A stretch of 64,000 nt of DNA, taken from Anaerovibrio sp. JC8 (GTDB lineage Bacteria; Bacillota; Negativicutes; Selenomonadales; Selenomonadaceae). Positions 1-64,000 of the stretch are shown piece by piece. Each line of letters starts with the position of its first letter. Within the stretch, counting starts at the first letter, position 1. Position numbers and translations under genes: made by a program. The stretch is taken from contig NZ_ANBM01000001.1 of NCBI RefSeq assembly GCF_002100115.1, forward strand, positions 186,001-250,000, read 5' to 3'. The notes beneath the pieces were generated by a model. That model was not told the origin of the DNA. It saw nothing but the letters and a program-made list of their open reading frames with translations, and did not search any database.

Positions 1-262
1 CGGAGCTGGTATATGGAATCCCCAGCATTTCCAGAGTCCCCTGAATAATGCCGTCCTCACCAAATTTGCCATGAAGGGCATTGAACACAAAATCCGCCTT
101 CATCTCCCGAATCTGATCCACAAAGGTTTCCGGAACCAGCTCCAAGCCCACTGCATTATAATTCTTGGATTTTAAAGCATTTAGTATAGCCGTACCGCTG
201 CGACGGGAAACTTCCCCTTCACTGGACGGCCCGCCCATTACAACAACAATCTTCTTACTCAT
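1..262 (-). CDS. ddl: D-alanine--D-alanine ligase, N-terminal part (cut by window edge)
   Basis: Joins two D-alanines for the peptidoglycan pentapeptide, in the cytoplasm. Only the first 87 residues are present. They begin MSKKIVVVMGGPSSEGEVS, the usual N-terminal Rossmann-like start of Ddl with the GGPSSEGEVS loop, and include the FNALHGKFGEDG segment that binds the first D-Ala. The start is the ATG at 262; murC ends 36 bases upstream, so this is the distal gene of the mur transcription unit. murB, which often sits between murC and ddl, is absent. Truncation here is the edge of the window and not a defect. Confidence 0.93.
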   Translation of the reverse strand, partial: MSKKIVVVMGGPSSEGEVSRRSGTAILNALKSKNYNAVGLELVPETFVDQIREMKADFVFNALHGKFGEDGIIQGTLEMLGIPYTSS

Positions 263-298
263 GTATAAATAAACTCCCACGTATTTATTTTTATGAAA

Positions 299-1666
299 TT
301 ACTTCAACAGCTCGACCAGCTCTTCACCGCATTTGACAATATCGCCGGCACCCATGGTCATAATAAGGTCCCCCTCCCGGGCGATGGACTTCAGATAAGC
401 CGCAATTTCCTTTTTATCCTGGATGTAAACTGTCTCCTGACCAGTCTGCTGTGCCACTTCCCTTACCAACAGCTCACCGTCAACCCCCGGAATTGGATCC
501 TCCCCGGCGGAATAAACATCCGTGAGCACCAGCAAATCTGCTTCAGCAAAGCAGCTGCCATATTCCTTCTGCAACAGCTGGGTACGGCTGTAACGATGTG
601 GCTGGAACGCACACACCAGCCGCTTTGGCTGAGTCTGACGGGCTGCCTTCAGGGTGGTGGCAATCTCCGTTGGATGATGGGCATAGTCGTCTACAACCCA
701 AATGCCCTGGGCCTTGCCCTTGGTCTGGAAACGGCGCTTGGCCCCGTTGAACATGGTAAGGCCCTCGGCCATCTGAGCCACGGTCTGTCCCATGGTTATA
801 CCAGTTACCACACAGGCCATAGCGTTAAGCACGTTGTGACGGCCTGGCACGTTCAGCTTTACTGTGCCCAAATTCTCCCCATTATGCATTACATCAAAGG
901 AAGTACCGCTGGCATCCGCCTTGATGTTGGCCGCCATATAGTCGGCCTCATGGTCAATGGCATAAGTCACGATCTTGCGATTGACGTTCTTTACAATATT
1001 TCTGATATTCTCGTTATCAAAGCAAACCACGCCCCAGCCATCTTCCCGAATCTGGTTAAGGAACTGGGTAAAGGCCTTGATAATATTTTCCATGGTACCA
1101 TAATGGTCCATGTGGTCGTTTTCCACATTGGTAACAATACCGATGTAAGGATAATATTTCAGGAAGGTACCATCGCTTTCATCAGCCTCGGAGACCAGAT
1201 AATCACTCTGTCCCAGCTTGGCATTACTGCCCAGATAATCCACTTCACCGCCGATAATAATGCTTGGTGATACCCCTTCATAATCCAGGGAAACACCCAG
1301 CATGGAAGTGGTAGTTGTTTTACCATGGGCGCCGGCTACAGCTATGCCCTTGGAGTTATTAATCAGAAAAGCATTGACATCGGAACGGTGCAGACGCTTT
1401 AAGCCCAGACGCTTGGCCTCCACCACCTCAGGATTCTCCTCCCGAATGGCACTGGATACCACAATGGCCTCGGTGTCCTGCACATTCTCTGCCCGCTGGC
1501 CAATATAAATCTTGGCACCTAAATCCAGCAGAATGCCGGTCATAACAGACTCCTTCACATCAGAGCCGGAAACCTTATATCCCTTTTCCACCAGAATCTT
1601 GGCCAGGGCACTCATGCCTGCACCGCCAATACCTACAAAATGAACCTTATTAATGCCTGTAAGCAC
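299..1666 (-). CDS. murC: UDP-N-acetylmuramate--L-alanine ligase
   Basis: Adds L-Ala to UDP-MurNAc, the first peptide step of peptidoglycan synthesis. 455 residues, normal length. Visible motifs are the N-terminal GIGGAGMS nucleotide-sugar loop (residues 12-19), the ATP loop GAHGKTTT (112-119), and the C-terminal DDYAHHPTEI segment typical of MurC. The start codon is a GTG with GGGAAG seven bases upstream. It follows murG with a 23-base gap and precedes ddl, consistent with one co-transcribed unit. Confidence 0.97.
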   Translation of the reverse strand: MLTGINKVHFVGIGGAGMSALAKILVEKGYKVSGSDVKESVMTGILLDLGAKIYIGQRAENVQDTEAIVVSSAIREENPEVVEAKRLGLKRLHRSDVNAFLINNSKGIAVAGAHGKTTTTSMLGVSLDYEGVSPSIIIGGEVDYLGSNAKLGQSDYLVSEADESDGTFLKYYPYIGIVTNVENDHMDHYGTMENIIKAFTQFLNQIREDGWGVVCFDNENIRNIVKNVNRKIVTYAIDHEADYMAANIKADASGTSFDVMHNGENLGTVKLNVPGRHNVLNAMACVVTGITMGQTVAQMAEGLTMFNGAKRRFQTKGKAQGIWVVDDYAHHPTEIATTLKAARQTQPKRLVCAFQPHRYSRTQLLQKEYGSCFAEADLLVLTDVYSAGEDPIPGVDGELLVREVAQQTGQETVYIQDKKEIAAYLKSIAREGDLIMTMGAGDIVKCGEELVELLK

Positions 1667-1689
1667 TATAATACTTCCCTTCCAGTAAT

Positions 1690-2805
1690 TTATTGTTTAT
1701 TGCGGGCCAACTCGATAATCATTTCCGCAATGGTAGCTGCCGCCTCAGGATGACCAAGGCTATGACTCCTGTCTGCCATATCCTGCAGCTTCTTGTCGTC
1801 AGCCAGCAGCTCTTCGATAGTAGAAATCAAAATATCCGCACTGATATCCTTGTTCAGAATAACCCTGGCGGCCCCGGCCTTCTCAATAGCCCGGGCGTTG
1901 AACTCCTGATGATTCTCCGCCGCATAAGGGTATGGAATCAACACCGCCGGAATCCCCTTGGCCGTAAGCTCTGCCAAGCCGGTAGCACCAGCCCGGAACA
2001 CAGCCAAATCAGCCACCGCCATAGCCTGTGGCATATTGTAAAGATATGGGAATACCTTAAGATTATGGAACCTCTCCAGCTCCACGCCTGCCTCGGCAAT
2101 ACGGCGCATAATATCCTCATGCTCTGCCTTGCCGGTGGCGTGCAAAATCTGAACCCGCTTGCTGCCGGCGAAATGCTTTAACACATCCACCATGGCCCGG
2201 TTAATACTGCGGGCCCCCCGGCTGCCACCGGAAACCAGCACGGTTTTCTTGTCCGGGTCCAGCTCAAAGGCATCGTAGCCAGGCTCCCGCTGGGTATTAA
2301 CCACCTCATCCCGAATAGGATTGCCGGTAAATACCACCTTATCCTGTGGAAAATGCTTGTTGGCCTCAATGGCACCCGTAGCAATGCGGGACACAAAGTT
2401 GGATAAAATCTTGTTGGTAATCCCCGGCACCACATTCTGCTCCTGAATAAGGGTAGGAATCCCCATAAGGCTGGCCGCCATCAATACAGGTCCACAAACA
2501 TAGCCACCAGTTCCAATTACCACATCCGGCTTAAAGGAGCGCACAATGCCTGCGGCCTTGCCCATACCCTTTATCGCCTTAACAGCCCGAATAAAATTAA
2601 CCGGGCTCAGGCTACGCTTAAAGCCCTGTATGTCAACGGTCTTAAAAGGAAAGCCCTCCTTGGGAACAATATCCGCCTCCAAGCCGCGGCTGGTTCCCAC
2701 ATAAAGAACCTCCAGATTATCTATTCTTTTCTGCAATGCCCGGATAATGGTAACTGCCGGATAAATATGTCCGCCAGTACCACCACCGGATACGATTATT
2801 TTCAT
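1690..2805 (-). CDS. murG: UDP-GlcNAc:lipid I N-acetylglucosaminyltransferase
   Basis: Peripheral membrane GT-B glycosyltransferase that converts lipid I to lipid II on the inner face of the cytoplasmic membrane. 371 residues, standard length. The N-terminal GGGTGGH loop (7-13) and the GGSRGA loop of the C-terminal domain, plus the FRAGATGLAEL donor-binding segment, identify the family. Its ATG overlaps the murD TGA by four bases (ATGA), indicating translational coupling. In many bacteria ftsW lies between murD and murG; here there is no room for it. Confidence 0.97.
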   Translation of the reverse strand: MKIIVSGGGTGGHIYPAVTIIRALQKRIDNLEVLYVGTSRGLEADIVPKEGFPFKTVDIQGFKRSLSPVNFIRAVKAIKGMGKAAGIVRSFKPDVVIGTGGYVCGPVLMAASLMGIPTLIQEQNVVPGITNKILSNFVSRIATGAIEANKHFPQDKVVFTGNPIRDEVVNTQREPGYDAFELDPDKKTVLVSGGSRGARSINRAMVDVLKHFAGSKRVQILHATGKAEHEDIMRRIAEAGVELERFHNLKVFPYLYNMPQAMAVADLAVFRAGATGLAELTAKGIPAVLIPYPYAAENHQEFNARAIEKAGAARVILNKDISADILISTIEELLADDKKLQDMADRSHSLGHPEAAATIAEMIIELARNKQ

Positions 2806-4169
2806 TTAAGCAAATCCTTTACCAAACGTTTGAAATCGCGGCCCCGCTCCTCAAAGCCAGAGTACATATCAAAGGATGCACAGGCCGGAGAAAGTAGTAC
2901 CGTCTGTGGAATCCCCGCAATATTATGGGCAATTTCCACCGCCTTGTCCATGGAATAGCCTGCCTCATGGATATGCTCCGCAGCATAGCCGGCGGCCAGG
3001 GCACATTCCTTAAACCGTTCAGCAGCGTCTCCCACAAGAATCAGCTCATCCACCCGCTCCTTCACAAGGGCCATGAACTCACTGAGGTCCGTGTGCTTGT
3101 CATCGCCACCGGCAATGAGAATAAGGTGACCATCAAAGCTCTGCAGTGCCTTGATGGCAGAATCAGTATTGGTAGCCTTGGAATCATTGAAATATGGTAC
3201 ACCATTTACAGTGGCCACCGGCTCAATACGATGCTCCACTGGTTCAAAGGACTTCAGGCTCTCACCGATCTTAGGCAGACGGACGCCGCCCAAATAAGCT
3301 GCTGCCGCCGCTGCCAAAGCATTTTCTATATTATGGCCGCCCTTGATTTTCAGCTCATCAGTGCGGCACAGCTTGCAAGTCTGGCCATTCCAGGAAATGG
3401 TGAGCCAACCTTCATTGACAAAGGCACCCTCCTTAAGAATTTCCCTGCGGCTGAAGAAAAACACCCTGCCCTTGGCCCGGTTGGCCATATCACGGGTCTT
3501 TTCATCGTCGTAATTAAGCACCAGATAATCATCAGGGCCCTGGTTGGCAAACATCTTCTCCTTCATGGCCTGATATACTTCCAGACTGCCATGGCGAACC
3601 ACATGGTCAGGAGTAACGTTCAGAATAACGGCCACATGAGGATTAAAGCTATTGGAGGCCTCCATCTGGTAGCTGGAAATTTCCGCCACTATACAGCTGT
3701 CCTCCCCGGCTTTAAGAGCCTCCTCACAGAGAGGAATACCAATATTGCCACCTACACCGGCATTTGGATAACGGGTACGCATAAGCTGTCCCAGCAGGCT
3801 GACGGTGGTGGTTTTACCATTGGTACCGGTTACTGCCAAAATTGGAGATTTCGCCAGCTTGTAGGCCACCTCCACCTCAGTGGTAACAGGAATATTACGC
3901 TTATAAGCCTCCTGCACCAGCGGAATCCTTACTGGTACCGCAGGAGAGAGAATCACCATGTCCACTCCATCCAACAGGCTTGGCTCCTGCTTGCCGAAAA
4001 CCAGCTTCACACCAGCCTCCCGCAGCTCCTGCATATCATAGCTGATATCCGCCTCTGCCTTGGCGTCACTGAGGGTAACATCAGCCCCCATATTCTTGGC
4101 TATCTTGGCTACAGCATTACCGCTGATACCAGCCCCGATTACCAACACTTTCTTTCCCATGAACTCCAT
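2802..4169 (-). CDS. murD: UDP-N-acetylmuramoyl-L-alanine--D-glutamate ligase
   Basis: Adds D-Glu to UDP-MurNAc-L-Ala. 455 residues from the ATG chosen here; a GTG two codons upstream is possible but lies only two bases from the GGAG ribosome site, whereas this ATG is eight bases from it. The N-terminal dinucleotide-like fold starts LVIGAGISGN, the ATP loop GTNGKTTT is near residues 115-122, and the Mur ligase C-terminal domain carries FNDSKATN. It is 33 bases downstream of mraY and overlaps murG by four bases. Confidence 0.97.
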   Translation of the reverse strand: MEFMGKKVLVIGAGISGNAVAKIAKNMGADVTLSDAKAEADISYDMQELREAGVKLVFGKQEPSLLDGVDMVILSPAVPVRIPLVQEAYKRNIPVTTEVEVAYKLAKSPILAVTGTNGKTTTVSLLGQLMRTRYPNAGVGGNIGIPLCEEALKAGEDSCIVAEISSYQMEASNSFNPHVAVILNVTPDHVVRHGSLEVYQAMKEKMFANQGPDDYLVLNYDDEKTRDMANRAKGRVFFFSRREILKEGAFVNEGWLTISWNGQTCKLCRTDELKIKGGHNIENALAAAAAAYLGGVRLPKIGESLKSFEPVEHRIEPVATVNGVPYFNDSKATNTDSAIKALQSFDGHLILIAGGDDKHTDLSEFMALVKERVDELILVGDAAERFKECALAAGYAAEHIHEAGYSMDKAVEIAHNIAGIPQTVLLSPACASFDMYSGFEERGRDFKRLVKDLLK

Positions 4170-4202
4170 TTTCACATCTCCTATTTATGACCAAAAACGG
4201 CA

Positions 4203-5189
4203 TTAAATACCGAAAATATATAAAGCAAGGCCAAGAGCACCCGCAATGGCCCCAACGGTCCAGAAGGTCCATACTACCCGAACCTCACTCCAGCCCTTCA
4301 GCTCAAAATGATGATGAATCGGGCTCATGAGGAACACTCTTTTGCCGGTAGTTTTAAAGGAAGTAACCTGTATTATAACTGACATGGCCTCGCAAACAAA
4401 AATAAGGCCAATAACCACCAAAATAATTTCAGTGTGGGTAAGAATGCCCAGCGCGGCCATCACACCACCCAAGGCCAGGGAGCCTGTATCACCCATAAAA
4501 ATCCTGGCAGGATTATAGTTGAACTTCAAAAAGCCCAGGCAGGCACCGATAGTTGCGGCACACAATATAGCCAAATCTGTCTTGCCCATGGCAGCGCACA
4601 CCAGCATATAAAAGAAAGACGCCACAGCCACGGTACCGGAGGCCAGCCCATCCAGCCCGTCAGTCAGATTAACCGCATTGGTAAAGCCTACCATAAATAA
4701 AAACAGCAGGACATAAAAGCCATAGCTCAAATCAATGACCCCAATAAATGGTACCCACAAATCCGTAGGCAAACCGCCAAACACAGCCACCAGTGCTGCC
4801 ATGATAATCTGTCCCAGCAGCTTCTGCCGTGGCTTCAAGCCCTCATTGTGCTTACGTACCACCTTGATGTAGTCATCGAGAAAGCCCAGGGCAAAGTGGC
4901 CCAAAATTATGAACAGGGCCAGCATCATCTCCACCGTGTGGTCAGCAAAAACCAATGTGGACAGGACTAATCCCAGAATGATCATCATACCGCCCATGGT
5001 GGGAGTACCACTCTTGGCCTGATGACTCTGGGGACCTTCCTCGCGGATAGCCTGGCCAAACTTCAGCTTATGCAGCTGAGGTATCAGCCAGGGACCGGCT
5101 CCCAGCACCAGAATAAAGCTTAAGGCCAACGCAAACGCCAAGCTCATAGGAAGGGCAATGGCGGTGCCTGCTATTGTAAATTCCAACAT
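4203..5189 (-). CDS. mraY: Phospho-N-acetylmuramoyl-pentapeptide transferase
   Basis: Polytopic membrane enzyme that transfers phospho-MurNAc-pentapeptide to undecaprenyl phosphate, making lipid I. 328 residues with about ten hydrophobic segments. Family hallmarks are GTPTMGG after the first loops, FLDDYIKV (acidic pair for Mg2+), NAVNLTDGLDGLA, and the cytoplasmic MSPIHHHFELKGW histidine motif near the C terminus. It sits between murF and murD, as usual. The best ribosome site (GGAGG) is thirteen bases before the ATG, which is long, so initiation may be weak. Confidence 0.97.
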   Translation of the reverse strand: MLEFTIAGTAIALPMSLAFALALSFILVLGAGPWLIPQLHKLKFGQAIREEGPQSHQAKSGTPTMGGMMIILGLVLSTLVFADHTVEMMLALFIILGHFALGFLDDYIKVVRKHNEGLKPRQKLLGQIIMAALVAVFGGLPTDLWVPFIGVIDLSYGFYVLLFLFMVGFTNAVNLTDGLDGLASGTVAVASFFYMLVCAAMGKTDLAILCAATIGACLGFLKFNYNPARIFMGDTGSLALGGVMAALGILTHTEIILVVIGLIFVCEAMSVIIQVTSFKTTGKRVFLMSPIHHHFELKGWSEVRVVWTFWTVGAIAGALGLALYIFGI

Positions 5190-5237
5190 AGTATTGTAAA
5201 AGCCTCCAAATGAATCAACTTAGTCTATCTTATTTCC

Positions 5238-6617
5238 TTAAATAAGGTCAATAATTGCTTCCATCTTCATGCCACGGGAGCCCTTAAAGAGCACTGTATC
5301 CTCCGGCTGAAGCAGTTCCTTCAGCTTAATGGCTGCCGCTTCGTGGCTGTCTACGTGGAATACGTTTTCCATGCCGGCCGCCTGAGCCCCCTTGGCGATT
5401 TCCTTGCCCATGGTGCCAAAGGCCACCAAAGCCACGGCTCCACTTTCAGCCACCTGCTGACCCACCTTCTGATGGGCGGCTACAGAAACCTCACCCAGCT
5501 CCAGCATATCACCCAGCACGGCAATACGACGGCCCTTGGTAATCTCTGCCAGTGTATTAATGGCAGCCTCCATGGACATCGGGCTGGCATTATAAGCGTC
5601 ATTTATGACATTGTACTGGCCTACCCGCTTGGCTTCAAAGCGCATGCCGGTCATTTCCAGGCCATCAAGGCCCCGCTGAATTTCATTGGCATCAAGGCCC
5701 AGTGCAAAGCCGGCCGCAACGGCTGCCAAAGCATTGGAAACATTATGACGGCCCACCATTGGGAGAACAAACTCCCCTACATCACCGGACATGCCCAAAC
5801 GACACTTAAAGGTGGTGCTGTTCAGGCCACCTTCTACATCAAAGGCCTTAATATCCGCCTCATTATCAATACCAAAGGTAATAACCCTCACACCACTGTT
5901 GCACTTGTCCTTCATGGCCGCAGTATACTTATTGTCATTGTTTAAAATAACCGTGCCACCAGTTGGAATTGCTTCTACCAGCTCCGCCTTGGCCTTGGCA
6001 ATGTTTTCCATGGAGCCTAACAGCTCCATATGGGTTTCCCCCACATTGGTAACAATACCAATAGTAGGCGCCGCAATAGGAGCCAGAGCCTTAATCTGTC
6101 CCAGGCCGCGCATACCAATTTCCACTACTGCGGCCTTATGGCTTTCATTCATGTTCAGCAGGGTCATTGGCAGGCCAACCTCATTATTGTAATTAGCCTG
6201 GGTCTTTAACACCGGGAACTTGGCCGAAAGCACGGAAGCAGTCAAATCCTTGGTGGTAGTCTTGCCATTGGAACCGGTAATGCATACCACCGGAATATCA
6301 AACTTCATGCGCCAGAAATGGGCCAGCTGCTGATATGCTGTCTGAGTATCAGAAGCCGCCTGAATAACAGTGCCTCCCAGCTCTGCTTTAGGCAGCTGGT
6401 ATTCATTGCTGACCAGCACGCCATTGGCCCCCAGCTTCAGGGCCTCCTCCGCAAAGGTCTCACCGTTGAATCTCTCACCCTTCAAGGCCACAAACAGGCA
6501 GCCAGGCTGAATTTTACGGGTATCAGTAATGATATCAGTAAAATTCTGCTGTCCCTTCTCCAATATTTTTGCCCCATCAAGGGCACTTTCTATATCTGCT
6601 AAAGAAAACTCAGGCAT
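5238..6617 (-). CDS. murF: UDP-N-acetylmuramoyl-tripeptide--D-alanyl-D-alanine ligase
   Basis: Adds the D-Ala-D-Ala dipeptide made by Ddl, completing the pentapeptide. 459 residues, usual length. The substrate-binding N-terminal domain has DTRKIQPGCLFVALKGERF, the ATP loop GSNGKTTTKD starts near residue 115, and the C-terminal domain carries NDAYNASPMSM. The start ATG lies only two bases after the murE stop codon, and its GGAG site overlaps the murE 3' end. Confidence 0.97.
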   Translation of the reverse strand: MPEFSLADIESALDGAKILEKGQQNFTDIITDTRKIQPGCLFVALKGERFNGETFAEEALKLGANGVLVSNEYQLPKAELGGTVIQAASDTQTAYQQLAHFWRMKFDIPVVCITGSNGKTTTKDLTASVLSAKFPVLKTQANYNNEVGLPMTLLNMNESHKAAVVEIGMRGLGQIKALAPIAAPTIGIVTNVGETHMELLGSMENIAKAKAELVEAIPTGGTVILNNDNKYTAAMKDKCNSGVRVITFGIDNEADIKAFDVEGGLNSTTFKCRLGMSGDVGEFVLPMVGRHNVSNALAAVAAGFALGLDANEIQRGLDGLEMTGMRFEAKRVGQYNVINDAYNASPMSMEAAINTLAEITKGRRIAVLGDMLELGEVSVAAHQKVGQQVAESGAVALVAFGTMGKEIAKGAQAAGMENVFHVDSHEAAAIKLKELLQPEDTVLFKGSRGMKMEAIIDLI

Positions 6618-6619
6618 AA

Positions 6620-8116
6620 TTATTCTCCCATTTTTGCTTTAATGGCTTCTGCTGCCACTTCTTTATCATCAAAATGAATTGTCTTGTCCTTCAAAATCTG
6701 ATAATCCTCATGGCCCTTGCCGGCAATAACAACAATGTCACCCTTTTCCGCAATTTCCACCGCTCTGAAAATGGCCTCCCGGCGGTCGATGACAGCCTCA
6801 TGAGGCTTATCCCCGGCAGCCTGCTCTACACCTTCCACCACCTGACTTAAAATAAAGGCAGGATCCTCAGTACGAGGATTATCAGAGGTAGCCACAATTA
6901 CATCGGACAGCTCCGCTGCAATACGGCCCATAATTGGGCGCTTGGTGCGGTCCCGGTCCCCACCACAGCCAAATACAGTAATAATACGGTTATCGCAAAT
7001 CTTACGGGCTGTGTGTAGAATATTCTCCAATCCGTCAGGGGTATGGGCATAGTCAACAATAACTGCAAAATCCTGACCACCACGGACCAGCTCAAAACGC
7101 CCCGGCACACCACTGAACTCCTCAAGGGCCGCCTTGATGAACGGAAGAGGTACACCCTCTGCCATAGCTGCACCGGCAGCTGCCATTACATTATATACAT
7201 TGAAAATACCAGTAATCTTCAAATCAAGTGGCAATGCCCCAAACTGATGCTTAATATCAAACTTGGCACCGCTGGCCAGCACCTGAATGTTTTCAGCCTT
7301 GAGGGATGCATCATTCTCAATGCCATAGGTAATATGACGGCAGTTGGCATGCTCCAGCATTACCCTGCCAGCTTCATCATCAATATTAACCACAGCAGTC
7401 TTGCCATTCTTCACATTATCAGGCCGGCCTACCATATCGAAAAGCTTGGCCTTGGCCAGCTTGTAGTTTTCCAGAGTCTTGTGATAATCCAGATGGTCCT
7501 GGGTCAGGTTGGTAAATACTACCGTATCAAATTCCACACCAGCCACACGGTCCTGATCCAGTGCATGGGAGGATACCTCCATTACCACATAGTCCATGTT
7601 CTTTTCCAGCATCATGGCCATGGTATGCTGCAGCTCCACCACATCAGGGGTGGTATTGTGAATAGGCAGCACCTCGTCCTCAATCATAATCTGGATGGTA
7701 CCAATCAGGCCTACCCTAAAGCCCATCTTACGCAGCATGGCTCTGGTCATGTAGCTGATGGAGGTCTTGCCGTTGGTACCGGTAATACCAATTATGCGCA
7801 TCCGCTGAGCCGGATAGTCATAAAAAAATGGCACGATGATTTTCAGGGCTTCCTTCAGGTTCGGTACCAGCAGTACATCCATTCCGGCCGGCATAAAGGC
7901 ATTCTCATTATCGGTAATAATGGCTACCGCGCCCTTTTCCTTGGCCTGAGGAATAAAATCATGTCCATCCACATGAGCACCTACCATGCAGACAAACAGA
8001 GTACCCTCGGTTGCCTTGCGGGAATCGTGCTCTATATCTTTAATTACAGTCTCACTGTTGCCAATAATCTCTGCTCCTTCAATGAGAGCAGCCAGTGAAC
8101 CTAATGTTTTTGCCAT
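6620..8116 (-). CDS. murE: UDP-N-acetylmuramoyl-L-alanyl-D-glutamate--2,6-diaminopimelate ligase
   Basis: Adds the third amino acid of the stem peptide. 498 residues. The ATP loop GTNGKTS is at residues 113-119. DNPR at residues 412-415, followed by TEDP, is the signature of MurE enzymes that use meso-diaminopimelate, so the peptidoglycan is predicted to be of the DAP type expected for a diderm. AGGAGG lies eight bases before the ATG. It is the first gene of its transcription unit: a terminator after ftsL and a separate TATAAT lie upstream. Confidence 0.97.
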   Translation of the reverse strand: MAKTLGSLAALIEGAEIIGNSETVIKDIEHDSRKATEGTLFVCMVGAHVDGHDFIPQAKEKGAVAIITDNENAFMPAGMDVLLVPNLKEALKIIVPFFYDYPAQRMRIIGITGTNGKTSISYMTRAMLRKMGFRVGLIGTIQIMIEDEVLPIHNTTPDVVELQHTMAMMLEKNMDYVVMEVSSHALDQDRVAGVEFDTVVFTNLTQDHLDYHKTLENYKLAKAKLFDMVGRPDNVKNGKTAVVNIDDEAGRVMLEHANCRHITYGIENDASLKAENIQVLASGAKFDIKHQFGALPLDLKITGIFNVYNVMAAAGAAMAEGVPLPFIKAALEEFSGVPGRFELVRGGQDFAVIVDYAHTPDGLENILHTARKICDNRIITVFGCGGDRDRTKRPIMGRIAAELSDVIVATSDNPRTEDPAFILSQVVEGVEQAAGDKPHEAVIDRREAIFRAVEIAEKGDIVVIAGKGHEDYQILKDKTIHFDDKEVAAEAIKAKMGE

Positions 8117-8156
8117 TAGAAAATCCTCCTAATTTTTGTCATAACATAACTAAGAT

Positions 8157-8198
8157 ATTATACCGCTAAAACAAGTATTTTTCTACCATAAAATACTT
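8157..8198 (-). promoter_or_regulatory. murE promoter -10 with inverted repeat
   Basis: A perfect TATAAT lies at 8162-8157, about 45 bases before murE. A 9-bp inverted repeat (AAGTATTTT, 8-base spacer, AAAATACTT; 8173-8198) covers the expected -35 position, where no good TTGACA is seen. The arrangement suggests a regulated promoter for murE-ddl. The operator reading is an inference. Confidence 0.55.
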
Positions 8199-8229
8199 AT
8201 TTTGGGCTTTCAGATATTATTTCAAATAG

Positions 8230-8260
8230 AAAAAGGGATTGCTTGCGCAAATCCCTTTTT
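8230..8260 (-). terminator. Rho-independent terminator after ftsL
   Basis: Read on the minus strand, AAAAAGGGATT pairs with AATCCCTTTTT around a short TGCGCAAGC loop region. It lies 17 bases after the ftsL stop and ends the mraZ-rsmH-ftsL unit before murE. Confidence 0.8.
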
Positions 8261-8276
8261 CACATCGCCTATTCTT

Positions 8277-8651
8277 TTAATGCTTTGTCTGATTCCCTGC
8301 AAAATAATTTTCCTGTGGAACAGTCATCCCCAACTGATTCACAGCTATCTCCTTAATCCGGGAATGAGACTTTAACTTTGCATTCTCCACTCTGAGTGTT
8401 TCGTTGCTTTTCTCCAGGGCACTAGCTTCAGCCTGAATACGGCCTACTTCATACACTTCACTTGCCAGGCAGCTACTGAACCATAAGATTAATCCATAAA
8501 TAAGTGCACTTACTACTAAAAAGCAGACTGCCTTCTTTCGACGGGGGTCCTTATGTACGTTACGCCTTACAATTTTACGTCGTATGATTTTTTGCTGTTC
8601 CTGGGGAAGCTCCTCAAAGTACTCTTCTTCTACTAATTGACGGGCAAGCAC
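8277..8651 (-). CDS. ftsL: FtsL-like cell division protein
   Basis: Predicted bitopic division protein of the FtsL/DivIC type, 124 residues. A long basic cytoplasmic tail (RRKIVRRNVHKDPRRKK) is followed by one membrane segment (about residues 42-62), then a heptad-like extracytoplasmic stretch (VGRIQAEASALEKSNETLRVENAKLKS described by position 68-94) and the IKEIAVNQLGM motif typical of FtsL/DivIC. The start is a GTG with GGAGG eight bases upstream. Location directly after rsmH supports ftsL. The usual next gene, ftsI, is missing and a terminator follows instead. Confidence 0.82.
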   Translation of the reverse strand: MLARQLVEEEYFEELPQEQQKIIRRKIVRRNVHKDPRRKKAVCFLVVSALIYGLILWFSSCLASEVYEVGRIQAEASALEKSNETLRVENAKLKSHSRIKEIAVNQLGMTVPQENYFAGNQTKH

Positions 8652-8688
8652 ACAAGTAACCTCCTTTCCGTGCTTATTGACCTGAGTG

Positions 8689-9633
8689 TCAATCCAATTT
8701 TTCCGCTATACGCAGCTTTGCGCTCTTAGCTCTTGAATTCTGTTCCAGCTCACTGTCCGAAGCCACAGCTGCCTTTACCAGCAGCTTTATCTCCGGCTTA
8801 TGGTTGCATACACAAACTGGAAGGGACGGCGGACAAATACATCTGCTTGACATTTCCTTAAGGATATTCTTGGCTATTCTGTCCTCAAGGGAATGGAAGG
8901 TAATAATCGCGATTCTTCCGCCTGGCTTTAAATGCTTTACTGCGGTACGGAAAGCTCCTTCAAGAATCCCCAGCTCGTTATTAACCTCTATTCTAACTGC
9001 CTGAAAAATGCGCTTGGCGGGATGTCCCCCCTTGGCATTTCTCACTGCAGCCGGAACCGCTTTTTTTATTATATCCACCAGCTCACCTGTGGTATTAATC
9101 GGGCCGTTCTTTCTGGCCTCCACGATGAACTGAGCTATACGCTTATACCATCTTTCTTCACCGTATTCCTTAAAAATGCGGCAAAGCTCATCCAAGTCAT
9201 ACTTGTTTATTATATCATAAGCAGAAAATTTTGCATCCTGGTTCATTCTCATATCAAGGGGTGCATCCTGCATGTAGGAAAATCCCCGCTCTGCTGTATC
9301 CAGCTGATGGGAGGAAACCCCCAGGTCAAAGAGAATACCATCTATTTCTTCTGCCTCCTGCTCACGCAGTATATTTTCCAGATTGGAAAAGTTGCTCTTT
9401 ACTATATCCACCCGGCACTTGCTGTCAGCCAGCCGCTCAGTGGCAGCCTCTATGGCCGACGCGTCCTGATCAATGCCGATTAATCTTCCATCAGCATTGA
9501 GCTTGTCAGCAATCATTCTGGAATGACCGGCACCACCCAAGGTGCAATCCACATAAGTACCGGACAGGCTCGTTATCAGCCCATTGACAGTTTCCTCTGG
9601 CATTACGCTTACATGATGAAATTTCTCACTCAT
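8689..9633 (-). CDS. rsmH: 16S rRNA (cytosine(1402)-N4)-methyltransferase
   Basis: Methylates N4 of C1402 in the decoding centre of 16S rRNA using S-adenosylmethionine (older name mraW). 314 residues, normal length. The start HHVSVMPEE and YVDCTLGGAGHS (SAM loop near residue 30) are hallmarks, as are FDLGVSSHQLD and the C-terminal ITFHSLEDR. It lies eight bases after mraZ. A ribosome site GAGG precedes the ATG. Confidence 0.97.
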   Translation of the reverse strand: MSEKFHHVSVMPEETVNGLITSLSGTYVDCTLGGAGHSRMIADKLNADGRLIGIDQDASAIEAATERLADSKCRVDIVKSNFSNLENILREQEAEEIDGILFDLGVSSHQLDTAERGFSYMQDAPLDMRMNQDAKFSAYDIINKYDLDELCRIFKEYGEERWYKRIAQFIVEARKNGPINTTGELVDIIKKAVPAAVRNAKGGHPAKRIFQAVRIEVNNELGILEGAFRTAVKHLKPGGRIAIITFHSLEDRIAKNILKEMSSRCICPPSLPVCVCNHKPEIKLLVKAAVASDSELEQNSRAKSAKLRIAEKLD

Positions 9634-9641
9634 TTGCTACC

Positions 9642-10073
9642 TCATATTCCCAGCTCTGCCAATGTTTCAGCAATAGCAGAAACAGATGGAGTAATTTCTT
9701 CATTGTACTTAAGCCATTCTTCCTTGCCCCAAACCTCTATACGGTTGGATACACCGATAAGCACAGCATCCTTTTTCAGGGATGCATGCTGGCGAAGGGT
9801 GGCAGGAATCAGGAAACGGCCCATTTTATCCAGTTCAACCTGACGGGCACCGGCGAAGAAAAATCTTACGAAGGCTCTGGCTTCAGTTTTTGCTAAAGGT
9901 AGTTGACGAAGCTTTACTGAAAGCTGCTCCCATTCAGATTGTGGGTAGATGAACAAGCAGTTGTCCAATCCCTTGGTAATAATGAAGGATTCGCCTAATT
10001 CACTGCGAAAATCAGCCGGTAAAATCACACGGCCCTTCGCATCCAGCGAATGATTATATTCGCCCATTAACAT
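9642..10073 (-). CDS. mraZ: Transcriptional regulator MraZ
   Basis: DNA-binding regulator of the division and cell-wall cluster, 143 residues. It carries two SpoVT/AbrB-like repeats, each with the DxxxR motif: DAKGR near residue 11 and DKMGR near residue 82. The N terminus MLMGEYNHSLDAKGR fits the family consensus start. It is the first gene of the unit, and three TGG boxes with exact 10-base spacing lie just upstream, matching the known MraZ operator pattern, so autoregulation is likely. Confidence 0.96.
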   Translation of the reverse strand: MLMGEYNHSLDAKGRVILPADFRSELGESFIITKGLDNCLFIYPQSEWEQLSVKLRQLPLAKTEARAFVRFFFAGARQVELDKMGRFLIPATLRQHASLKKDAVLIGVSNRIEVWGKEEWLKYNEEITPSVSAIAETLAELGI

Positions 10074-10103
10074 CCTTCATCACCACCTTGTAGTCATAGT
10101 CTA

Positions 10104-10126
10104 CCACAATCCCCCACTTTTTTCCA
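10104..10126 (-). promoter_or_regulatory. MraZ operator (three TGG boxes)
   Basis: On the minus strand GTGGAAAAA, GTGGGGGAT and GTGGTAGAC occur with the TGG triplets exactly 10 bases apart (complements CCA at 10124, 10114, 10104). MraZ is known to bind direct repeats of TGGGN spaced by about one helical turn. The array ends 31 bases upstream of the mraZ ATG. Confidence 0.7.
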
Positions 10127-10230
10127 CTTTTTGGCTAATTTTCACCCCATTTTTTTCTAAAAAAATAAAAAAGGGAAATTAGTCCCAGAGCCCCATTCTA
10201 TGGGCCTTGAGATAAGTTAAGTTCCAAATA

Positions 10231-10262
10231 AAAAACGCCTTTAGCATAAAGCTAAAGACGTT
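10231..10262 (-). terminator. Terminator after the deacetylase gene
   Basis: On the minus strand GTCTTTAGC pairs with GCTAAAGGC (one G-T pair) around a TTTAT loop and is followed by a T-rich tail. It lies 13 bases past the deacetylase stop and insulates mraZ from upstream transcription. Confidence 0.75.
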
Positions 10263-10274
10263 AAACAACATTAT

Positions 10275-11108
10275 TTATTTTTTCAACCAGCCATCCTTGT
10301 TCATAAGTGGGATAAATTGGATTCTTTCCAGAAAATCCTTATTGGTATCCTCTGTATGGAAAATAGGTACACGCTCCAGGGCGTAGACGTTACTGTTGCG
10401 GTTTACCGCATCATATTTGATGGTGAAGCCAGCCTTATAGCCGGCATTTTTTACCAGCTGGGCAATATGAAGATTGTAGGTACCGGTTGGATAAGCGATA
10501 TAATTGGACTCCTTGTCCAGCTTTTCCCTCAGCATTTCCTTGGACTTGGTCAGCTCCTCCATAATCTGGCTATCGCTGGCCTCAGTCATGGACTTGTGGG
10601 TGGCAGTGTGGGACTCAATTGAAAAGCCATTGTTTTCCAGCTCCCGGGCCTGACTCCAGGTCAGATAGTTGGGATATTGGTCCAAATAGGTGGTAACCAC
10701 AAAAATAGTTCCCACAAAACCATATTTTTTCATTATTGGATAAGCATTATTATAGTTGTCAACGTAACCATCGTCGAAGGTTATCATCACCGGGTTATAC
10801 GGCAGTTCCACGCCATTGGTCACAAAATCGTACAGCTGATCAGGTGTAATGGTGTGATAACCATGCTGGCTTAGCCACTTCATTTGCTTTTCAAAATCTT
10901 CCGGCCTAACCGAAAGTGAATGGAAGGTATTATCGATTTTGTGATAATTTAAAACCGTAACGCCTCTATGATCTTCCTCCTTGGCCATCGGGTGCGGCAC
11001 AGGCTCTTCCTTCTTGCCCATACACGCTATCAGACCAACAGCCAGCAGAATAATTCCAGCTATCAGAAACAATCTATATTTTTGAACATACTCCTCGAGA
11101 TTAACCAT
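10275..11108 (-). CDS. Polysaccharide deacetylase lipoprotein (NodB fold)
   Basis: Predicted membrane-anchored carbohydrate esterase family 4 deacetylase acting on an extracytoplasmic N-acetylated glycan; substrate unknown. 277 residues. An N-terminal hydrophobic segment ends in LIAC, a good lipobox with Cys near residue 29. The NodB domain shows the metal site TFDDGYVDN with its Asp pair and SHTATHKSM with the two His residues. The MVNLEEY start at 11108 is chosen because GGAGG sits six bases upstream; an ATG one codon earlier is possible. Monocistronic, between a terminator and the divergent DUF1858 gene. Confidence 0.88.
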   Translation of the reverse strand: MVNLEEYVQKYRLFLIAGIILLAVGLIACMGKKEEPVPHPMAKEEDHRGVTVLNYHKIDNTFHSLSVRPEDFEKQMKWLSQHGYHTITPDQLYDFVTNGVELPYNPVMITFDDGYVDNYNNAYPIMKKYGFVGTIFVVTTYLDQYPNYLTWSQARELENNGFSIESHTATHKSMTEASDSQIMEELTKSKEMLREKLDKESNYIAYPTGTYNLHIAQLVKNAGYKAGFTIKYDAVNRNSNVYALERVPIFHTEDTNKDFLERIQFIPLMNKDGWLKK

Positions 11109-11208
11109 CATATTCCTCCATATCAATTTGCACCACTACATTATACCGCAATCATTTTAATTTTCCCATATTTATTAGGAAAATTTTCTTATTTATGATA
11201 TAATCATG

Positions 11209-11214
11209 GAGTGT
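11209..11214 (+). promoter_or_regulatory. Promoter -10 for the DUF1858 gene
   Basis: A perfect TATAAT precedes the gene by 33 bases. Upstream lies TTTTCC, an 11-base spacer, then GGAAAA, ending 15 bases before TATAAT. The same spacing occurs in front of tatA (see findings). No TTGACA-like -35 is present. Confidence 0.55.
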
Positions 11215-11247
11215 AATTAATAATAATTATTAAGGAGGTTGTTATAT

Positions 11248-11448
11248 ATGGCTATTACCAAGGACATGTCCATCATGGAGGTTGTTACCAAATATCCTGA
11301 TACCGTTCCTGTTTTCATGGAGAGTGGCATGGGCTGCATTGGTTGCGCAGCTGCACACTTCGAGAACATTGAGCAGGGTGCTTCTGCCCATGGCATTGAC
11401 GTTGACCAGCTTATTGCAGGTCTGAACGAGGTTGTTGGTGAAAACTAA
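11248..11448 (+). CDS. DUF1858 domain protein (hybrid-cluster-associated disulfide domain)
   Basis: Small cytoplasmic protein of 66 residues that is essentially one DUF1858 domain. It shows the family pattern: ITKDMSIMEVVTKYPDTVPVF, then a redox CxxC in GMGCIGCAAAHFENIEQ and a C-terminal ALI/LNE-type helix. Such proteins are thought to take part in redox or nitrosative-stress chemistry next to hybrid cluster proteins, but no hcp is seen here and the role is unproven. AAGGAGG lies nine bases before the ATG. It is monocistronic with a strong terminator 35 bases downstream. Confidence 0.88.
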   Translation: MAITKDMSIMEVVTKYPDTVPVFMESGMGCIGCAAAHFENIEQGASAHGIDVDQLIAGLNEVVGEN

Positions 11449-11482
11449 TAACTGATATGGGATAAGTATAGTCAACTTAAAG

Positions 11483-11512
11483 GACGTCTGGAAAAATCCA
11501 GACGTCTTTTTT
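11483..11512 (+). terminator. Terminator after the DUF1858 gene
   Basis: Perfect 10-bp stem GACGTCTGGA / TCCAGACGTC with a four-base A loop followed by six T residues. Confidence 0.92.
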
Positions 11513-11521
11513 ATGTACATA

Positions 11522-11716
11522 AATGGTGGTCATGATAGATTGACTGAAGCATTAGGGCGATGGGCGTCAAAAACTATTTTTTTGCGTTCTTACACAGCGA
11601 GAAAATGTCGTTGTTTGAGCGAAGCGAGTTCGACTTTTATCGCTGCTAATTAAAAGCAAAAAATAGTTTTAGCCCAGAGACCCGAGCTGAAGTCAACTAT
11701 CACTGACCACCATATG
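11522..11716. repeat. Long imperfect palindrome (about 195 bp)
   Basis: The two ends, ATGGTGGTCATGATAG and the complement of CTATCACTGACCACCAT, match with one inserted base, and the similarity continues inward through AAACTATTTTTT and the CAGCGA..AAA.GTCG blocks to a centre near 11620. It fills the space between the DUF1858 terminator and fabK. No open reading frame is inside. It could be a MITE-like or REP-like element, or a bulky transcription stop for fabK. Confidence 0.6.
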
Positions 11717-11727
11717 CATATGAGCTG

Positions 11728-12672
11728 TTATAGCTTGATATTCTGGACCTCAGCCAGGGTTGCCCGAGCCTCTGCTACAAGAGTTTCAATTATCGTGGCC
11801 ATTGGCTCGATTTTCTTCAGCGGAGTCAGGCTCTGTCCCGCCTGGATCATGCCATTTTCCATATCGCCGTCCACAGCCGCCAGCTTATTGGTGCCAGTTG
11901 CCAGCTTAAGGAGCTCCTCCTTGGTGGCCTTGCCGGAAAATTCCAGTGCCTGATATTCCTCGGAGAACTTATTTTTAAGTCCCCGCACTGCACTCTTGAT
12001 GGTCTGACCGGTTACAATGGTATCCGTATCAACTGCCTCAATGAGCTTCTGCTTGAAATTATCGTGAACAGGACATTCCTCAGCGATGAGGAAGCGGGTA
12101 CCCATCTGCACTCCGGCAGCTCCCATCAGCAGAGCTGCTGCAATGCCACGGCCATCAGCAATACCACCAGCCATAACAACCGGAATATTCACCTCAGGAA
12201 TAACCTGGGTCATCAACGCCATGGTGGTAAGCACACCAATGTGTCCGCCGGCTTCCATGCCCTCTACCACGATTGCGTCCGCATTGTTCTGCTCCAGCCG
12301 CTTGGCCAGCTTAACATTTGGCACCACCGGAATAACCTTGATGCCAGCCTTGTGCAAAGGCTCCACAAACGGTACAGGATTACCGGCACCTAGGGTTACA
12401 AAGGCCGGTTTTTCCTCGCAGATAACTTCCAGTATTTCATCCTTGTTTGGGGCCATCAGCATAATATTTACACCAAAAGGCTTGTCGGTCAAAGTCTTGG
12501 CCTTGCGGATTTCATCCCTTACATAATCTGTGGTACGACCACCACAGGAAATAATACCGGCTCCCCCGGCATTAGATACCGCTGCCGCCATCCTTGCATC
12601 AGAAATCCAGGCCATACCACCCTGAATAATCGGATACTTAATCCCCAGAACCTCACAAATACTCTTTGCCAT
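11728..12672 (-). CDS. fabK: FMN-dependent enoyl-[ACP] reductase FabK
   Basis: TIM-barrel flavoprotein of the nitronate monooxygenase/FabK family; reduces trans-2-enoyl-ACP in fatty acid synthesis. 314 residues, close to pneumococcal FabK. IIQGGMAWISD at the start and EGMEAGGHIG at residues 137-146, with His144 in the position of the FabK catalytic histidine, favour FabK over nitronate monooxygenase; MAGGIADGRG and MGTRF are FMN phosphate-binding loops. It stands alone here, away from other fab genes, so the assignment rests on sequence only. Confidence 0.85.
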   Translation of the reverse strand: MAKSICEVLGIKYPIIQGGMAWISDARMAAAVSNAGGAGIISCGGRTTDYVRDEIRKAKTLTDKPFGVNIMLMAPNKDEILEVICEEKPAFVTLGAGNPVPFVEPLHKAGIKVIPVVPNVKLAKRLEQNNADAIVVEGMEAGGHIGVLTTMALMTQVIPEVNIPVVMAGGIADGRGIAAALLMGAAGVQMGTRFLIAEECPVHDNFKQKLIEAVDTDTIVTGQTIKSAVRGLKNKFSEEYQALEFSGKATKEELLKLATGTNKLAAVDGDMENGMIQAGQSLTPLKKIEPMATIIETLVAEARATLAEVQNIKL

Positions 12673-12719
12673 GCTATTTTACCTCCACTCTAAAACTCTA
12701 TACCCCTCTACTTCAACAA

Positions 12720-13142
12720 CTATATAGTTTTTCCCTTTTTCTCTACATGCTTTGTTATCCACTCTGTAACATATTCGCAGGAAAAGCTGCCGTTCGCAAC
12801 CCCTATTACCAGTGTTTCCATTTCCTCAGTTTCATACAATAAAGTTTTCTCATTCATAAAAAGAAAAACTTCCATAGCATGAACAGCAGTCCTTTTATTT
12901 CCATCTACAAACGCATGATTATTGGCAATGCCAAAAAACAGACGTGCCGCCTTTTCAAATAAAGTGGGAAATAAATCCTTTCCTCCAAAAGTTTGAAATG
13001 GTGCATTTATTGCCGACTCCAATAAAGCCATATCGCGAACACCATCTTCTACCGGAATATCACTTGCTTCTAGATCATTATGAAACTGCAATATGTCATC
13101 CAATAAAATTTCAGTGATGTACTCTATAGCAGCATAAGTCAT
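12720..13142 (-). CDS. doc: Doc-type Fic toxin
   Basis: Death-on-curing family protein, 140 residues. In the founding family Doc phosphorylates EF-Tu and stops translation. The Fic-fold core motif HAFVDGNKRT (His76 to about residue 85) is intact, including the shortened NKR form typical of Doc as opposed to AMPylating Fic. Its ATG overlaps the stop of a 53-residue upstream gene by ATGA, the classic toxin-antitoxin arrangement with antitoxin first. A role in plasmid-like maintenance or stress is an inference. Confidence 0.9.
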   Translation of the reverse strand: MTYAAIEYITEILLDDILQFHNDLEASDIPVEDGVRDMALLESAINAPFQTFGGKDLFPTLFEKAARLFFGIANNHAFVDGNKRTAVHAMEVFLFMNEKTLLYETEEMETLVIGVANGSFSCEYVTEWITKHVEKKGKTI

Positions 13143-13300
13143 TTGTACGCCAGCCTCCGATAAAGTTCCTCATTCTTTTTCATTATTTCCTGAGATACTT
13201 CCTGCATTGCTTCTTTGATGGCCTCACTATTACGAGAGTTAAGTACGACTCTTTTTACTTGCTCCTGACTTTCTTCTCTAACTTCAGTATTATCAGTCAT
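13139..13300 (-). CDS. Putative antitoxin partner of Doc
   Basis: Short 53-residue reading frame starting MTDNTEVREESQEQVKRVV and ending YRRLAYK. It is highly charged, glutamate- and lysine-rich and mostly helical in character, as expected for the toxin-binding tail of an antitoxin. I do not recognise a Phd DNA-binding domain in it, so it may not be a Phd homologue. GGAGGTG precedes the ATG, a good promoter lies upstream, and its TGA overlaps the doc start by four bases. Confidence 0.75.
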   Translation of the reverse strand: MTDNTEVREESQEQVKRVVLNSRNSEAIKEAMQEVSQEIMKKNEELYRRLAYK

Positions 13301-13329
13301 AATCAACACCTCCTACAATTCTTGTTTGA

Positions 13330-13358
13330 AGTATATCATTAGCCTATCTTATTAGCAA
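13330..13358 (-). promoter_or_regulatory. Promoter of the doc operon
   Basis: On the minus strand TTGCTA, 17-base spacer, TATACT, about 30 bases before the antitoxin start. Confidence 0.7.
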
Positions 13359-13442
13359 GAACTATATTTGTAAACTTTAAATAAGTTTTTAAAGAAAGTA
13401 TTTAACATAATTAGGAACCAATGTCTATTTAAACACGTATCG

Positions 13443-13472
13443 AAAAAGATGCTTCCTAAAGGAAGCATCTTC
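13443..13472 (-). terminator. Terminator after the KAS III gene
   Basis: Perfect stem AGATGCTTCC / GGAAGCATCT with a TTTA loop and a TTTTC tail on the minus strand, 23 bases past the KAS III stop. It closes the sugar/acyl cluster. Confidence 0.85.
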
Positions 13473-13495
13473 GTTTAAAACATTATCCTTTTTTA

Positions 13496-14482
13496 TTAAC
13501 AATCCGTTAAATCTACAATACATCCGCCCCAGGATAGTCCAACTCCAAATCCCATCAACAAACACCGATGCAGTTGATCTGTTTTTGTTTCTTTCAACAT
13601 ATCCACCAATGCAATAGGAATAGAATTGGACACCGTATTGCCATATTCCCTAACATCATTCCAATACTGGAATTTACCCAATCTACATATCTTTTGCAAA
13701 CTCTTTAGCATAAAATGATTCGCTTGGTGAAATATATAATAATTTATGTCTTTACGCTCAAGATTATTATCTGACAGTATCTTGGACAGAGTTTCAGGAA
13801 CAACCTCCAAGGCAAAGTCCATAATCGCCCCACCATTCATAAATAAATTCTGGTTTGTGCGTATATTACCATACTTGTCTGTTGTTGATTTTATCTCAGT
13901 CAACTGATAGGGCTGGCGAGCTCCACCGACGGGAACAATTAGGTTTTCAAATCCAGCACCATCAGTACCGTACTCAAAACCATATATGCCATCATCCTCT
14001 GTATCTTTAGCAACAATCAAAGTTGCCGTTGCAGCATCGCCAAATAATGGCAAAACAGCATGGTCCTTTGGATGAATATATTTACTATAGGTTTCTGCCG
14101 TCAACAGTAGAACACTTTTCGCCTGCCCTGACTCAATAAGTCCTTTTGCCAAGCCAAGTCCATAAATATATCCTGTGCATCCATGGTTATAATCAAGTGC
14201 CCCACAATACTTTGACAATCCAAGTCTATCCTGAAGAACACAGGCGGTCGTAGGTAAAAGATAATCTGGCGACTGGCTGCAAAACAGCACATAATCCACA
14301 GACTCACGAGAAACTTTTTCAAAGAGTTTCTCAGCTGCCTTCACCGCCATATCCGCCGCTGTTTCATTTTCCTCAGCTACATGACGGCACTCTATACCTG
14401 TCTTCTCCCGTAATCTTTCATTTTGATTCCGCTCAACCTTCTCTGGCAAATAGTAAACTATATCTTTAATATACGCTTTCAA
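13496..14482 (-). CDS. 3-oxoacyl-ACP synthase III family protein
   Basis: Condensing enzyme of the FabH/KAS III type, 328 residues. The catalytic triad is visible as Cys102 in NHGCTGYIYG, His252 in IFHQANH and Asn282 in YGNTVS. It is unlikely to be the housekeeping FabH because it is last in a cluster with a NeuB-like synthase, a NeuD-like acyltransferase, an acyl carrier protein and an SDR reductase, and none of the usual fab genes. A comparable KAS III plus reductase pair makes the 3-hydroxybutyryl group of viosamine in Pseudomonas flagellin glycans. The start is a TTG with GGAG twelve bases upstream. Confidence 0.85.
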   Translation of the reverse strand: MKAYIKDIVYYLPEKVERNQNERLREKTGIECRHVAEENETAADMAVKAAEKLFEKVSRESVDYVLFCSQSPDYLLPTTACVLQDRLGLSKYCGALDYNHGCTGYIYGLGLAKGLIESGQAKSVLLLTAETYSKYIHPKDHAVLPLFGDAATATLIVAKDTEDDGIYGFEYGTDGAGFENLIVPVGGARQPYQLTEIKSTTDKYGNIRTNQNLFMNGGAIMDFALEVVPETLSKILSDNNLERKDINYYIFHQANHFMLKSLQKICRLGKFQYWNDVREYGNTVSNSIPIALVDMLKETKTDQLHRCLLMGFGVGLSWGGCIVDLTDC

Positions 14483-14546
14483 GTTTTTATTTCACTCCAT
14501 TTTAAAGACACTAAATATCTCTTTTGTTATAGTACTCCCACAATGG

Positions 14547-15308
14547 TCAGTTATACCCCCCCAGTAGATAACCACCATCCACCACCACGTCAGTGCCAGT
14601 TATCCATCGAGCCCTTTCACTTAACAGAAATAGCACCATACCAGTAACATCTTCCGGTTCACCAATTCCCAATAGATGCCAATCATAGAACTTCTTATTT
14701 AATGCAGAATTTTCATCTTCATTACGGGTCATTTCTGTATGAACCCAACCTGGACTTATGGTATTTATACGATTTTTCCGTTGATAAATTTCTTTGGCAA
14801 TAGAACGAACCGCAGCCTGCATGGCAATTTTCGCTGATGAATAGGCAAAATTACTCTTTTCTCCAACAGCTGCTGCAACTGAAGAAAAAAGCACGCTGGA
14901 ACAGCCATCCTCTGCATTTTTCTTCTTATTGACAATTTGCATCAACCTTATTCCAGCCCAATAACTAATATCCATGATTTTTCTGGCTTCATCTTCATCA
15001 TAAGCCCTCAATGGTGTACTGGAAAAAATCCCCGCTGCATGGACTGCACCATGCAGCTTACCATAGGTCTTCACAAACGAGGCAATAGCTTCCGACAAAG
15101 CTTTGCTATCGCATACATCCAATGCTGACGGAACAATTTGGCCAGTAAACTCATTTTGTAATGCCACCAACCTATCTTCCCGCCGTGCGACGGCAAGCAC
15201 GGTTGCACCTGCCGCTGCAAGTTCTTTAGCAACAGCCCGCCCCATACCAGAGGACGCGCCAGTTACTACAAAGCGCTCACCAGAAAAATCATATTGAACT
15301 CTTCCCAT
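14547..15308 (-). CDS. Short-chain dehydrogenase/reductase (FabG-like)
   Basis: NAD(P)-dependent SDR, 253 residues, classical length. The cofactor loop TGASSGMG is at residues 16-23, the catalytic serine region SSVAAA near 142, Tyr156 and Lys160 in YSSAK, and the C terminus ends GTDVVVDGGY as in FabG-like reductases. By position between an ACP gene and a KAS III gene it probably reduces a 3-ketoacyl-ACP to 3-hydroxyacyl-ACP for sugar decoration. An alternative is direct reduction of a keto-sugar. Confidence 0.85.
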   Translation of the reverse strand: MGRVQYDFSGERFVVTGASSGMGRAVAKELAAAGATVLAVARREDRLVALQNEFTGQIVPSALDVCDSKALSEAIASFVKTYGKLHGAVHAAGIFSSTPLRAYDEDEARKIMDISYWAGIRLMQIVNKKKNAEDGCSSVLFSSVAAAVGEKSNFAYSSAKIAMQAAVRSIAKEIYQRKNRINTISPGWVHTEMTRNEDENSALNKKFYDWHLLGIGEPEDVTGMVLFLLSERARWITGTDVVVDGGYLLGGYN

Positions 15309-15330
15309 TGATATTCTCCAACATCAAATA

Positions 15331-15549
15331 TTACTTTACTAACTCATACAAATCTTTTATTGTAACAGCCTTGTTTACGGCTTCACGGTTTACATTTGTG
15401 AAACCAGACTCCTTGGCCATAGCAATAAAGCTGACAAAGCTAAGGGAATCCCACTCCTCCACATCGGTTAAAGCCATATCCAAAACGATCTCACTATCTG
15501 TATCCAATACTTCTTCCTGCATTTTTTCAATAAATTCCTGTTCAGTCAT
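15331..15549 (-). CDS. Acyl carrier protein
   Basis: 72-residue acidic helical protein with the phosphopantetheine attachment serine in WDSLSF (Ser35), length and charge typical of ACP. It is distinct from a fatty-acid AcpP by sequence and by location: it lies between a NeuD-like acyltransferase and an SDR reductase. It likely carries the acyl group made by the neighbouring KAS III and reductase. GGAGG precedes the ATG. Confidence 0.88.
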   Translation of the reverse strand: MTEQEFIEKMQEEVLDTDSEIVLDMALTDVEEWDSLSFVSFIAMAKESGFTNVNREAVNKAVTIKDLYELVK

Positions 15550-15567
15550 TTTTTATTTCCTCCAATA

Positions 15568-16182
15568 CTATATTTTATCCATTGCCTTAATTGGTGGCGC
15601 AAGTACAAACTTATTGCTTTTAACTTTTCTTCTCGGATATGATAAAATGCCTATTTCCACTCCATCAGCCAAATTAGTACCAGGAATAAGACACGCATTT
15701 GAACCAAGTGATACTTCATTTCCCAAGCAACAATGGCCATTAACACGCGAGCCAGGTCCCAAAACTATGTTATTCCCTACTACTGCATGATGACTTATAT
15801 TGGAGTAAATATTCATAAGTACGTGGTCACCTATTACTGGATTACCTGTGATTGATGCGAAAGGTGTTATTACAACTCCTTTCCCAAATGTCGCCATCGG
15901 TGAAACATGTGCCTTTCTGCTGATGAACTGTCCGCTCTCCAAATTATGCGACTCTATAAAATTAATCATTTTTCGACGTAAACTGATCAAACCTGAAGCC
16001 AACAGATATATAAGTTTATCTGAATAATTATCTCTTTCATCCCCTAGATAGGGAATATACTGACTACAATCAGTATCCTCTTGAGGTGCAAAATATCCCG
16101 CAATTTTTATATCATCATCAAGCATATACTCCATCAGTTCCAAAGCTAAACCACCGCCACCTAATAATGCTACCTCTTTCAT
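15568..16182 (-). CDS. NeuD/PglD-like sugar O- or N-acyltransferase
   Basis: 204 residues. An N-terminal PglD-type nucleotide-sugar binding domain (MKEVALLGGGGLALELMEY) is followed by a left-handed beta helix of hexapeptide repeats (about residues 85-185: I/V-G-x-x-x-x turns such as IGDHVLMN and VGNNIVLGPG), with the histidine pair SHHAVVG in the catalytic position. These enzymes acylate amino sugars in nonulosonic acid and bacillosamine pathways. Next to neuB it may transfer the acyl group from the adjacent ACP. It starts seven bases after neuB ends. Confidence 0.85.
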   Translation of the reverse strand: MKEVALLGGGGLALELMEYMLDDDIKIAGYFAPQEDTDCSQYIPYLGDERDNYSDKLIYLLASGLISLRRKMINFIESHNLESGQFISRKAHVSPMATFGKGVVITPFASITGNPVIGDHVLMNIYSNISHHAVVGNNIVLGPGSRVNGHCCLGNEVSLGSNACLIPGTNLADGVEIGILSYPRRKVKSNKFVLAPPIKAMDKI

Positions 16183-16188
16183 AAAACA

Positions 16189-17265
16189 TTACCCCCTTAT
16201 AATTTCATCTTCGTAGTAATCACGTGTCGCAGTCTTTCCCAAATAATCCCAATAATAAATAGCCGATACCCCGTCTCCCGGCCTTTTAACTGTCAAATTA
16301 TCCCCCGTAAATACTGTTCCAGCTTTAACATTACAGGTAGTAACCAAACTTTTACGTGCCACGGCCATATTTCTCTTTTCACTTTCTGATGGTATTTTGA
16401 TACCGTTACCCATTGCTAATTCAACTTGCCTTATTGATTTAAGCATTAGACCTAATTCTTTTGGTTCCAACGACGCCTTATGATCCGGTCCTTCCATTTT
16501 ACGGTCCAATGTAAAATGCTTCTCAATGATGGTTGCGCCACGTGCAACAGCCGCAATTGGAATTGTTATTCCGAGAGTATGGTCAGAGTAACCTACTGGT
16601 AATGAAAATGCATTTCTTAATGTATCTATACATCTTAGATTGACTTCTTCTAAAGGAGCCGGATATTCAGTTGTACAATGAAGCAACGAAACATGTTTAC
16701 GTAATGACGATTGGCCGGCTTTAGAACTATATGATTCATAACATTCATTAACAGACTTTGGTACAACATCATTAATGTATGAATATGCCAATATCGCCAA
16801 AGCTTGCTCAACCTCCCCCAATAGGCTCATTCCTGTTGAAAGAATAACATCCTTGCCCAATCTACCAATTTCAAACAGTAGTGGAGCATTCGTAATTTCA
16901 CCAGAAGGAATTTTTATGGTATCAACACCACATTTTTTTGTCAGAAAGTGAAGGCTGTCAATATCAAACGGTGTGGATAAAAACTTAATATTATTATCTC
17001 TACATGCTTTTATAACCCTTGCATGATCATCCCATGAGAACTCCAATTTTTTACACATTTCCAACTGTGATTCCATTTCACTGGTGGTAATTTTCTGGTA
17101 ATCTGCCTTCTGTGCGTATCTGCTAATCAGTTTTTCAGTTAATCCAGTTTGAAATTTAACTACATCTGCTCCTGCATTGGCAGCCTCCTCCACCAACCGA
17201 ACCGCTAAGTCTACACTACCATTATGATTTACTCCAGCCTCAGCTATTACCAATACGTGCTCCAT
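16189..17265 (-). CDS. neuB: N-acetylneuraminate/legionaminate synthase family protein
   Basis: PEP-dependent condensing enzyme that makes a nine-carbon nonulosonic acid from a six-carbon amino sugar. 358 residues: TIM barrel (IAEAGVNHNG, ADVVKFQT, KIPSGEITNAPLL, LHCTTEYPAP, GYSDHTLG, EKHFTLD and GPDH metal and substrate motifs) plus a C-terminal SAF domain from about residue 295. AGGAGG precedes the ATG. It is the first gene of the cluster. Which sugar is made cannot be told; NeuA, NeuC or Pse/Leg partner genes are not in the window. Confidence 0.9.
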   Translation of the reverse strand: MEHVLVIAEAGVNHNGSVDLAVRLVEEAANAGADVVKFQTGLTEKLISRYAQKADYQKITTSEMESQLEMCKKLEFSWDDHARVIKACRDNNIKFLSTPFDIDSLHFLTKKCGVDTIKIPSGEITNAPLLFEIGRLGKDVILSTGMSLLGEVEQALAILAYSYINDVVPKSVNECYESYSSKAGQSSLRKHVSLLHCTTEYPAPLEEVNLRCIDTLRNAFSLPVGYSDHTLGITIPIAAVARGATIIEKHFTLDRKMEGPDHKASLEPKELGLMLKSIRQVELAMGNGIKIPSESEKRNMAVARKSLVTTCNVKAGTVFTGDNLTVKRPGDGVSAIYYWDYLGKTATRDYYEDEIIRG

Positions 17266-17356
17266 TTTCCCCTCCTATCATTCCCCAATAACGCTTGCTT
17301 CTTTTACTTAACAATAATCGAATATTCGTACTAGTCTCAATGCTTACGCGTTATCT

Positions 17357-17362
17357 ATTATA
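17357..17362 (-). promoter_or_regulatory. Probable -10 for the neuB cluster
   Basis: TATAAT on the minus strand about 90 bases before neuB, inside an AT-rich divergent spacer (17266-17533). No convincing -35 is seen. Confidence 0.4.
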
Positions 17363-17533
17363 ACATATTTTATAACATAATAATCATTCCATATTTAAAA
17401 ATAGCTAATTTTATTTTTAAATATATTTTTCATGTTTATAGTTTAAAATATCTAAAATGTGTTTTTATAACATACTTACAAGCATTTATATATTATGTTT
17501 TCCAGTATAAAATATCCTAAAGAGGTGATGAAC

Positions 17534-17728
17534 ATGAGTAGTAAGCTGCTCATCACGAAGAAAATGCGCGGTGATGACGGTTATCGTGTATTCTCGGTAA
17601 GACTAAAAACTGAACTTCTCGACCAAGTAAATGCACTAGCAGACGATACAGGACGCACACGCAATGAGCTGATTGGCATGTTGCTAGAGTTCGCACTTGA
17701 AAACAGCGAGGTTGTCAATGACCATTAA
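17534..17728 (+). CDS. Ribbon-helix-helix (CopG/Arc-type) DNA-binding protein
   Basis: 64 residues. The segment YRVFSVRLKTELLDQVNALA then DDTGRTRNELIGMLLEFALE fits a ribbon-helix-helix fold: one beta strand for the DNA groove followed by two helices with the RTRNEL turn. AGAGGTG lies six bases before the chosen ATG; an ATG two codons earlier is also possible. It stands alone with a terminator directly after it and no toxin partner, so it may be a small regulator, perhaps of the divergent neuB cluster, or an orphan antitoxin. Confidence 0.75.
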   Translation: MSSKLLITKKMRGDDGYRVFSVRLKTELLDQVNALADDTGRTRNELIGMLLEFALENSEVVNDH

Positions 17729-17760
17729 TGTGTTATTTTAATTGGTCACCTTATTACAAA

Positions 17761-17800
17761 AATAGCCAGTCCCGGATATACTCCAGGGCTGGCTATTTTA
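17761..17800 (+). terminator. Terminator after the RHH gene
   Basis: AATAGCCAG-TCCC pairs with GGGCTGGCTATT around a 12-base loop and runs into TTTTAAA. Confidence 0.75.
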
Positions 17801-17819
17801 AATATGCTATTAAAACATA

Positions 17820-18012
17820 TGATTAGCGGGTGACATGCAGATGATTTTATGAATAAGCGTAGCGTAAAATGACACATCAGCACAAAATCTATTTATGCCG
17901 TAGAGTTGTGACAGACGGCTGCGAAGCCCGTCAATATCACGACGAAGCGGAGAACTATTTAATGTGACACTAGCAGAGCGCATGAATGAAACATCCCACG
18001 TAAGGACTCGCA
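17820..18012. repeat. Hairpin-rich imperfect palindrome
   Basis: The centre GACGGCTGCGAAGCCCGTC (17922-17940) is self-complementary apart from its loop, and the flanks (for example GTTGTGACA on the left and TATCACGAC on the right) pair imperfectly outward. No gene is seen in it. It fills the space between two terminators and resembles a dispersed intergenic element. Confidence 0.4.
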
Positions 18013-18021
18013 ATTTATAAA

Positions 18022-18056
18022 AATAAAAAGGATGCCTCCATAAGGAAGCATCCCTC
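18022..18056 (-). terminator. Terminator of the propionate operon
   Basis: On the minus strand GGATGCTTCC pairs with GGAGGCATCC (one mismatch) around TTAT and is followed by TTTTTATTTT. It lies 26 bases after the biotin-carrier gene. Confidence 0.85.
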
Positions 18057-18081
18057 TTTTATCTTTGTTATTGTTATCAAA

Positions 18082-18477
18082 TTAGCCGATGATAACCATA
18101 GCCTCGCCTGCGGATACAGTGGAGCCCTCGGATACGTTAACAGCCTTAACAGTACCATCGCATGGAGCAGGAATCTCGTTCTGCATCTTCATAGCCTCGA
18201 GGATGATTACAGTGTCGCCGGACTTAACAGCAGTGCCTTCGCCAGCAACAACCTTCAGAACCTTACCAGGCATTGGAGCGGAAACTGCAGTCTCGCCAGC
18301 GCCTGCAGCTACAGCAGCCTTTGGAGCTGGTGCAGGAGCAGCAGCTGGAGCAGGAGCTGCCTTAGGAGCAGCTGGTGCAGCCTTTGGAGCAGCAGCCTTA
18401 GCAGGAGCTGCGCCCTTTACTTCCTCAACCTCAACCTCATAAGCGGTACCATTAACTTTGATATTGAACTTCTTCAT
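18082..18477 (-). CDS. mmdC: Methylmalonyl-CoA decarboxylase biotin-carrier (gamma) subunit
   Basis: Swinging-arm subunit that carries CO2 on biotin between the carboxyltransferase and the membrane decarboxylase. 131 residues: an N-terminal beta strand, an alanine-proline rich flexible linker (about residues 22-60), and a biotinyl domain with the EAMKMQN motif (Lys97 is the attachment site). The long Ala-Pro linker is like that of Veillonella MmdC and unlike that of AccB. It is the last gene of the operon; a membrane beta subunit, which would normally follow, is not here. Confidence 0.88.
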   Translation of the reverse strand: MKKFNIKVNGTAYEVEVEEVKGAAPAKAAAPKAAPAAPKAAPAPAAAPAPAPKAAVAAGAGETAVSAPMPGKVLKVVAGEGTAVKSGDTVIILEAMKMQNEIPAPCDGTVKAVNVSEGSTVSAGEAMVIIG

Positions 18478-18638
18478 TTATTTTTCCTCCAAATTTTTAG
18501 TAATATTTCAGATAAAATGAAGACTTATTCAGGTGGAGTTTTAAACTCCATCTGAATTTAGTCGAATTTTACCCAGGGCTTTACTGGCACTTGACTTCCA
18601 CCTAAGAGGAAGGAGTCTTAGTGACAGTTAGCATCGGA

Positions 18639-20174
18639 TTAAAGTGGAATATTGCCGTGCTTCTTGGCAGGCATAGCCTCACGCTTGCAAGCGCATGCAT
18701 TCAATGCAGTGATGATACGAGGGCGGGTCTCGATAGGCTCAATAACCATATCAGCATAGCCGCGCTCTGCAGCCTTATAAGGGGTTGCGAACTCATCAAC
18801 ATAATCCTGGGTGTGCTTAGCCTTAACATCTGGCTCATCACGCTTAAAGATGATATTAGCAGCACCTGCAGGACCCATAACTGCGATCTCGGAGGTAGGC
18901 CAAGCCATAACCTGGTCTGCGCCCAGCTCGCGGCAGCACATAGCGATGTAGGAACCGCCATAAGCCTTACGGGTGATAACAGTAATCTTTGGAACAGTAG
19001 CTTCACTGTATGCATACAGCATCTTTGCACCATGACGAATGATACCGCCATGCTCCTGACCAACGCCTGGCAGGAAGCCTGGTACGTCAACCAGGTTAAC
19101 AAGTGGGATGTTGAAAGCATCGCAGAAGCGAATGAAACGAGCAGACTTATCAGAAGCATCAATATCAAGGCAGCCGCCCATGACCTTAGGCTGATTTGCA
19201 ATGATACCTACGCTACGGCCATCAAAACGTGCGAAGCAGGTGATGATGTTGGTAGCAAAATGCTGATGAACTTCATAGAACTCGCCGTTATCAACCAATG
19301 CAGCAATGATATCCTTCATATCATAAGGCTGGTTAGGGTCATCTGGAATAACGGTGTTCAAGCTCTCGTCCATACGGTCTGGATCGTCACCAGTGTCAAA
19401 CATTGGTGCATTTTCCATGTTGTTGCTTGGCAGGAAGCTCAAGAGATAACGGATCTGTTCAATGCAGTCCTGCTCATCGGATGCTACGAAGTGAGCAACA
19501 CCGGACTTGGTGTTATGAGTCATAGCACCACCAAGAGCCTCGGCAGTAACTTCCTCATAGGTTACGGACTTAATAACTGCCGGACCGGTAATGAACATCT
19601 GGGAAGACTTGTCTACCATGTAGATGAAGTCAGTGATAGCTGGAGAATATACAGCACCGCCTGCGCATGGTCCCATGATTACAGAAATCTGAGGGATAAC
19701 GCCGGAAGCTGCGGTATTGCGGTAGAAGATACCAGCATAACCGGAGAGAGCGTCAACCGCCTCCTGAATACGGGCACCGCCGGAATCATTGATACCGATG
19801 CAAGGAGCACCCATCTTCATTGCCAGATCCTGAACCTTCCAGATCTTCTTTGCATGCATTTCACCAAGGGAACCACCCTCTACGGTGAAGTCCTGAGCGA
19901 AGGCATAAACCAGACGGCCATCAACAGTACCATAACCGGTTACAACACCCTCAGCAGGAAGATCTTTCTTCTCCTGACCAAAATTAGTACAACGATGCTT
20001 TACGAAAGCATCCAGTTCTGTGAAGGAATCCTCATCAAAGAGGAGCTCAAGACGCTCACGGGCAGTCATCTTGCCCTTTTCGTGCTGCTTGGCAATACGT
20101 GCTTCGCCGCCGCCCAGCTCAATGTGAGCCTTCTTTTCCTTCATAAGTTCAATTTTTTCCTGAACTGTAGCCAT
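18639..20174 (-). CDS. mmdA: Methylmalonyl-CoA decarboxylase alpha subunit (carboxyltransferase)
   Basis: Transfers the carboxyl group of (S)-methylmalonyl-CoA to biotin on MmdC, releasing propionyl-CoA. 511 residues, a crotonase-fold pair of carboxyltransferase domains like PccB. Typical motifs are GGGEARIAKQHEKGKMTARER, CIGINDSGGARIQEGV-like CIGINDSGGARIQEAV, GPCAGGAVYSPA and the C-terminal AYGGSYIAMCCRELGAD. ATG at 20174 is chosen because GGAGG is six bases upstream; a start eight codons earlier has no ribosome site. Epimerase precedes and MmdC follows, supporting decarboxylase over propionyl-CoA carboxylase. Confidence 0.92.
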   Translation of the reverse strand: MATVQEKIELMKEKKAHIELGGGEARIAKQHEKGKMTARERLELLFDEDSFTELDAFVKHRCTNFGQEKKDLPAEGVVTGYGTVDGRLVYAFAQDFTVEGGSLGEMHAKKIWKVQDLAMKMGAPCIGINDSGGARIQEAVDALSGYAGIFYRNTAASGVIPQISVIMGPCAGGAVYSPAITDFIYMVDKSSQMFITGPAVIKSVTYEEVTAEALGGAMTHNTKSGVAHFVASDEQDCIEQIRYLLSFLPSNNMENAPMFDTGDDPDRMDESLNTVIPDDPNQPYDMKDIIAALVDNGEFYEVHQHFATNIITCFARFDGRSVGIIANQPKVMGGCLDIDASDKSARFIRFCDAFNIPLVNLVDVPGFLPGVGQEHGGIIRHGAKMLYAYSEATVPKITVITRKAYGGSYIAMCCRELGADQVMAWPTSEIAVMGPAGAANIIFKRDEPDVKAKHTQDYVDEFATPYKAAERGYADMVIEPIETRPRIITALNACACKREAMPAKKHGNIPL

Positions 20175-20219
20175 TTTTTGCCTCCTAATCAGCCACAAGT
20201 GGCTGTATTTTGAATAAGA

Positions 20220-20642
20220 TTAACGGTCTTCGTGCTGACAAAGTTCGAGCAGAACGCCACCAGCAGATTTTGGATGAACAAAAGCAATATCAGCGCCGCC
20301 TGCACCCTTACGAGGAGCCTTGTCAATCATAACAATGCCCTTCTCCTGAAGGTCAGCGATTGCTGCAGGAAGATCATCTACACGAAGAGCGATGTGCTGG
20401 ATGCCGCCACGGCCGCCGTTCTTCTCAATGAACTTGGCGATAGGGCTGTCATCAGCAGTACCAACCAGAAGCTCAATCTCGGAGCCATTTGGAGTTGGAT
20501 GGAAGGTAGTGGTAACCTTCTGCTCTGCAACAGTTTCCTCACCAGTGCAGGCAAGACCAATAGTAGTCCAGAGGTCTTTGCCTTCCTGTAAATCCTTGCA
20601 CGCAATACCAATGTGGTCAACGCCTAAAATTTTGAATGCCAT
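20220..20642 (-). CDS. mce: Methylmalonyl-CoA epimerase
   Basis: Interconverts (R)- and (S)-methylmalonyl-CoA. 140 residues, two vicinal-oxygen-chelate halves. DHIGIACKDL at the start supplies the first metal His, IQHIALRVDDL the second, and GVLLELCQ near the C terminus the acidic ligand. It sits between meaB and mmdA, exactly where the pathway needs it: the mutase product is the R epimer and the decarboxylase uses the S epimer. Confidence 0.95.
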   Translation of the reverse strand: MAFKILGVDHIGIACKDLQEGKDLWTTIGLACTGEETVAEQKVTTTFHPTPNGSEIELLVGTADDSPIAKFIEKNGGRGGIQHIALRVDDLPAAIADLQEKGIVMIDKAPRKGAGGADIAFVHPKSAGGVLLELCQHEDR

Positions 20643-20673
20643 TTTGTTTTCCCCCTAAATCTTTTATTCACAC

Positions 20674-21612
20674 TTACTTAAGCATATCCTTCATTACATT
20701 GCTTACCACCGTATAAGGATCGGTCTCCCTGGCCTTAATCTGCTCTACATATTCGTCCATCTTGCCGGATTCTACCAGCTTTTTGGTAATATAAGAACCG
20801 ATATTGCTATGGAGCACATCCAGCATCTCGTTCTTGGAACGTTCTGTACGGCGTTTAGTCAATATTCCGTTTTCAGAGATATACTTGAAATGCTTTTCAA
20901 TGTTTTCAATTGTTTCGGTAATCCCCTCATTCTGACTGGCAATTACCTTTTGAATTGGTGGACGCCAATCCGTCATCAGGCCGTCCAAATCAAGCATCAT
21001 GTTCATCTCACGTACCAGCTTGTCAGCTCCGTCGTGATCTGCCTTGTTAATGGTAAACACATCACCAATTTCAAGGATACCTGCCTTGATAGCCTGAATG
21101 TCATCACCCATACCAGGAATCAATACAACCATGGTTGTATCAGCCGCCTTGACAATATCTACCTCGGACTGTCCAACACCAACAGTCTCAACGAAGATAA
21201 TATCCTTACCGAAGGCATCCATGGCCTTGACTGCATCAGCTGTCTTATGAGAAAGTCCGCCAAGGCTGCCGCGGGTTCCCATACTGCGTATGAAAACTCC
21301 CTCATCCGTGGTCAGACCATTCATTCTGATACGGTCACCAAGAATTGCGCCGCCAGTAAATGGGCTGGTAGGGTCGATGGCAATAATACCAACTGTCTTG
21401 CCCTGTGCTCTGTAAGCTCTGGCCAGCTTGTCGGTCAAGGTACTCTTGCCGGCACCAGGAGGGCCGGTAATACCAAGAACAAATGCATGGCCAGTATGAG
21501 GATAAAGCTTTTTCATAATATCCATCGCTTCATCATACTCATTTTCAATGGCTGTAATGGCACGGGATAAAGCCAGTCGGTTCCCCTTTAAAAGCTCTTC
21601 TACAATGTCCAT
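20674..21612 (-). CDS. meaB: Methylmalonyl-CoA mutase-associated GTPase MeaB
   Basis: G3E-family GTPase that guards cofactor loading and protects adenosylcobalamin mutase from inactivation. 312 residues, normal length. The P-loop GPPGAGKS is at residues 50-57, with DPTSPFTGGAILGDRIRM (switch region), ETVGVGQSE (Walker B region) and NKAD for guanine recognition. It lies directly after the two-piece mutase. A second, longer MeaB belongs to the neighbouring mutAB operon. Confidence 0.95.
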   Translation of the reverse strand: MDIVEELLKGNRLALSRAITAIENEYDEAMDIMKKLYPHTGHAFVLGITGPPGAGKSTLTDKLARAYRAQGKTVGIIAIDPTSPFTGGAILGDRIRMNGLTTDEGVFIRSMGTRGSLGGLSHKTADAVKAMDAFGKDIIFVETVGVGQSEVDIVKAADTTMVVLIPGMGDDIQAIKAGILEIGDVFTINKADHDGADKLVREMNMMLDLDGLMTDWRPPIQKVIASQNEGITETIENIEKHFKYISENGILTKRRTERSKNEMLDVLHSNIGSYITKKLVESGKMDEYVEQIKARETDPYTVVSNVMKDMLK

Positions 21613-21684
21613 CTATGCACCACCGTTACCAGCAATATGATGGCAGCCGCCCCAGCAGCTGCCACCCCTGCTGCAAAAAACTAA

Positions 21685-22074
21685 TTATTTAACGTTAGCC
21701 TTAATGAATTCAACAATATCGCCGGTTGGGGTACCTGGAGTAAATACCTCGGCAATGCCTGCTTCCTTGAGAGCCGGAATATCAGTCTCAGGAATAACAC
21801 CGCCGCCGATGATGAGAACATCATCCATGCCCTTCTCACGAATCAGATTTACAACTTTAGGGAAGAGATGTGGATGAGCACCGGAAAGGATGGACATAGC
21901 CACAACATTAACGTCTTCCTGCAAAGCTGCCTCAGCAATCTGCTCTGGAGTCTGACGAAGACCGGTATAAATAACCTCGAAACCTGCATCACGAAGTGCT
22001 CTGGCAACAACCTTTGCACCACGGTCATGGCCATCAAGGCCTGGTTTTGCTACTAATACTCTAACTTTAGCCAT
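21685..22074 (-). CDS. Methylmalonyl-CoA mutase, cobalamin-binding subunit
   Basis: Stand-alone B12-binding domain of 129 residues. DxHxxG is present as DGHDRG (Asp14, His16, Gly19), where the histidine is the lower ligand to cobalt; [10 protein letters not shown] and IIGGGVIPE are the other corrinoid-cradling loops. It pairs with the catalytic chain encoded 21 bases upstream, making a two-piece mutase like the split enzymes of archaea and some anaerobes. Confidence 0.93.
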
Positions 22075-22095
22075 TTCTCATTTACCTCCAAATTA

Positions 22096-23742
22096 TTACA
22101 GATTTACATGAGCTTCATACTCACCAAATACTTCACGCATTACGCCGCAAATCTCACCGAGAGTTGCATAGGTACGAACTGCATTAAGAATGTGTGGCAT
22201 GAGGTTCTCATTCTCATCCTGACAAGCCTTCTTAAGATCAGCCAGTGCAGCCTTAACAGCATCATTGTCACGCTTAGCCTTCATTTCAGCCAGGCGCTTG
22301 CACTGTGCAACACCTACGGAAGCATCAACCTTCAGCAGGCCCTTAGGTGGCTCTTCTTCAATCTGGAACTTGTTAACGCCAACGATGGTCTTTGCACCAG
22401 ACTCAACATCCATCTGCCACTTGTAAGCGGAATCCTGGATTTCCTTCTGGATATAGCCCTTCTCGATAGCTGCAACTGCGCCGCCGATTTCATCAATCTT
22501 GTTGATGTATTCCCAGGCTTCCTTCTCAATCTTATTGGTAAGGGCCTCTACATAGTAGGAACCAGCCAATGGATCGATTACGTCAGCCAGGCCGGACTCA
22601 TAAGCAACAATCTGCTGAGTACGGAGAGCGATCATTACAGACTCCTCGGTAGGGAGTGCCAAAGCCTCATCACGGGAGTTAGTATGGAGGGACTGGGTAC
22701 CACCCATAACAGCTGCTGCAGTCTGGAGAGCAACACGGATAATGTTGTTGTTAGGCTGCTGAGCAGTCAGCATGGAACCTGCAGTCTGGGTATGTACGCG
22801 AAGCATCATGGATTTTGGCTTCTCAGCATGGAAACGCTCCTTCATAACCTTGGCCCATACGCGACGGGAAGCACGGAACTTGGCAACTTCCTCAAGTACG
22901 TTGTTATGAGCATTCCAGAAGAAGGACAGACGGCCTGCAAAATCATCGATATGGAGACCAGCCTTGATTGCAGCCTCGCAATATGCGATACCATCTGCAA
23001 TGGTGAATGCGATTTCCTGAGAAGCAGTGGAACCTGCCTCACGGATATGATAACCGGAAATGGAAATGGTATTCCATTTTGGAACATTCTTGGAGCAATA
23101 CTCAAAGATATTAGTAATCAGACGCATGGAAGGACGTGGAGGGAAGATATAAGTACCACGTGCTGCATACTCCTTCAGAATATCATTCTGAATAGTACCC
23201 TTCAGCTGATCAGCAGGAACACCCTGCTTCTCAGCAACTGCAATGTACATGGAAAGCAGTACAGATGCAGGAGCGTTGATAGTCATGGAGGTGGAAACCT
23301 TGCCAAGGTCAATCTGGTCGAAGAGAACTTCCATATCAGCCAGAGAGTCGATAGCAACGCCTACCTTACCAACCTCACCCTCAGAAATAGGGTCATCAGA
23401 GTCATAACCAATCTGAGTAGGAAGGTCAAATGCGCAGGAAAGGCCGGTAGCACCGGACTCAATCAGATAACGATAGCGCTTATTGGATTCAGCTGCAGTA
23501 GAGAAGCCGGCGTACATACGCATTGTCCAGAAACGACCACGGTACATGGTAGGCTGTACACCACGGGTAAATGGATACATACCAGGGAAACCGATTTCAT
23601 CAGCATAGTCGGTCTCGGAAATATCCAATGGAGTGTACAGGCGCTGCTCCGGAAGATTAGCGCGCTCTGGGAACTTAGCGATAGCCTTTTCTACGCTGGC
23701 ATTATATTTATCTAAACCAGCCTGAATCTTTTCATTGCTCAT
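22096..23742 (-). CDS. Methylmalonyl-CoA mutase, catalytic subunit of the two-piece enzyme
   Basis: TIM-barrel half of a cobalamin-dependent mutase, 548 residues, without a fused B12 domain. Substrate-determining residues match methylmalonyl-CoA mutase and not isobutyryl-CoA mutase: Tyr67 in [12 protein letters not shown] and Arg195 ten residues after the Gln of GTIQND. His232 in [11 protein letters not shown] is also present. Isomerises succinyl-CoA to (R)-methylmalonyl-CoA. AGGAGG precedes the ATG and the CoA-transferase gene ends 17 bases upstream. Confidence 0.93.
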
Positions 23743-23759
23743 AGTGAAATATCCTCCTA

Positions 23760-25265
23760 TTATTTCTTCATTGTGCCTGTTTTCATAAATCTTTCATGCC
23801 AAGAAAGTGCTTCATTTAAAAGGTGTGGAGTATGAGCACTCTTGGTTTCTGCTAATGCCCTCTCATAATAATCCATCAGCATAGGCTTGAAGTCTGGATG
23901 CGCACAATTCTCTATTATAACTTTTGCGCGCTGACGTGGAGACAGACCACGGAGGTCAGCCAGACCCTGCTCAGTAACGATAATATCTACATCATGCTCA
24001 GTATGGTCTACATGGGAAACCATAGGAACGATGGAAGAAATCTTACCGTCCTTGGCTGTAGATACAGTAAAGAATACAGTCAGGTAAGCGTTGCGGGCGA
24101 AATCGCCGGAACCACCGATACCGTTCATCATCTTTGTACCCATAATATGAGTAGAATTGATGTTGCCATAAATATCTGCCTCGATGGCGGTGTTCATTGC
24201 GATTACACCAATGCGACGTGCAACCTCTGGGCTATTGGCTACCTCCTGAGGACGAAGCACAATATGCTTTCTGTATTCCTTGATATTATCGTAGAAACGC
24301 TTCAGACCTTCCGGGGATGGAGAGAGAGAAGTACCGGATGCAAAATTCAGCTTTCCTGCATCGATGAGGTCAAACATACCATCCTGGATAACCTCAGTAT
24401 ATACTGAGAGATCCTTAAGGTCAGATTCAACGAATCCACTGATAACAGCATTAGCAACTGCGCCTACACCGGACTGCAATGGCAGCAGGTTCTTAGGCAT
24501 ACGTCCAGCCTTTACCTCTGCATGGAGCAGCTCGATAAAGTTCTGGGACATCTTGCGGGAGTTCTCGTCAATTTCACCAAGCGGACGAACCTTGTCGGTG
24601 ATATCGCAAGGTACAATGTACTTAATCTTGTCCGGAGAACAAGGAATATATGGTGTACCAATTCTGTCATTAGGCTTAACAACAGGAATTGGAAGACGAT
24701 TTGGTGGATCGAGAGGAACATACACATCATGCATACCCTCCAGCTCAAGTGGCTGGCTGGTATTAACCTCTACAATAACAACATCCGCAGTCTGAACATA
24801 GGATGCAGTGTTACCCATGGAGGTAGTAGGAATGATGTTACCCTCTTCAGTAATGGCACAAGCCTCTACGATAGCCACATCAATCTTGCCGCCTAAGTAA
24901 CCATAGCGGGCCAGCTGTGCGGACTCAGAGAGATGCAAATCTGCATACTCAATCTTGCCGCTGTTAATAGCGTTACGCATATCCTTGTTTGTCTGATATG
25001 GCATGCGGAATGCAATACCATCAGCTCTTGCAAGACATCCGTCCTCTTCATCACCGGTAGAAGCGCCGGTCCAAAGGTTAATCTTGAAATGCTCCTTTTC
25101 CATGCGAGCAGCCAAGGCCATTGGAACAGCCTTTGGGTAACCTGATGGTGTGAAGCCGGAGGTACCAACATTCATTCCAGGCTTAATAAAAGCAGCTGCC
25201 TCTTCCGCAGTTACAATCCTGGACTGCAATTCCTTGTTGCGTACCCTGTCGAGAATGTCAATCAT
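23760..25265 (-). CDS. Propionyl-CoA:succinate CoA-transferase
   Basis: Moves CoA from propionyl-CoA to succinate, so releasing propionate and recharging the cycle. 501 residues, acetyl-CoA hydrolase/transferase family. The catalytic glutamate is in [14 protein letters not shown], and [12 protein letters not shown] is the glycine-rich CoA loop. First gene of an operon that contains mutase, epimerase and decarboxylase, which makes succinate the most likely acceptor; acetate use cannot be excluded. GGGGAGG lies eight bases before the ATG. Confidence 0.9.
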
Positions 25266-25347
25266 CGAAAATCCTCCCCTAAAGTCGTATGACTACGACC
25301 TAAAATTTTCTGTGCGGGGCGTACCCTCTTTTCCCCTGTGACTGGTG

Positions 25348-25368
25348 ATTATAACTTTTAGTTATAAT
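25348..25368 (-). promoter_or_regulatory. Perfect inverted repeat in the CoA-transferase leader
   Basis: ATTATAACT, three bases, AGTTATAAT: a perfect 9-bp inverted repeat between promoter and gene. A direct repeat overlaps it on the plus strand: TAGTTATAATACGCTC (25359-25374) and TAGTTATACGCTC (25381-25393). This looks like an operator for a dimeric regulator. Confidence 0.5.
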
Positions 25369-25421
25369 ACGCTCAAACCATAGTTATACGCTCCCACATA
25401 TAAACATTATACATCACTCAA

Positions 25422-25450
25422 AGTCTACCACTCCAGCCTTTTTCAGTCAA
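25422..25450 (-). promoter_or_regulatory. Promoter of the propionate operon
   Basis: On the minus strand TTGACT, 17-base spacer, TAGACT; transcription would begin about 150 bases before the CoA-transferase gene. A second TATAAT-like box lies downstream near 25410. Confidence 0.7.
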
Positions 25451-25481
25451 GGAAAGATGTAGAAATTGTCATACAAATAAA

Positions 25482-25503
25482 GAGGATAGCTTTCGCTATC
25501 CTC
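25482..25503 (-). terminator. Terminator of the mutAB operon
   Basis: Perfect stem GAGGATAGC / GCTATCCTC with a four-base loop and TTTATTT tail on the minus strand, seven bases after the MsrA-like gene. Confidence 0.88.
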
Positions 25504-25510
25504 AACTCTA

Positions 25511-26077
25511 TTACTTGCTTATGTAATTCTTAAACTTTTGGATATCCACATAGGTTGGGGCCGTAGGATTCTTTTTCAGATAATCCTGATGCTCCTCCTC
25601 TGCTTCCACAAATACATGTAATTCCTCTGACCTTACACATAGCTTCCGCCTCTGTTTCTGGTCACTGACCGGATCATTAATGGTCAGATTGCTGCCAGCC
25701 ACAGCCGGTGGATTCTTTTTGTTGGCCATGAAATTCAGATGAAGCTGAATCTGTGGCAAATCCTCCGGGGTATTATTGTATACACCGCACATAAACATCG
25801 GACCAATTAGGTTCCCCTGTCCATGCTCACTATAAGGATCAGTAACGGAAAACAGAATATCCAGCAAGCTGGAAACATCAATTTTCTTTGGATTATACTC
25901 TGCGCATATACCCATTACAGCCTTTACGTGCCCCTGCTCCACAGCTTCATAGCTGACTGGCTGTGACTCAGGATTTATATAACCGGCTTTTACACTGATT
26001 ACCCCCGTCAGAATCTCAAACACAGCCTGCAGCTCGTGAAAGCTGCCACCGGAAAAATATATTTTCTTGGTATACAT
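25511..26077 (-). CDS. MsrA-like protein lacking the catalytic cysteine
   Basis: 188 residues with the layout of peptide methionine sulfoxide reductase A along its whole length: FSGGSFHELQAVFEILTGV, AGYIN, YEAVEQGHVKAVMGICAEYNP, TDPYSEHGQGNLIGPMF and EEEHQDYLKKNP. In MsrA the active site reads GGCFWCxE; here it reads GGSFHELQ, so the nucleophilic Cys is Ser12, Trp is His14 and the catalytic Glu is Gln17. It should not reduce methionine sulfoxide by the known mechanism. It starts immediately after meaB and ends the mutAB operon, which hints at a role with the mutase. Function unknown. Confidence 0.8.
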   Translation of the reverse strand: MYTKKIYFSGGSFHELQAVFEILTGVISVKAGYINPESQPVSYEAVEQGHVKAVMGICAEYNPKKIDVSSLLDILFSVTDPYSEHGQGNLIGPMFMCGVYNNTPEDLPQIQLHLNFMANKKNPPAVAGSNLTINDPVSDQKQRRKLCVRSEELHVFVEAEEEHQDYLKKNPTAPTYVDIQKFKNYISK

Positions 26078-27271
26078 CTACGGCTTCACCTCGGCTTCCG
26101 GATGGAAAATATCCACCTGACGGCGGGCAGCCATGTCCACATCAAACATGTTTACCAGCTCTTTTACCGCCTGAGTTGGAGAAATGACACCGTTTAATAC
26201 AGCATCCTTTACCTCCGGCATTCGGCCTGTTATAACCGGGTCATCAAAGAACAGGCTGTGGAGATGCTCATCAATCATGCTGTACATCCATTCCAGCAGC
26301 TGACGGTTACGGCGCTTGTTGAAAACACCGCTTTCCGTTGTCATTTCCTTAAAAGCCTGGATAACCTTCCACAACTCCGAAATACCGAACTTTGTATAGG
26401 CAGAGCAGAGATATGCGTGGGTTGGCCAGCCCTCTGTAGCAGGACGTATATATTCTATCATCCGCTCGTATTCAGCCCTGGCCACCTTGGCCTTCAGGAG
26501 ATTATCCCCATCAGCCTTGTTGATAACAATGGCATCAGCCAGCTCCATAATACCCTTCTTGATGCCCTGCAGGTCATCGCCGGCACCGGTAAGAACCACC
26601 AGCATAAAGAAATCCACCATTGATCTTACTGTAGTTTCCGACTGACCTACGCCAACGGTTTCAATAAGGATAATATCATAACCGGCAGCCTCGCACATCA
26701 GCATGGTTTCACGGCTTTTACGGGCCACGCCGCCAAGGGTTCCCCCGGCAGGAGAAGGCCTTATGAAGGCCTCCTGTCTACGGGAAAGAGTCCCCATTCT
26801 TGTTTTGTCGCCCAAAATTGAGCCCTTGGTAACAGAGCTGGTTGGGTCAACGGACAAGACGGCTACCCTATGGCCGGCATCGCAGAGCATATTACCGAAG
26901 GCTTCGATAATAGTACTCTTGCCGGCACCTGGCACGCCTGTAATACCTATTCTAAGTGCCTTTCCAGTATGTGGTAAAAGCCTTTGTAAAACCCGCTGTG
27001 CCTTGGCAAAATGCTTGGAATTATTGCTTTCAATGAGAGTTATAGCCCGGGATAATGTCATGCGGTCTCCGCTGAGAACCCCATTGACATAATCATCCTC
27101 ACTTAAGACCAGCCGCCGTTTTGGTTTCGTCTTACCACTTAATAAGTTAGGGTTGATATTGCCTACGGTGGTGTCCTTTATCCCCTCTATGCCGCCCATA
27201 ACGCTGCAGGCGAACTTTTCATTGGGCTCATCAGGAACCCAGCTTGGTTTTGAAGTGGTGTATTTTGCCAT
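26078..27271 (-). CDS. MeaB-like GTPase with N-terminal extension
   Basis: Second MeaB/ArgK-family GTPase in the window, 397 residues. About 60 extra N-terminal residues precede the part that aligns with the shorter MeaB (VLSGDRMTLSRAITLIES). P-loop GVPGAGKS at 112-119, DPTSSVTKGSILGDKTRM, ETVGVGQSE and NKADG are intact. It is 12 bases downstream of mutB and so is the likely chaperone of the heterodimeric mutase. What the extension does is unknown. Confidence 0.93.
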   Translation of the reverse strand: MAKYTTSKPSWVPDEPNEKFACSVMGGIEGIKDTTVGNINPNLLSGKTKPKRRLVLSEDDYVNGVLSGDRMTLSRAITLIESNNSKHFAKAQRVLQRLLPHTGKALRIGITGVPGAGKSTIIEAFGNMLCDAGHRVAVLSVDPTSSVTKGSILGDKTRMGTLSRRQEAFIRPSPAGGTLGGVARKSRETMLMCEAAGYDIILIETVGVGQSETTVRSMVDFFMLVVLTGAGDDLQGIKKGIMELADAIVINKADGDNLLKAKVARAEYERMIEYIRPATEGWPTHAYLCSAYTKFGISELWKVIQAFKEMTTESGVFNKRRNRQLLEWMYSMIDEHLHSLFFDDPVITGRMPEVKDAVLNGVISPTQAVKELVNMFDVDMAARRQVDIFHPEAEVKP

Positions 27272-27283
27272 AACCCGTCACCA

Positions 27284-29485
27284 TCACTCCTCTGCTAAGT
27301 CTTCCTTAGCTCTGTCAATCAACAGTGTAAGCAGCTTGATACCAGCCTCAGGAATATTGGTTCCTGGAGCGAAGATAGCCACTGCACCGCTTTCGTACAG
27401 GAAATCATAATCCTGAACCGGGATGACGCCGCCGATACAAACCATGATATCATCACGGCCCAGCTTTTCCAGCTCCTGAACCAGCTGTGGAAGGAGAGTA
27501 TTATGACCAGCGGCCAGGGAACTGAAACCTACCATGTGAACATCATTATCGACGGCATCCTGTGCAGTCTCCTCCGGGGTTTGGAAAAGAGGACCTACAT
27601 CAACATCCCAGCCCATATCGGCGAAGGAAGAAGCTATAACCTTCTGGCCTCTGTCATGACCATCCTGGCCCATCTTGGCCACGAAGATTCTTGGACGGCG
27701 ACCAGTAAGATTTTCAAATTCATCAGCCATTTCACGGGCTTTCTCCAAGGCACTCTTATCAGTGAACTCGGAGGAATATACGCCGGAAATAGTATGGATA
27801 ACAGCCTGGAATCGGCCGGAAACCTTCTCTACTGCATCGGAAATCTCACCCAGTGATGCATGAGCCCGGGCCGCATCAACAGCTGCTTCAAGCAGGTTAC
27901 CATTGTCACGGGATTCAGCTGCCTTGGTGATGCCCTCCAGACAACGGCGAACATCATCATCGTTACGCTCAGCCCGGAGTTTTTCCAGACGCTCAATCTG
28001 AGCCTGACGTACAGCAGTATTATCAATGGCCAAAATCTCCAGTGGGTCTTCCTTTTCCAGACGGAAACGGTTAAGACCTACGATGGACTCGTTGCCAGAG
28101 TCAATCTGAGCCTGACGGCGGGCAGCAGCTTCCTCGATACGCATCTTAGGCAAGCCGCTGTTAATAGCCTTGGCCATACCGCCCAGAGCCTCAACCTCCT
28201 GAATATGAGCCCAGGCGCGGCGGATGATCTCATTAGTGAGAGCCTCCACATAGTAGGAACCGCCCCAAGGGTCGATGATCTTACATACGCTGGTTTCATC
28301 CTGGATATACAGCTGAGTATTACGGGCAATACGGGCCGAGAAGTCAGTTGGCAGGGCAATGGCCTCATCCAGTGCATTGGTATGGAGTGACTGGGTATGT
28401 CCCAAAGCGGCACCCATGGCCTCCATCAAGGTACGGGATACATTGTTAAATGGATCCTGGGCTGTCAGTGACCAGCCGGAGGTCTGGCTGTGGGTTCTGA
28501 GGGCCATGGACTTGTCGTTGGTAGCCCCGAAGGACTTAACGATCTTTGCCCACAGTACACGGGCCGCACGCATCTTGGCAACCTCCATAAAGTAGTTCTT
28601 ACCGATAGCCCAGAAGAAGGACAGACGCTTAGCAAAGGCATCTACTGGCAGGCCTGCTGCCACACCAGTGCGGATGTATTCAAGACCATCCGCCAGAGTA
28701 TAACCCAACTCAATGTCCGCCGTAGCGCCAGCTTCCTGCATGTGATAGCCGGAAATGGAGATACTGTTGAACTTCGGCATGTACTTGGTGGTATATTCAA
28801 AAATATCACCGATAATACGCATGGACATCTCAGGTGGGTAAATATAAGTATTACGCACCATGAACTCCTTCAGAATATCATTCTGAATAGTTCCGGCCAT
28901 AACACTCTTGTCTACACCCTGCTCCTCACCGGAGAGAATGTAGAAGGCCAGGATTGGTAATACTGCACCGTTCATGGTCATGGATACGGACATCTGGTCA
29001 AGTGGAATGCCACTGAACAGAATACGCATATCCAAAATGGAGTCAATGGCAACGCCGGCCTTACCAACATCACCCAGAACTCGTGGATTATCGGAGTCAT
29101 AACCACGGTGGGTTGGCAGGTCAAAGGCGATGGACAGACCCTTCTGGCCAGCTGCCAGATTTCTGCGGTAGAATGCATTTGATTCCTCTGCAGTGGAGAA
29201 ACCGGCGTACTGACGAACGGTCCATGGACGGAATACATACATTGTAGAATATGGGCCACGGAGACATGGTGGAATGCCAGAGGCAAAATCCAGATGATTC
29301 ATGTGCTCATATTCATCATAGTTATACAACGGTTTTATAGGAATATGCTCCATTGTCTTGCCAGTCAGCTTGTCAAAATTGGCACCGGCAGCGTCCTCAA
29401 ACAGCTTGCGCCATTCTTCAGGGCTTCTCTCTGGAGCTTCTTTAAGGTTCATACTGGTAAAATCAGGGTTGTTAAAAGAAGCCAT
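27284..29485 (-). CDS. mutB: Methylmalonyl-CoA mutase large (alpha, catalytic) subunit
   Basis: 733 residues from the ATG that overlaps the mutA stop (TGATG); a GTG one codon earlier is possible. An N-terminal TIM barrel has Tyr83 in [17 protein letters not shown], Thr199 and Gln201 in GTIQND, Arg211 in VRNTYIYPP and His248 in [11 protein letters not shown], all residues known for methylmalonyl-CoA mutase. The C-terminal B12 domain has [11 protein letters not shown] (DxHxxG). It forms a heterodimer with MutA and interconverts succinyl-CoA and methylmalonyl-CoA. Confidence 0.96.
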
Positions 29486-31686
29486 CACTCAATCATCCCT
29501 TTCTTCTTCTGCAGTGCCTGCAGGATTTCGTAACAATTTGCCTTGACAGAAATGTATTTATCTATACCGGCATTGTCGTAAGTTTCCTTCAAATCCTTTG
29601 GTGCTTCACCAGCCAGGAATACGGTGGCATTAGGCAATGCCTCGTGAAGCATTGGAGCCAGCTTAGGCACAATATCAGGATATGTAGCATCAGTGGAGCA
29701 GATTACTACTGCGTCTGCCCCGGATTCCTTGGCGGTGGCTGCAGCCTCCTCCTCAGTTGGGAAGCCGTTGTTGCCCAGTACCTCAAAGGCACCTACCTGC
29801 AGGAAGCCGGTGGTGAAGTCTGCTCTGGCCTTATGCTGTGGAATAGGCCCCATATTAGCCAGGAAAATTCTTACATTATCATCATTCTTTTCCTTATATT
29901 CCTCAGTGATCATGCGGAGAGCCTCATAGCGCTCACTCCAGCGATGGGCATCAATCTTCTCAATCTCCTCCGCATTCTCCGCACATTTAGGACAAGTAAG
30001 AGCCTCACGCAGCTCTGCCAATGTGGCACCTGCCTTGGCTGCCTCAATGACAGCCTCCATGCTTCCCTTGGCCTCCTTAATTTTGGCCAAAGCATCCTGG
30101 CAGAACTTGCTGTCAATATCCTCAACATATTCAGCAATATCAGCACTACGGAGCTTTTTATTCTCGGCAAAATCCTCTTCTCTAGGGTCCAGCCGAACCT
30201 CTGTCATATTAGGATACATATTGGAGCCAACGATACGGTCGCGGCGCAGCTCCAGCTTCTTGAAGCGGTCAGCCAGAATAAGGCCAATCTGCTCCTGTGG
30301 ATAGCCTTCCTTCAGGGCATCTACGATACCGCCCTTGGCTTCAACAACCTTAAATTCCTCCCAGATTTTTTCCTTAACCTGCTTGGTAAGGGTTTCTACA
30401 GCCCAGGAACCGCCAGCCGGATCAATAGGCTGCAGGAGACCGAACTCCTCCTGAAGCATAATCTGCACGTTTCTGGCAATACGGCGGGAGAATTCATCAC
30501 CCTTGCGGATAACCTCATCAAATGGAGGATTTTCGAAGGAATCCAGGCCGCCTACCACGCCGGAGAAGATTTCCGAGGTATTGCGCAGCATATTTACATA
30601 AGGATCATAAACCGTCTTGAAGAACCGGGCTGGACGGGCATGGATGAACATCTTCTGCACTTCTGTGCTACCACCAAAGGCTTCGATAATCTGGGACCAG
30701 ATAGGACGCACGGCGCGAAGCTTGGCAATCTGCATAAAGAAGTTGGCGCCCATGGAGAACTCGAAGGCCACCTGTCCGGCTGCCTCATCAATTGTAAGTC
30801 CCCGTTCCAGCATAGCTCTGATATAATCAGTAGCCACAGCCAGACTGTAGGCTACTTCCTGTATATCGTTAGCACCGCCATTACTGAAAACATCACTTCT
30901 TACGAAGCAGGTTTTCAGCCCCGGAGCATTCTTGATGGCCCACTTGGCGGCTTCATAAGCTTCATCATAGAGCTTGGCAAGGGACTGACCATTTTTGCCT
31001 GTTGCCACCAGTTCCCCCACTGGATTGGCACCAATAATTCCCTTTAAGCTCTTTACATCCTGTCCACTGGATTTTAAGGTTGCCACCACCAGGGACAGCA
31101 TAGGTACAGCAGAAGCTCCGGCATAAATATACAGTGGATATTTGTCCAGCTTTAATCCACTTAACAAATCATGCATATCCTGCAGGGTGGTGATACTGCA
31201 GCCACCCTCACCAGGCTTATCTGCATCCTTGGCATCCACGCAGGATACAGTGGCCTTATCCAGACATACATTATAGATTGTAGAGCCTCTGTCGATTTCA
31301 TGCTTCAGGAGCTCATTGTTCTCCTTTGGCATGGTTTCATCACAGGACTGAGCGATACCCCATGGAGATTCTATGTAGCCATTTGGCTTTGCACCCCTCA
31401 TAAAATCGTCCATTCCCGGGAAGGACTTTTTAGGCAGGATAGGATCAGTATCCTTTCTAAAATACATTGGTGAAAAAGTTATACCCTCATAAGTTTTGGT
31501 ATACATTTTCTTTTCGAACGGAGCACCTTTTAAAAGTGCTATGCATGCTTCCTTCCACTCATCATACGTTGGCGGCTGGAATTCATCCAAAGGCACATCA
31601 GGAAATGTTGTTTGCTGCTCAGCCTTTTTCAGAATGGCCTGAAGATCCAGCTCTTCTTGGGCCTGACCGCTTTTCTCCTCATTCAT
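29485..31686 (-). CDS. mutA: Methylmalonyl-CoA mutase small (beta) subunit
   Basis: 733-residue partner of MutB. It has the same two-domain layout but is non-catalytic in this family: the B12 domain near the C terminus lacks DxHxxG and reads [13 protein letters not shown] in that region. [18 protein letters not shown] and [15 protein letters not shown] are small-subunit features. The ATG at 31686 is chosen because AGGAGG is eight bases upstream. First gene of an operon controlled by a cobalamin riboswitch. Confidence 0.95.
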
Positions 31687-31711
31687 TGAATTTACCTCCT
31701 TCACACAAAAT

Positions 31712-31740
31712 AAAACCATCTGCATAGAGTGTGCAGATGG
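31712..31740 (-). terminator. Riboswitch-associated terminator before mutA
   Basis: Perfect 9-bp stem CCATCTGCA / TGCAGATGG with a seven-base loop, then TTTTATTTT on the minus strand, ending just before the mutA ribosome site. A GGGGATGGACT segment upstream (31852-31862) could pair with the 5' arm as an antiterminator. Confidence 0.8.
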
Positions 31741-31939
31741 AGTGACGGAAAAATATCTGTCTGGAAAAATAAAAATCCGACTTACATAAATAAGCCGGAG
31801 ATTGATACCAGATAAATGAATCGCCTAAACTCGCAGATATTCACCCATCGTAGTCCATCCCCTACCCATCGCTCGCAGGTACAAGCATCTTGTTATCAAA
31901 GGGTTGCTGGCAGCCCTTTGAAATTGTTCGCTAACGGAA

Positions 31940-32115
31940 ATGATAAAACAGGCAGTTCTCCTGGCTCAGGTTCTCAGCTTGGTACGCCTTCCCAAATCAC
32001 ATTGCCCGTGACTCAGTGACATAAATGTACCTTGCTCCCCTATACAGTGGCGGGACCGCTCCGGCTTTTTACCGGATTCTCTATTAAGTCTGATAAACAG
32101 ACACCTGTCCGTACT
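31940..32115 (-). promoter_or_regulatory. Adenosylcobalamin riboswitch
   Basis: Read on the minus strand the element has CCGGTAAAAAGCCGG followed by AGCGGTCCCGCCACTGT, then GTCACTGAGTCACGGGCAA, GGGAAGGC and AGCCAGGAGAACTGCCTGT (the B12 box region). These are the conserved blocks of the cobalamin riboswitch in the correct order. It is followed by about 250 bases of structured leader containing an intrinsic terminator and then mutA. AdoCbl is the cofactor of the downstream enzyme. Confidence 0.93.
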
Positions 32116-32131
32116 CTATTCAATTAATTTC

Positions 32132-32160
32132 ATTCTAAATCGTTATATATTAATTGTCAA
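32132..32160 (-). promoter_or_regulatory. Promoter of the riboswitch-mutAB operon
   Basis: Consensus TTGACA, 17-base spacer, TAGAAT on the minus strand, placing the transcript start just before the riboswitch. Confidence 0.85.
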
Positions 32161-32186
32161 TGCACGCAAGGCATATTTGTATGACA

Positions 32187-32279
32187 ATTATAACGAAATG
32201 GTTCAAATTTTTCCTTTAAAGGAAAAATATTCCACTTAACGTTTCAACGAGGCGAAAGATATCTTTTGTGCCGAGTTAT
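32187..32279 (-). repeat. Intergenic repeat element, copy A
   Basis: Shares the order ATAACTCGG, hairpin, CCTCGTTGAAACG, TAAG.GGAATATTTTTCC, GGAAAAATT.GAAC.ATT.CG, TATAAT with a second copy at 52105-52192. Here it lies upstream of the mutAB promoter. Confidence 0.65.
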
Positions 32280-32283
32280 TACG

Positions 32284-32324
32284 AAAATATGCCTATGGTG
32301 TATTGATATATCACCATAGGCATA
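32284..32324 (-). terminator. Terminator after the P-type ATPase gene
   Basis: Perfect 13-bp stem TATGCCTATGGTG / CACCATAGGCATA with an 11-base loop and TTTTC tail on the minus strand, right after the stop codon. Confidence 0.9.
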
Positions 32325-32328
32325 CCTA

Positions 32329-34971
32329 CTATCTAATAATTATTCTTCTGATTACATCCACCGGAATAACCAACACGGCCATACCGGCACACAACAGCCA
32401 GGTCTGTAATGACAGTGGTTCCACGCTGAGGACCTCACCGCCAAATTCCACGAACACCCACTGCATGGCGAAGATAGCAAAGCTCACAAGCAGGAAGGTA
32501 TTATTGCGGCCCAAATGTTCAAATACATTCAAATGCTCCGTACGGGCGTTGAAGCCATTAAAGGTAATGGCCATCATAAAGGTGGCAAATAAGGCTGACT
32601 TCAAATAGGTGGTGGTCACATCACCAAACAAATTCCGCACCGGTTCAAAGAACAAAATGCTCAGACAAATTGTTGTAATTACCAGAGCATTAATGATAAC
32701 CTGCGTTAACATTTTTTTCGTCACGATGCTTTCCTGCCGTGCCACCGGCTTTTCCTGCATGTATTCCTTCAAGGCCGGCTCACTGCCGTAGGCAATGGCC
32801 GCCAGGGTATCCATGGCCAGGTTAATCAGCAGAAGCTGAATAACCGTCAGCACGATATTCTCCCCCAGCATCGGCCCCAAAAAGCAGACCAGCACCGCTG
32901 CCACATTGACAGTCAGCTGGAAAATCAGGAACTTTCTGATACTCTTGAAAATGGAACGGCCATACAAAATTGCCTTTACCACCGATTGGAAATTGTCATC
33001 AAGAATAGTAATATCGCCGGCCTCCTTGGCCACCTCAGTGCCGCTGCCCATGGCAAAGCCCACCTCCGCCTTCTTCAGGGCAGGAGCATCATTTACCCCG
33101 TCACCGGTCATGCCTACAACCAAATCCAAATCCTGTGCCACATGCACCAGACGGCTCTTATCAGTTGGCAGGGCCCTTGCTACAACCCGCAGCTTTGGCA
33201 GAACAGCTTTAAGCTCACCATCGGACATGGCCTTCATTTCCGCCGAAGTCAGCACCACGTCATTATCAGAATGAATTAGGCCGGACTCCTTGGCAATGGC
33301 CACGGCAGTTTCCCGTTTGTCGCCGGTAATCATGACCACCTGTACCCCGGCCTGCTGCACCTCGCGGATAGCTCCCATGGCTTCCGGACGCAGATTGTCA
33401 CGGATACTGATAATTCCCACCAGCGTAAGAGGGCCAGCTGCCTCAGCCTCCCCATGCTCATTGACCTGCCCTGGACCATAGGCCACTGCTAAAAGTCGCA
33501 TGGAGCGGGCCGCCTGTTCATCAATATATCGCTGCAGGCCGTTGTCAGCTGCCAGAGAATGAACGGTGCCATCTGCCCCTAAATAGCTGCTGCATTTATC
33601 CAGCAAAACCTCCGGAGCACCTTTTAAATAGCATACGGCTTCATTATTTTCCCGCACTGCCACCGCCGAGTACTTATCCTTGGAATTAAAGTATTTAAAA
33701 CCAATGGCCGTATCCCGCTTAATCTCGTCCTGAAGCTCAGCATCCATAAGTGCCTTGATGATGGACCGGTCGGTGCTGTTACCACCGATTACCGCCCCAT
33801 TGCCCGCGTGGGCACTGTTATTTAAGCCTGCAGCCATAAGGAATTTTTCTATATAATCCTCAGAAGCCGCTGCCCCCGTCGGGTGCTTCAGCTCCAGCCT
33901 GCCAATGCTTTTAATATTGCTTAAATCTCCCAGGGTTATATCCACCACGGACAGCTTGCCCTCCGTAATGGTACCGGTTTTATCAGTAAACAGAATGCTT
34001 AGACTTCCGGAGGTTTCAATACCATTTATCTTCTTGACCAGCACATTGTCCTTTTCCATTTTAAGGCTCTGCACTGACAGCAGCATGGAGGTAAGCATAG
34101 GCAGTCCCTCCGGCACTGCACAGACAATAACCGTTACCGCCACTGTTACGGCATCAATAATCAGCCGCACCCATTCCCATACAGAGTCCGGAGCCGCTCC
34201 TGTTGCAAAGGTCTTTATCAGGATACCCAACACAATAGCGATGGCTCCCACATAGCCGAAGGTGGAAATATGATGGGCCAGTTTGTCCAGCTTCACCTGC
34301 AACGGTGTCCGACGGGCCACAGACTGAGCCTCCAAGGCCAGCTTGCCAAACAAGGTGTTATCCCCCACCACACAGCTTTCCAGATATGCTTCACCGCTGC
34401 ACACCACAGTACCCCGATAAGCATAGTGGGAATTCAGCAAATCATCTATATCGTAGGAGTTTTCCTCCTCCGTCAGAGGATATTTATAAATTTCCTCAGT
34501 TTCGCCATTTAATACGGACTGGTCCAGATTAACCGAACCCTCCACCAAAACACCATCCGTTGGCAAGCGGTCACCGGCCTGCAAAAAAATAATATCCCCA
34601 GCCACCACATCGGCTACAGGAATCTCAGACAGGCTTCCTTCCCTCAGAACCTTGGTCATATCCTTGGCCGCCTCGTCATTTCTGAGGGCCACGGCCTTGC
34701 CCTCCTGCTTGTACTCACTGATAGATGCCACCCCATTGGCAATGAGGATAGCAACTAAAATGCCCACCGGCTCAAACCATTCCGCCTGACCCATAAAATA
34801 AAGTACGCCCTGAATAATCAGAGCGACCAAGAGAATCATTATCATAGGGTCCTTAAACCCCTGCATTATTTTTTTCCATAGGGAATCCCGTTCCAGCTGA
34901 GTCAGGGAATTGCTGCCATATTTGGCACGGCGTTCTTCAATTTCACTTAAAGACAACCCTTGTAATTTCAT
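32329..34971 (-). CDS. Cation-transporting P-type ATPase (Ca2+ ATPase-like, PMCA subgroup)
   Basis: Membrane pump of the P2 type, 880 residues. The phosphorylated aspartate is Asp330 in DKTGTITEG; ATP-domain motifs KGAPEVLL and MTGDGVNDAPALKKA are present. The ion-site segment VPEGLPM in membrane helix 4 and NLAMDTLAAIAYGSEPA in helix 6 match plasma-membrane type Ca2+ ATPases; Mn2+ is an alternative given the TerC neighbour. The ATG at 34971 is used because GGGAGAG precedes it. It follows terC by 24 bases in an apparent operon. Confidence 0.9.
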   Translation of the reverse strand: MKLQGLSLSEIEERRAKYGSNSLTQLERDSLWKKIMQGFKDPMIMILLVALIIQGVLYFMGQAEWFEPVGILVAILIANGVASISEYKQEGKAVALRNDEAAKDMTKVLREGSLSEIPVADVVAGDIIFLQAGDRLPTDGVLVEGSVNLDQSVLNGETEEIYKYPLTEEENSYDIDDLLNSHYAYRGTVVCSGEAYLESCVVGDNTLFGKLALEAQSVARRTPLQVKLDKLAHHISTFGYVGAIAIVLGILIKTFATGAAPDSVWEWVRLIIDAVTVAVTVIVCAVPEGLPMLTSMLLSVQSLKMEKDNVLVKKINGIETSGSLSILFTDKTGTITEGKLSVVDITLGDLSNIKSIGRLELKHPTGAAASEDYIEKFLMAAGLNNSAHAGNGAVIGGNSTDRSIIKALMDAELQDEIKRDTAIGFKYFNSKDKYSAVAVRENNEAVCYLKGAPEVLLDKCSSYLGADGTVHSLAADNGLQRYIDEQAARSMRLLAVAYGPGQVNEHGEAEAAGPLTLVGIISIRDNLRPEAMGAIREVQQAGVQVVMITGDKRETAVAIAKESGLIHSDNDVVLTSAEMKAMSDGELKAVLPKLRVVARALPTDKSRLVHVAQDLDLVVGMTGDGVNDAPALKKAEVGFAMGSGTEVAKEAGDITILDDNFQSVVKAILYGRSIFKSIRKFLIFQLTVNVAAVLVCFLGPMLGENIVLTVIQLLLINLAMDTLAAIAYGSEPALKEYMQEKPVARQESIVTKKMLTQVIINALVITTICLSILFFEPVRNLFGDVTTTYLKSALFATFMMAITFNGFNARTEHLNVFEHLGRNNTFLLVSFAIFAMQWVFVEFGGEVLSVEPLSLQTWLLCAGMAVLVIPVDVIRRIIIR

Positions 34972-34995
34972 ATAACTCTCCCACACAACACCAGT

Positions 34996-35670
34996 TTATT
35001 CCGCCTGAACCTGCTTCTTTTTGCCATACCCGATAATGCAAACGCCCAAAGCCAGTACAGCCGGCACAATAATCGAGGCCATAGGCCCCAAAGCACCTTC
35101 AATTACGGGACCAATGCTGGCATCATGAATAAGCATGCTGCCTCCTGTCCAGCCTAAAATACCAGACCCAAGATAAATCAGCACAGGCCAGTTATCCAAC
35201 AGCTTGCCAATAATCTGGCTGCTGCCCACCACAATTGGCACACTGATAATCAGACCAATAACCACCAGCAAAAAGCTGCCGTGGGCCGCTCCGGCTACTG
35301 CCAGTACATTATCAATACCCATGGCCGCATCCGCCACAATAATGGTCTTTACCGCCCCGGCGAAATTATCCGCTTCCTCCACATGGCCCTCCTTGGCCGG
35401 AGCCAGCAGCTTAATGGCAATTGGAAGCAGCAACAGACCACCCAGAGCCTGAAGATACGGAATAGACAAGAGATACACCGCCAACAGGGTCATGACAATA
35501 CGGATAATCACCGCCCCGGCAGTACCCACCAAAACAGCCTTCTTTTTCAGTTCATCCGGCAAACGATGGGCTGCCATGGCAATTACCACCGCATTATCTC
35601 CGGCCAATACCAGATCCAGTATAACAATAGAGAATAAGGCTGTCCAAAATTCTACAGTAAAAACAGTCAA
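34996..35670 (-). CDS. TerC family integral membrane protein
   Basis: 224 residues, about seven membrane helices. LDLVLAGDNAVVIAMAA and the second DAAMGIDNVLAVAGAA, each with membrane-embedded Asp/Asn, are the duplicated TerC signature. Related proteins (YkoY, YceF, Alx) export or meter manganese. The start codon is a TTG with GGAG about ten bases upstream, just after the stop of the O-antigen ligase gene. The downstream P-type ATPase suggests a shared role in metal export or in metallating secreted proteins. No yybP-ykoY riboswitch is seen. Confidence 0.88.
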   Translation of the reverse strand: MTVFTVEFWTALFSIVILDLVLAGDNAVVIAMAAHRLPDELKKKAVLVGTAGAVIIRIVMTLLAVYLLSIPYLQALGGLLLLPIAIKLLAPAKEGHVEEADNFAGAVKTIIVADAAMGIDNVLAVAGAAHGSFLLVVIGLIISVPIVVGSSQIIGKLLDNWPVLIYLGSGILGWTGGSMLIHDASIGPVIEGALGPMASIIVPAVLALGVCIIGYGKKKQVQAE

Positions 35671-35671
35671 A

Positions 35672-36892
35672 TTATATCTTCTCCTTTAACACGAAAACCA
35701 GTCCGCACATCATCCATAATAACATGGAGGACGGAACATTATACAATACATCATCAGTAAGACCGTTTAAGGCCACCGATACCAAAGCCATGCCCAAACC
35801 AAGCATAAATCCCCTAGTTAAGGTATCCGGCATCTCCTTCTGGGGGAATAAGGCCGTGCCCGTATACCCCAGGAAGAACATCAAAAAGGCGCAGCCCCCT
35901 ACGATACCAATCTCAGCCAAATAGTTAAGGTAAATATTATGGGCATGAACCAAGGTTACGCTGCCATCCACAATGTAGGTATCATAAATAGGATAAACCA
36001 GGGAATATGCGCCACCGCCAATGCCAAAAACCGGATGGTCCAGAATCATCTGCACCGTGCTTTCCCACATGGCAATACGCATTTCCGAGGAAGTATCTGC
36101 CACAGAAAACATGGTACTCATCCGCTCAAGGAACACCGGATTATAAGCCAAATAGCCAACGACCAAAACAGCCAGCACACCAAGAACCCGTCTGTCCTTC
36201 AATATACCATATCCAGCCATGATAAGGGCAATGGTAAGGCAGGCACCACGGGCGTAGGTCATGGCCAGACAGGCCAGGGTAAGCACCATGGCTGCTCCCA
36301 GAATAATCCGCGTACGCTTTTCTTTAAAAGCATCAAAAAATCCCAAAAGAACACAGACCACAATGTCCAGATAGGCCGCCAAAATATTTGGATTTTCCAG
36401 AGTGGAAAACACCCGCTTGCTCAGCTCCGGAAAGGCTTCCCCATCCACCCACTTCATCTCGCTGGTATCAATGCCGAAGATATACTGGAAAAAACCATAT
36501 CCCACAATAAGGGCCGCCGAAGCCCCCAAGGAATAGGCAATGTATTTTATCTGCGCCTTATCATCAATATTTTGTGTTACCAACACATAGGTCAGCAGAT
36601 AAATTATAACCAATACGAACCATATGGTCAGGGTATATATCTTATCCGGCGACACCAAAATAGAAGCTGCACTGCATATCAGATATACAATGATTGGCCA
36701 ATGAAAGCTGGTGCGTTTAACCTTGAATTCCGGATCCTTCCACCAACGGAACAAAAACAATGCTATGCCGACGCCCATACATACTATAGCAACCGTTTGT
36801 GATAATCCGATGAAAAAAGCCTCCAATAATATTGTCATGTAAATGGTGTCCTTAACTGCTCTGGAAGCAGCCAGTTTCTTTAACCCACTCAA
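35672..36892 (-). CDS. O-antigen ligase/polymerase family membrane protein
   Basis: 406 residues, about eleven hydrophobic segments. The periplasmic loop near residues 290-330 contains VHAHNIYLNYLAEIGIVGG, the H-N-x-x-L-x pattern of the Wzy_C/WaaL domain. It may attach or polymerise O-antigen or another surface glycan. The start is a TTG with GAGGTG seven bases upstream. It is first in a probable operon with terC and the P-type ATPase, which is an unusual neighbourhood and gives no functional hint. Confidence 0.82.
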   Translation of the reverse strand: MSGLKKLAASRAVKDTIYMTILLEAFFIGLSQTVAIVCMGVGIALFLFRWWKDPEFKVKRTSFHWPIIVYLICSAASILVSPDKIYTLTIWFVLVIIYLLTYVLVTQNIDDKAQIKYIAYSLGASAALIVGYGFFQYIFGIDTSEMKWVDGEAFPELSKRVFSTLENPNILAAYLDIVVCVLLGFFDAFKEKRTRIILGAAMVLTLACLAMTYARGACLTIALIMAGYGILKDRRVLGVLAVLVVGYLAYNPVFLERMSTMFSVADTSSEMRIAMWESTVQMILDHPVFGIGGGAYSLVYPIYDTYIVDGSVTLVHAHNIYLNYLAEIGIVGGCAFLMFFLGYTGTALFPQKEMPDTLTRGFMLGLGMALVSVALNGLTDDVLYNVPSSMLLWMMCGLVFVLKEKI

Positions 36893-36952
36893 CAGAATTC
36901 ACCTCAAAATTTATAAATATACTAAAAAACTATATCTATATAATTGTAACGC

Positions 36953-36983
36953 AAAAAAGGAGTCAATACAATGACTCCTTTTT
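36953..36983 (-). terminator. Terminator after folC
   Basis: Perfect stem AAAAAGGAGTCA / TGACTCCTTTTT with a six-base loop on the minus strand, 14 bases after the folC stop. Confidence 0.9.
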
Positions 36984-36997
36984 AACTGAACCACAGC

Positions 36998-38413
36998 TTA
37001 TTTCAGCAGGGTCCTCAAATATCCAATTAAGTACAGGGAACCGGTGCAAACCAAAATGGTATCAGAGCCCGCCAGTTCCTGTCCCCGTTCCAAAGCCTTG
37101 GCAGGGTCCCCGATGGCTTCCTTTGCCTCAACCTTGGTACATTCCAGCAGCTCCACCGGATCTGCCGCCCGCTCTGAGGACGGTGTGGTAAATATCACCC
37201 TGTCCTCCGGCCGCAGCAGGATTTCCAGCATGCCTTCAAAATCCTTGTCCCGCAGAATTCCCAATACGAAAATTCGCTGCTGGTCCGGGTAATAATAATC
37301 CAGGCTCTCCCGCAGGGTCTTAATCCCCGCCGGATTATGGGCCCCGTCAATAATCAGCTCAAAGCCATCTCTTGGAATTACTTCAAATCTTCCCGGCCAC
37401 TTTACATTGGCCATGGCCTGCTTCAAGGCCCGTTGGGTTATGCGCAGGTCATTGACAGCCAAGAGCATAACCGCAGCAGCCGCCAAAGCGCTATTACTTA
37501 CCTGATGCAACCCAAGCAAGGACAGCTTATAGTCAAGGCTGGCCATCTGGTCATTGCGTGAAGTAAACTCCACCAGCTGGGTTCTAGTTGCTGCCCCTTC
37601 CGATTCACACCGTCCATAAGGCAAGGTGGACAAGGCCTCTATCTGCAAATCAATCATGGATGGGCTCATATTGCCTACACTGGTATTCCCCAAGTTCGGT
37701 GGAATACTGAGCTGTCCCAATGGTTTTACAGGCCTGGCATCAAAATCCTGACCAGCCACATAGATAGCCGCCTTATTATCAGCAGCTGCCTGGCGGATAA
37801 TATCCAGTGCCTGACCCTCGGCGCCTGTGACCGCCGGCACCCCAGGCTTAATAATGCCCGCCTTGTGCCGGGCGATTCCCTCCAGGGTGCCACCGCATTT
37901 ATCGGCATGCTCAAAGGAGACATTGGTTATTACCGAAACTTCCGGGGTAATAACATTGGTGGAATCCAGCAGACCTCCCAGACCCACTTCGATAACAGCA
38001 TACTCCACCTGTTCCTTGGAAAACAGATAAAATGCCGCAGCTGTAAGTACTTCAAACTGGGTAGGGTGCTCATCCCCTTCTCCCACCATGAAATCACACA
38101 GGTCCCGCACCACAGTAATGGCAGCCGCCAATTTTTCCCGGCTAATTTCATCACCATTGATAACGACCCGTTCCGTATAGGAGTCCAAATGGGGAGAAGT
38201 ATACATACCCACCTTTATCCCGGCTTTTTTCAGGACTTCCGTCACCATACAGGTTACGGAGCCCTTGCCGTTGGTACCAGTTATGTGAATTGTCTTGTAT
38301 GTATTCTGGGGATTACCCATCAGATCCAGGAGCCGCTTGATGCGGTCCAGCCCCAGACTCATGCCAAAAACATTGAGTTCTTCAAGGTAGTCCATTGCCT
38401 CTGAATAATTCAT
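36998..38413 (-). CDS. folC: Bifunctional folylpolyglutamate synthase/dihydrofolate synthase
   Basis: Adds glutamate to dihydropteroate and extends folate polyglutamate tails. 471 residues, Mur-ligase fold. The ATP loop GTNGKGS is at residues 46-52, followed by SPHLDSYTERVVING (folate-site loop) and VGLGGLLDSTNV; the C-terminal domain has DGAHNPAG. It lies downstream of valS, the common valS-folC pair of Firmicutes, separated by a short repeat element. A GAGGGGGG ribosome site precedes the ATG. Confidence 0.95.
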   Translation of the reverse strand: MNYSEAMDYLEELNVFGMSLGLDRIKRLLDLMGNPQNTYKTIHITGTNGKGSVTCMVTEVLKKAGIKVGMYTSPHLDSYTERVVINGDEISREKLAAAITVVRDLCDFMVGEGDEHPTQFEVLTAAAFYLFSKEQVEYAVIEVGLGGLLDSTNVITPEVSVITNVSFEHADKCGGTLEGIARHKAGIIKPGVPAVTGAEGQALDIIRQAAADNKAAIYVAGQDFDARPVKPLGQLSIPPNLGNTSVGNMSPSMIDLQIEALSTLPYGRCESEGAATRTQLVEFTSRNDQMASLDYKLSLLGLHQVSNSALAAAAVMLLAVNDLRITQRALKQAMANVKWPGRFEVIPRDGFELIIDGAHNPAGIKTLRESLDYYYPDQQRIFVLGILRDKDFEGMLEILLRPEDRVIFTTPSSERAADPVELLECTKVEAKEAIGDPAKALERGQELAGSDTILVCTGSLYLIGYLRTLLK

Positions 38414-38433
38414 CTTATCCCCCCTCTAATCTT

Positions 38434-38485
38434 ACCTTCCCCTTGAGGGGAAGGTGTCAGCCCGTAAGAGCTGACGGATGAGGTG
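38434..38485. repeat. REP-like double hairpin between valS and folC
   Basis: Two back-to-back hairpins: ACCTTCCCCTTGAGGGGAAGGT, given as stem ACCTTCCCC / GGGGAAGGT, then TCAGC..GCTGA, followed by CGGATGAGGTG. I recognise this combination as a widely dispersed intergenic repeat in Clostridia and relatives; only this copy is in the window. Confidence 0.7.
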
Positions 38486-38487
38486 TA

Positions 38488-41154
38488 TTATAACTTGGCC
38501 AAATCCTCAAGACGGGCCTTTACGGCATCCATCTTTTCCTGATAGCCAGCCAGCTTTTCCTTTTCGCCGGCTACTACATCAGCAGGAGCCTTGGCCAGGA
38601 ACCCCTGGTTGGACAGCTTCTTGTCAAGACGGGAAATTTCCTTCTCCAGCTTGGCCATCTCACCGTTAAGACGGGCAGTTTCCTTCTCCACATCAATCAA
38701 GTCCTTCAGTGGCAGGAAAATCTCCACACCATTTACTACGCCGGCCATGGCATTATCCGGCTTATCTGCACCGGCAGCCATGTGGGTTACAGGCTCAGCA
38801 GATGCCAAGACAGTCAGATAGCCCTCATTATCAGCAAATACCTGGCGGAGGGACTCATCAGTGAAGTTCAGCACAACCTCACTCTTCTTGCTAGGAGCCG
38901 CATTAACCTCCAGACGCAGGGCGCGGATGGTCTTGATTGCCTCCATAATGGTAGTCATGCTGTTTTCGCTATCCTCATCAATAAGGTCAGCAATTGTCTT
39001 GTCCTCAGCCGGCCACTCTGCCACCATGATGCTCTTGCCCTCATGTGGAATGTGCTGCCAGATTTCCTCAGTGATAAATGGCATGAATGGATGCAGCAGA
39101 CGCAGGGTACGCTCCAGAACATAGCCCAATACATACTGGGCAGTCTGACGTGGCTTAACATTATTCTTGTCGTACAGGCGGGCCTTGCTGAGCTCGATGT
39201 ACCAGTCGCAGAACTCGCTCCAGATAAATTCATAAATCAGACGGCCAGCCTCACCCAGCTCGTACTTCTCCAAATTCTCGGTAACACCCTGAGCGGTCTT
39301 GGCAAAGCGGGACAAAATCCACTTATCGGCCATGGTGTAATCCTCAGCTGCCGGTACAAAGCTCTTGTCGAAGCCTTCCAGATTCATGAGCATGAAGCGG
39401 GAAGCATTCCACAGCTTGTTGGCAAAATTACGGGCAGACTCAACACGCTCGTTGTAGAAACGCATATCGTTACCAGGAGTATTGCCGGTAATCAGCATAA
39501 AGCGCAGGGAATCTGCACCATACTCCTCAATCATCTCCAGTGGGTCAATACCATTGCCCAAGGACTTGGACATCTTACGGCCTTGGCTGTCGCGGACCAG
39601 GCCATGGATGTAAACAGTCTTGAATGGAATATCCTTGCCAAATTCCAGGCCCATCATTACCATACGGGCAACCCAGAAGAAAATAATATCGTAACCGGTT
39701 ACCAGAGTAGAGGTTGGGTAGAACTGCTTCAGTTCAGGAGTATCCTCAGGCCAGCCCATGGTTTCAAATGGCCACAGACCGGAGCTGAACCAGGTATCCA
39801 ATACGTCCTCATCCTGACGGACATTCTTGCTGCCGCACTTAGGGCACTGGCAAACATCATCACGGGATACAGTAGTCTCACCGCAATCATCACAATACCA
39901 GGCTGGAATACGATGGCCCCACCAAAGCTGACGGGAAATACACCAGTCACGGATATTATCCAGCCACTGAGTATAAATCTTGGTAAAGCGCTCAGGAACG
40001 AATTTGATACGGCCATCACGAACGGCATCGGCAGCCGGCTTGGCCAAGGTGTCCATCTTTACGAACCACTGGGTGGAAATCATTGGCTCAATGGTGGAAT
40101 GACAGCGGGAGCAATGACCTACAGCATGCTCATGATCCTCAACGGATACCAGAGCACCAAGCTCCTTCAGATCCTTAACCAGAGCCTTGCGGCACTCATA
40201 ACGGTCCATGCCCTCATACTTGCCGGCCCCCTCCAGCATCTTACCAGTATTGGAAATAACCTTCACCTGCTCCAGATCATGGCGCAAACCCATTTCATAG
40301 TCGTTAGGGTCATGGGCTGGAGTTACCTTTACGGCACCAGTACCAAAGGCAGAATCAACATATTCGTCAGCAAAGAGTGGAATCACACGGTTTACTACCG
40401 GCAGAATAACATTCTTGCCTACCAGATCCTTATAGCGCTCATCATCAGGGTGAACAGCCACACCGGTATCACCGAACATGGTCTCAGGACGGGTGGTGGC
40501 AACCTCTACGAACTTATCCGGCTCACCCTCCACCTGATAGCGGATATGCCACAGATGGCCCTGCTCAGTTTCATGCTCTACCTCAATATCGGAAATAGCG
40601 GTATTACAGTCCGGGCACCAGTTGGTGATGCGGGTCCCCTGATAAATCAGGCCCTTCTCATAAAGGCTTACGAATACCTCACGAACCGCCCTGGAGCAAC
40701 CCTCATCCATGGTGAAGCGCTCTCTGTCCCAATCAAGGGAAGAACCCAAAGAACGAAGCTGGCTCATGATGCGGCTGCCAAACTTCTCCTTCCACTGCCA
40801 TACGCGCTCCAGAAACTTCTCACGGCCCAGCTCGTAGCGGTTGGTTCCTTCCTCACGGAGAGCAGCCTCAACCTTGGCCTGGGTAGCAATGCCGGCATGG
40901 TCGCAGCCTGGCATCCACAGGGTATTGTAGCCCTGCATGCGGCGCCAGCGGATAAGAATATCCTGCAGGGTATTATCCAGAGCATGGCCCATGTGAAGAT
41001 GACCAGTTACATTTGGTGGCGGAATAACGATGCTGTAAGGCTCCTTCTCCTCATCCACCACTGCGTGAAACAGCTTGTTTTCTTCCCAATAGCCATACCA
41101 TTTCTTCTCAAAGGCTTTCGGGTCATATACCTTAGGAATGTTGTTTTCTTCCAT
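38488..41154 (-). CDS. valS: Valyl-tRNA synthetase
   Basis: Class I synthetase that charges tRNA-Val, with an editing domain. 888 residues from the ATG with AGGAGG eight bases upstream; a TTG two codons earlier is less likely. The HIGH motif appears as HMGH (about 54-57) in [15 protein letters not shown] and the KMSKS loop as [11 protein letters not shown] near residue 530. Zinc-type cysteines (CPDC, CSRCH) are present. The C terminus has the coiled-coil tRNA-binding arm ([20 protein letters not shown] region). It is controlled by a T-box leader. Confidence 0.97.
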
Positions 41155-41187
41155 GTTCAAGACCTCCTCAAATTAATCAAATGTAAA

Positions 41188-41437
41188 TAAAAAAGCACTT
41201 CCATCCTACAAAGGACGAAAGTGCCTGCTTTCGTGGTACCACCTAAATTCCTTAAAATCCCAAAGGATTTTAAGCTCATTTACATAACGCTGTTTCTGCG
41301 TTCCGGCCTACTGTCAGTTCAGCCGGAAAACTCCAAAGCTACCTTTCCTGCTGCACACCCGGAAAGCTCACACCTTATCCTTCCTCTCTAGAGAGCTGCG
41401 TTGCAGGTACTCCTCTTTATCATCGTATCTAAAATAT
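41188..41437 (-). promoter_or_regulatory. T-box leader of valS
   Basis: On the minus strand the T-box sequence AGGTGGTACCACG (41244-41232) is followed by a terminator whose stem pairs GCACTTTCGTCC with GGATGGAAGTGC and ends in a T run (41188-41220). Upstream lie a long stem I (AGAGGAGTACC region near 41420), hairpins and a GGTAGC segment that offers a GTA valine specifier near 41340. Uncharged tRNA-Val would stabilise the antiterminator and allow valS expression. Confidence 0.92.
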
Positions 41438-41448
41438 TTAACTTTATC

Positions 41449-41533
41449 TGGTGCGGACGAGAGGGGTCGAACCTCCACGCCTTGCGGCACTGGATCCTAA
41501 GTCCAGCGCGTCTGCCAGTTCCGCCACGCCCGC
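41449..41533 (-). tRNA. tRNA-Leu (anticodon TAG)
   Basis: 85 bases including an encoded CCA end, with a long variable arm typical of tRNA-Leu. Acceptor GCGGGCG pairs with CGTCCGC (one G-T pair), the anticodon arm is CTGGA-CTTAGGA-TCCAG giving TAG, and GGTTCGACCC is the T loop. It reads CUA and other CUN codons. Confidence 0.95.
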
Positions 41534-41546
41534 AAAAACTTTACTA

Positions 41547-41576
41547 AGTATATCAATCTTTGCGGTTTATTGTCAA
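41547..41576 (-). promoter_or_regulatory. Promoter of tRNA-Leu (and probably valS)
   Basis: Consensus TTGACA, 18-base spacer, TATACT on the minus strand, 13 bases before the tRNA. No terminator or clear second promoter lies between the tRNA and the valS T-box. Confidence 0.75.
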
Positions 41577-41587
41577 GTGGCTCCTTA

Positions 41588-42013
41588 TCAGCCGATAGCT
41601 GCCAGAATATTCTTATATTCCTTGGTCAGATAATCAAGAATAATGTTCATCATGGCGTTGGTCTTGTCACCGTCCATCTGGCCGTCGGCATTCATCATGC
41701 AGCAGGTGAGAATCAGGCTGCCCTCATTGTCAACCACGTACTTAAACGGCTTTAAGGAGATATTCCAATTGTTGACGGCATCATATACCTTCAGCTTGTT
41801 GTCATTGGTCACTGCCTCAGGAGCGATCTGCACCTGCAGCATGGCAAAGGCACTTTCATCCACCACGATAATGAATGGAATGTTCTGGCCATCAATGCTG
41901 AAGGCAGACCGGAAAATAGAGGTCTGCAGCTGATCATTCAGATCCTGACGGGTAAACATGGTCAAATTGTGGCTGGTCAAATATTCCTGGAAAATTTCTG
42001 CTTTTTTGCTCAT
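41588..42013 (-). CDS. YbjN-like protein
   Basis: 141 residues, soluble, no signal peptide. A helix-strand arrangement (KKAEIFQEYLTSHN, FSIDGQNIPFIIVVDESAFAMLQVQI, NEGSLILTCCMM, then the amphipathic C-terminal helix ending EYKNILAAIG) resembles the YbjN/secretion-chaperone fold. The match is by pattern and is moderate. It starts four bases after the DUF523 gene and may be the last gene of the fhs-nfnAB unit. Function unknown. Confidence 0.5.
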   Translation of the reverse strand: MSKKAEIFQEYLTSHNLTMFTRQDLNDQLQTSIFRSAFSIDGQNIPFIIVVDESAFAMLQVQIAPEAVTNDNKLKVYDAVNNWNISLKPFKYVVDNEGSLILTCCMMNADGQMDGDKTNAMMNIILDYLTKEYKNILAAIG

Positions 42014-42016
42014 CTT

Positions 42017-42499
42017 TTATTCCTCCCGATACATTGCGATTATTCGCTGCAATAAATCTTCATTAAGATCCTTTTCTGAAAAAACCCTTACACCATTCTG
42101 CCTCAGCAAAGCTGCTGTAACCCCTTCACCGGCTATCTTATTGCCATTAAAATTGCCGTCGTAGATCATTTCATTACCGCATGACGGGCTGTTGGCCTTC
42201 AAAATAGCCACCTTCACCCGGTGCTTCTTCACCATATCCAGTACTTTATTGGCCCCCTGAATGAAGTGTAATGTAACGTCTCCTCCCAGCTTGTTTACAA
42301 CCTTGGCTGTACCCTTCAAAACATCCATGCCGTCACCATGCTGCAGCTCAGCTGGTGGACGGGGAATAGGCAGATTGGCTGCCGTTTCCGGACAGACAGC
42401 TGTCAGATAACGGCTATAGCGCATAAGGAGCCCATTATCATTGGAACCTCCGCTATACTTTACTTTATTGCCCAATAGGCAGGATGAAACTAAAATCAT
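42017..42499 (-). CDS. DUF523 family protein
   Basis: 160 residues. ILVSSCLLGNKVKYSGG at the start, CPE near residue 42, and KANSPSCGNEMIYDG in the second half are the conserved cysteine-containing motifs of DUF523 (YbbK-type). Biochemical role not known. The ATG at 42499 is chosen for its AAGG site eight bases upstream; a longer reading frame to 42559 lacks similarity in its extension. It follows nfnB by 78 bases. Confidence 0.85.
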   Translation of the reverse strand: MILVSSCLLGNKVKYSGGSNDNGLLMRYSRYLTAVCPETAANLPIPRPPAELQHGDGMDVLKGTAKVVNKLGGDVTLHFIQGANKVLDMVKKHRVKVAILKANSPSCGNEMIYDGNFNGNKIAGEGVTAALLRQNGVRVFSEKDLNEDLLQRIIAMYREE

Positions 42500-42577
42500 T
42501 ATAAAACCTTCAAACTCATTTACATAGAAGTGGGCTGGCACATCCCTGCACCAACCCACCGGATTTACATACCTACT

Positions 42578-43981
42578 TTACTTCTTCTTGCTTTTTAGAT
42601 ACTCATCAATAGCCGCAGCTGCCTTCTTGCCGGCACCCATGGCCAAAATAACAGTAGCTGCACCAGTAACAATATCACCACCGGCAAAAACGCCTTCCTT
42701 GGTGGTGGCACCGGTCTCCTCATCAGCAATAATATTGCCACGCTTGTTGGTGTCCATACCCGGAGTAGTGGAAGCCACAATAGGGTTTGGACCATTACCA
42801 ATAGCCATAATAACAGTATCTACATCCAGCTCGAACTCGGAGCCCTCTACGGCCACTGGACGACGACGGCCGGATGCATCCGGCTCACCCAGCTCCATGC
42901 GAATGCACTTCAGGGACTTAACCCAGCCATTCTCATCACCAATAATCTCTACCGGATTATTGAGGAGCTTAAAGTCAATGCCCTCCTCCTTGGCATGATG
43001 AACCTCCTCGGCTCTGGCTGGCAGCTCAGCCTCACTGCGACGATATACAATGTAAACCTTGTCAGCACCAAGGCGCAGGGAAGTACGGGCCGCATCCATG
43101 GCAACGTTGCCGCCACCAACTACAGCCACCTTCTTGCCCATGGCAATTGGGGTTGCGTGATTAGGGAAATCATAGGCCTTCATGAGATTGCAGCGGGTAA
43201 GGAACTCATTGGAAGAGTACACGCCATTAAGGCTCTCACCCGGAATATTCATGAAATGAGGCAGACCCGCACCAGTGCCTACAAATACTGCATCAAAGCC
43301 CATTTCACCCATAAGCTCGTCAACAGTAAATAGACGGCCGGCAATGGAGTTAACCTCAATGGTTACGCCCATCTTCTGGAGGTTCTCCACCTCACGCTTA
43401 ACGATTTTGTCCTTTGGCAGACGGAACTCCGGGATACCATAGGAAAGTACGCCGCCGGCTACATGGAGGGCCTCGAAAATAGTAACCTTGTAGCCCTTGC
43501 GTGCCAGATCGCCGGCACAGGTCAGGCCGGAAGGACCGGCACCAATAATTGCCACCTTCTGGGCATCCGGGGCAAATTCAATAGGCTTAACCTCTTCGTT
43601 CTTCTCCAGCTGATAATCAGCCACAAAACGCTCCAGACGGCCAATAGCCACAGACTCACCCTTGTGGGTCAGCACGCAGTTCTTCTCGCACTGATTCTCC
43701 TGTGGACATACACGGCCGCAAACTGCCGGCAGAGAGCTGGACTCCTTGATAATACCAATGGCACTGTCAAAATCCCGCTCCTTGATCTTGCCGATAAAAG
43801 CCGGAATATCAATTCCAACCGGGCAGCCAGGACGGCACTGAGGATTCTTGCAGCCCAGGCAACGGTTAGCCTCTGCCACAGCAGTTTCCTCATCGTAGCC
43901 CAAAGCTACCTCCTGAAAATTATGAGCACGGACCTGAGGATCCTGCTCAGGCATTTTATGTTTTTCCAATACTAGAGCCAT
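42578..43981 (-). CDS. nfnB: NfnB subunit of the ferredoxin-dependent transhydrogenase (GltD-like)
   Basis: 467-residue iron-sulfur flavoprotein. N-terminal cysteines C41, C44, C49, C53 (CLGCKNPQCRPGC) and C88, C92, C98, C102 make the two [4Fe-4S] sites, followed by FAD (GAGPSGLTCAG) and NADPH (VVGGGNVAMDAART) Rossmann folds. Alone it could be read as a small glutamate synthase subunit, but the NfnA-like gene ending six bases upstream identifies NfnAB, which bifurcates electrons from NADPH to NAD+ and ferredoxin. The ATG is nine bases from GGAGG. Confidence 0.88.
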   Translation of the reverse strand: MALVLEKHKMPEQDPQVRAHNFQEVALGYDEETAVAEANRCLGCKNPQCRPGCPVGIDIPAFIGKIKERDFDSAIGIIKESSSLPAVCGRVCPQENQCEKNCVLTHKGESVAIGRLERFVADYQLEKNEEVKPIEFAPDAQKVAIIGAGPSGLTCAGDLARKGYKVTIFEALHVAGGVLSYGIPEFRLPKDKIVKREVENLQKMGVTIEVNSIAGRLFTVDELMGEMGFDAVFVGTGAGLPHFMNIPGESLNGVYSSNEFLTRCNLMKAYDFPNHATPIAMGKKVAVVGGGNVAMDAARTSLRLGADKVYIVYRRSEAELPARAEEVHHAKEEGIDFKLLNNPVEIIGDENGWVKSLKCIRMELGEPDASGRRRPVAVEGSEFELDVDTVIMAIGNGPNPIVASTTPGMDTNKRGNIIADEETGATTKEGVFAGGDIVTGAATVILAMGAGKKAAAAIDEYLKSKKK

Positions 43982-43987
43982 TCCCAA

Positions 43988-44827
43988 TTACCTCCCCAGT
44001 CCAATGTTGCAAACATGATCCTTGGCCTTAGCTTCCTGCTCGCGGAACATACGGCCACGGGACATAAGATTGTTGAAATCCACCAGATGACCATCGAACT
44101 CAGGACCATCTACACAGGCAAACTTCATCTCGTCCCCCACCTGTACACGACAGCCACCGCACATGCCGGTGCCATCAACCATTACAGGGTTAAGGGAAAC
44201 GATGGTCTTAATCCCCAATGGACGGGTTGCATCGCAGACGCTCTTCATCATGATACCAGGGCCAATGGCAGTAACCTGGTCAATCTTCTCTCCGCGGTCC
44301 ACCAGCTGCTGCAAAGCAGTGGTAACAAAGCCCTTTACGCCGTAAGAGCCATCGTCAGTAGCGATAATAACCTCATCGGAAATTGCTCTCATCTTATCTT
44401 CAAAAATCAGGATATCCTTGGTTTTGGCACCCATGATGGAAATAACCTTGTTGCCGGCTTCATGAATAGCCCGGGCAATAGGATAAACCGGTGCCACACC
44501 GATACCACCGCCAATGCAGACTACAGTACCCATGCTGCCGGAAATCTCGGAAGGCTGACCCAAAGGACCAGCAAAGTCCACAATGGAATCCCCTTCATTT
44601 AAGGCACTGAGCTGCATGGTAGAAGCACCCAGCACCTGGAAAATCAGGGTGATGGTGCCCTTTTCAACATCAAAATCTGCAATAGTAAGAGGAACACGCT
44701 CCCCCAGCTCATTAACCCTCAGTACAATAAACTGGCCAGCCTTGGCTTTCTTGGCTACCCGTGGTGCCTCAATATCCATATGGAAAATACCAGGAGAAAG
44801 CTCCTTCTTGTACACAATCTTAAACAT
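43988..44827 (-). CDS. nfnA: NfnA subunit of the ferredoxin-dependent transhydrogenase
   Basis: 279 residues, dihydroorotate dehydrogenase electron-transfer (PyrK-like) family. An N-terminal FAD barrel (RVPLTIADFD), an NAD-binding half (CIGGGIGVAPVYPIA) and a C-terminal cluster GTGMCGGCRVQVGDEMKFACVDGPEF that binds [2Fe-2S]. Together with NfnB it is a soluble NADH-dependent ferredoxin:NADP+ oxidoreductase. It follows the metF-like gene by 22 bases. Confidence 0.88.
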   Translation of the reverse strand: MFKIVYKKELSPGIFHMDIEAPRVAKKAKAGQFIVLRVNELGERVPLTIADFDVEKGTITLIFQVLGASTMQLSALNEGDSIVDFAGPLGQPSEISGSMGTVVCIGGGIGVAPVYPIARAIHEAGNKVISIMGAKTKDILIFEDKMRAISDEVIIATDDGSYGVKGFVTTALQQLVDRGEKIDQVTAIGPGIMMKSVCDATRPLGIKTIVSLNPVMVDGTGMCGGCRVQVGDEMKFACVDGPEFDGHLVDFNNLMSRGRMFREQEAKAKDHVCNIGLGR

Positions 44828-44849
44828 ATTTACTCCCCTCTAAATACAC

Positions 44850-45593
44850 TTAACCCAAAACACCCTGGAGATATGCCTCCAGATTGCTCTTTATTGGCAT
44901 GAGATACAGATTGGCATCCCGTTCCTTGGCGAACTGCAAAGCCTTTCTGGAGAACTCAATGCTCCATTCCAGGGTAGGCTGGAAGCCCTTTGGGAAAATC
45001 ACATTATTTTTAAGCTCCCAATAGCTCTGGGAACGCTCAGACATGACCGGAGAAACACCCCAATACACATTCTGCCCCTCCAGCATATCTGCATACATTT
45101 CCATGAAGCGGATATCAAAGAACGGCTGGGTAAAGAAGCCTACTGCGCCGGCCTGAAGCTTGCGCTGAATGCGGTACAGCTCCTGACGCATACTGCCCCG
45201 ATACTGGTCAATGCCCGCATAAACCTTTACCTCCGGCATCTCCTGATGAAATTTGGAAATAACATCAGTGGTAACCGTCGGATAAAATTTATGGCTCATA
45301 TCCTGAGGCGGGTCACCCTCTATAACCAGCACCTCCGTAATACCGCTCTGGCGCAGCTCCGGACGCATGGACAGAGGCTGGGTAAGGTCCACATCAATTG
45401 CCCTGATGTGAGGCATCACTGCTGGAAAATACTCCTGGGCAATGGCCGCCCCCTGCCAGCTCCGCATATCAAATCGCAGCAGATCAGGAATATTTATCAG
45501 CTCCACCCCTGGAGCGTTGTCTTTAACAATCTGCAAATCATCCCGCAGCCCCTCTTCGCTGCGGGGAATCAGTTCAACGGAAATTCTCCCCAA
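44850..45593 (-). CDS. Methylenetetrahydrofolate reductase-like protein
   Basis: 247 residues, shorter than typical MetF (about 290). TIM-barrel family motifs match in order: SVELIPR supplies the catalytic Glu, IEGDPPQD the Asp that contacts folate, and FFTQPFFD the Gln. Expected to reduce methylene-THF to methyl-THF. It lies between formate-THF ligase and NfnAB, so the reductant may be supplied by the bifurcating pair; this is an inference. The start is a TTG with a weak site. Confidence 0.78.
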   Translation of the reverse strand: MGRISVELIPRSEEGLRDDLQIVKDNAPGVELINIPDLLRFDMRSWQGAAIAQEYFPAVMPHIRAIDVDLTQPLSMRPELRQSGITEVLVIEGDPPQDMSHKFYPTVTTDVISKFHQEMPEVKVYAGIDQYRGSMRQELYRIQRKLQAGAVGFFTQPFFDIRFMEMYADMLEGQNVYWGVSPVMSERSQSYWELKNNVIFPKGFQPTLEWSIEFSRKALQFAKERDANLYLMPIKSNLEAYLQGVLG

Positions 45594-45620
45594 TTATTTC
45601 ACTTCTTTTCAACTATATAT

Positions 45621-47288
45621 TTAGAATAAACCGGTAATCTTACCGTTTACATCTATATCCATATTCTCAGCAGCTGGCTTCTTAGGCAGACCCGGCATAG
45701 TGAGGATATCCCCCGTAAGGGCTACGATAAAGCCGGCACCGGCGGAAACCCGCAGCTCTCTGACAGTAATCTTGAAGCCCTTTGGGCGGCCCAGCTTGGA
45801 CGGATCATCAGACAGGGAATACTGAGTCTTGGCCATACATACTGGCATTCTGTCCAGTCCCAGGGCCTCAATCTCCTTCAGCTGCTTTAAGGCAGGACCT
45901 GTAAATATTACGCCGTCACCGCCATATACCCGCTTAACGATGGCTTCAATCTTTTCAGGAATAAACTGCTCCACCTCATAGGCGAAATTAAACTCGTTTG
46001 GCTTCTCAGTGGCCGCCAAAACCTTTTCAGCCAGGGCAATACCGCCCTCGCCGCCCTTGGCCCAAACCTCGGACAGGGCAACCTCAGCCCCCAGCTCGTT
46101 ACACTTCTTCTCAACAAAGTCCAGCTCTTCCTTGGTGTCTGTAGGGAAAGCGTTAATTGCCACCACTGCAGGCAAACCAAAGGCCTGAACGGTCTCAATA
46201 TGCTTAACCAGATTTTCCATACCCTTTTCCAGAGATGGCATATGAACCTTGTCCAGCTCAGTCTTGGCCAGACCACCATGCATCTTCAAGGCACGAACTG
46301 TAGCCACAATAACCACAGCTGATGGCTTAAGACCGGCAAAGCGGCACTTGATATCCAGGAACTTCTCGGCACCAAGGTCAGCACCGAAGCCGGCCTCAGT
46401 AACCACAATATCAGCGAATTTAAGAGCGAATTTGGTTGCCATGACGGAGTTACAGCCATGGGCAATATTTGCGAAAGGACCACCATGAATAAATGCAGGT
46501 GTACCCTCAAGAGTCTGAACCAGATTTGGCTTAATGGCATCCTTGAAAAGCAGGGCCAGAGCACCGGTTACATTCAACTCATCAGCCCGTACAGCCCGGC
46601 CATCCATGGTATAAGCTACCACAATGCGGCCCAGACGCTTCTTCATATCCTCCAAATCAGTGGCCAAGCACAAAATAGCCATCATTTCGGAGGCAACAGT
46701 GATGTCAAAGCCGGTTTCCCGTGGTACACCATGAGCCTTGCCCCCCATGCCGATAACCACATGGCGGAGAGCGCGGTCATTCAAATCCAGTACCCGCTTC
46801 CAGGCCACACGACGAACATCGATGTTCAGGGCATTACCCTGCTGAATGTGATTATCCAATACAGCAGCCAACAGATTGTGGGCTGTGGTAATAGCATGGA
46901 AATCTCCGGTGAAGTGTAAATTAATATCCTCCATTGGAACCACCTGGGCATAACCGCCACCGGCAGCACCACCCTTTAAGCCAAAGCATGGGCCAAGGGA
47001 AGGCTCACGAAGTGCCACGGCCACATTCTTGCCCATCTTATGAAAGGCATCTGCCAAGCCAACGCTGGTAGTGGTCTTTCCTTCACCGGCTGGTGTAGGA
47101 TTAATTGCGGTAACCAAAATCAGCTTGCCATCCTCGTTGTCCTCAACCTTATTCCAGGCATCAAGGGATATTTTGGCCTTGTATTTTCCATACATTTCCA
47201 AGTCATCTTCCGCAATGTTAAGTGACTTGGCAACCTGGGCGATATGCTGCATTTTAGCTTCCTGGGCAATCTCTACATCAGTTTTCAT
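45621..47288 (-). CDS. fhs: Formate--tetrahydrofolate ligase
   Basis: ATP-dependent activation of formate to 10-formyl-THF. 555 residues, standard. The P-loop-like [12 protein letters not shown] is at residues 64-75, with [23 protein letters not shown] and FTGDFHAI close by, and the C-terminal VTAGAGFIV-like [15 protein letters not shown]. First gene of an apparent unit fhs-metF-nfnA-nfnB. TTAGGAGG precedes the ATG. Confidence 0.97.
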
Positions 47289-47358
47289 TTAGCATCCTCC
47301 TAAAATCCAATCCAATTGTCGCTCATATTTACTTTATATATAACATATATACCGTATA

Positions 47359-47387
47359 ATTATACTACAAACCCCAACCCCTGCCAA
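47359..47387 (-). promoter_or_regulatory. Promoter of fhs
   Basis: On the minus strand TTGGCA, 17-base spacer, TATAAT, about 70 bases before fhs. Confidence 0.75.
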
Positions 47388-47508
47388 CAATGAATAGCAT
47401 GGTAATTTCTCCAATATTTTCACATCAGCCCTTTTTATAAAACGAAAAATGTATTATAATTTAAGATAATATTAGTGATTAATGATAACCTACAGAGGGC
47501 GTGATAAT

Positions 47509-47700
47509 ATGAGTATTGAATTAAAACTGATGGAATCCTATAACGAAGGTATGTCCAAGGGCATCATTCAGGGTGAGAATGCGGCTAACCGTCGCACCGC
47601 CATGCGTATGTTGCGGGCTGAGGAACCTATTGAAAAGATTCTTAAGTATACCAGTCTTACTGAAGAGGAGATTCAGGTATTGGTAGGCCAGGTCAAATAA
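47509..47700 (+). CDS. Small protein resembling the C-terminal tail of Rpn/PD-(D/E)XK transposase-family nucleases
   Basis: 63 residues starting MSIELKLMESYNEGMSKGIIQGENAANR and ending with a small helical domain (AMRMLRAEEPIEKILKYTSLTEEEIQVL). The EGMSKGIIQGE stretch followed by a short helix-turn-helix like tail is what is seen at the C terminus of Rpn family nucleases, but the nuclease domain is absent. It has its own AGAGGG site nine bases before the ATG. It may be a stand-alone regulator or antitoxin, or the remnant of a larger gene. Confidence 0.6.
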   Translation: MSIELKLMESYNEGMSKGIIQGENAANRRTAMRMLRAEEPIEKILKYTSLTEEEIQVLVGQVK

Positions 47701-47735
47701 GCTTTGGCTTGTATTACAATTTAATCAGCATAATA

Positions 47736-47783
47736 AAAAGGCTCTTTACGGAGGTCAATCACCTCTGCAAGGAGCCTTTTGTT
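47736..47783. terminator. Bidirectional terminator between convergent genes
   Basis: Outer stem AAAAGGCTC / GAGCCTTTT and inner GGAGGT / ACCTC; T runs on both sides let it serve the small plus-strand gene and folD. Confidence 0.8.
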
Positions 47784-47803
47784 GTGTCATTTTTTATTAT
47801 TAT

Positions 47804-48667
47804 TCATTTACTGAGCTGCAGCTCGGCGGCATCCACCGTATTCTGCATAAGCATGGCAATGGTCAGCAGACCAACACCACCCGGAACCGGTGTAATGGCC
47901 CCGGCCACTTCCTTAACGGCCTCAAAGTCCACATCCCCCACCAGCTTTTTCGGAGCGATGCGGTTGATGCCCACATCAATGACGGTGGCACCCGGCTTTA
48001 TCATGTCAGCAGTAACAAACCTAGGCTTGCCCACGGCAGCTACCACGATATCAGCGTCCTTTACCACCTCAGCCAGATTTTTGGTACGGGAATGACAGAT
48101 GGTAACGGTGGCATTGCGTCCAAGAAGCAGATGCAGCATTGGCTTGCCTACAATATTACTGCGGCCGATAACCACCGCCTTGGCCCCCTCCATTGGAATA
48201 TCCGCCAATTCCAGCATGCGGATACAGCCATGGGGAGTGCATGGAACCAATGCCTTCTGGCCAGTAACAAGGCGGCCCACATTAACTGGATGGAAGCCGT
48301 CCACGTCCTTCAATGGATCAATGGCCTCCAGCACCTCGGACTCATAAGGCTGCAAGGCCTTAGGCAGAGGCAGCTGTACCAATATACCATGGATTTTCGG
48401 GTCATTGTTCAGACGGCTGATTTCAGCCAGCAGCTCTTCTCTGGTGGTATTCTCGGGCATTTCAACGCCCTCGGAATAAAAGCCCAGCTCAGTGCAGGCC
48501 TTATGCTTATTCCGTACATAAACCTGAGAAGCAGGATTTTCCCCTACGATAATTACTGCCAAGCCGGGAGTAACACCGTACTTCTCCTTTATCTCTGCTG
48601 CCTTTTTGCCAGCCTCCTCACGGATTTTTGCGGCAAAAACCTTGCCTTCCAACAATCTAGCCGTCAT
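47804..48667 (-). CDS. folD: Methylenetetrahydrofolate dehydrogenase/methenyltetrahydrofolate cyclohydrolase
   Basis: Bifunctional enzyme linking methylene-THF and formyl-THF with NADP+. 287 residues. [14 protein letters not shown] (catalytic Lys in the YxxxK motif near residues 51-55), [15 protein letters not shown] and [10 protein letters not shown] are family signatures. It complements fhs and the metF-like gene to complete the C1 ladder. mqnP lies 12 bases upstream. Confidence 0.97.
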
Positions 48668-48679
48668 ACATACATCCCC

Positions 48680-49555
48680 TTACTTCAAATAAACACTGGC
48701 CAAGGTGAAAAAGAACATGGCCACTGATACTATACCATTACGCATATAATACTCCCTGGTAAAGGCCCCAAAGCCTTTAACGGAAATCAGGCGGTGCTGA
48801 TAATACAGGACAGCCGCTGAAACAGCCACTCCCACGTAGTACACCGCTCCCAGATTAAAGAGCGTACCCAGATAGATAAAGACACCAAGACAAACCACAT
48901 GGGTCACCTTGGCCAGCAGCAGGGCATTTTTCGCCCCCAGGGCCGTAGCCATGGAATGAAGGCCATGAGCCTTGTCAAATTCCTCATCCTGGGCCCCATA
49001 TACCACATCAAAGCCCCCTATCCAAAGGGCTACTGCGATAAACAAAACAATCATGGGCCAGTCAATGGTTCCCGTAACAGCCACCCAGCCTCCGGCCGGA
49101 GCCATGGCCACTGCTATGCCGCACACATAATGACAGAAGCAGGTTATACGCTTCATATACGGATAAAGCACAAAGGGCAGCGCCGCTATTGGCAGGAGCT
49201 TAATGCAGATAGGATTGAGCTGCAATACGGAAAAAATCAATACTGCAAAACACAGTACAATCAGCAGATAAACGTCCTTCTTGTTAAGCCGGCCGGCCAC
49301 CATTGGCCGTCCCTTAAACCGGGGCTGGTCCACATCATATTTAAGGTCAATGAGATTATCCAAGGCCAACGCGGCACTGCGGGCCGCCACAATGGTCAGG
49401 GTAATCCATACCATCACCATAATATCCGGCTGTCCCTCTGCCGCCAGAAAAGCCGCCATATAGGCAAAGGGCAGGGAAAACACGGTCTGATAGAACGCCA
49501 CATTGTTCAGATGGGCATCTATCTTCTCCCAAAAACTATTCCTACTATCAGTCAA
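48680..49555 (-). CDS. mqnP: UbiA-family prenyltransferase (menaquinone, MqnP-like)
   Basis: Membrane prenyltransferase, 291 residues, about eight helices. The two Asp-rich motifs are NLIDLKYDVD and DVVYGAQDEEFD. Its place next to a UbiD-type decarboxylase matches the mqnP-mqnL pair of the futalosine route. The start taken here is a TTG that overlaps the mqnL stop (TTGACTGA), with AAGGAG seven bases upstream; the longer frame to 49582 would overlap the upstream gene by 35 bases. Confidence 0.85.
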   Translation of the reverse strand: MTDSRNSFWEKIDAHLNNVAFYQTVFSLPFAYMAAFLAAEGQPDIMVMVWITLTIVAARSAALALDNLIDLKYDVDQPRFKGRPMVAGRLNKKDVYLLIVLCFAVLIFSVLQLNPICIKLLPIAALPFVLYPYMKRITCFCHYVCGIAVAMAPAGGWVAVTGTIDWPMIVLFIAVALWIGGFDVVYGAQDEEFDKAHGLHSMATALGAKNALLLAKVTHVVCLGVFIYLGTLFNLGAVYYVGVAVSAAVLYYQHRLISVKGFGAFTREYYMRNGIVSVAMFFFTLASVYLK

Positions 49556-51008
49556 GACCAAGCTCCTTCCACTTTGCATCAACCATATCCTTAATATCCT
49601 GACTCATAACAATTTCATCAGGCCACTCCCGGGTATGGCCTTCCTCCGGCCAGGTCTTGGTGGCATCGATACCCACCTTGGTACCCCATTTTGCCATAGG
49701 AGAAGAATGGTCCAGAACATCCAACGGGCCTTCCACCATGACCAGATCCCGCTTGGCATCGATATTGTTGAACACCCGCCACCATACTTCCTTTGGATTC
49801 TGCACGTCCACATGGGCATCCACCACAATAATCATCTTGATGAACATCATCTGTCCCATACCCCACAGGGCATTCATAACCTTCTTGGCCTGCATCGGAT
49901 ATGTCTTCTTGATGGACACGAAAATGCAGTCATGGAAAACGCCCTCGAGAGGCATATTAACATCAATAATCTCCGGAATAACCTGCTGCAGCAGTGGCAG
50001 GAAAATACGCTCCGTAGCCTTGGCCAGGAAGCAGTCCTCCATTGGCGGCTTGCCCACAATGGTAGACGGATAAATAGGATTCTTTCTATGGGTAATACAG
50101 GTTATATGGAATACAGGATAATAATCTGCAAGGGAGTAATAACCGGTATGGTCACCAAATGGACCCTCCCAACGGGTCTCATCCACATCCACATAGCCCT
50201 CCAGAATAATCTCAGCATGGGCCGGTACCTCCACATCAACGGTCTTGCACTTGACCATTTCCACGCTCTTATGGCGCAGGAAGCCGGCAAATACCATCTC
50301 GTCAATATCCCTTGGCAACGGAGCTGTAGCCGCATAAGTTACCACCGGATCCGTGCCGATAGCCACAGCCACCTCCATGCGCTGGGCCCCCTGGGCCTTG
50401 GTATCCCGATAGTTGTCTGCACCATTCTTGTGAATATGCCAATGCATACCAGTAGTATTGCTGTCATACTTCTGCAGACGATACATACCTACGTTGCGCT
50501 TGCCGGTATTAGGATTCTTGGTAAAAATCAGCGGCAGGGTAATAAAGCGGCCGCCATCCTGAGGCCAGCACTTCAAAATAGGGAACTTGTCCAGAGATGG
50601 ATTATCGGTAATGACAACTTCCTGGCAAGGGGCCTTTTTCACATACTTAGGGAAATTAATAGCACCCTTGGCTGTTGGAATAATACTAAGCAAATCCATT
50701 TTGTGGGCAACAGAAATATACGGCAGACGCAAAATCTCCCGCAATTCATCCCCAATATCATCCAGTTTTTCCACACCAAAGGCAATGGCCATGCGCTCCA
50801 TGCTGCCAAAGGCATTCATAAGAACCGGCATATCGTAGCCCTTTACATTCTCAAAGAGCAGGGCCACATTCTTCTTGCCTTCCATCTTGGAAACCCGGTC
50901 TGTTATCTCCGTAATCTCCAGCTCACAATCCACTTCTGTCTTTATACGCTTCAGTAAGCCCCGGCTCTCCAGTTCAGCTATAAACTCCCGTAAATCCTTA
51001 AAAGCCAT
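49548..51008 (-). CDS. mqnL: UbiD-family menaquinone biosynthesis decarboxylase (MqnL-like)
   Basis: Prenylated-FMN dependent aromatic decarboxylase, 486 residues. MAFKDLREFIAELE at the start, RTTMY-like MYRLQKYDSNTTGMHWHIHKNGAD, EGPFGDHTGYY with the catalytic acidic residues, and the C-terminal DWPDEI-like EWPDEIVMS are typical. Coupled to MqnP by an overlapping start. Expected to act on the 6-carboxy-naphthoate intermediates of the futalosine pathway; UbiD of another pathway is less likely because no other genes support it. Confidence 0.87.
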   Translation of the reverse strand: MAFKDLREFIAELESRGLLKRIKTEVDCELEITEITDRVSKMEGKKNVALLFENVKGYDMPVLMNAFGSMERMAIAFGVEKLDDIGDELREILRLPYISVAHKMDLLSIIPTAKGAINFPKYVKKAPCQEVVITDNPSLDKFPILKCWPQDGGRFITLPLIFTKNPNTGKRNVGMYRLQKYDSNTTGMHWHIHKNGADNYRDTKAQGAQRMEVAVAIGTDPVVTYAATAPLPRDIDEMVFAGFLRHKSVEMVKCKTVDVEVPAHAEIILEGYVDVDETRWEGPFGDHTGYYSLADYYPVFHITCITHRKNPIYPSTIVGKPPMEDCFLAKATERIFLPLLQQVIPEIIDVNMPLEGVFHDCIFVSIKKTYPMQAKKVMNALWGMGQMMFIKMIIVVDAHVDVQNPKEVWWRVFNNIDAKRDLVMVEGPLDVLDHSSPMAKWGTKVGIDATKTWPEEGHTREWPDEIVMSQDIKDMVDAKWKELGLD

Positions 51009-51018
51009 GCTTAGCCTC

Positions 51019-51861
51019 CTACTTTCTCAATACAAATCTAACTACCAAATAACTAAGTCCATAAAGGGCCGTCAACGGCAGCGCCAGGGTAATCTGGGAG
51101 ATTATATCCGGCGGTGTCAGCAGGGCACCAATAATGAAGGACACAAAAAATACATACCTGAAATACTTCTGAAGCTGCTTCGATGTAACAATTCCCAAGG
51201 CCGCCAAAATAATTATTATCAGCGGCAGCTCGAAGGCCAGTCCAAAAGGCAACAGGAATGTAATAATAAAATCAAGATACTTTTCTACAGAAAAGAGTGG
51301 TGACAGGTCATCGGAGCCCATGCCCATAAAGAACTTGATACCGATTGGCACTATCATAAAAAACGAAAAGGCCAGACCTATGTAGAACAATAGAATGGAG
51401 CTTGGCACCATGATTCCCAGCACCATCCGCTCCCGTCTGGTAAAGGCCGGCACAAAAAAACGCCAGATTTCATAAAAGACCACAGGAGTGGCCAATAAAA
51501 ATCCGGAAAACAGTACCACCTTGGCATAGGAAAAGAATGCCTCCCCGGGGTGCATGAAATACAACTTGCCCGCCGGCTGCAGCAAAAATTCCATTATTTT
51601 CTCGTCAAAGGCATAAGTGATACAGCTGCCCACAAGAATGGCTATCACACAGCGAATCAGCCTTTTGCGAAGCTCTGTCAGATGCTCCAGAATGGACATA
51701 TTGTCATCGTCCGAAATTTCCTCAGCATCATTTTCCACAGAATCTTCTGTATCAGCCTCTTCTATGTTTTTAGCCTCAATAGCCTCTTCCCCGGGATCGG
51801 CCATGCCTTCCCGTTCAGCCATATCCTCAGGCCTTACCTCAGAATTCTCCTCAGCTGCCAT
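51019..51861 (-). CDS. tatC: Sec-independent translocase subunit TatC
   Basis: 280 residues with six membrane helices forming the twin-arginine receptor. HLTELRKRL, FYEIWRFFVPAF and the final GLSYLVVRF are TatC features. About 50 acidic, Glu/Asp-rich residues precede the first conserved motif (SILEHLTELRKR), more than in most TatC proteins. The ATG overlaps the tatA stop (TAATG), which supports including the acidic extension; an internal ATG at the start of the core is an alternative. Confidence 0.93.
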   Translation of the reverse strand: MAAEENSEVRPEDMAEREGMADPGEEAIEAKNIEEADTEDSVENDAEEISDDDNMSILEHLTELRKRLIRCVIAILVGSCITYAFDEKIMEFLLQPAGKLYFMHPGEAFFSYAKVVLFSGFLLATPVVFYEIWRFFVPAFTRRERMVLGIMVPSSILLFYIGLAFSFFMIVPIGIKFFMGMGSDDLSPLFSVEKYLDFIITFLLPFGLAFELPLIIIILAALGIVTSKQLQKYFRYVFFVSFIIGALLTPPDIISQITLALPLTALYGLSYLVVRFVLRK

Positions 51862-52064
51862 TATTTATCTTCCTTACCTGGCTCATCCAGCTCAGCCTTT
51901 GCCTCAATAGTGTTCTTGTCCTCACTGTCACTCTGGGCAGACTTAAACTCCTTGATGCTCTTGCCAAAAGCCTTGCCAATATCCGGCAGCTTGCCAGGGC
52001 CAAAGATAACCAGACCAATAATTAAAATCAAAATAAGTTCAGGAACGCCAAATCCACCAAACAT
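51861..52064 (-). CDS. tatA: Sec-independent translocase subunit TatA
   Basis: 67 residues: one N-terminal membrane helix ([15 protein letters not shown]), the [21 protein letters not shown] amphipathic helix that defines TatA, and a short acidic tail. It forms the pore with TatC, whose gene overlaps its stop. GGAGG precedes the ATG, and a TATAAT 41 bases upstream forms the end of repeat element B. Confidence 0.96.
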
Positions 52065-52104
52065 AAGATATCCTCCGTATACTCAACATAAAATTTCATC
52101 TTAA

Positions 52105-52192
52105 ATTATAACGCAATTGTTCCAATTTTCCCATACATAATGGGAAAATATTCCGCTTAGCGTTTCAACGAGGTGCTCATGCACCGAGTTAT
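52105..52192 (-). repeat. Intergenic repeat element, copy B, with tatA promoter -10
   Basis: Same block order as copy A at 32187-32279. It contains a perfect GGTGC / GCACC hairpin, the TTTTCCCAT / ATGGGAAAA palindrome and ends in TATAAT (52110-52105), 41 bases before tatA. Confidence 0.65.
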
Positions 52193-52231
52193 ACATAGGT
52201 ACGGTAAAAATCTCAATAGCGCACACAATAC

Positions 52232-52275
52232 AAAAAAAGTTCGGAGCAATGCCGAAATCTCAGCAAACTCCGAAC
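52232..52275 (-). terminator. Terminator after the vanZ gene
   Basis: GTTCGGAG pairs with CTCCGAAC around an inner TGCTGAGATTTCGGCA hairpin, then a run of seven T on the minus strand; it ends the GDP-fucose/vanZ unit. Confidence 0.88.
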
Positions 52276-52283
52276 CCTATTCC

Positions 52284-52703
52284 CTAGCCCAGCCGGCTAT
52301 CCATCCTTATAAATCTGGCAACAACATAGCCCAGGACTGCCCCCACATCATTGAGCAGGATGTCCTCAATATCACAGTGGCGTCCTGCCACCAGTGGTTT
52401 TGTACCCTCGTCAAATACCGAGAATACAACGGCCAGTACCAGCGCCACCCATAGCTTCCGACCGGCCAAAATCTGCCAGCCACAAAGCAGCAACACCAGA
52501 ACAAAATACAACACCCCATGAGCAGCCTTTCTCACGATACCATGTAGGAACTCCGTATCTACACCCAACAACTGGGCCAGCCAGGCAGTAAATCCATGAC
52601 TGGTATTAAAGGTATCCGGGCCATTCTGGTGGGAGAGGAAAAACATCAGTCCCAGCCATAATATAGACAATACACACCAGGTTATTTTTTTCGAAAACAG
52701 CAT
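52284..52703 (-). CDS. VanZ-like membrane protein
   Basis: 139 residues with four hydrophobic segments. The family core is visible as KAAHGVLYFVLVLLLC, FDEGTKPLVAGRHCDIEDILLNDVGAVLG, the D-E..GR..D..D...N..G pattern of VanZ. Role unknown in most members; VanZ itself gives mild teicoplanin resistance. It lies 57 bases after manC and may be co-transcribed with it. Confidence 0.85.
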   Translation of the reverse strand: MLFSKKITWCVLSILWLGLMFFLSHQNGPDTFNTSHGFTAWLAQLLGVDTEFLHGIVRKAAHGVLYFVLVLLLCGWQILAGRKLWVALVLAVVFSVFDEGTKPLVAGRHCDIEDILLNDVGAVLGYVVARFIRMDSRLG

Positions 52704-52760
52704 TATATAGTAGATCCTTTCTGTAAAGAGCTTTTAATCACTCACTATAGTCTACTATAT

Positions 52761-54077
52761 TTAAAGCTCCAATTCAAACTTTTGCTTGTCATCCACACTG
52801 ATATCTTCGCCTATCTGCACCTCAACAAGCTTTAACTCACTGTCCGCAAAAACGGTGTGGCGGCAACCGGCAGCCATGGAAATTACATCACCGGTCTTGA
52901 CCTTTTGTTCCATGCCATCCACAAAGGTCCGTCCTGTTCCTTCAATAACCACCCACACTTCATCGCGGTTCTTATGGCTGTGGTAATTCATGGAATGCCC
53001 GGCATTGAGGGTCACCTTGATGGTCATGGAACCAGTTTCTACATCCAGTACCTTGTAGCTGCCCCAAGATTTTTCCGCAAACATCACCTGCTGCTGAAAC
53101 TTTTCCACAAAAGGCTTAATATAGGAGCTCTGCTCCTTATCTGAAACCAGAATTCCCTCCGGAGATGCGGAAATAACCACATCATGAAGCCCCATGGCCA
53201 GAACCGGCACATCCATCTCATTTACAATATGCACGTCGGAGCATGTCTCGTTCAAAATTCCACTGCCAATTACCGGCTCCTCCATGGCCTCAGTGAGAGT
53301 ATTCCAGGTTCCCAGATCTTTCCACTGGCCCTTGAAGCGCTGCACCTGAATTTTATCTTCATTCTCCACCACTGCATAATCAAAGGATATCTTTTTCAGG
53401 CTGTCATACTTGGAATACAGATCATAGTAATCCTCAAAATCTATCAGCCTGTGAGCAATATCCATGACATATTGCAGCTTGTAAGCAAAAACGCCACCAT
53501 TCCAAAGAGCCCCCTGCTCAATGTACTGCTGCGCCACTTCCTTACTTGGCTTTTCTTTAAAGGTAGACACCATGGAAGTAGCGTCGGAAGAGGTTGGAAT
53601 AATATAACCATATTTTTCTGAAGGATAAGTTGGCTCAATACCCATGAGAACCAGATTTGCCTCACCCTTATCCGCCTGCTGGGACAAGCCCTTTAAGGCC
53701 TCGAAATAATCATCCTCCACATACGGATCCACTGGACATACCACAACGGATTCCTCAGGACTTACCTTAAGAACATCCACCAAATAGGCTGTAGCCAGAG
53801 CAATGGCCGGGAAGGTATCCCGGCGGCATGGCTCCACAGAAATCCCTACATTTTCACCAAGCTGATTATTAATGGCTGAAACCTGGGTTTTGCTGGTGGC
53901 AATGGTAACAGTAGCATCAGAATCCACCTTTTTGATCTGACGGTACACACGCTGCACCATGGATTCGTAGCTTCCATCTTCCTGCTTAAAAATCTTAATA
54001 AACTGCTTGCTTCTAATATCATTGGAAAGTGGCCACAGACGCTTGCCGGAGCCACCGGATAATAAAATAATATTCAT
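52761..54077 (-). CDS. manC: Mannose-1-phosphate guanylyltransferase / mannose-6-phosphate isomerase
   Basis: Makes GDP-mannose. 438 residues: an N-terminal nucleotidyltransferase with LLSGGSGKRLWPLSN (residues 5-19) and VCPVDPYVED, then a C-terminal cupin (EKSWGSYKVLDVETGSMTIKVTLNAGHSMNYHSHKNRDEVW, described as residues 340-380) with the metal histidines. It is the last step-supplier in the operon order gmd-fcl-manC, which together make GDP-L-fucose. Confidence 0.93.
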   Translation of the reverse strand: MNIILLSGGSGKRLWPLSNDIRSKQFIKIFKQEDGSYESMVQRVYRQIKKVDSDATVTIATSKTQVSAINNQLGENVGISVEPCRRDTFPAIALATAYLVDVLKVSPEESVVVCPVDPYVEDDYFEALKGLSQQADKGEANLVLMGIEPTYPSEKYGYIIPTSSDATSMVSTFKEKPSKEVAQQYIEQGALWNGGVFAYKLQYVMDIAHRLIDFEDYYDLYSKYDSLKKISFDYAVVENEDKIQVQRFKGQWKDLGTWNTLTEAMEEPVIGSGILNETCSDVHIVNEMDVPVLAMGLHDVVISASPEGILVSDKEQSSYIKPFVEKFQQQVMFAEKSWGSYKVLDVETGSMTIKVTLNAGHSMNYHSHKNRDEVWVVIEGTGRTFVDGMEQKVKTGDVISMAAGCRHTVFADSELKLVEVQIGEDISVDDKQKFELEL

Positions 54078-54103
54078 AGAGTCTTCAATACCTTCATTTA
54101 CTG

Positions 54104-55048
54104 TTAACGCTCAGCCCGCATTGGATTTTCCAGGAAATCCTTGTAGGCCAATCTTATGCCGTCTTCCAGCTCGGTCTTATATTTCCAGCCCAGTTTCTCT
54201 GCCTTGGATACATCCAGCAGCTTGCGCGGTGTACCATTAGGACGGGAGGTATCCCACAGGATTTCCCCTTCATAACCAACCACCTTGGCTACCAATTCAG
54301 TCAGCTCCTTGATGGTCAGTTCCTTACCGGTACCGGCATTTACAGTTTCATCACCACTGTAGTTGTTCATCAAAAATACGCAGAGGTTGGCCAAATCATC
54401 CACATATAGGAACTCTCTCAATGGAGAGCCATCTCCCCAGCAGGTAACGCTCTTCAAACCAGCTTCCTTTGCTTCATGGAAGCGACGGATAAGAGCCGGC
54501 AGCACATGGCTATGCTCCGAATGATAATTGTCATTCGGTCCGTAAAGATTAGTTGGCATTACAGAAATATAGTCAGTGCCATACTGCTTGTTCAGAAACT
54601 CGCAGTATTTCAAGCCGGAAATCTTGGCCAAGGCATAGGCCTCATTGGTCTTTTCCAGCTCAGAGGTCAGCAGACAGCTTTCCGGCATAGGCTGAGGTGC
54701 CATGCGGGGATAAATACAGGAGGAACCCAAAAATTCCAGCTTCTTGCAGCCATTTTTCCAGGCGGAATTAATGACATTCATCTCAAGAATCATGTTATCG
54801 TACATGAAATCAGCCAATGCCTCGGAGTTGGCCACAATACCGCCTACCTTGGCAGCCGCCAAAAAGACGTACTCTGGCTTTTCCTCCGCAAAGAACTTTT
54901 CCACCTGCTCCTGACGGCACAGATCCAATTCTTTGTGGGTTCTTGTAATAATATTGGTGTAACCCTGGCGCTCCAGCTCACGGACAATGGCAGAGCCTAC
55001 CATGCCACGATGACCAGCTACATATATCTTTGCGTTCTTTTCCATCAT
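54104..55048 (-). CDS. fcl: GDP-L-fucose synthase
   Basis: Epimerises and reduces GDP-4-keto-6-deoxymannose to GDP-L-fucose using NADPH. 314 residues, extended SDR. The N-terminal loop [11 protein letters not shown], catalytic Ser in LGSSCIYP and Tyr-x-x-x-Lys as YALAK are present, with [11 protein letters not shown]. Its ATG overlaps the gmd stop by four bases (ATGA). Confidence 0.96.
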
Positions 55049-56127
55049 TTTACAACACCCTTTTCCAGAAATTCCGCCAAATTAACATGTTCCTTCAGAC
55101 GCTCTGCAGCAACCTTTTCCATATCGTGCTTAACCATAATCTCTACCAGCTCTTCAAAGGTGGTCTTGGTAGGATTCCAGCCCAGCTCATTCTTGGCCTT
55201 GGTTGGATCACCCCAAAGATTAACCACATCTGTTGGACGGTAGAAATCAGGACTAACCTCAATAACCACCTTGCCGGTAGCCTTGTCGATACCTTTTTCA
55301 TCCATGCCCTCACCAGTAAATTCCAGCTCAATACCGGCATGATGGAAGGCCAGCTGGCAGAACTCACGGACAGAGTGCTGTACGCCGGTGGCAATAACGA
55401 AATCCTCCGGAGTATCATGCTGCAAAATCAGCCACATGCACTCAACATAATCCTTGGCATAGCCCCAATCCCGCAGGCTGTCCAGATTGCCAAGGAACAG
55501 CTTTTCCTGCTTGCCCTGGGCAATACGTGCTGCCGCCAAGGTAATCTTTCTGGTAACGAAGGTCTCACCACGGCGCTCGGACTCGTGATTAAAGAGAATA
55601 CCGGAGCAGCAGAACATATTGTAGGCCTCGCGGTATTCCTTGGTAATCCAGAAACCATACTGCTTGGCTACTGCATAAGGGGAATATGGATGGAACGGAG
55701 TCTTCTCGTTCTGAGGAACCTCCTCCACCTTGCCATAAAGCTCAGAGGTAGAAGCCTGGTAAATGCGGCAGGTATCCTTCAGACCGCACAGACGAACTGC
55801 TTCCAAAATACGCAGTACACCGGTAGCATCCACATCAGCGGTAAACTCAGGAGCATCAAAGGACACCTGAACATGGCTCTGGGCCGCCAGATTATAGATT
55901 TCGTCCGGGCGAACAGTGCTGATAACCGCCATCAAGCCCATGGAATCACCCATATCACCATAATGAAGGTGGAAATTAGGCTTGCCCTCCAAATGGGCAA
56001 TACGCTCACGATAATCGACAGAAGAACGGCGGATAATGCCATGAACATCATAGCCCTTCTCCAACAAAAACTCTGCCAAATATGAACCATCCTGGCCGGT
56101 TACACCGGTAATCAATGCTTTTTTCAT
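55045..56127 (-). CDS. gmd: GDP-mannose 4,6-dehydratase
   Basis: First committed step to GDP-fucose. 360 residues. [12 protein letters not shown] (cofactor loop near residue 8), GIIRRSS, catalytic YxxxK in YAVAK, and [16 protein letters not shown] are diagnostic of GMD. First gene of the operon; GGAGGATA precedes the ATG, and an intrinsic terminator sits 25 bases upstream of the gene. Confidence 0.96.
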
Positions 56128-56151
56128 TATTTATCCTCCAAAGTTATAATT

Positions 56152-56179
56152 AAAAATCTCTCTGCCGAAACAGAGAGAC
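56152..56179 (-). terminator. Terminator or attenuator in front of gmd
   Basis: Stem TCTCTCTG / CAGAGAGA with a six-base loop and TTTTTAAT tail on the minus strand. A TATAAT at 56235-56230 lies between it and the AraC gene, so it may attenuate gmd rather than only end the AraC transcript. Confidence 0.75.
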
Positions 56180-56298
56180 CTACACACAATGCAAGCAGCC
56201 CTCTTCGGCTACATCGCATATTCTTTCATATTATACCTGCAAATTGAAGTCAGTTTCTTGGGTAAAACTTATACAATCTTGTCTTTTTGGAAAACGAA

Positions 56299-57129
56299 TT
56301 ATTTCCAGCGTTTCCGGTATTCCCGAGGCGGGATTCCCTCCATGTCCTTAAAAACTCTGGACAGATACTGCTCTGTGGAAAAGCCGGTCTGCTTGGCTAT
56401 CTCTGCCAATGTATCATTGGTAAACCGCAGCAGCTCCTTTACCTTGCGAATCCGCACCACCGACAAATACTTTATAGGTGAGGTTCCCGTGGCACGGCTA
56501 AAGACATGAGCCAAGTAAGTCTTCTCCATAAAAAACTCCTTGGACATACTTTCCAGAGTAATAGACTCCATATAGTGGTTCTCCATATACAGCCTGATTT
56601 TCTCCACCTTTGTATTGCCCGTAGACTTCCCTTCGTTCCAGCAGTCACGCATCACTTTTTCCAAAAGGGAAGACAACATAGTATTGATACTCATATCCCG
56701 GACATAGGAAGCCCCAGCCCCAATTTCATAAAGGGCATGCAATAAATCAATATATTGCGTGATATCTTGGGTGGCAAATACCGGCTTCCCCGACCGGTCA
56801 ATAAACTTATTGTATATAGCCAGCAATGCCGGACCATCAAAATGAGCCCAATAAACCGTCCACAAATCATCACCTGTTCTGTGGGAATAAGGCTTTGAAC
56901 AGTCAATAAAGGCCACATCACCACCAGCCAACTCGTATTGCTGCCCTTCAATCTCCACCATGCCGGAGCCGCTTTTTACTGCAAGCAAAAGAAAGCCCCC
57001 CAAATTACTCCGCTGAGAAGTATGGGGCTTAAGGGCTGTCAGGCTCCCCACCTCCGCCAGATGCAGCAGCGACGCCCTGGCAAAAGGAGATGGGGTGTAT
57101 TGAATTCGTTTGGTTTTGACTGTTGACAT
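56299..57129 (-). CDS. AraC-family transcriptional regulator
   Basis: 276 residues from the internal ATG. An N-terminal cupin sensor (GSGMVEIEGQQYELAGGDVAFIDCSKPYSHRT region, about residues 55-85) precedes a C-terminal double helix-turn-helix (about 180-275: MEKTYLAHVFSRATG, then LAEIAKQTGFSTEQYLSRVFKDMEGIPPREYRK). The chosen start leaves 13 bases after the parE stop; a longer frame to 57189 would overlap that gene. It may control the adjacent gmd operon or sugar use, since the sensor domain resembles those of carbohydrate regulators. Confidence 0.87.
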   Translation of the reverse strand: MSTVKTKRIQYTPSPFARASLLHLAEVGSLTALKPHTSQRSNLGGFLLLAVKSGSGMVEIEGQQYELAGGDVAFIDCSKPYSHRTGDDLWTVYWAHFDGPALLAIYNKFIDRSGKPVFATQDITQYIDLLHALYEIGAGASYVRDMSINTMLSSLLEKVMRDCWNEGKSTGNTKVEKIRLYMENHYMESITLESMSKEFFMEKTYLAHVFSRATGTSPIKYLSVVRIRKVKELLRFTNDTLAEIAKQTGFSTEQYLSRVFKDMEGIPPREYRKRWK

Positions 57130-57142
57130 GTTGTTGTACCAT

Positions 57143-57469
57143 TCACACAACGTCCATTCTAAGAATAGACTTCCAGTTTCGTTTACCATAAAGAAATCTA
57201 ACTATATGAACAGCATGGGCAGCTTCATCAATCCTGTAGAACACAAGATAATTATTCACACTAAATATCCTGATGCCCCAAGCCTTCAATACCGGTTCAT
57301 CGACCGTAGCAAACTTTGCCAGCATAACAGATAATTTTTCGACTTCCTCTGTTACTTTGTCCAGCAAATCATCAGCCGCCTTTGGGTTATGCAAAATAAA
57401 CTCAATATAGTCGGCCGCCTCTATAATATCTTTCTCGGCTTTTTGCGAAATAATAATACTGTAATTCAT
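57143..57469 (-). CDS. RelE/ParE-family toxin
   Basis: 108 residues. The fold is recognisable from ISQKAEKDIIEAADYI, the central beta strands AWGIRIFSVNNYLVFYRIDEAAHAVHIVRFLYGKRNW (about residues 63-99) and the basic C terminus. ParE-type members poison gyrase, RelE-type members cut mRNA; the sequence does not decide. Its start overlaps the antitoxin stop by four bases. Confidence 0.9.
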   Translation of the reverse strand: MNYSIIISQKAEKDIIEAADYIEFILHNPKAADDLLDKVTEEVEKLSVMLAKFATVDEPVLKAWGIRIFSVNNYLVFYRIDEAAHAVHIVRFLYGKRNWKSILRMDVV

Positions 57470-57729
57470 TTCTTGCGTCTCGCTTTTATATCAGACATTG
57501 CGTCAGAAAAAGCCCGCATTCTGCCTGCATCGATATCTTCCATGCCTTCATGTACGAGGTTATAAAGCTCAAACCGTCCCATAAGGGCTTCATAAGCTTC
57601 AACACTCATAACCGCCAAATCACCCTTCCCATTTTTCGTAATAAAAACAGGCTCGTTGTATTTATGGCATAAATTGGAAATTTCGTTGTAACCATTACGT
57701 AAGTCCGCACTAGATCTAATGTTAGGCAT
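57466..57729 (-). CDS. Phd/YefM-family antitoxin
   Basis: 87 residues from the ATG with GGAGG eight bases upstream; a GTG two codons earlier is possible. The N-terminal half (RSSADLRNGYNEISNLCHKYNEPVFITKNGKGDLAVMS, about residues 4-42) is the Phd DNA-binding fold, and the charged C-terminal helix (DAMSDIKARRKK) would bind the toxin. A perfect palindrome over the promoter is the likely autoregulatory site. Confidence 0.93.
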   Translation of the reverse strand: MPNIRSSADLRNGYNEISNLCHKYNEPVFITKNGKGDLAVMSVEAYEALMGRFELYNLVHEGMEDIDAGRMRAFSDAMSDIKARRKK

Positions 57730-57745
57730 GTCCACCGCCTCCTTT

Positions 57746-57776
57746 TATAACAAAATTATACAATAATTTTGTTATA
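57746..57776 (-). promoter_or_regulatory. Phd-ParE operator palindrome over the -10
   Basis: Two perfect 14-base arms, TATAACAAAATTAT and ATAATTTTGTTATA, with a three-base spacer. The right arm contains the TATAAT -10 of the antitoxin promoter, 17 bases before the start codon. Confidence 0.8.
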
Positions 57777-58258
57777 TATTCAATCATACATTGTAAACAA
57801 AAACTTCACTACATCTAACAACAGTGTCACAACCAATAATCAGAACTCCTTTTCAGCTTTCATGAAATCCATAATATTGGCATGGATTATACCATTGCGC
57901 TTTTGCAGCAATTTATCTGTGCCCATACATATAGCGGGGATTTTAAAACCAACGCCTCCCCTACACAGGAATAACAAAAATACACCGTTATTTCAAGTTA
58001 GCAGTGTATTTGTTAATATTTCTTTAAAAAATACTACCGTAAAATGATTTAACTAGGTATCTATTTCTATAAAAAATTCCAATAGTAAATACACGTCCAG
58101 ATTGAATCTATCCCCCTCCTATTCGATGATGCTATTATGACACAAACTAGGCTGGATAAAAACCGGTGATATTTTTGACTCTTACAGAAAATCTTCAAAA
58201 TCAGTACACCACGTCCAAATGGCAGGTGGTAAACGCCAAATTATTCAACAAATACGAA
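57777..58258. other. Intergenic region, no gene seen
   Basis: AT-rich spacer between the Phd-ParE module and the STAND gene. Short reading frames here lack ribosome sites and family resemblance. A weak hairpin pairs ATACAC with GTGTAT (57980-58012). A GGAGGGGGA motif on the minus strand near 58113 is not followed by a plausible frame. Confidence 0.5.
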
Positions 58259-61200
58259 CTAAATGATATTTGGAACAATCTCTATTTTTCCCTCAATCCT
58301 ATTTGCATCGTAAAGAAAATAGCCCTCTCTCCGTTGCCATATTTGTCCACCATCTCTTCCCAAAAAGAACTGTTTCTCTCCCACAACATCCCAAAAAACA
58401 CTGACGCCTCTCTTAGCTATAAATAATTCTAAGAGATCTTTTCTAATTAGAAGTTCTCCATGTTTATCTCCAATAATTCTGGTATCAAATGCAGCAAGCT
58501 GGTCGTTATAGAAGAAAGCTCCATCCACCGATTTCTGATAAAGGCCTAGTGCCGAAATAATATCTCCCGTGGGAATGTAATATGATGTCGTCTCATCTTG
58601 GGAAGCATCATACTGTTCTCCCCAAATGGTATTAATTGTGGCAGGAATTGCTTTCACTTCACATTCATCAAAGTCATCTTCCAAAAACTCACTTATATAC
58701 CCAGGGCTCCAAGCATACTCTCTTGAAAATAATGTATAACTGTCCCTAGTAGGATTTATTCCTGAATGTTTTCTTAGATAACCCGATGTTTGCAGAAGCT
58801 CTATTGAGACATTCTGGGAATCATCTGCAATATGCATTGCAGAAATTGCCCAAATGTGTTGTTCCCCACGTGGCAACGACAGGAAAGAATCTTCTACCCC
58901 AGGAAATTCTTTCTTACGTTCCTGATATAAATATATTGAAATCCATTCCACGCCATCTCGATCTATTCGTATAAATCTATCTGGGAAATGCTGATATATT
59001 TCATCATCACCTCGTACCCATGCGTTTATCTCTTCATCTGATGAATCAGAATCAATAAAGCGGACTTCATTCAGTACTGCTTCTTCAAATACAGGAAACA
59101 TACTTCTATCATGCTTAATCTTGGTATTTAATGTAGGATCAAAATCTCTTACATATAGATTCCAGGGGCCAGAATAATCTTTTCCAATTTCGTCGTTCCA
59201 GTTTTCACCTCTTACCTTGAAATAATCGGATAGTCGCGCAAGGATGTTGTACATTGCTATCCATTCGTATTTTTTACCAATTCGCTCTACTTTTTTAAGC
59301 TGGTGTCTGTCAATATAAACTCTATCTGTATCATATTTTCCGAACAATTGGTTTGAATATCCAATTTCTTTAATTATGTATTCAAGAGCATAGTAATATA
59401 CATTTTTCATATCTACACCAATAAAATCATGTAACGCTGATTGAAATACATATCTTCCAAAATCACCATACATGCCAGCCCCCTTAACATCCATGTTAAA
59501 CTTCATTGAATACAACAATTTCAACATTCCACTTTCATGGTATTTTCCTTCGTCATAATCAACGACATCTGCTTGGGGTATTGGGCATGAAGAATATGGT
59601 GGCATTATTTTTTCTTTTTCAAAAAAGCCCTCTCTGTCCGGATTTTCATATATAAATCGTTCAATAATTAACCGAGCATAATCTCTTAGTAAAATATCCG
59701 GGTATACTTTTTCTTTATCAAACACCTCGGAATAAACCAAACGAGCAAGACTTTCAAATTCTCTTATCTGCGTTTGTGAACGTTTCATTACTGCACCAAA
59801 AATAATTCCATACAAACGCTGAATTATATATGGATCATTTACATTTTTAAATTTCTCCAGAACAACTGAACAAAGACTGAATCGGCCCTTTAGAACCTCA
59901 ATCATCGCTTTTGAAATACGATCACGCAGAACCCTATTAGATGATGAAAGCATCCAAGTAAAAAGACTCAATAAGTATTTTACAGATGTATCAGAAAGCC
60001 CCCTCAGCTCATTCCCAGATTCTAAATAATATGCCAAGCTAATTATTCTGTCATCTTCCGTCAAATCATTTATAGCTATCGTCCACAAATAATCACGCTT
60101 ACTCAACGAATATCTGTCTAGCAATTGAAAAAGACCATCCGCATTTAAAATCGAGTTTTCTTTTGTGGCACACTCAATAAAAATAGACCACAAGACACTT
60201 CTGGCAATCTTATATTTATTCATCAGTTCGACAATCTGCATCAATGAATATTGCGGATTTCTCCAAGTAAATGTTTTAAAATAAGCATCTATTATCCGTT
60301 TTCTCTCCCAACCTACCTTTATAGCATCGATTATATCTATGCATTCCTCATTGTTTTTGATAGCATACAAAGAACAAACCATGGCAAAGATAGATTCATT
60401 GCCGTAATCGGTAACATTTCCATTAGAATCAATTTTAAACAACTCTTTTAGACAATAATCCTTTAGGTTTTCTATAGAATCATATTTTTCGACAATTCTA
60501 GAGGCTCGGATATAATCTTCCAGTAAGTTATACCCAATATAGTAATATTCTTCTCCATTTCTTATATACGATATCAAAACACCAGCACGTTCACTTGCGT
60601 TAATGTATGCTACTTTATCGGCCACACCATACAGCTGCCAAGTTTCCATTCCTAACAATCTTCTTTTAGTAACATAATCCTTTTCAGATATGTCTATATA
60701 TTCAAATAGTAAATCTTTTAATAGTCGATATGGTTCTTCATGACCAGTAGCCTTAGACGCCTCTTTATCAGCCTGATCCAAAACAGTTGAAATAAGAGAT
60801 ATCAATCCATGCTCCTCACCTGCATATGTCTGGCAAAACCATGTGATGAATAATGGATTGCACATCTCCCGCTGAAGATAAAACTCTGGCGAAGCTGGAA
60901 CACCATATTTTGACAAAAATTCAAAAATTGGTTTGGGTGAATCGTCCATCAACCCCTCATGCTTGATAGATGCAATCTTCCCAGCCTTCAACTCATTCTG
61001 GACTTTGTCACTATACAGTACCTGTTCAAATCCACTTCGTAGCGACACAACCAAACGAAGATTATCATACTGCCCCATAATCGTTATAAGGCGATTTAAT
61101 CCATCTACCCAAATATCCTTGTCTCGCGATTCGTTAATGGCATCAATAAATATAAACGCTCGTTCATTGCTTTCATAAGCAATCTCATCCATTGCTCCCA

Positions 61201-62365
61201 ACAATGCGTCAAACGATTCATTGGTATCAATCTGCAGTAGTCCATTCATCATCTGCATTTCAACCGGCTCATTGGATGTAAATGTCTGACCAAGCATCAG
61301 CAAAGCATTTCTCCCTTCACTCAATTCATTCTTTGCTGATGTTGCCAATAACTGAGATTTTCCTGTCCCCATTTCCCCCGTAACAAACAATGCCTGACAA
61401 CAAAGCAAACTCTTTTCAGACTGAGTTATTGCCAATCGTTCAACGCATCTTAAAATGAAATTAACGACATAAAGTTCGCTACTCAACTTATAATATTGCT
61501 CTGAGCCATGATTTTCTTTGTCTATTGCTCCTTCAATTACAGGTATTGATTCAGTCAACCTGATTAGTTCTTCTTTGCTTGCTTTTTCTACTAATTCTTT
61601 CCACTTAAGTACATCTGAAACTGAATCAATTTGCACATCTTCCAGATTCTCAATCGCAAAAATAAGATTATTTATTATTCTTTTATAATTCCCATCACAT
61701 CGCCATCTAATATCTTTTAACTCTTCAACTACATCCGCCTTTTTTCTGTTTAATAATGAAATACCTTCTGCATTATGAAGAAAGAGCGCCATCTTCCGTT
61801 TTGCATCAGTATCAATGTTAAATCTGCCATTATATCTGCCCCCCAAGTTGTCTAATGACAGTTTTAGATTTAACTCAAACCAACTCTTATCAAGTTTATC
61901 TAATCCAAAATAGCAAGCAAGTATAGACGGAAACTCCAATGCTCCGTCCAAAATGCTTTGGCCGGTAATCGGAACTAAATCTATACCAGCATTCGTCAAC
62001 ATCTTTTCAATATCAATGTATGACTTTGTGGTAGTATTTACATCCTTATTACAGTAAAGATAAATCTTATCAAGTATTCCGCCATAATACTCTATCGCAG
62101 TTTTCATGGAAGATTTAATTTGATCATATTCAATGTTGCCATCAAAGTATTTTGCCTGAAAGCTAATCATCTCAATACCATCTTGAGAATGTACTGGTGA
62201 TACTTCCACTCCAGGATGATTAGGATTAGAATGAACTACCTCATATTTATCTGCATATTTCCTGCAAAATAAAGATCGACAAAGATTTTCAAAAGCTATT
62301 CTTTTATCTGGATTTATGTCGTCAAAGTGAGTCCAAGTCAATTTGTATTGATTAGCAGAAATCAT
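58259..62365 (-). CDS. Nuclease-STAND NTPase fusion, probable antiphage protein (Avs-like)
   Basis: 1368 residues. The N-terminal 130 residues look like a PD-(D/E)XK/Mrr-type nuclease: FENLCRSLF, HPGVEV (Glu54) and ISFQAKYF (Gln70, Lys72). A P-loop ATPase follows with Walker A GEMGTGKSQ near residue 330 and Walker B AFIFIDAINES near 405, then LRLVVSLRSGFEQVL. Residues about 480-1368 are a long helical region with a beta-rich end and no motif I recognise, as in sensor domains of AVAST proteins. AT-rich compared with its surroundings, suggesting transfer. GAGGTGGG precedes the ATG. Function is inferred from architecture. Confidence 0.75.
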   Translation of the reverse strand: MISANQYKLTWTHFDDINPDKRIAFENLCRSLFCRKYADKYEVVHSNPNHPGVEVSPVHSQDGIEMISFQAKYFDGNIEYDQIKSSMKTAIEYYGGILDKIYLYCNKDVNTTTKSYIDIEKMLTNAGIDLVPITGQSILDGALEFPSILACYFGLDKLDKSWFELNLKLSLDNLGGRYNGRFNIDTDAKRKMALFLHNAEGISLLNRKKADVVEELKDIRWRCDGNYKRIINNLIFAIENLEDVQIDSVSDVLKWKELVEKASKEELIRLTESIPVIEGAIDKENHGSEQYYKLSSELYVVNFILRCVERLAITQSEKSLLCCQALFVTGEMGTGKSQLLATSAKNELSEGRNALLMLGQTFTSNEPVEMQMMNGLLQIDTNESFDALLGAMDEIAYESNERAFIFIDAINESRDKDIWVDGLNRLITIMGQYDNLRLVVSLRSGFEQVLYSDKVQNELKAGKIASIKHEGLMDDSPKPIFEFLSKYGVPASPEFYLQREMCNPLFITWFCQTYAGEEHGLISLISTVLDQADKEASKATGHEEPYRLLKDLLFEYIDISEKDYVTKRRLLGMETWQLYGVADKVAYINASERAGVLISYIRNGEEYYYIGYNLLEDYIRASRIVEKYDSIENLKDYCLKELFKIDSNGNVTDYGNESIFAMVCSLYAIKNNEECIDIIDAIKVGWERKRIIDAYFKTFTWRNPQYSLMQIVELMNKYKIARSVLWSIFIECATKENSILNADGLFQLLDRYSLSKRDYLWTIAINDLTEDDRIISLAYYLESGNELRGLSDTSVKYLLSLFTWMLSSSNRVLRDRISKAMIEVLKGRFSLCSVVLEKFKNVNDPYIIQRLYGIIFGAVMKRSQTQIREFESLARLVYSEVFDKEKVYPDILLRDYARLIIERFIYENPDREGFFEKEKIMPPYSSCPIPQADVVDYDEGKYHESGMLKLLYSMKFNMDVKGAGMYGDFGRYVFQSALHDFIGVDMKNVYYYALEYIIKEIGYSNQLFGKYDTDRVYIDRHQLKKVERIGKKYEWIAMYNILARLSDYFKVRGENWNDEIGKDYSGPWNLYVRDFDPTLNTKIKHDRSMFPVFEEAVLNEVRFIDSDSSDEEINAWVRGDDEIYQHFPDRFIRIDRDGVEWISIYLYQERKKEFPGVEDSFLSLPRGEQHIWAISAMHIADDSQNVSIELLQTSGYLRKHSGINPTRDSYTLFSREYAWSPGYISEFLEDDFDECEVKAIPATINTIWGEQYDASQDETTSYYIPTGDIISALGLYQKSVDGAFFYNDQLAAFDTRIIGDKHGELLIRKDLLELFIAKRGVSVFWDVVGEKQFFLGRDGGQIWQRREGYFLYDANRIEGKIEIVPNII

Positions 62366-62456
62366 TTATAAGCCCACCTCGTATACTGTTACAATAAGCA
62401 ATGGTGCATACAAATATGATTAAGTTACACCCACAAACAATACAATCGTGCATTTT

Positions 62457-62714
62457 TCACTTACTACCACCATATCCATCTTGTTTTGCTTGTATTAATA
62501 TCTCCTCTATGCAGGCGTTCATTGACTGCTGCTGATAATCTTCAGTAATCTTTCTAGCTGCTCTACAAAAATCTGCAATCGCCTTTCGCATCTCCAAAAT
62601 ATATTTTTGTTGCTCAAGGTGATGTTGTTTGGCATCTTTCTCTGTTTGTAGTTCATTATGGAGACTCAATGAATTTTGATTGAAAATACTATATGGATAT
62701 TGATTATAAAACAT
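62457..62714 (-). CDS. Small hypothetical protein upstream of the STAND gene
   Basis: 85 residues starting MFYNQYPYSIFNQNSLSLHNEL, then a glutamine- and lysine-rich helical stretch with coiled-coil character and the segment MRKAIADFCRAARKITEDYQQQ. Not recognised. It is AT-rich like the STAND gene, has GAGG eleven bases before its ATG and ends 91 bases before it. It could be a partner of the STAND protein or an unrelated mobile-DNA gene. Confidence 0.55.
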   Translation of the reverse strand: MFYNQYPYSIFNQNSLSLHNELQTEKDAKQHHLEQQKYILEMRKAIADFCRAARKITEDYQQQSMNACIEEILIQAKQDGYGGSK

Positions 62715-62886
62715 TTTTCGTCATTCCTCTTTTTCATTATGATTGACATTTACCCCTCTAATTATAAAGTTACTTGCCAAACTATTGTCATAATATTAAG
62801 CCATTTTTAATAATCTTTCACCATCATCTTACCACTATCGCATTACCAAAACAAGAGTTTGTTTTAAAAAGAATCCAACCAAAAAA

Positions 62887-62908
62887 ACAGCCGTTAGGCT
62901 GCTTTTAT
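62887..62908 (-). terminator. Probable terminator after the HAD gene
   Basis: Short stem CAGCC / GGCTG with a TAAC loop followed by seven T on the minus strand. It lies about 70 bases after the HAD domain stop. Confidence 0.6.
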
Positions 62909-62974
62909 CATCTCTAATCCCTACAAAAAATATCCCTAGTATAAACCTCATCCTTCACATCACCCAAACAATTT

Positions 62975-64000
62975 TCACACAATATACCTATCCACAAACG
63001 CCAACACAGATTCAACAGTATCTATCTGTCCGTAGTCACCATCATGGTAATCACAGCCTACGCCGTTAACCAATATGCTCTTGCACCCAGCAGCGATACC
63101 AGCCTTAATATCATTCTCACTATCTCCTACCATATATGACTGGCTTAAATCAATATTAAAGTCTGCAGCAGCCTTCAACAACATGCCTGGCTTGGGTTTC
63201 CTGCATTCACACTCAATCTTTAATTCAGGCACTTCGCCCCCATAGCCCTTATGAGGATGATGAGGACAATAATATAGCCCATCTATATAAGCCCCCTTCA
63301 GACCAAGTTCTGTCTCCAGCTTCTTATGAATAGTATCAAGAGCATCAACAGTAACCTCTCCACGAGCAATAACAGGTTGATTTGTAACCACTATACATAA
63401 GTAGCCAGAGGCATTTATCTTTTTGATTGCTTCTGCAATACCAGGAATTAATTCAAAGTCATCAACATGGCGCAAGAATCCTTTATATAGGTTAATCGTA
63501 CCATCTCTATCCAAAAACACAGCCTTCTGCTTATTAGCCAATTTTTTGGCTGAAACTACACCATTTTCAAAATCTTTACATACAGCTTCAAATCGCTCAG
63601 GTGTCCCCATATCCTTTACATATTCCGGGGAATCATAACAAAATATCTTGCCGGTGCCACATAACGGCTTTAATACCTGTCTATCGAGATCAAGTTTTAT
63701 TGTCTTTCCAGTTGATTCATCAACTTTACCAATCTTCTCAATATCAATATCCAACATATCGAGAGCATCAGGACTTATTACATGAAGCCCAGCATTTACT
63801 CTATTTTTGTAATACTCAGGTCTAACATCTTCTTTAGTAAGCCAAGATACTACTGCATTACTTTTATCAGCAATGATAAGACCAGAATCATAGGGATGAG
63901 AATTGGGATGAGTAAATAAAGTAACAAGCCATGCTTAACTAAGCTTTCAATCTCCCATTCCAGAATAGGTTTGTTTGCAATTTGAATTAGCGGCTTTGGA
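62975..64000 (-). pseudogene. Broken nucleotidyltransferase-HAD phosphatase fusion (HddC-GmhB like)
   Basis: The gene should encode a sugar-1-phosphate nucleotidyltransferase fused to a GmhB-type phosphatase. The last 240 codons are intact: FLDRDGTINLYKG (HAD motif I), VVTNQPVIARGEV, zinc-type CPHHPH and CECRKPKPGM, and VGDSENDIKAG. Upstream the frame continues to LVTLFTHPNSHPYDSG and then hits a stop. In another frame, up to the window edge, lies the N-terminal part PKPLIQIANKPILEWEIESL ending VKHG. About 70 codons that normally lie between VKHG and LVTLF are missing, with loss of frame, near 63925-63936. An internal ATG at 63757 leaves a 260-residue frame that holds the phosphatase. Confidence 0.78.

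Follow-up and report, generated by a model that had tools for sequence, protein, structure and literature searches.

What is the protein encoded by the long open reading frame of the window, the 64,000-nucleotide stretch of Anaerovibrio sp. JC8 DNA analysed here, and does it belong to a new family of antiphage proteins or to a known one? The earlier note, made from the sequence, had described a large nuclease-STAND NTPase, probably a new AVAST-like protein. The features of the locus are as follows, in window positions.

58259..62365, minus strand: intact avs2-family gene, 1368 aa (ATG start, PADLOC Avs2 models, PDB 9o4e)
61898..62344, minus strand: predicted PD-(D/E)XK (Mrr/Avs4-type) nuclease effector, residues 8-156 (AlphaFold, Foldseek, VIA, PADLOC)
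61421..61897, minus strand: helical linker between effector and NTPase, residues 157-315, boundaries approximate (model helices)
60506..61420, minus strand: STAND/NACHT-like NTPase core, residues 316-620, boundaries approximate (motifs, model)
58262..60505, minus strand: Avs2 sensor, residues 621-1368, helical and then a mixed C-terminal part (PADLOC Avs2, conservation in alignments A1 and A4)
57143-57735: ParE-like toxin (Pfam E=9e-15) and Phd/YefM-like antitoxin (1.4e-8)

The gene is a single minus-strand frame of 1368 codons (58259-62365) with zero internal stops, and the earlier description was confirmed: one ORF whose N terminus is nuclease-like, followed by an intact P-loop and, C-terminally, a long sensor. 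A copy in Butyrivibrio hungatei NK4A153 (L002) encodes a protein 83% identical over residues 1-1367, and dN/dS between the two genes was 0.148 (1367 codons), falling to 0.08 in the effector. Purifying selection acts on the gene, with the strongest constraint in the effector. A chance ORF is ruled out by this copy and this ratio together with the full-length family-model matches given below. The gene is indeed AT-rich, as the earlier note had it (G+C 35.7% vs 46.1% for the window), and no second copy was matched in its own 2.68-Mb genome (E up to 0.001). Another genome of the genus (G001) has a relative split into two frames, as might be expected were the window protein a STAND regulator or the product of a decaying gene without immune function. 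However, the window copy is intact and under purifying selection that is strongest in its effector, its nuclease and P-loop motifs are present, and the 83%-identical copy adjoins BREX and Uzume genes; we consider such a loss of immune role extremely improbable.

The family of the receptor was examined with profile searches. Six PADLOC Avs2 models (PDLC02161-02166) matched the full protein, the best being PDLC02162 (E=1.4e-178, 594.5 bits, residues 9-1360, profile 3-1369 of 1379), and other strong PADLOC matches were absent; no Avs1, Avs3 or Avs4 model was found for the full protein (PADLOC, E up to 10, HMMER filters on). Like Avs2, this is a single large protein, and it matches across most of both protein and profile, which is how PADLOC defines Avs2. 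Residues 321-1368 alone matched six Avs2 models and aligned almost end to end with PDLC02162 (E=5.7e-166); therefore, the family call is independent of the effector. The Avs4-type NTPase and sensor, in contrast, were not matched by these residues (no Avs4 model, PADLOC, E up to 10), which rules out Avs4 membership of the receptor and confines the likeness to Avs4 to the effector domain. In the PDB sequence set there was one strong match, Avs2 9o4e (E=1.4e-70, over residues 286-934 and 998-1359). The protein has the parts of an Avs2-type receptor, a STAND NTPase with P-loop and Walker B-like motif and a sensor homologous to that of Avs2, an established family of NLR-like receptors in bacterial immunity. 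The AVAST comparison was thus correct, supported by the PADLOC Avs2 models and the 9o4e match, and the protein belongs to a known family and is no new kind of system: the full-length matches rule out a new Avs family, and the sensor, once thought to resemble no nameable family, is that of Avs2.

It is not a typical member. NCBIfam NF041813 (Avs2) scored 507.5 bits in two stretches, below its 1000-bit equivalog cut-off. As a yardstick we took L024, which has the length of 9o4e (1484) and contains both 9o4e stretches compared; 1482 of its residues reached 1755.8 bits on the best PADLOC Avs2 model vs 594.5 for the window protein. Judged from these profile scores, the window protein is a divergent Avs2 that falls outside the equivalog group modelled by NCBI. 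Because the 1000-bit cut-off was missed and the PADLOC score is far below that of the yardstick, its trigger may differ from that of characterised Avs2.

The N terminus was modelled separately. The AlphaFold model of residues 1-291 (mean pLDDT 76.4, pTM 0.53; block means 81-94 for residues 51-150 and 59 for residues 41-50) has the element order H21-36, E58-60, E66-72, H80-94, E100-105, H114-125, E129-133, that of a PD-(D/E)XK alpha-beta core. Foldseek ranked the two chains of the Avs4-portal entry 8dgf first and second (best E=9.2e-6), and VIA-align gave 8dgf a Z of 16.0 (rmsd 2.3, 142 residues, 22% identity), followed by tied runners-up (AspBHI Z 8.8, others 8.0-8.7). E26, G52-x-E54, Q70-A-K72 and Q82 were invariant in alignment A2 (8 N termini, window row included), and F25, E26, G52, E54, Q70, A71, K72 and Q82 were kept in 9/9 rows of A3 (window protein and 8 relatives); we read E26, E54 and Q70-x-K72 as the PD-(D/E)XK motif. 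The structure prediction and Avs comparison that had been proposed as a check therefore favour the Mrr-like PD-(D/E)XK N terminus: the fold is present in the model, which matches Avs4 8dgf best, the claim is not refuted, and the Glu54/Lys72 numbering was right, both residues being invariant in the nine rows of A3.

Sequence searches of the same region gave a more uneven picture. The PADLOC Avs4 model PDLC02169 matched residues 1-160 (E=2.7e-13) and 1-200 (4.6e-13) and matched neither residues 1-320 nor the full-length protein, so the Avs4 sequence match alone is fragile. In the PDB, a profile made from A2 matched only the 9o4e linker (164-202, E=0.0024) and, more weakly (E=0.036), LlaBIII, a restriction enzyme aligned where E54-K72 lie. 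A Pfam search of the window N terminus returned nothing usable; Mrr_cat (PF04471), unmatched there, appeared weakly in 1/8 A2 rows (E=0.015). The single phmmer match of residues 1-179 in the PDB (E=1.6) was taken as chance. The solved Avs2 9o4e gave no match to the N-terminal nuclease in sequence searches of the PDB, and hence its effector gives no evidence for the one studied here; its N terminus differs from that of the window protein and is helical as read, not predicted, from the L024 sequence. From the model we infer that the effector has an Avs4/Mrr-type PD-(D/E)XK nuclease fold, predicted to cut DNA.

On these profile and model comparisons, the window protein is an Avs2 receptor carrying a putative Avs4/Mrr-type effector. 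We asked how far this is already known. The two-part arrangement seems to be covered by PADLOC models and by one RefSeq-named Avs2: each of the 8 A2 rows matched PDLC02162 and PDLC02164 with its N terminus (best 5.6e-77 and 1.7e-72), PDLC02164 matched window residues 1-160 alone (E=1.5e-5), and a Rhodothermus marinus protein named Avs2 in its record (WP_144295528.1, L062) has the E, G-x-E, Q-A-K motif and an Avs2 receptor, although it is distant (24% identity to the window protein). Coverage of PDLC02162 alone is silent on effector type, because L011, whose N terminus was read as helical, also aligns with it nearly end to end.

Relatives were aligned in 29 rows (viral loci L025, L027 and L028 and most plasmid matches were left out), and E26, G-x-E54 and Q-x-K72 were kept in 17 of them. 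Other N termini included SMEK in L020 (Pfam 4.4e-39), a trypsin-like match below cut-off in L012 (E=0.0012), and those of L019, L023, L024, L026 and L011, called helical by reading only. A quick tree was built from 26 rows, the near-copies L006, L026 and L055 having been removed; it has five long end branches, which leave its deep part unsure. In it the window protein grouped with L002 and L053 (support 100) within a branch of nine rows (SH-aLRT 100) that come from Lachnospiraceae, the same class and viral contigs and stand apart from the solved Avs2 type. Four changes suffice for the N-terminal labels when the four unlabelled rows are left out; with these counted the Mrr label requires 7, and 127/500 shuffles do as well. 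The Mrr label does not clearly cluster on the tree, and Mrr-type rows are over-represented because the set was gathered with the window protein as query. The window protein is a concrete test case for effector interchange between Avs receptor families. That Avs effectors are exchanged between families as working units and, in addition, that this branch, given its distance from the solved Avs2, recognises a phage protein which characterised Avs2 are not known to sense is a conjunction we hold to be quite unlikely.

Between effector and NTPase, the linker is less conserved (73.6% identity to L002 vs 83.0% overall) and is helical in the AlphaFold model, with residues 173-187 below pLDDT 50. The NTPase has the P-loop GEMGTGKS at residues 330-337, intact as claimed before, and a Walker B-like FIFIDAINE at 404-412; ERIGKKY lies at 1027-1033 in the mixed C-terminal part of the sensor. 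The model of the C-terminal 1090 residues was of moderate quality (mean pLDDT 63.7; P-loop region below 60). Structurally it comes closest to NLRs of animals: the top Foldseek neighbour was NLRC4 (E=3.4e-4), and VIA gave NLRP3 a Z of 11.3. The VIA alignment with Avs3 and terminase (8dgc) spanned model residues 463-1082 (protein 741-1360) with Z 9.9 and rmsd 9.0 over 428 residues. Such Z values are indecisive for helical models, so the family call is carried by sequence. 9o4e was absent from the Foldseek and VIA matches of this model, the library of which may or may not include it.

By analogy with characterised Avs proteins, the window protein is very probably a stand-alone AVAST type 2 (Avs2) receptor that would sense a phage packaging protein, oligomerise and cut DNA; the nuclease-STAND-sensor layout of Avs proteins, noted from the sequence, is upheld by the Avs2 profiles, 9o4e and the effector fold. 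PMC12931631 and PMC12724215 describe nuclease activity and terminase or portal triggers for Avs1-4, and, for the family, a sensor that binds a phage packaging protein, a STAND part that oligomerises with ATP, a nuclease that cuts DNA, and cell death; the STAND oligomer is given there as trimers (PMC12724215), and the 9o4e PDB entry has four chains. Here, the C-terminal sensor would bind a conserved packaging protein of the phage, with the large terminase subunit, the trigger of characterised Avs2, as the likeliest. Trigger binding and ATP would lead the STAND NTPase to oligomerise, the oligomer would bring the N-terminal Avs4/Mrr-type PD-(D/E)XK nucleases together to cut phage and host DNA alike, and the infection would end at the cost of the cell, conferring phage resistance. 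The trigger could instead be a phage protein other than terminase, portal or another, sensed by a divergent branch of nuclease receptors within the Avs2 family. The distance of the sensor from solved Avs2 in PADLOC bits and the separate nine-row branch point this way, as does the report, in PMC12724215, that a Klebsiella Avs2 binds the phage protein Ksap1 besides terminase. Yet residues 321-1368 follow PDLC02162 over almost its whole length, and the full protein drew no model of another Avs type at the thresholds given above; we regard a non-terminase trigger as unlikely.

How did the gene reach this locus? DNA identity to L002 is 84.5% over a stretch that opens at 62381, 16 bases ahead of the start codon, and stops at 58266, with 7 bases of the gene still to go, and no other stretch of the L002 locus (13.5 kb) matches the window. 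The flanks of the B. hungatei copy are unlike those of the window: downstream of it, 4/5 frames match PADLOC models (WYL, 5.9e-28; UzuA, 4.6e-93; BrxP, 4.3e-250; BrxC, 5.5e-122, its frame cut by the locus end), a defence-island context with BREX and Uzume genes. The avs2 gene moved alone, its homology to L002 being confined to the gene. No exact direct repeats of at least 10 bases or inverted repeats of at least 11 bases were found between 62381-62990 and 57750-58262. Within the genus, a relative was found in 2/16 genomes (E up to 1e-10), its own and G001, several of the 16 being incomplete. The chromosomal spot differs from that of the window in both congeners compared: G010 carries the two flanks on a single contig, separated by 341 bases and without avs2 (L051 1819 to 2161 vs window 62978 to 57399), and in G013 the spot holds a different gene, matching AAA_14/DUF4143 and the PADLOC candidate PDC-S01 (1.6e-129). 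LpxC is present in the window's genome and in 360/380 genomes of its LPS-bearing class, which we take to be the Negativicutes; Butyrivibrio belongs to the Lachnospiraceae. Because homology is confined to the gene, one congener lacks it and another has a different candidate defence gene in its place, the occurrence of an intact Avs2 in an LPS-bearing class and of its 83%-identical copy in Butyrivibrio is a clear example from nature of an immune receptor transferred as one gene between distant bacteria. The gene appears to be a genuine phage-defence gene gained by horizontal transfer.

Relatives are sparse. They were found in 6 of the nearest 120 genomes and in 9/380 genomes of the class (own included in both), and in 2/189 genomes of the order with the N-terminal alignment (own and G001); a pattern search of genome contigs matched 22 stretches, 8 of which encode a relative. 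Viral contigs searched with alignment A1 gave a relative in 9/221 stretches, the viral scan with the N-terminal alignment gave none among 26 stretches, and 2/50,697 phage records had a match. Plasmid records with a distant relative numbered 71/72,556, all below 60% identity, and relative L021 lies on a contig where three neighbouring frames were read as site-specific recombinases, as would fit defence against plasmids or integrative elements, instead of or besides phages. Phage-defence genes, however, usually sit on mobile elements, so that location says nothing of the target, and the triggers, terminase and portal, belong to phages; a role against plasmids or integrative elements is very unlikely, and defence against phages remains the preferred reading.

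The neighbouring genes were considered as possible partners. The 85-aa ORF at 62457-62714 had weak matches (DpdH 0.014 in PADLOC; DUF4736 0.0097, under the Pfam cut-off; NCBIfam none); together with the start of L002 homology only 16 bases before avs2, these rule it out. The toxin-antitoxin module reported next to the gene is indeed there, as the ParE-like and Phd/YefM-like pair. Toxin and antitoxin were found in 0/25 avs2-carrying loci (tblastn, E up to 0.01; flanks from a few hundred bases to ~8 kb per side), which rules out the pair as a component of the system. By tblastn, neither gene was matched in G013; in G010, where avs2 is absent, toxin residues 22-107 persist at 75.6% identity with the antitoxin unmatched. 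Therefore, the toxin-antitoxin pair has a history here separate from that of avs2.

At the chromosomal spot that in the window carries avs2 (58259-62365, minus strand), the congener G013 has an AAA_14/DUF4143 gene matching PADLOC PDC-S01 in place of the avs2 region, and the spot is perhaps a variable one for defence genes. The features at and around it are:

57143-57735, pair of ParE-like toxin and Phd/YefM-like antitoxin, adjoining avs2
62457-62714, 85-aa ORF between the HAD gene and avs2
62975-64000, nucleotidyltransferase-HAD gene
L052 (G013), 4682-5932, AAA_14/DUF4143 gene

Most of the toxin, residues 22-107, is kept at the same spot in a second congener, G010, with 75.6% identity; the antitoxin had no match at the corresponding spot in that genome. 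Family matches of the 85-aa ORF were weak ones only. About 240 bases internal to the G010 and G013 versions of the nucleotidyltransferase-HAD gene appear to be absent from the window copy.

Relatives of the Avs2-family product were found elsewhere:

L059 (G001, same genus), 1778-5985, broken Avs2 relative
L057 (G366), 2242-5601, Avs2 relative, 47% identical
L021 (IMG/VR viral contig), 1-4541, Avs2 relative

The same-genus relative is split in two frames, with the break around the P-loop region; a neighbouring frame, judged by its sequence, may be of conjugative-element origin. Adjoining the G366 relative is a gene that matches MkoC (E=7e-56). On the viral contig, the relative is directly preceded by three frames, putatively serine recombinases.
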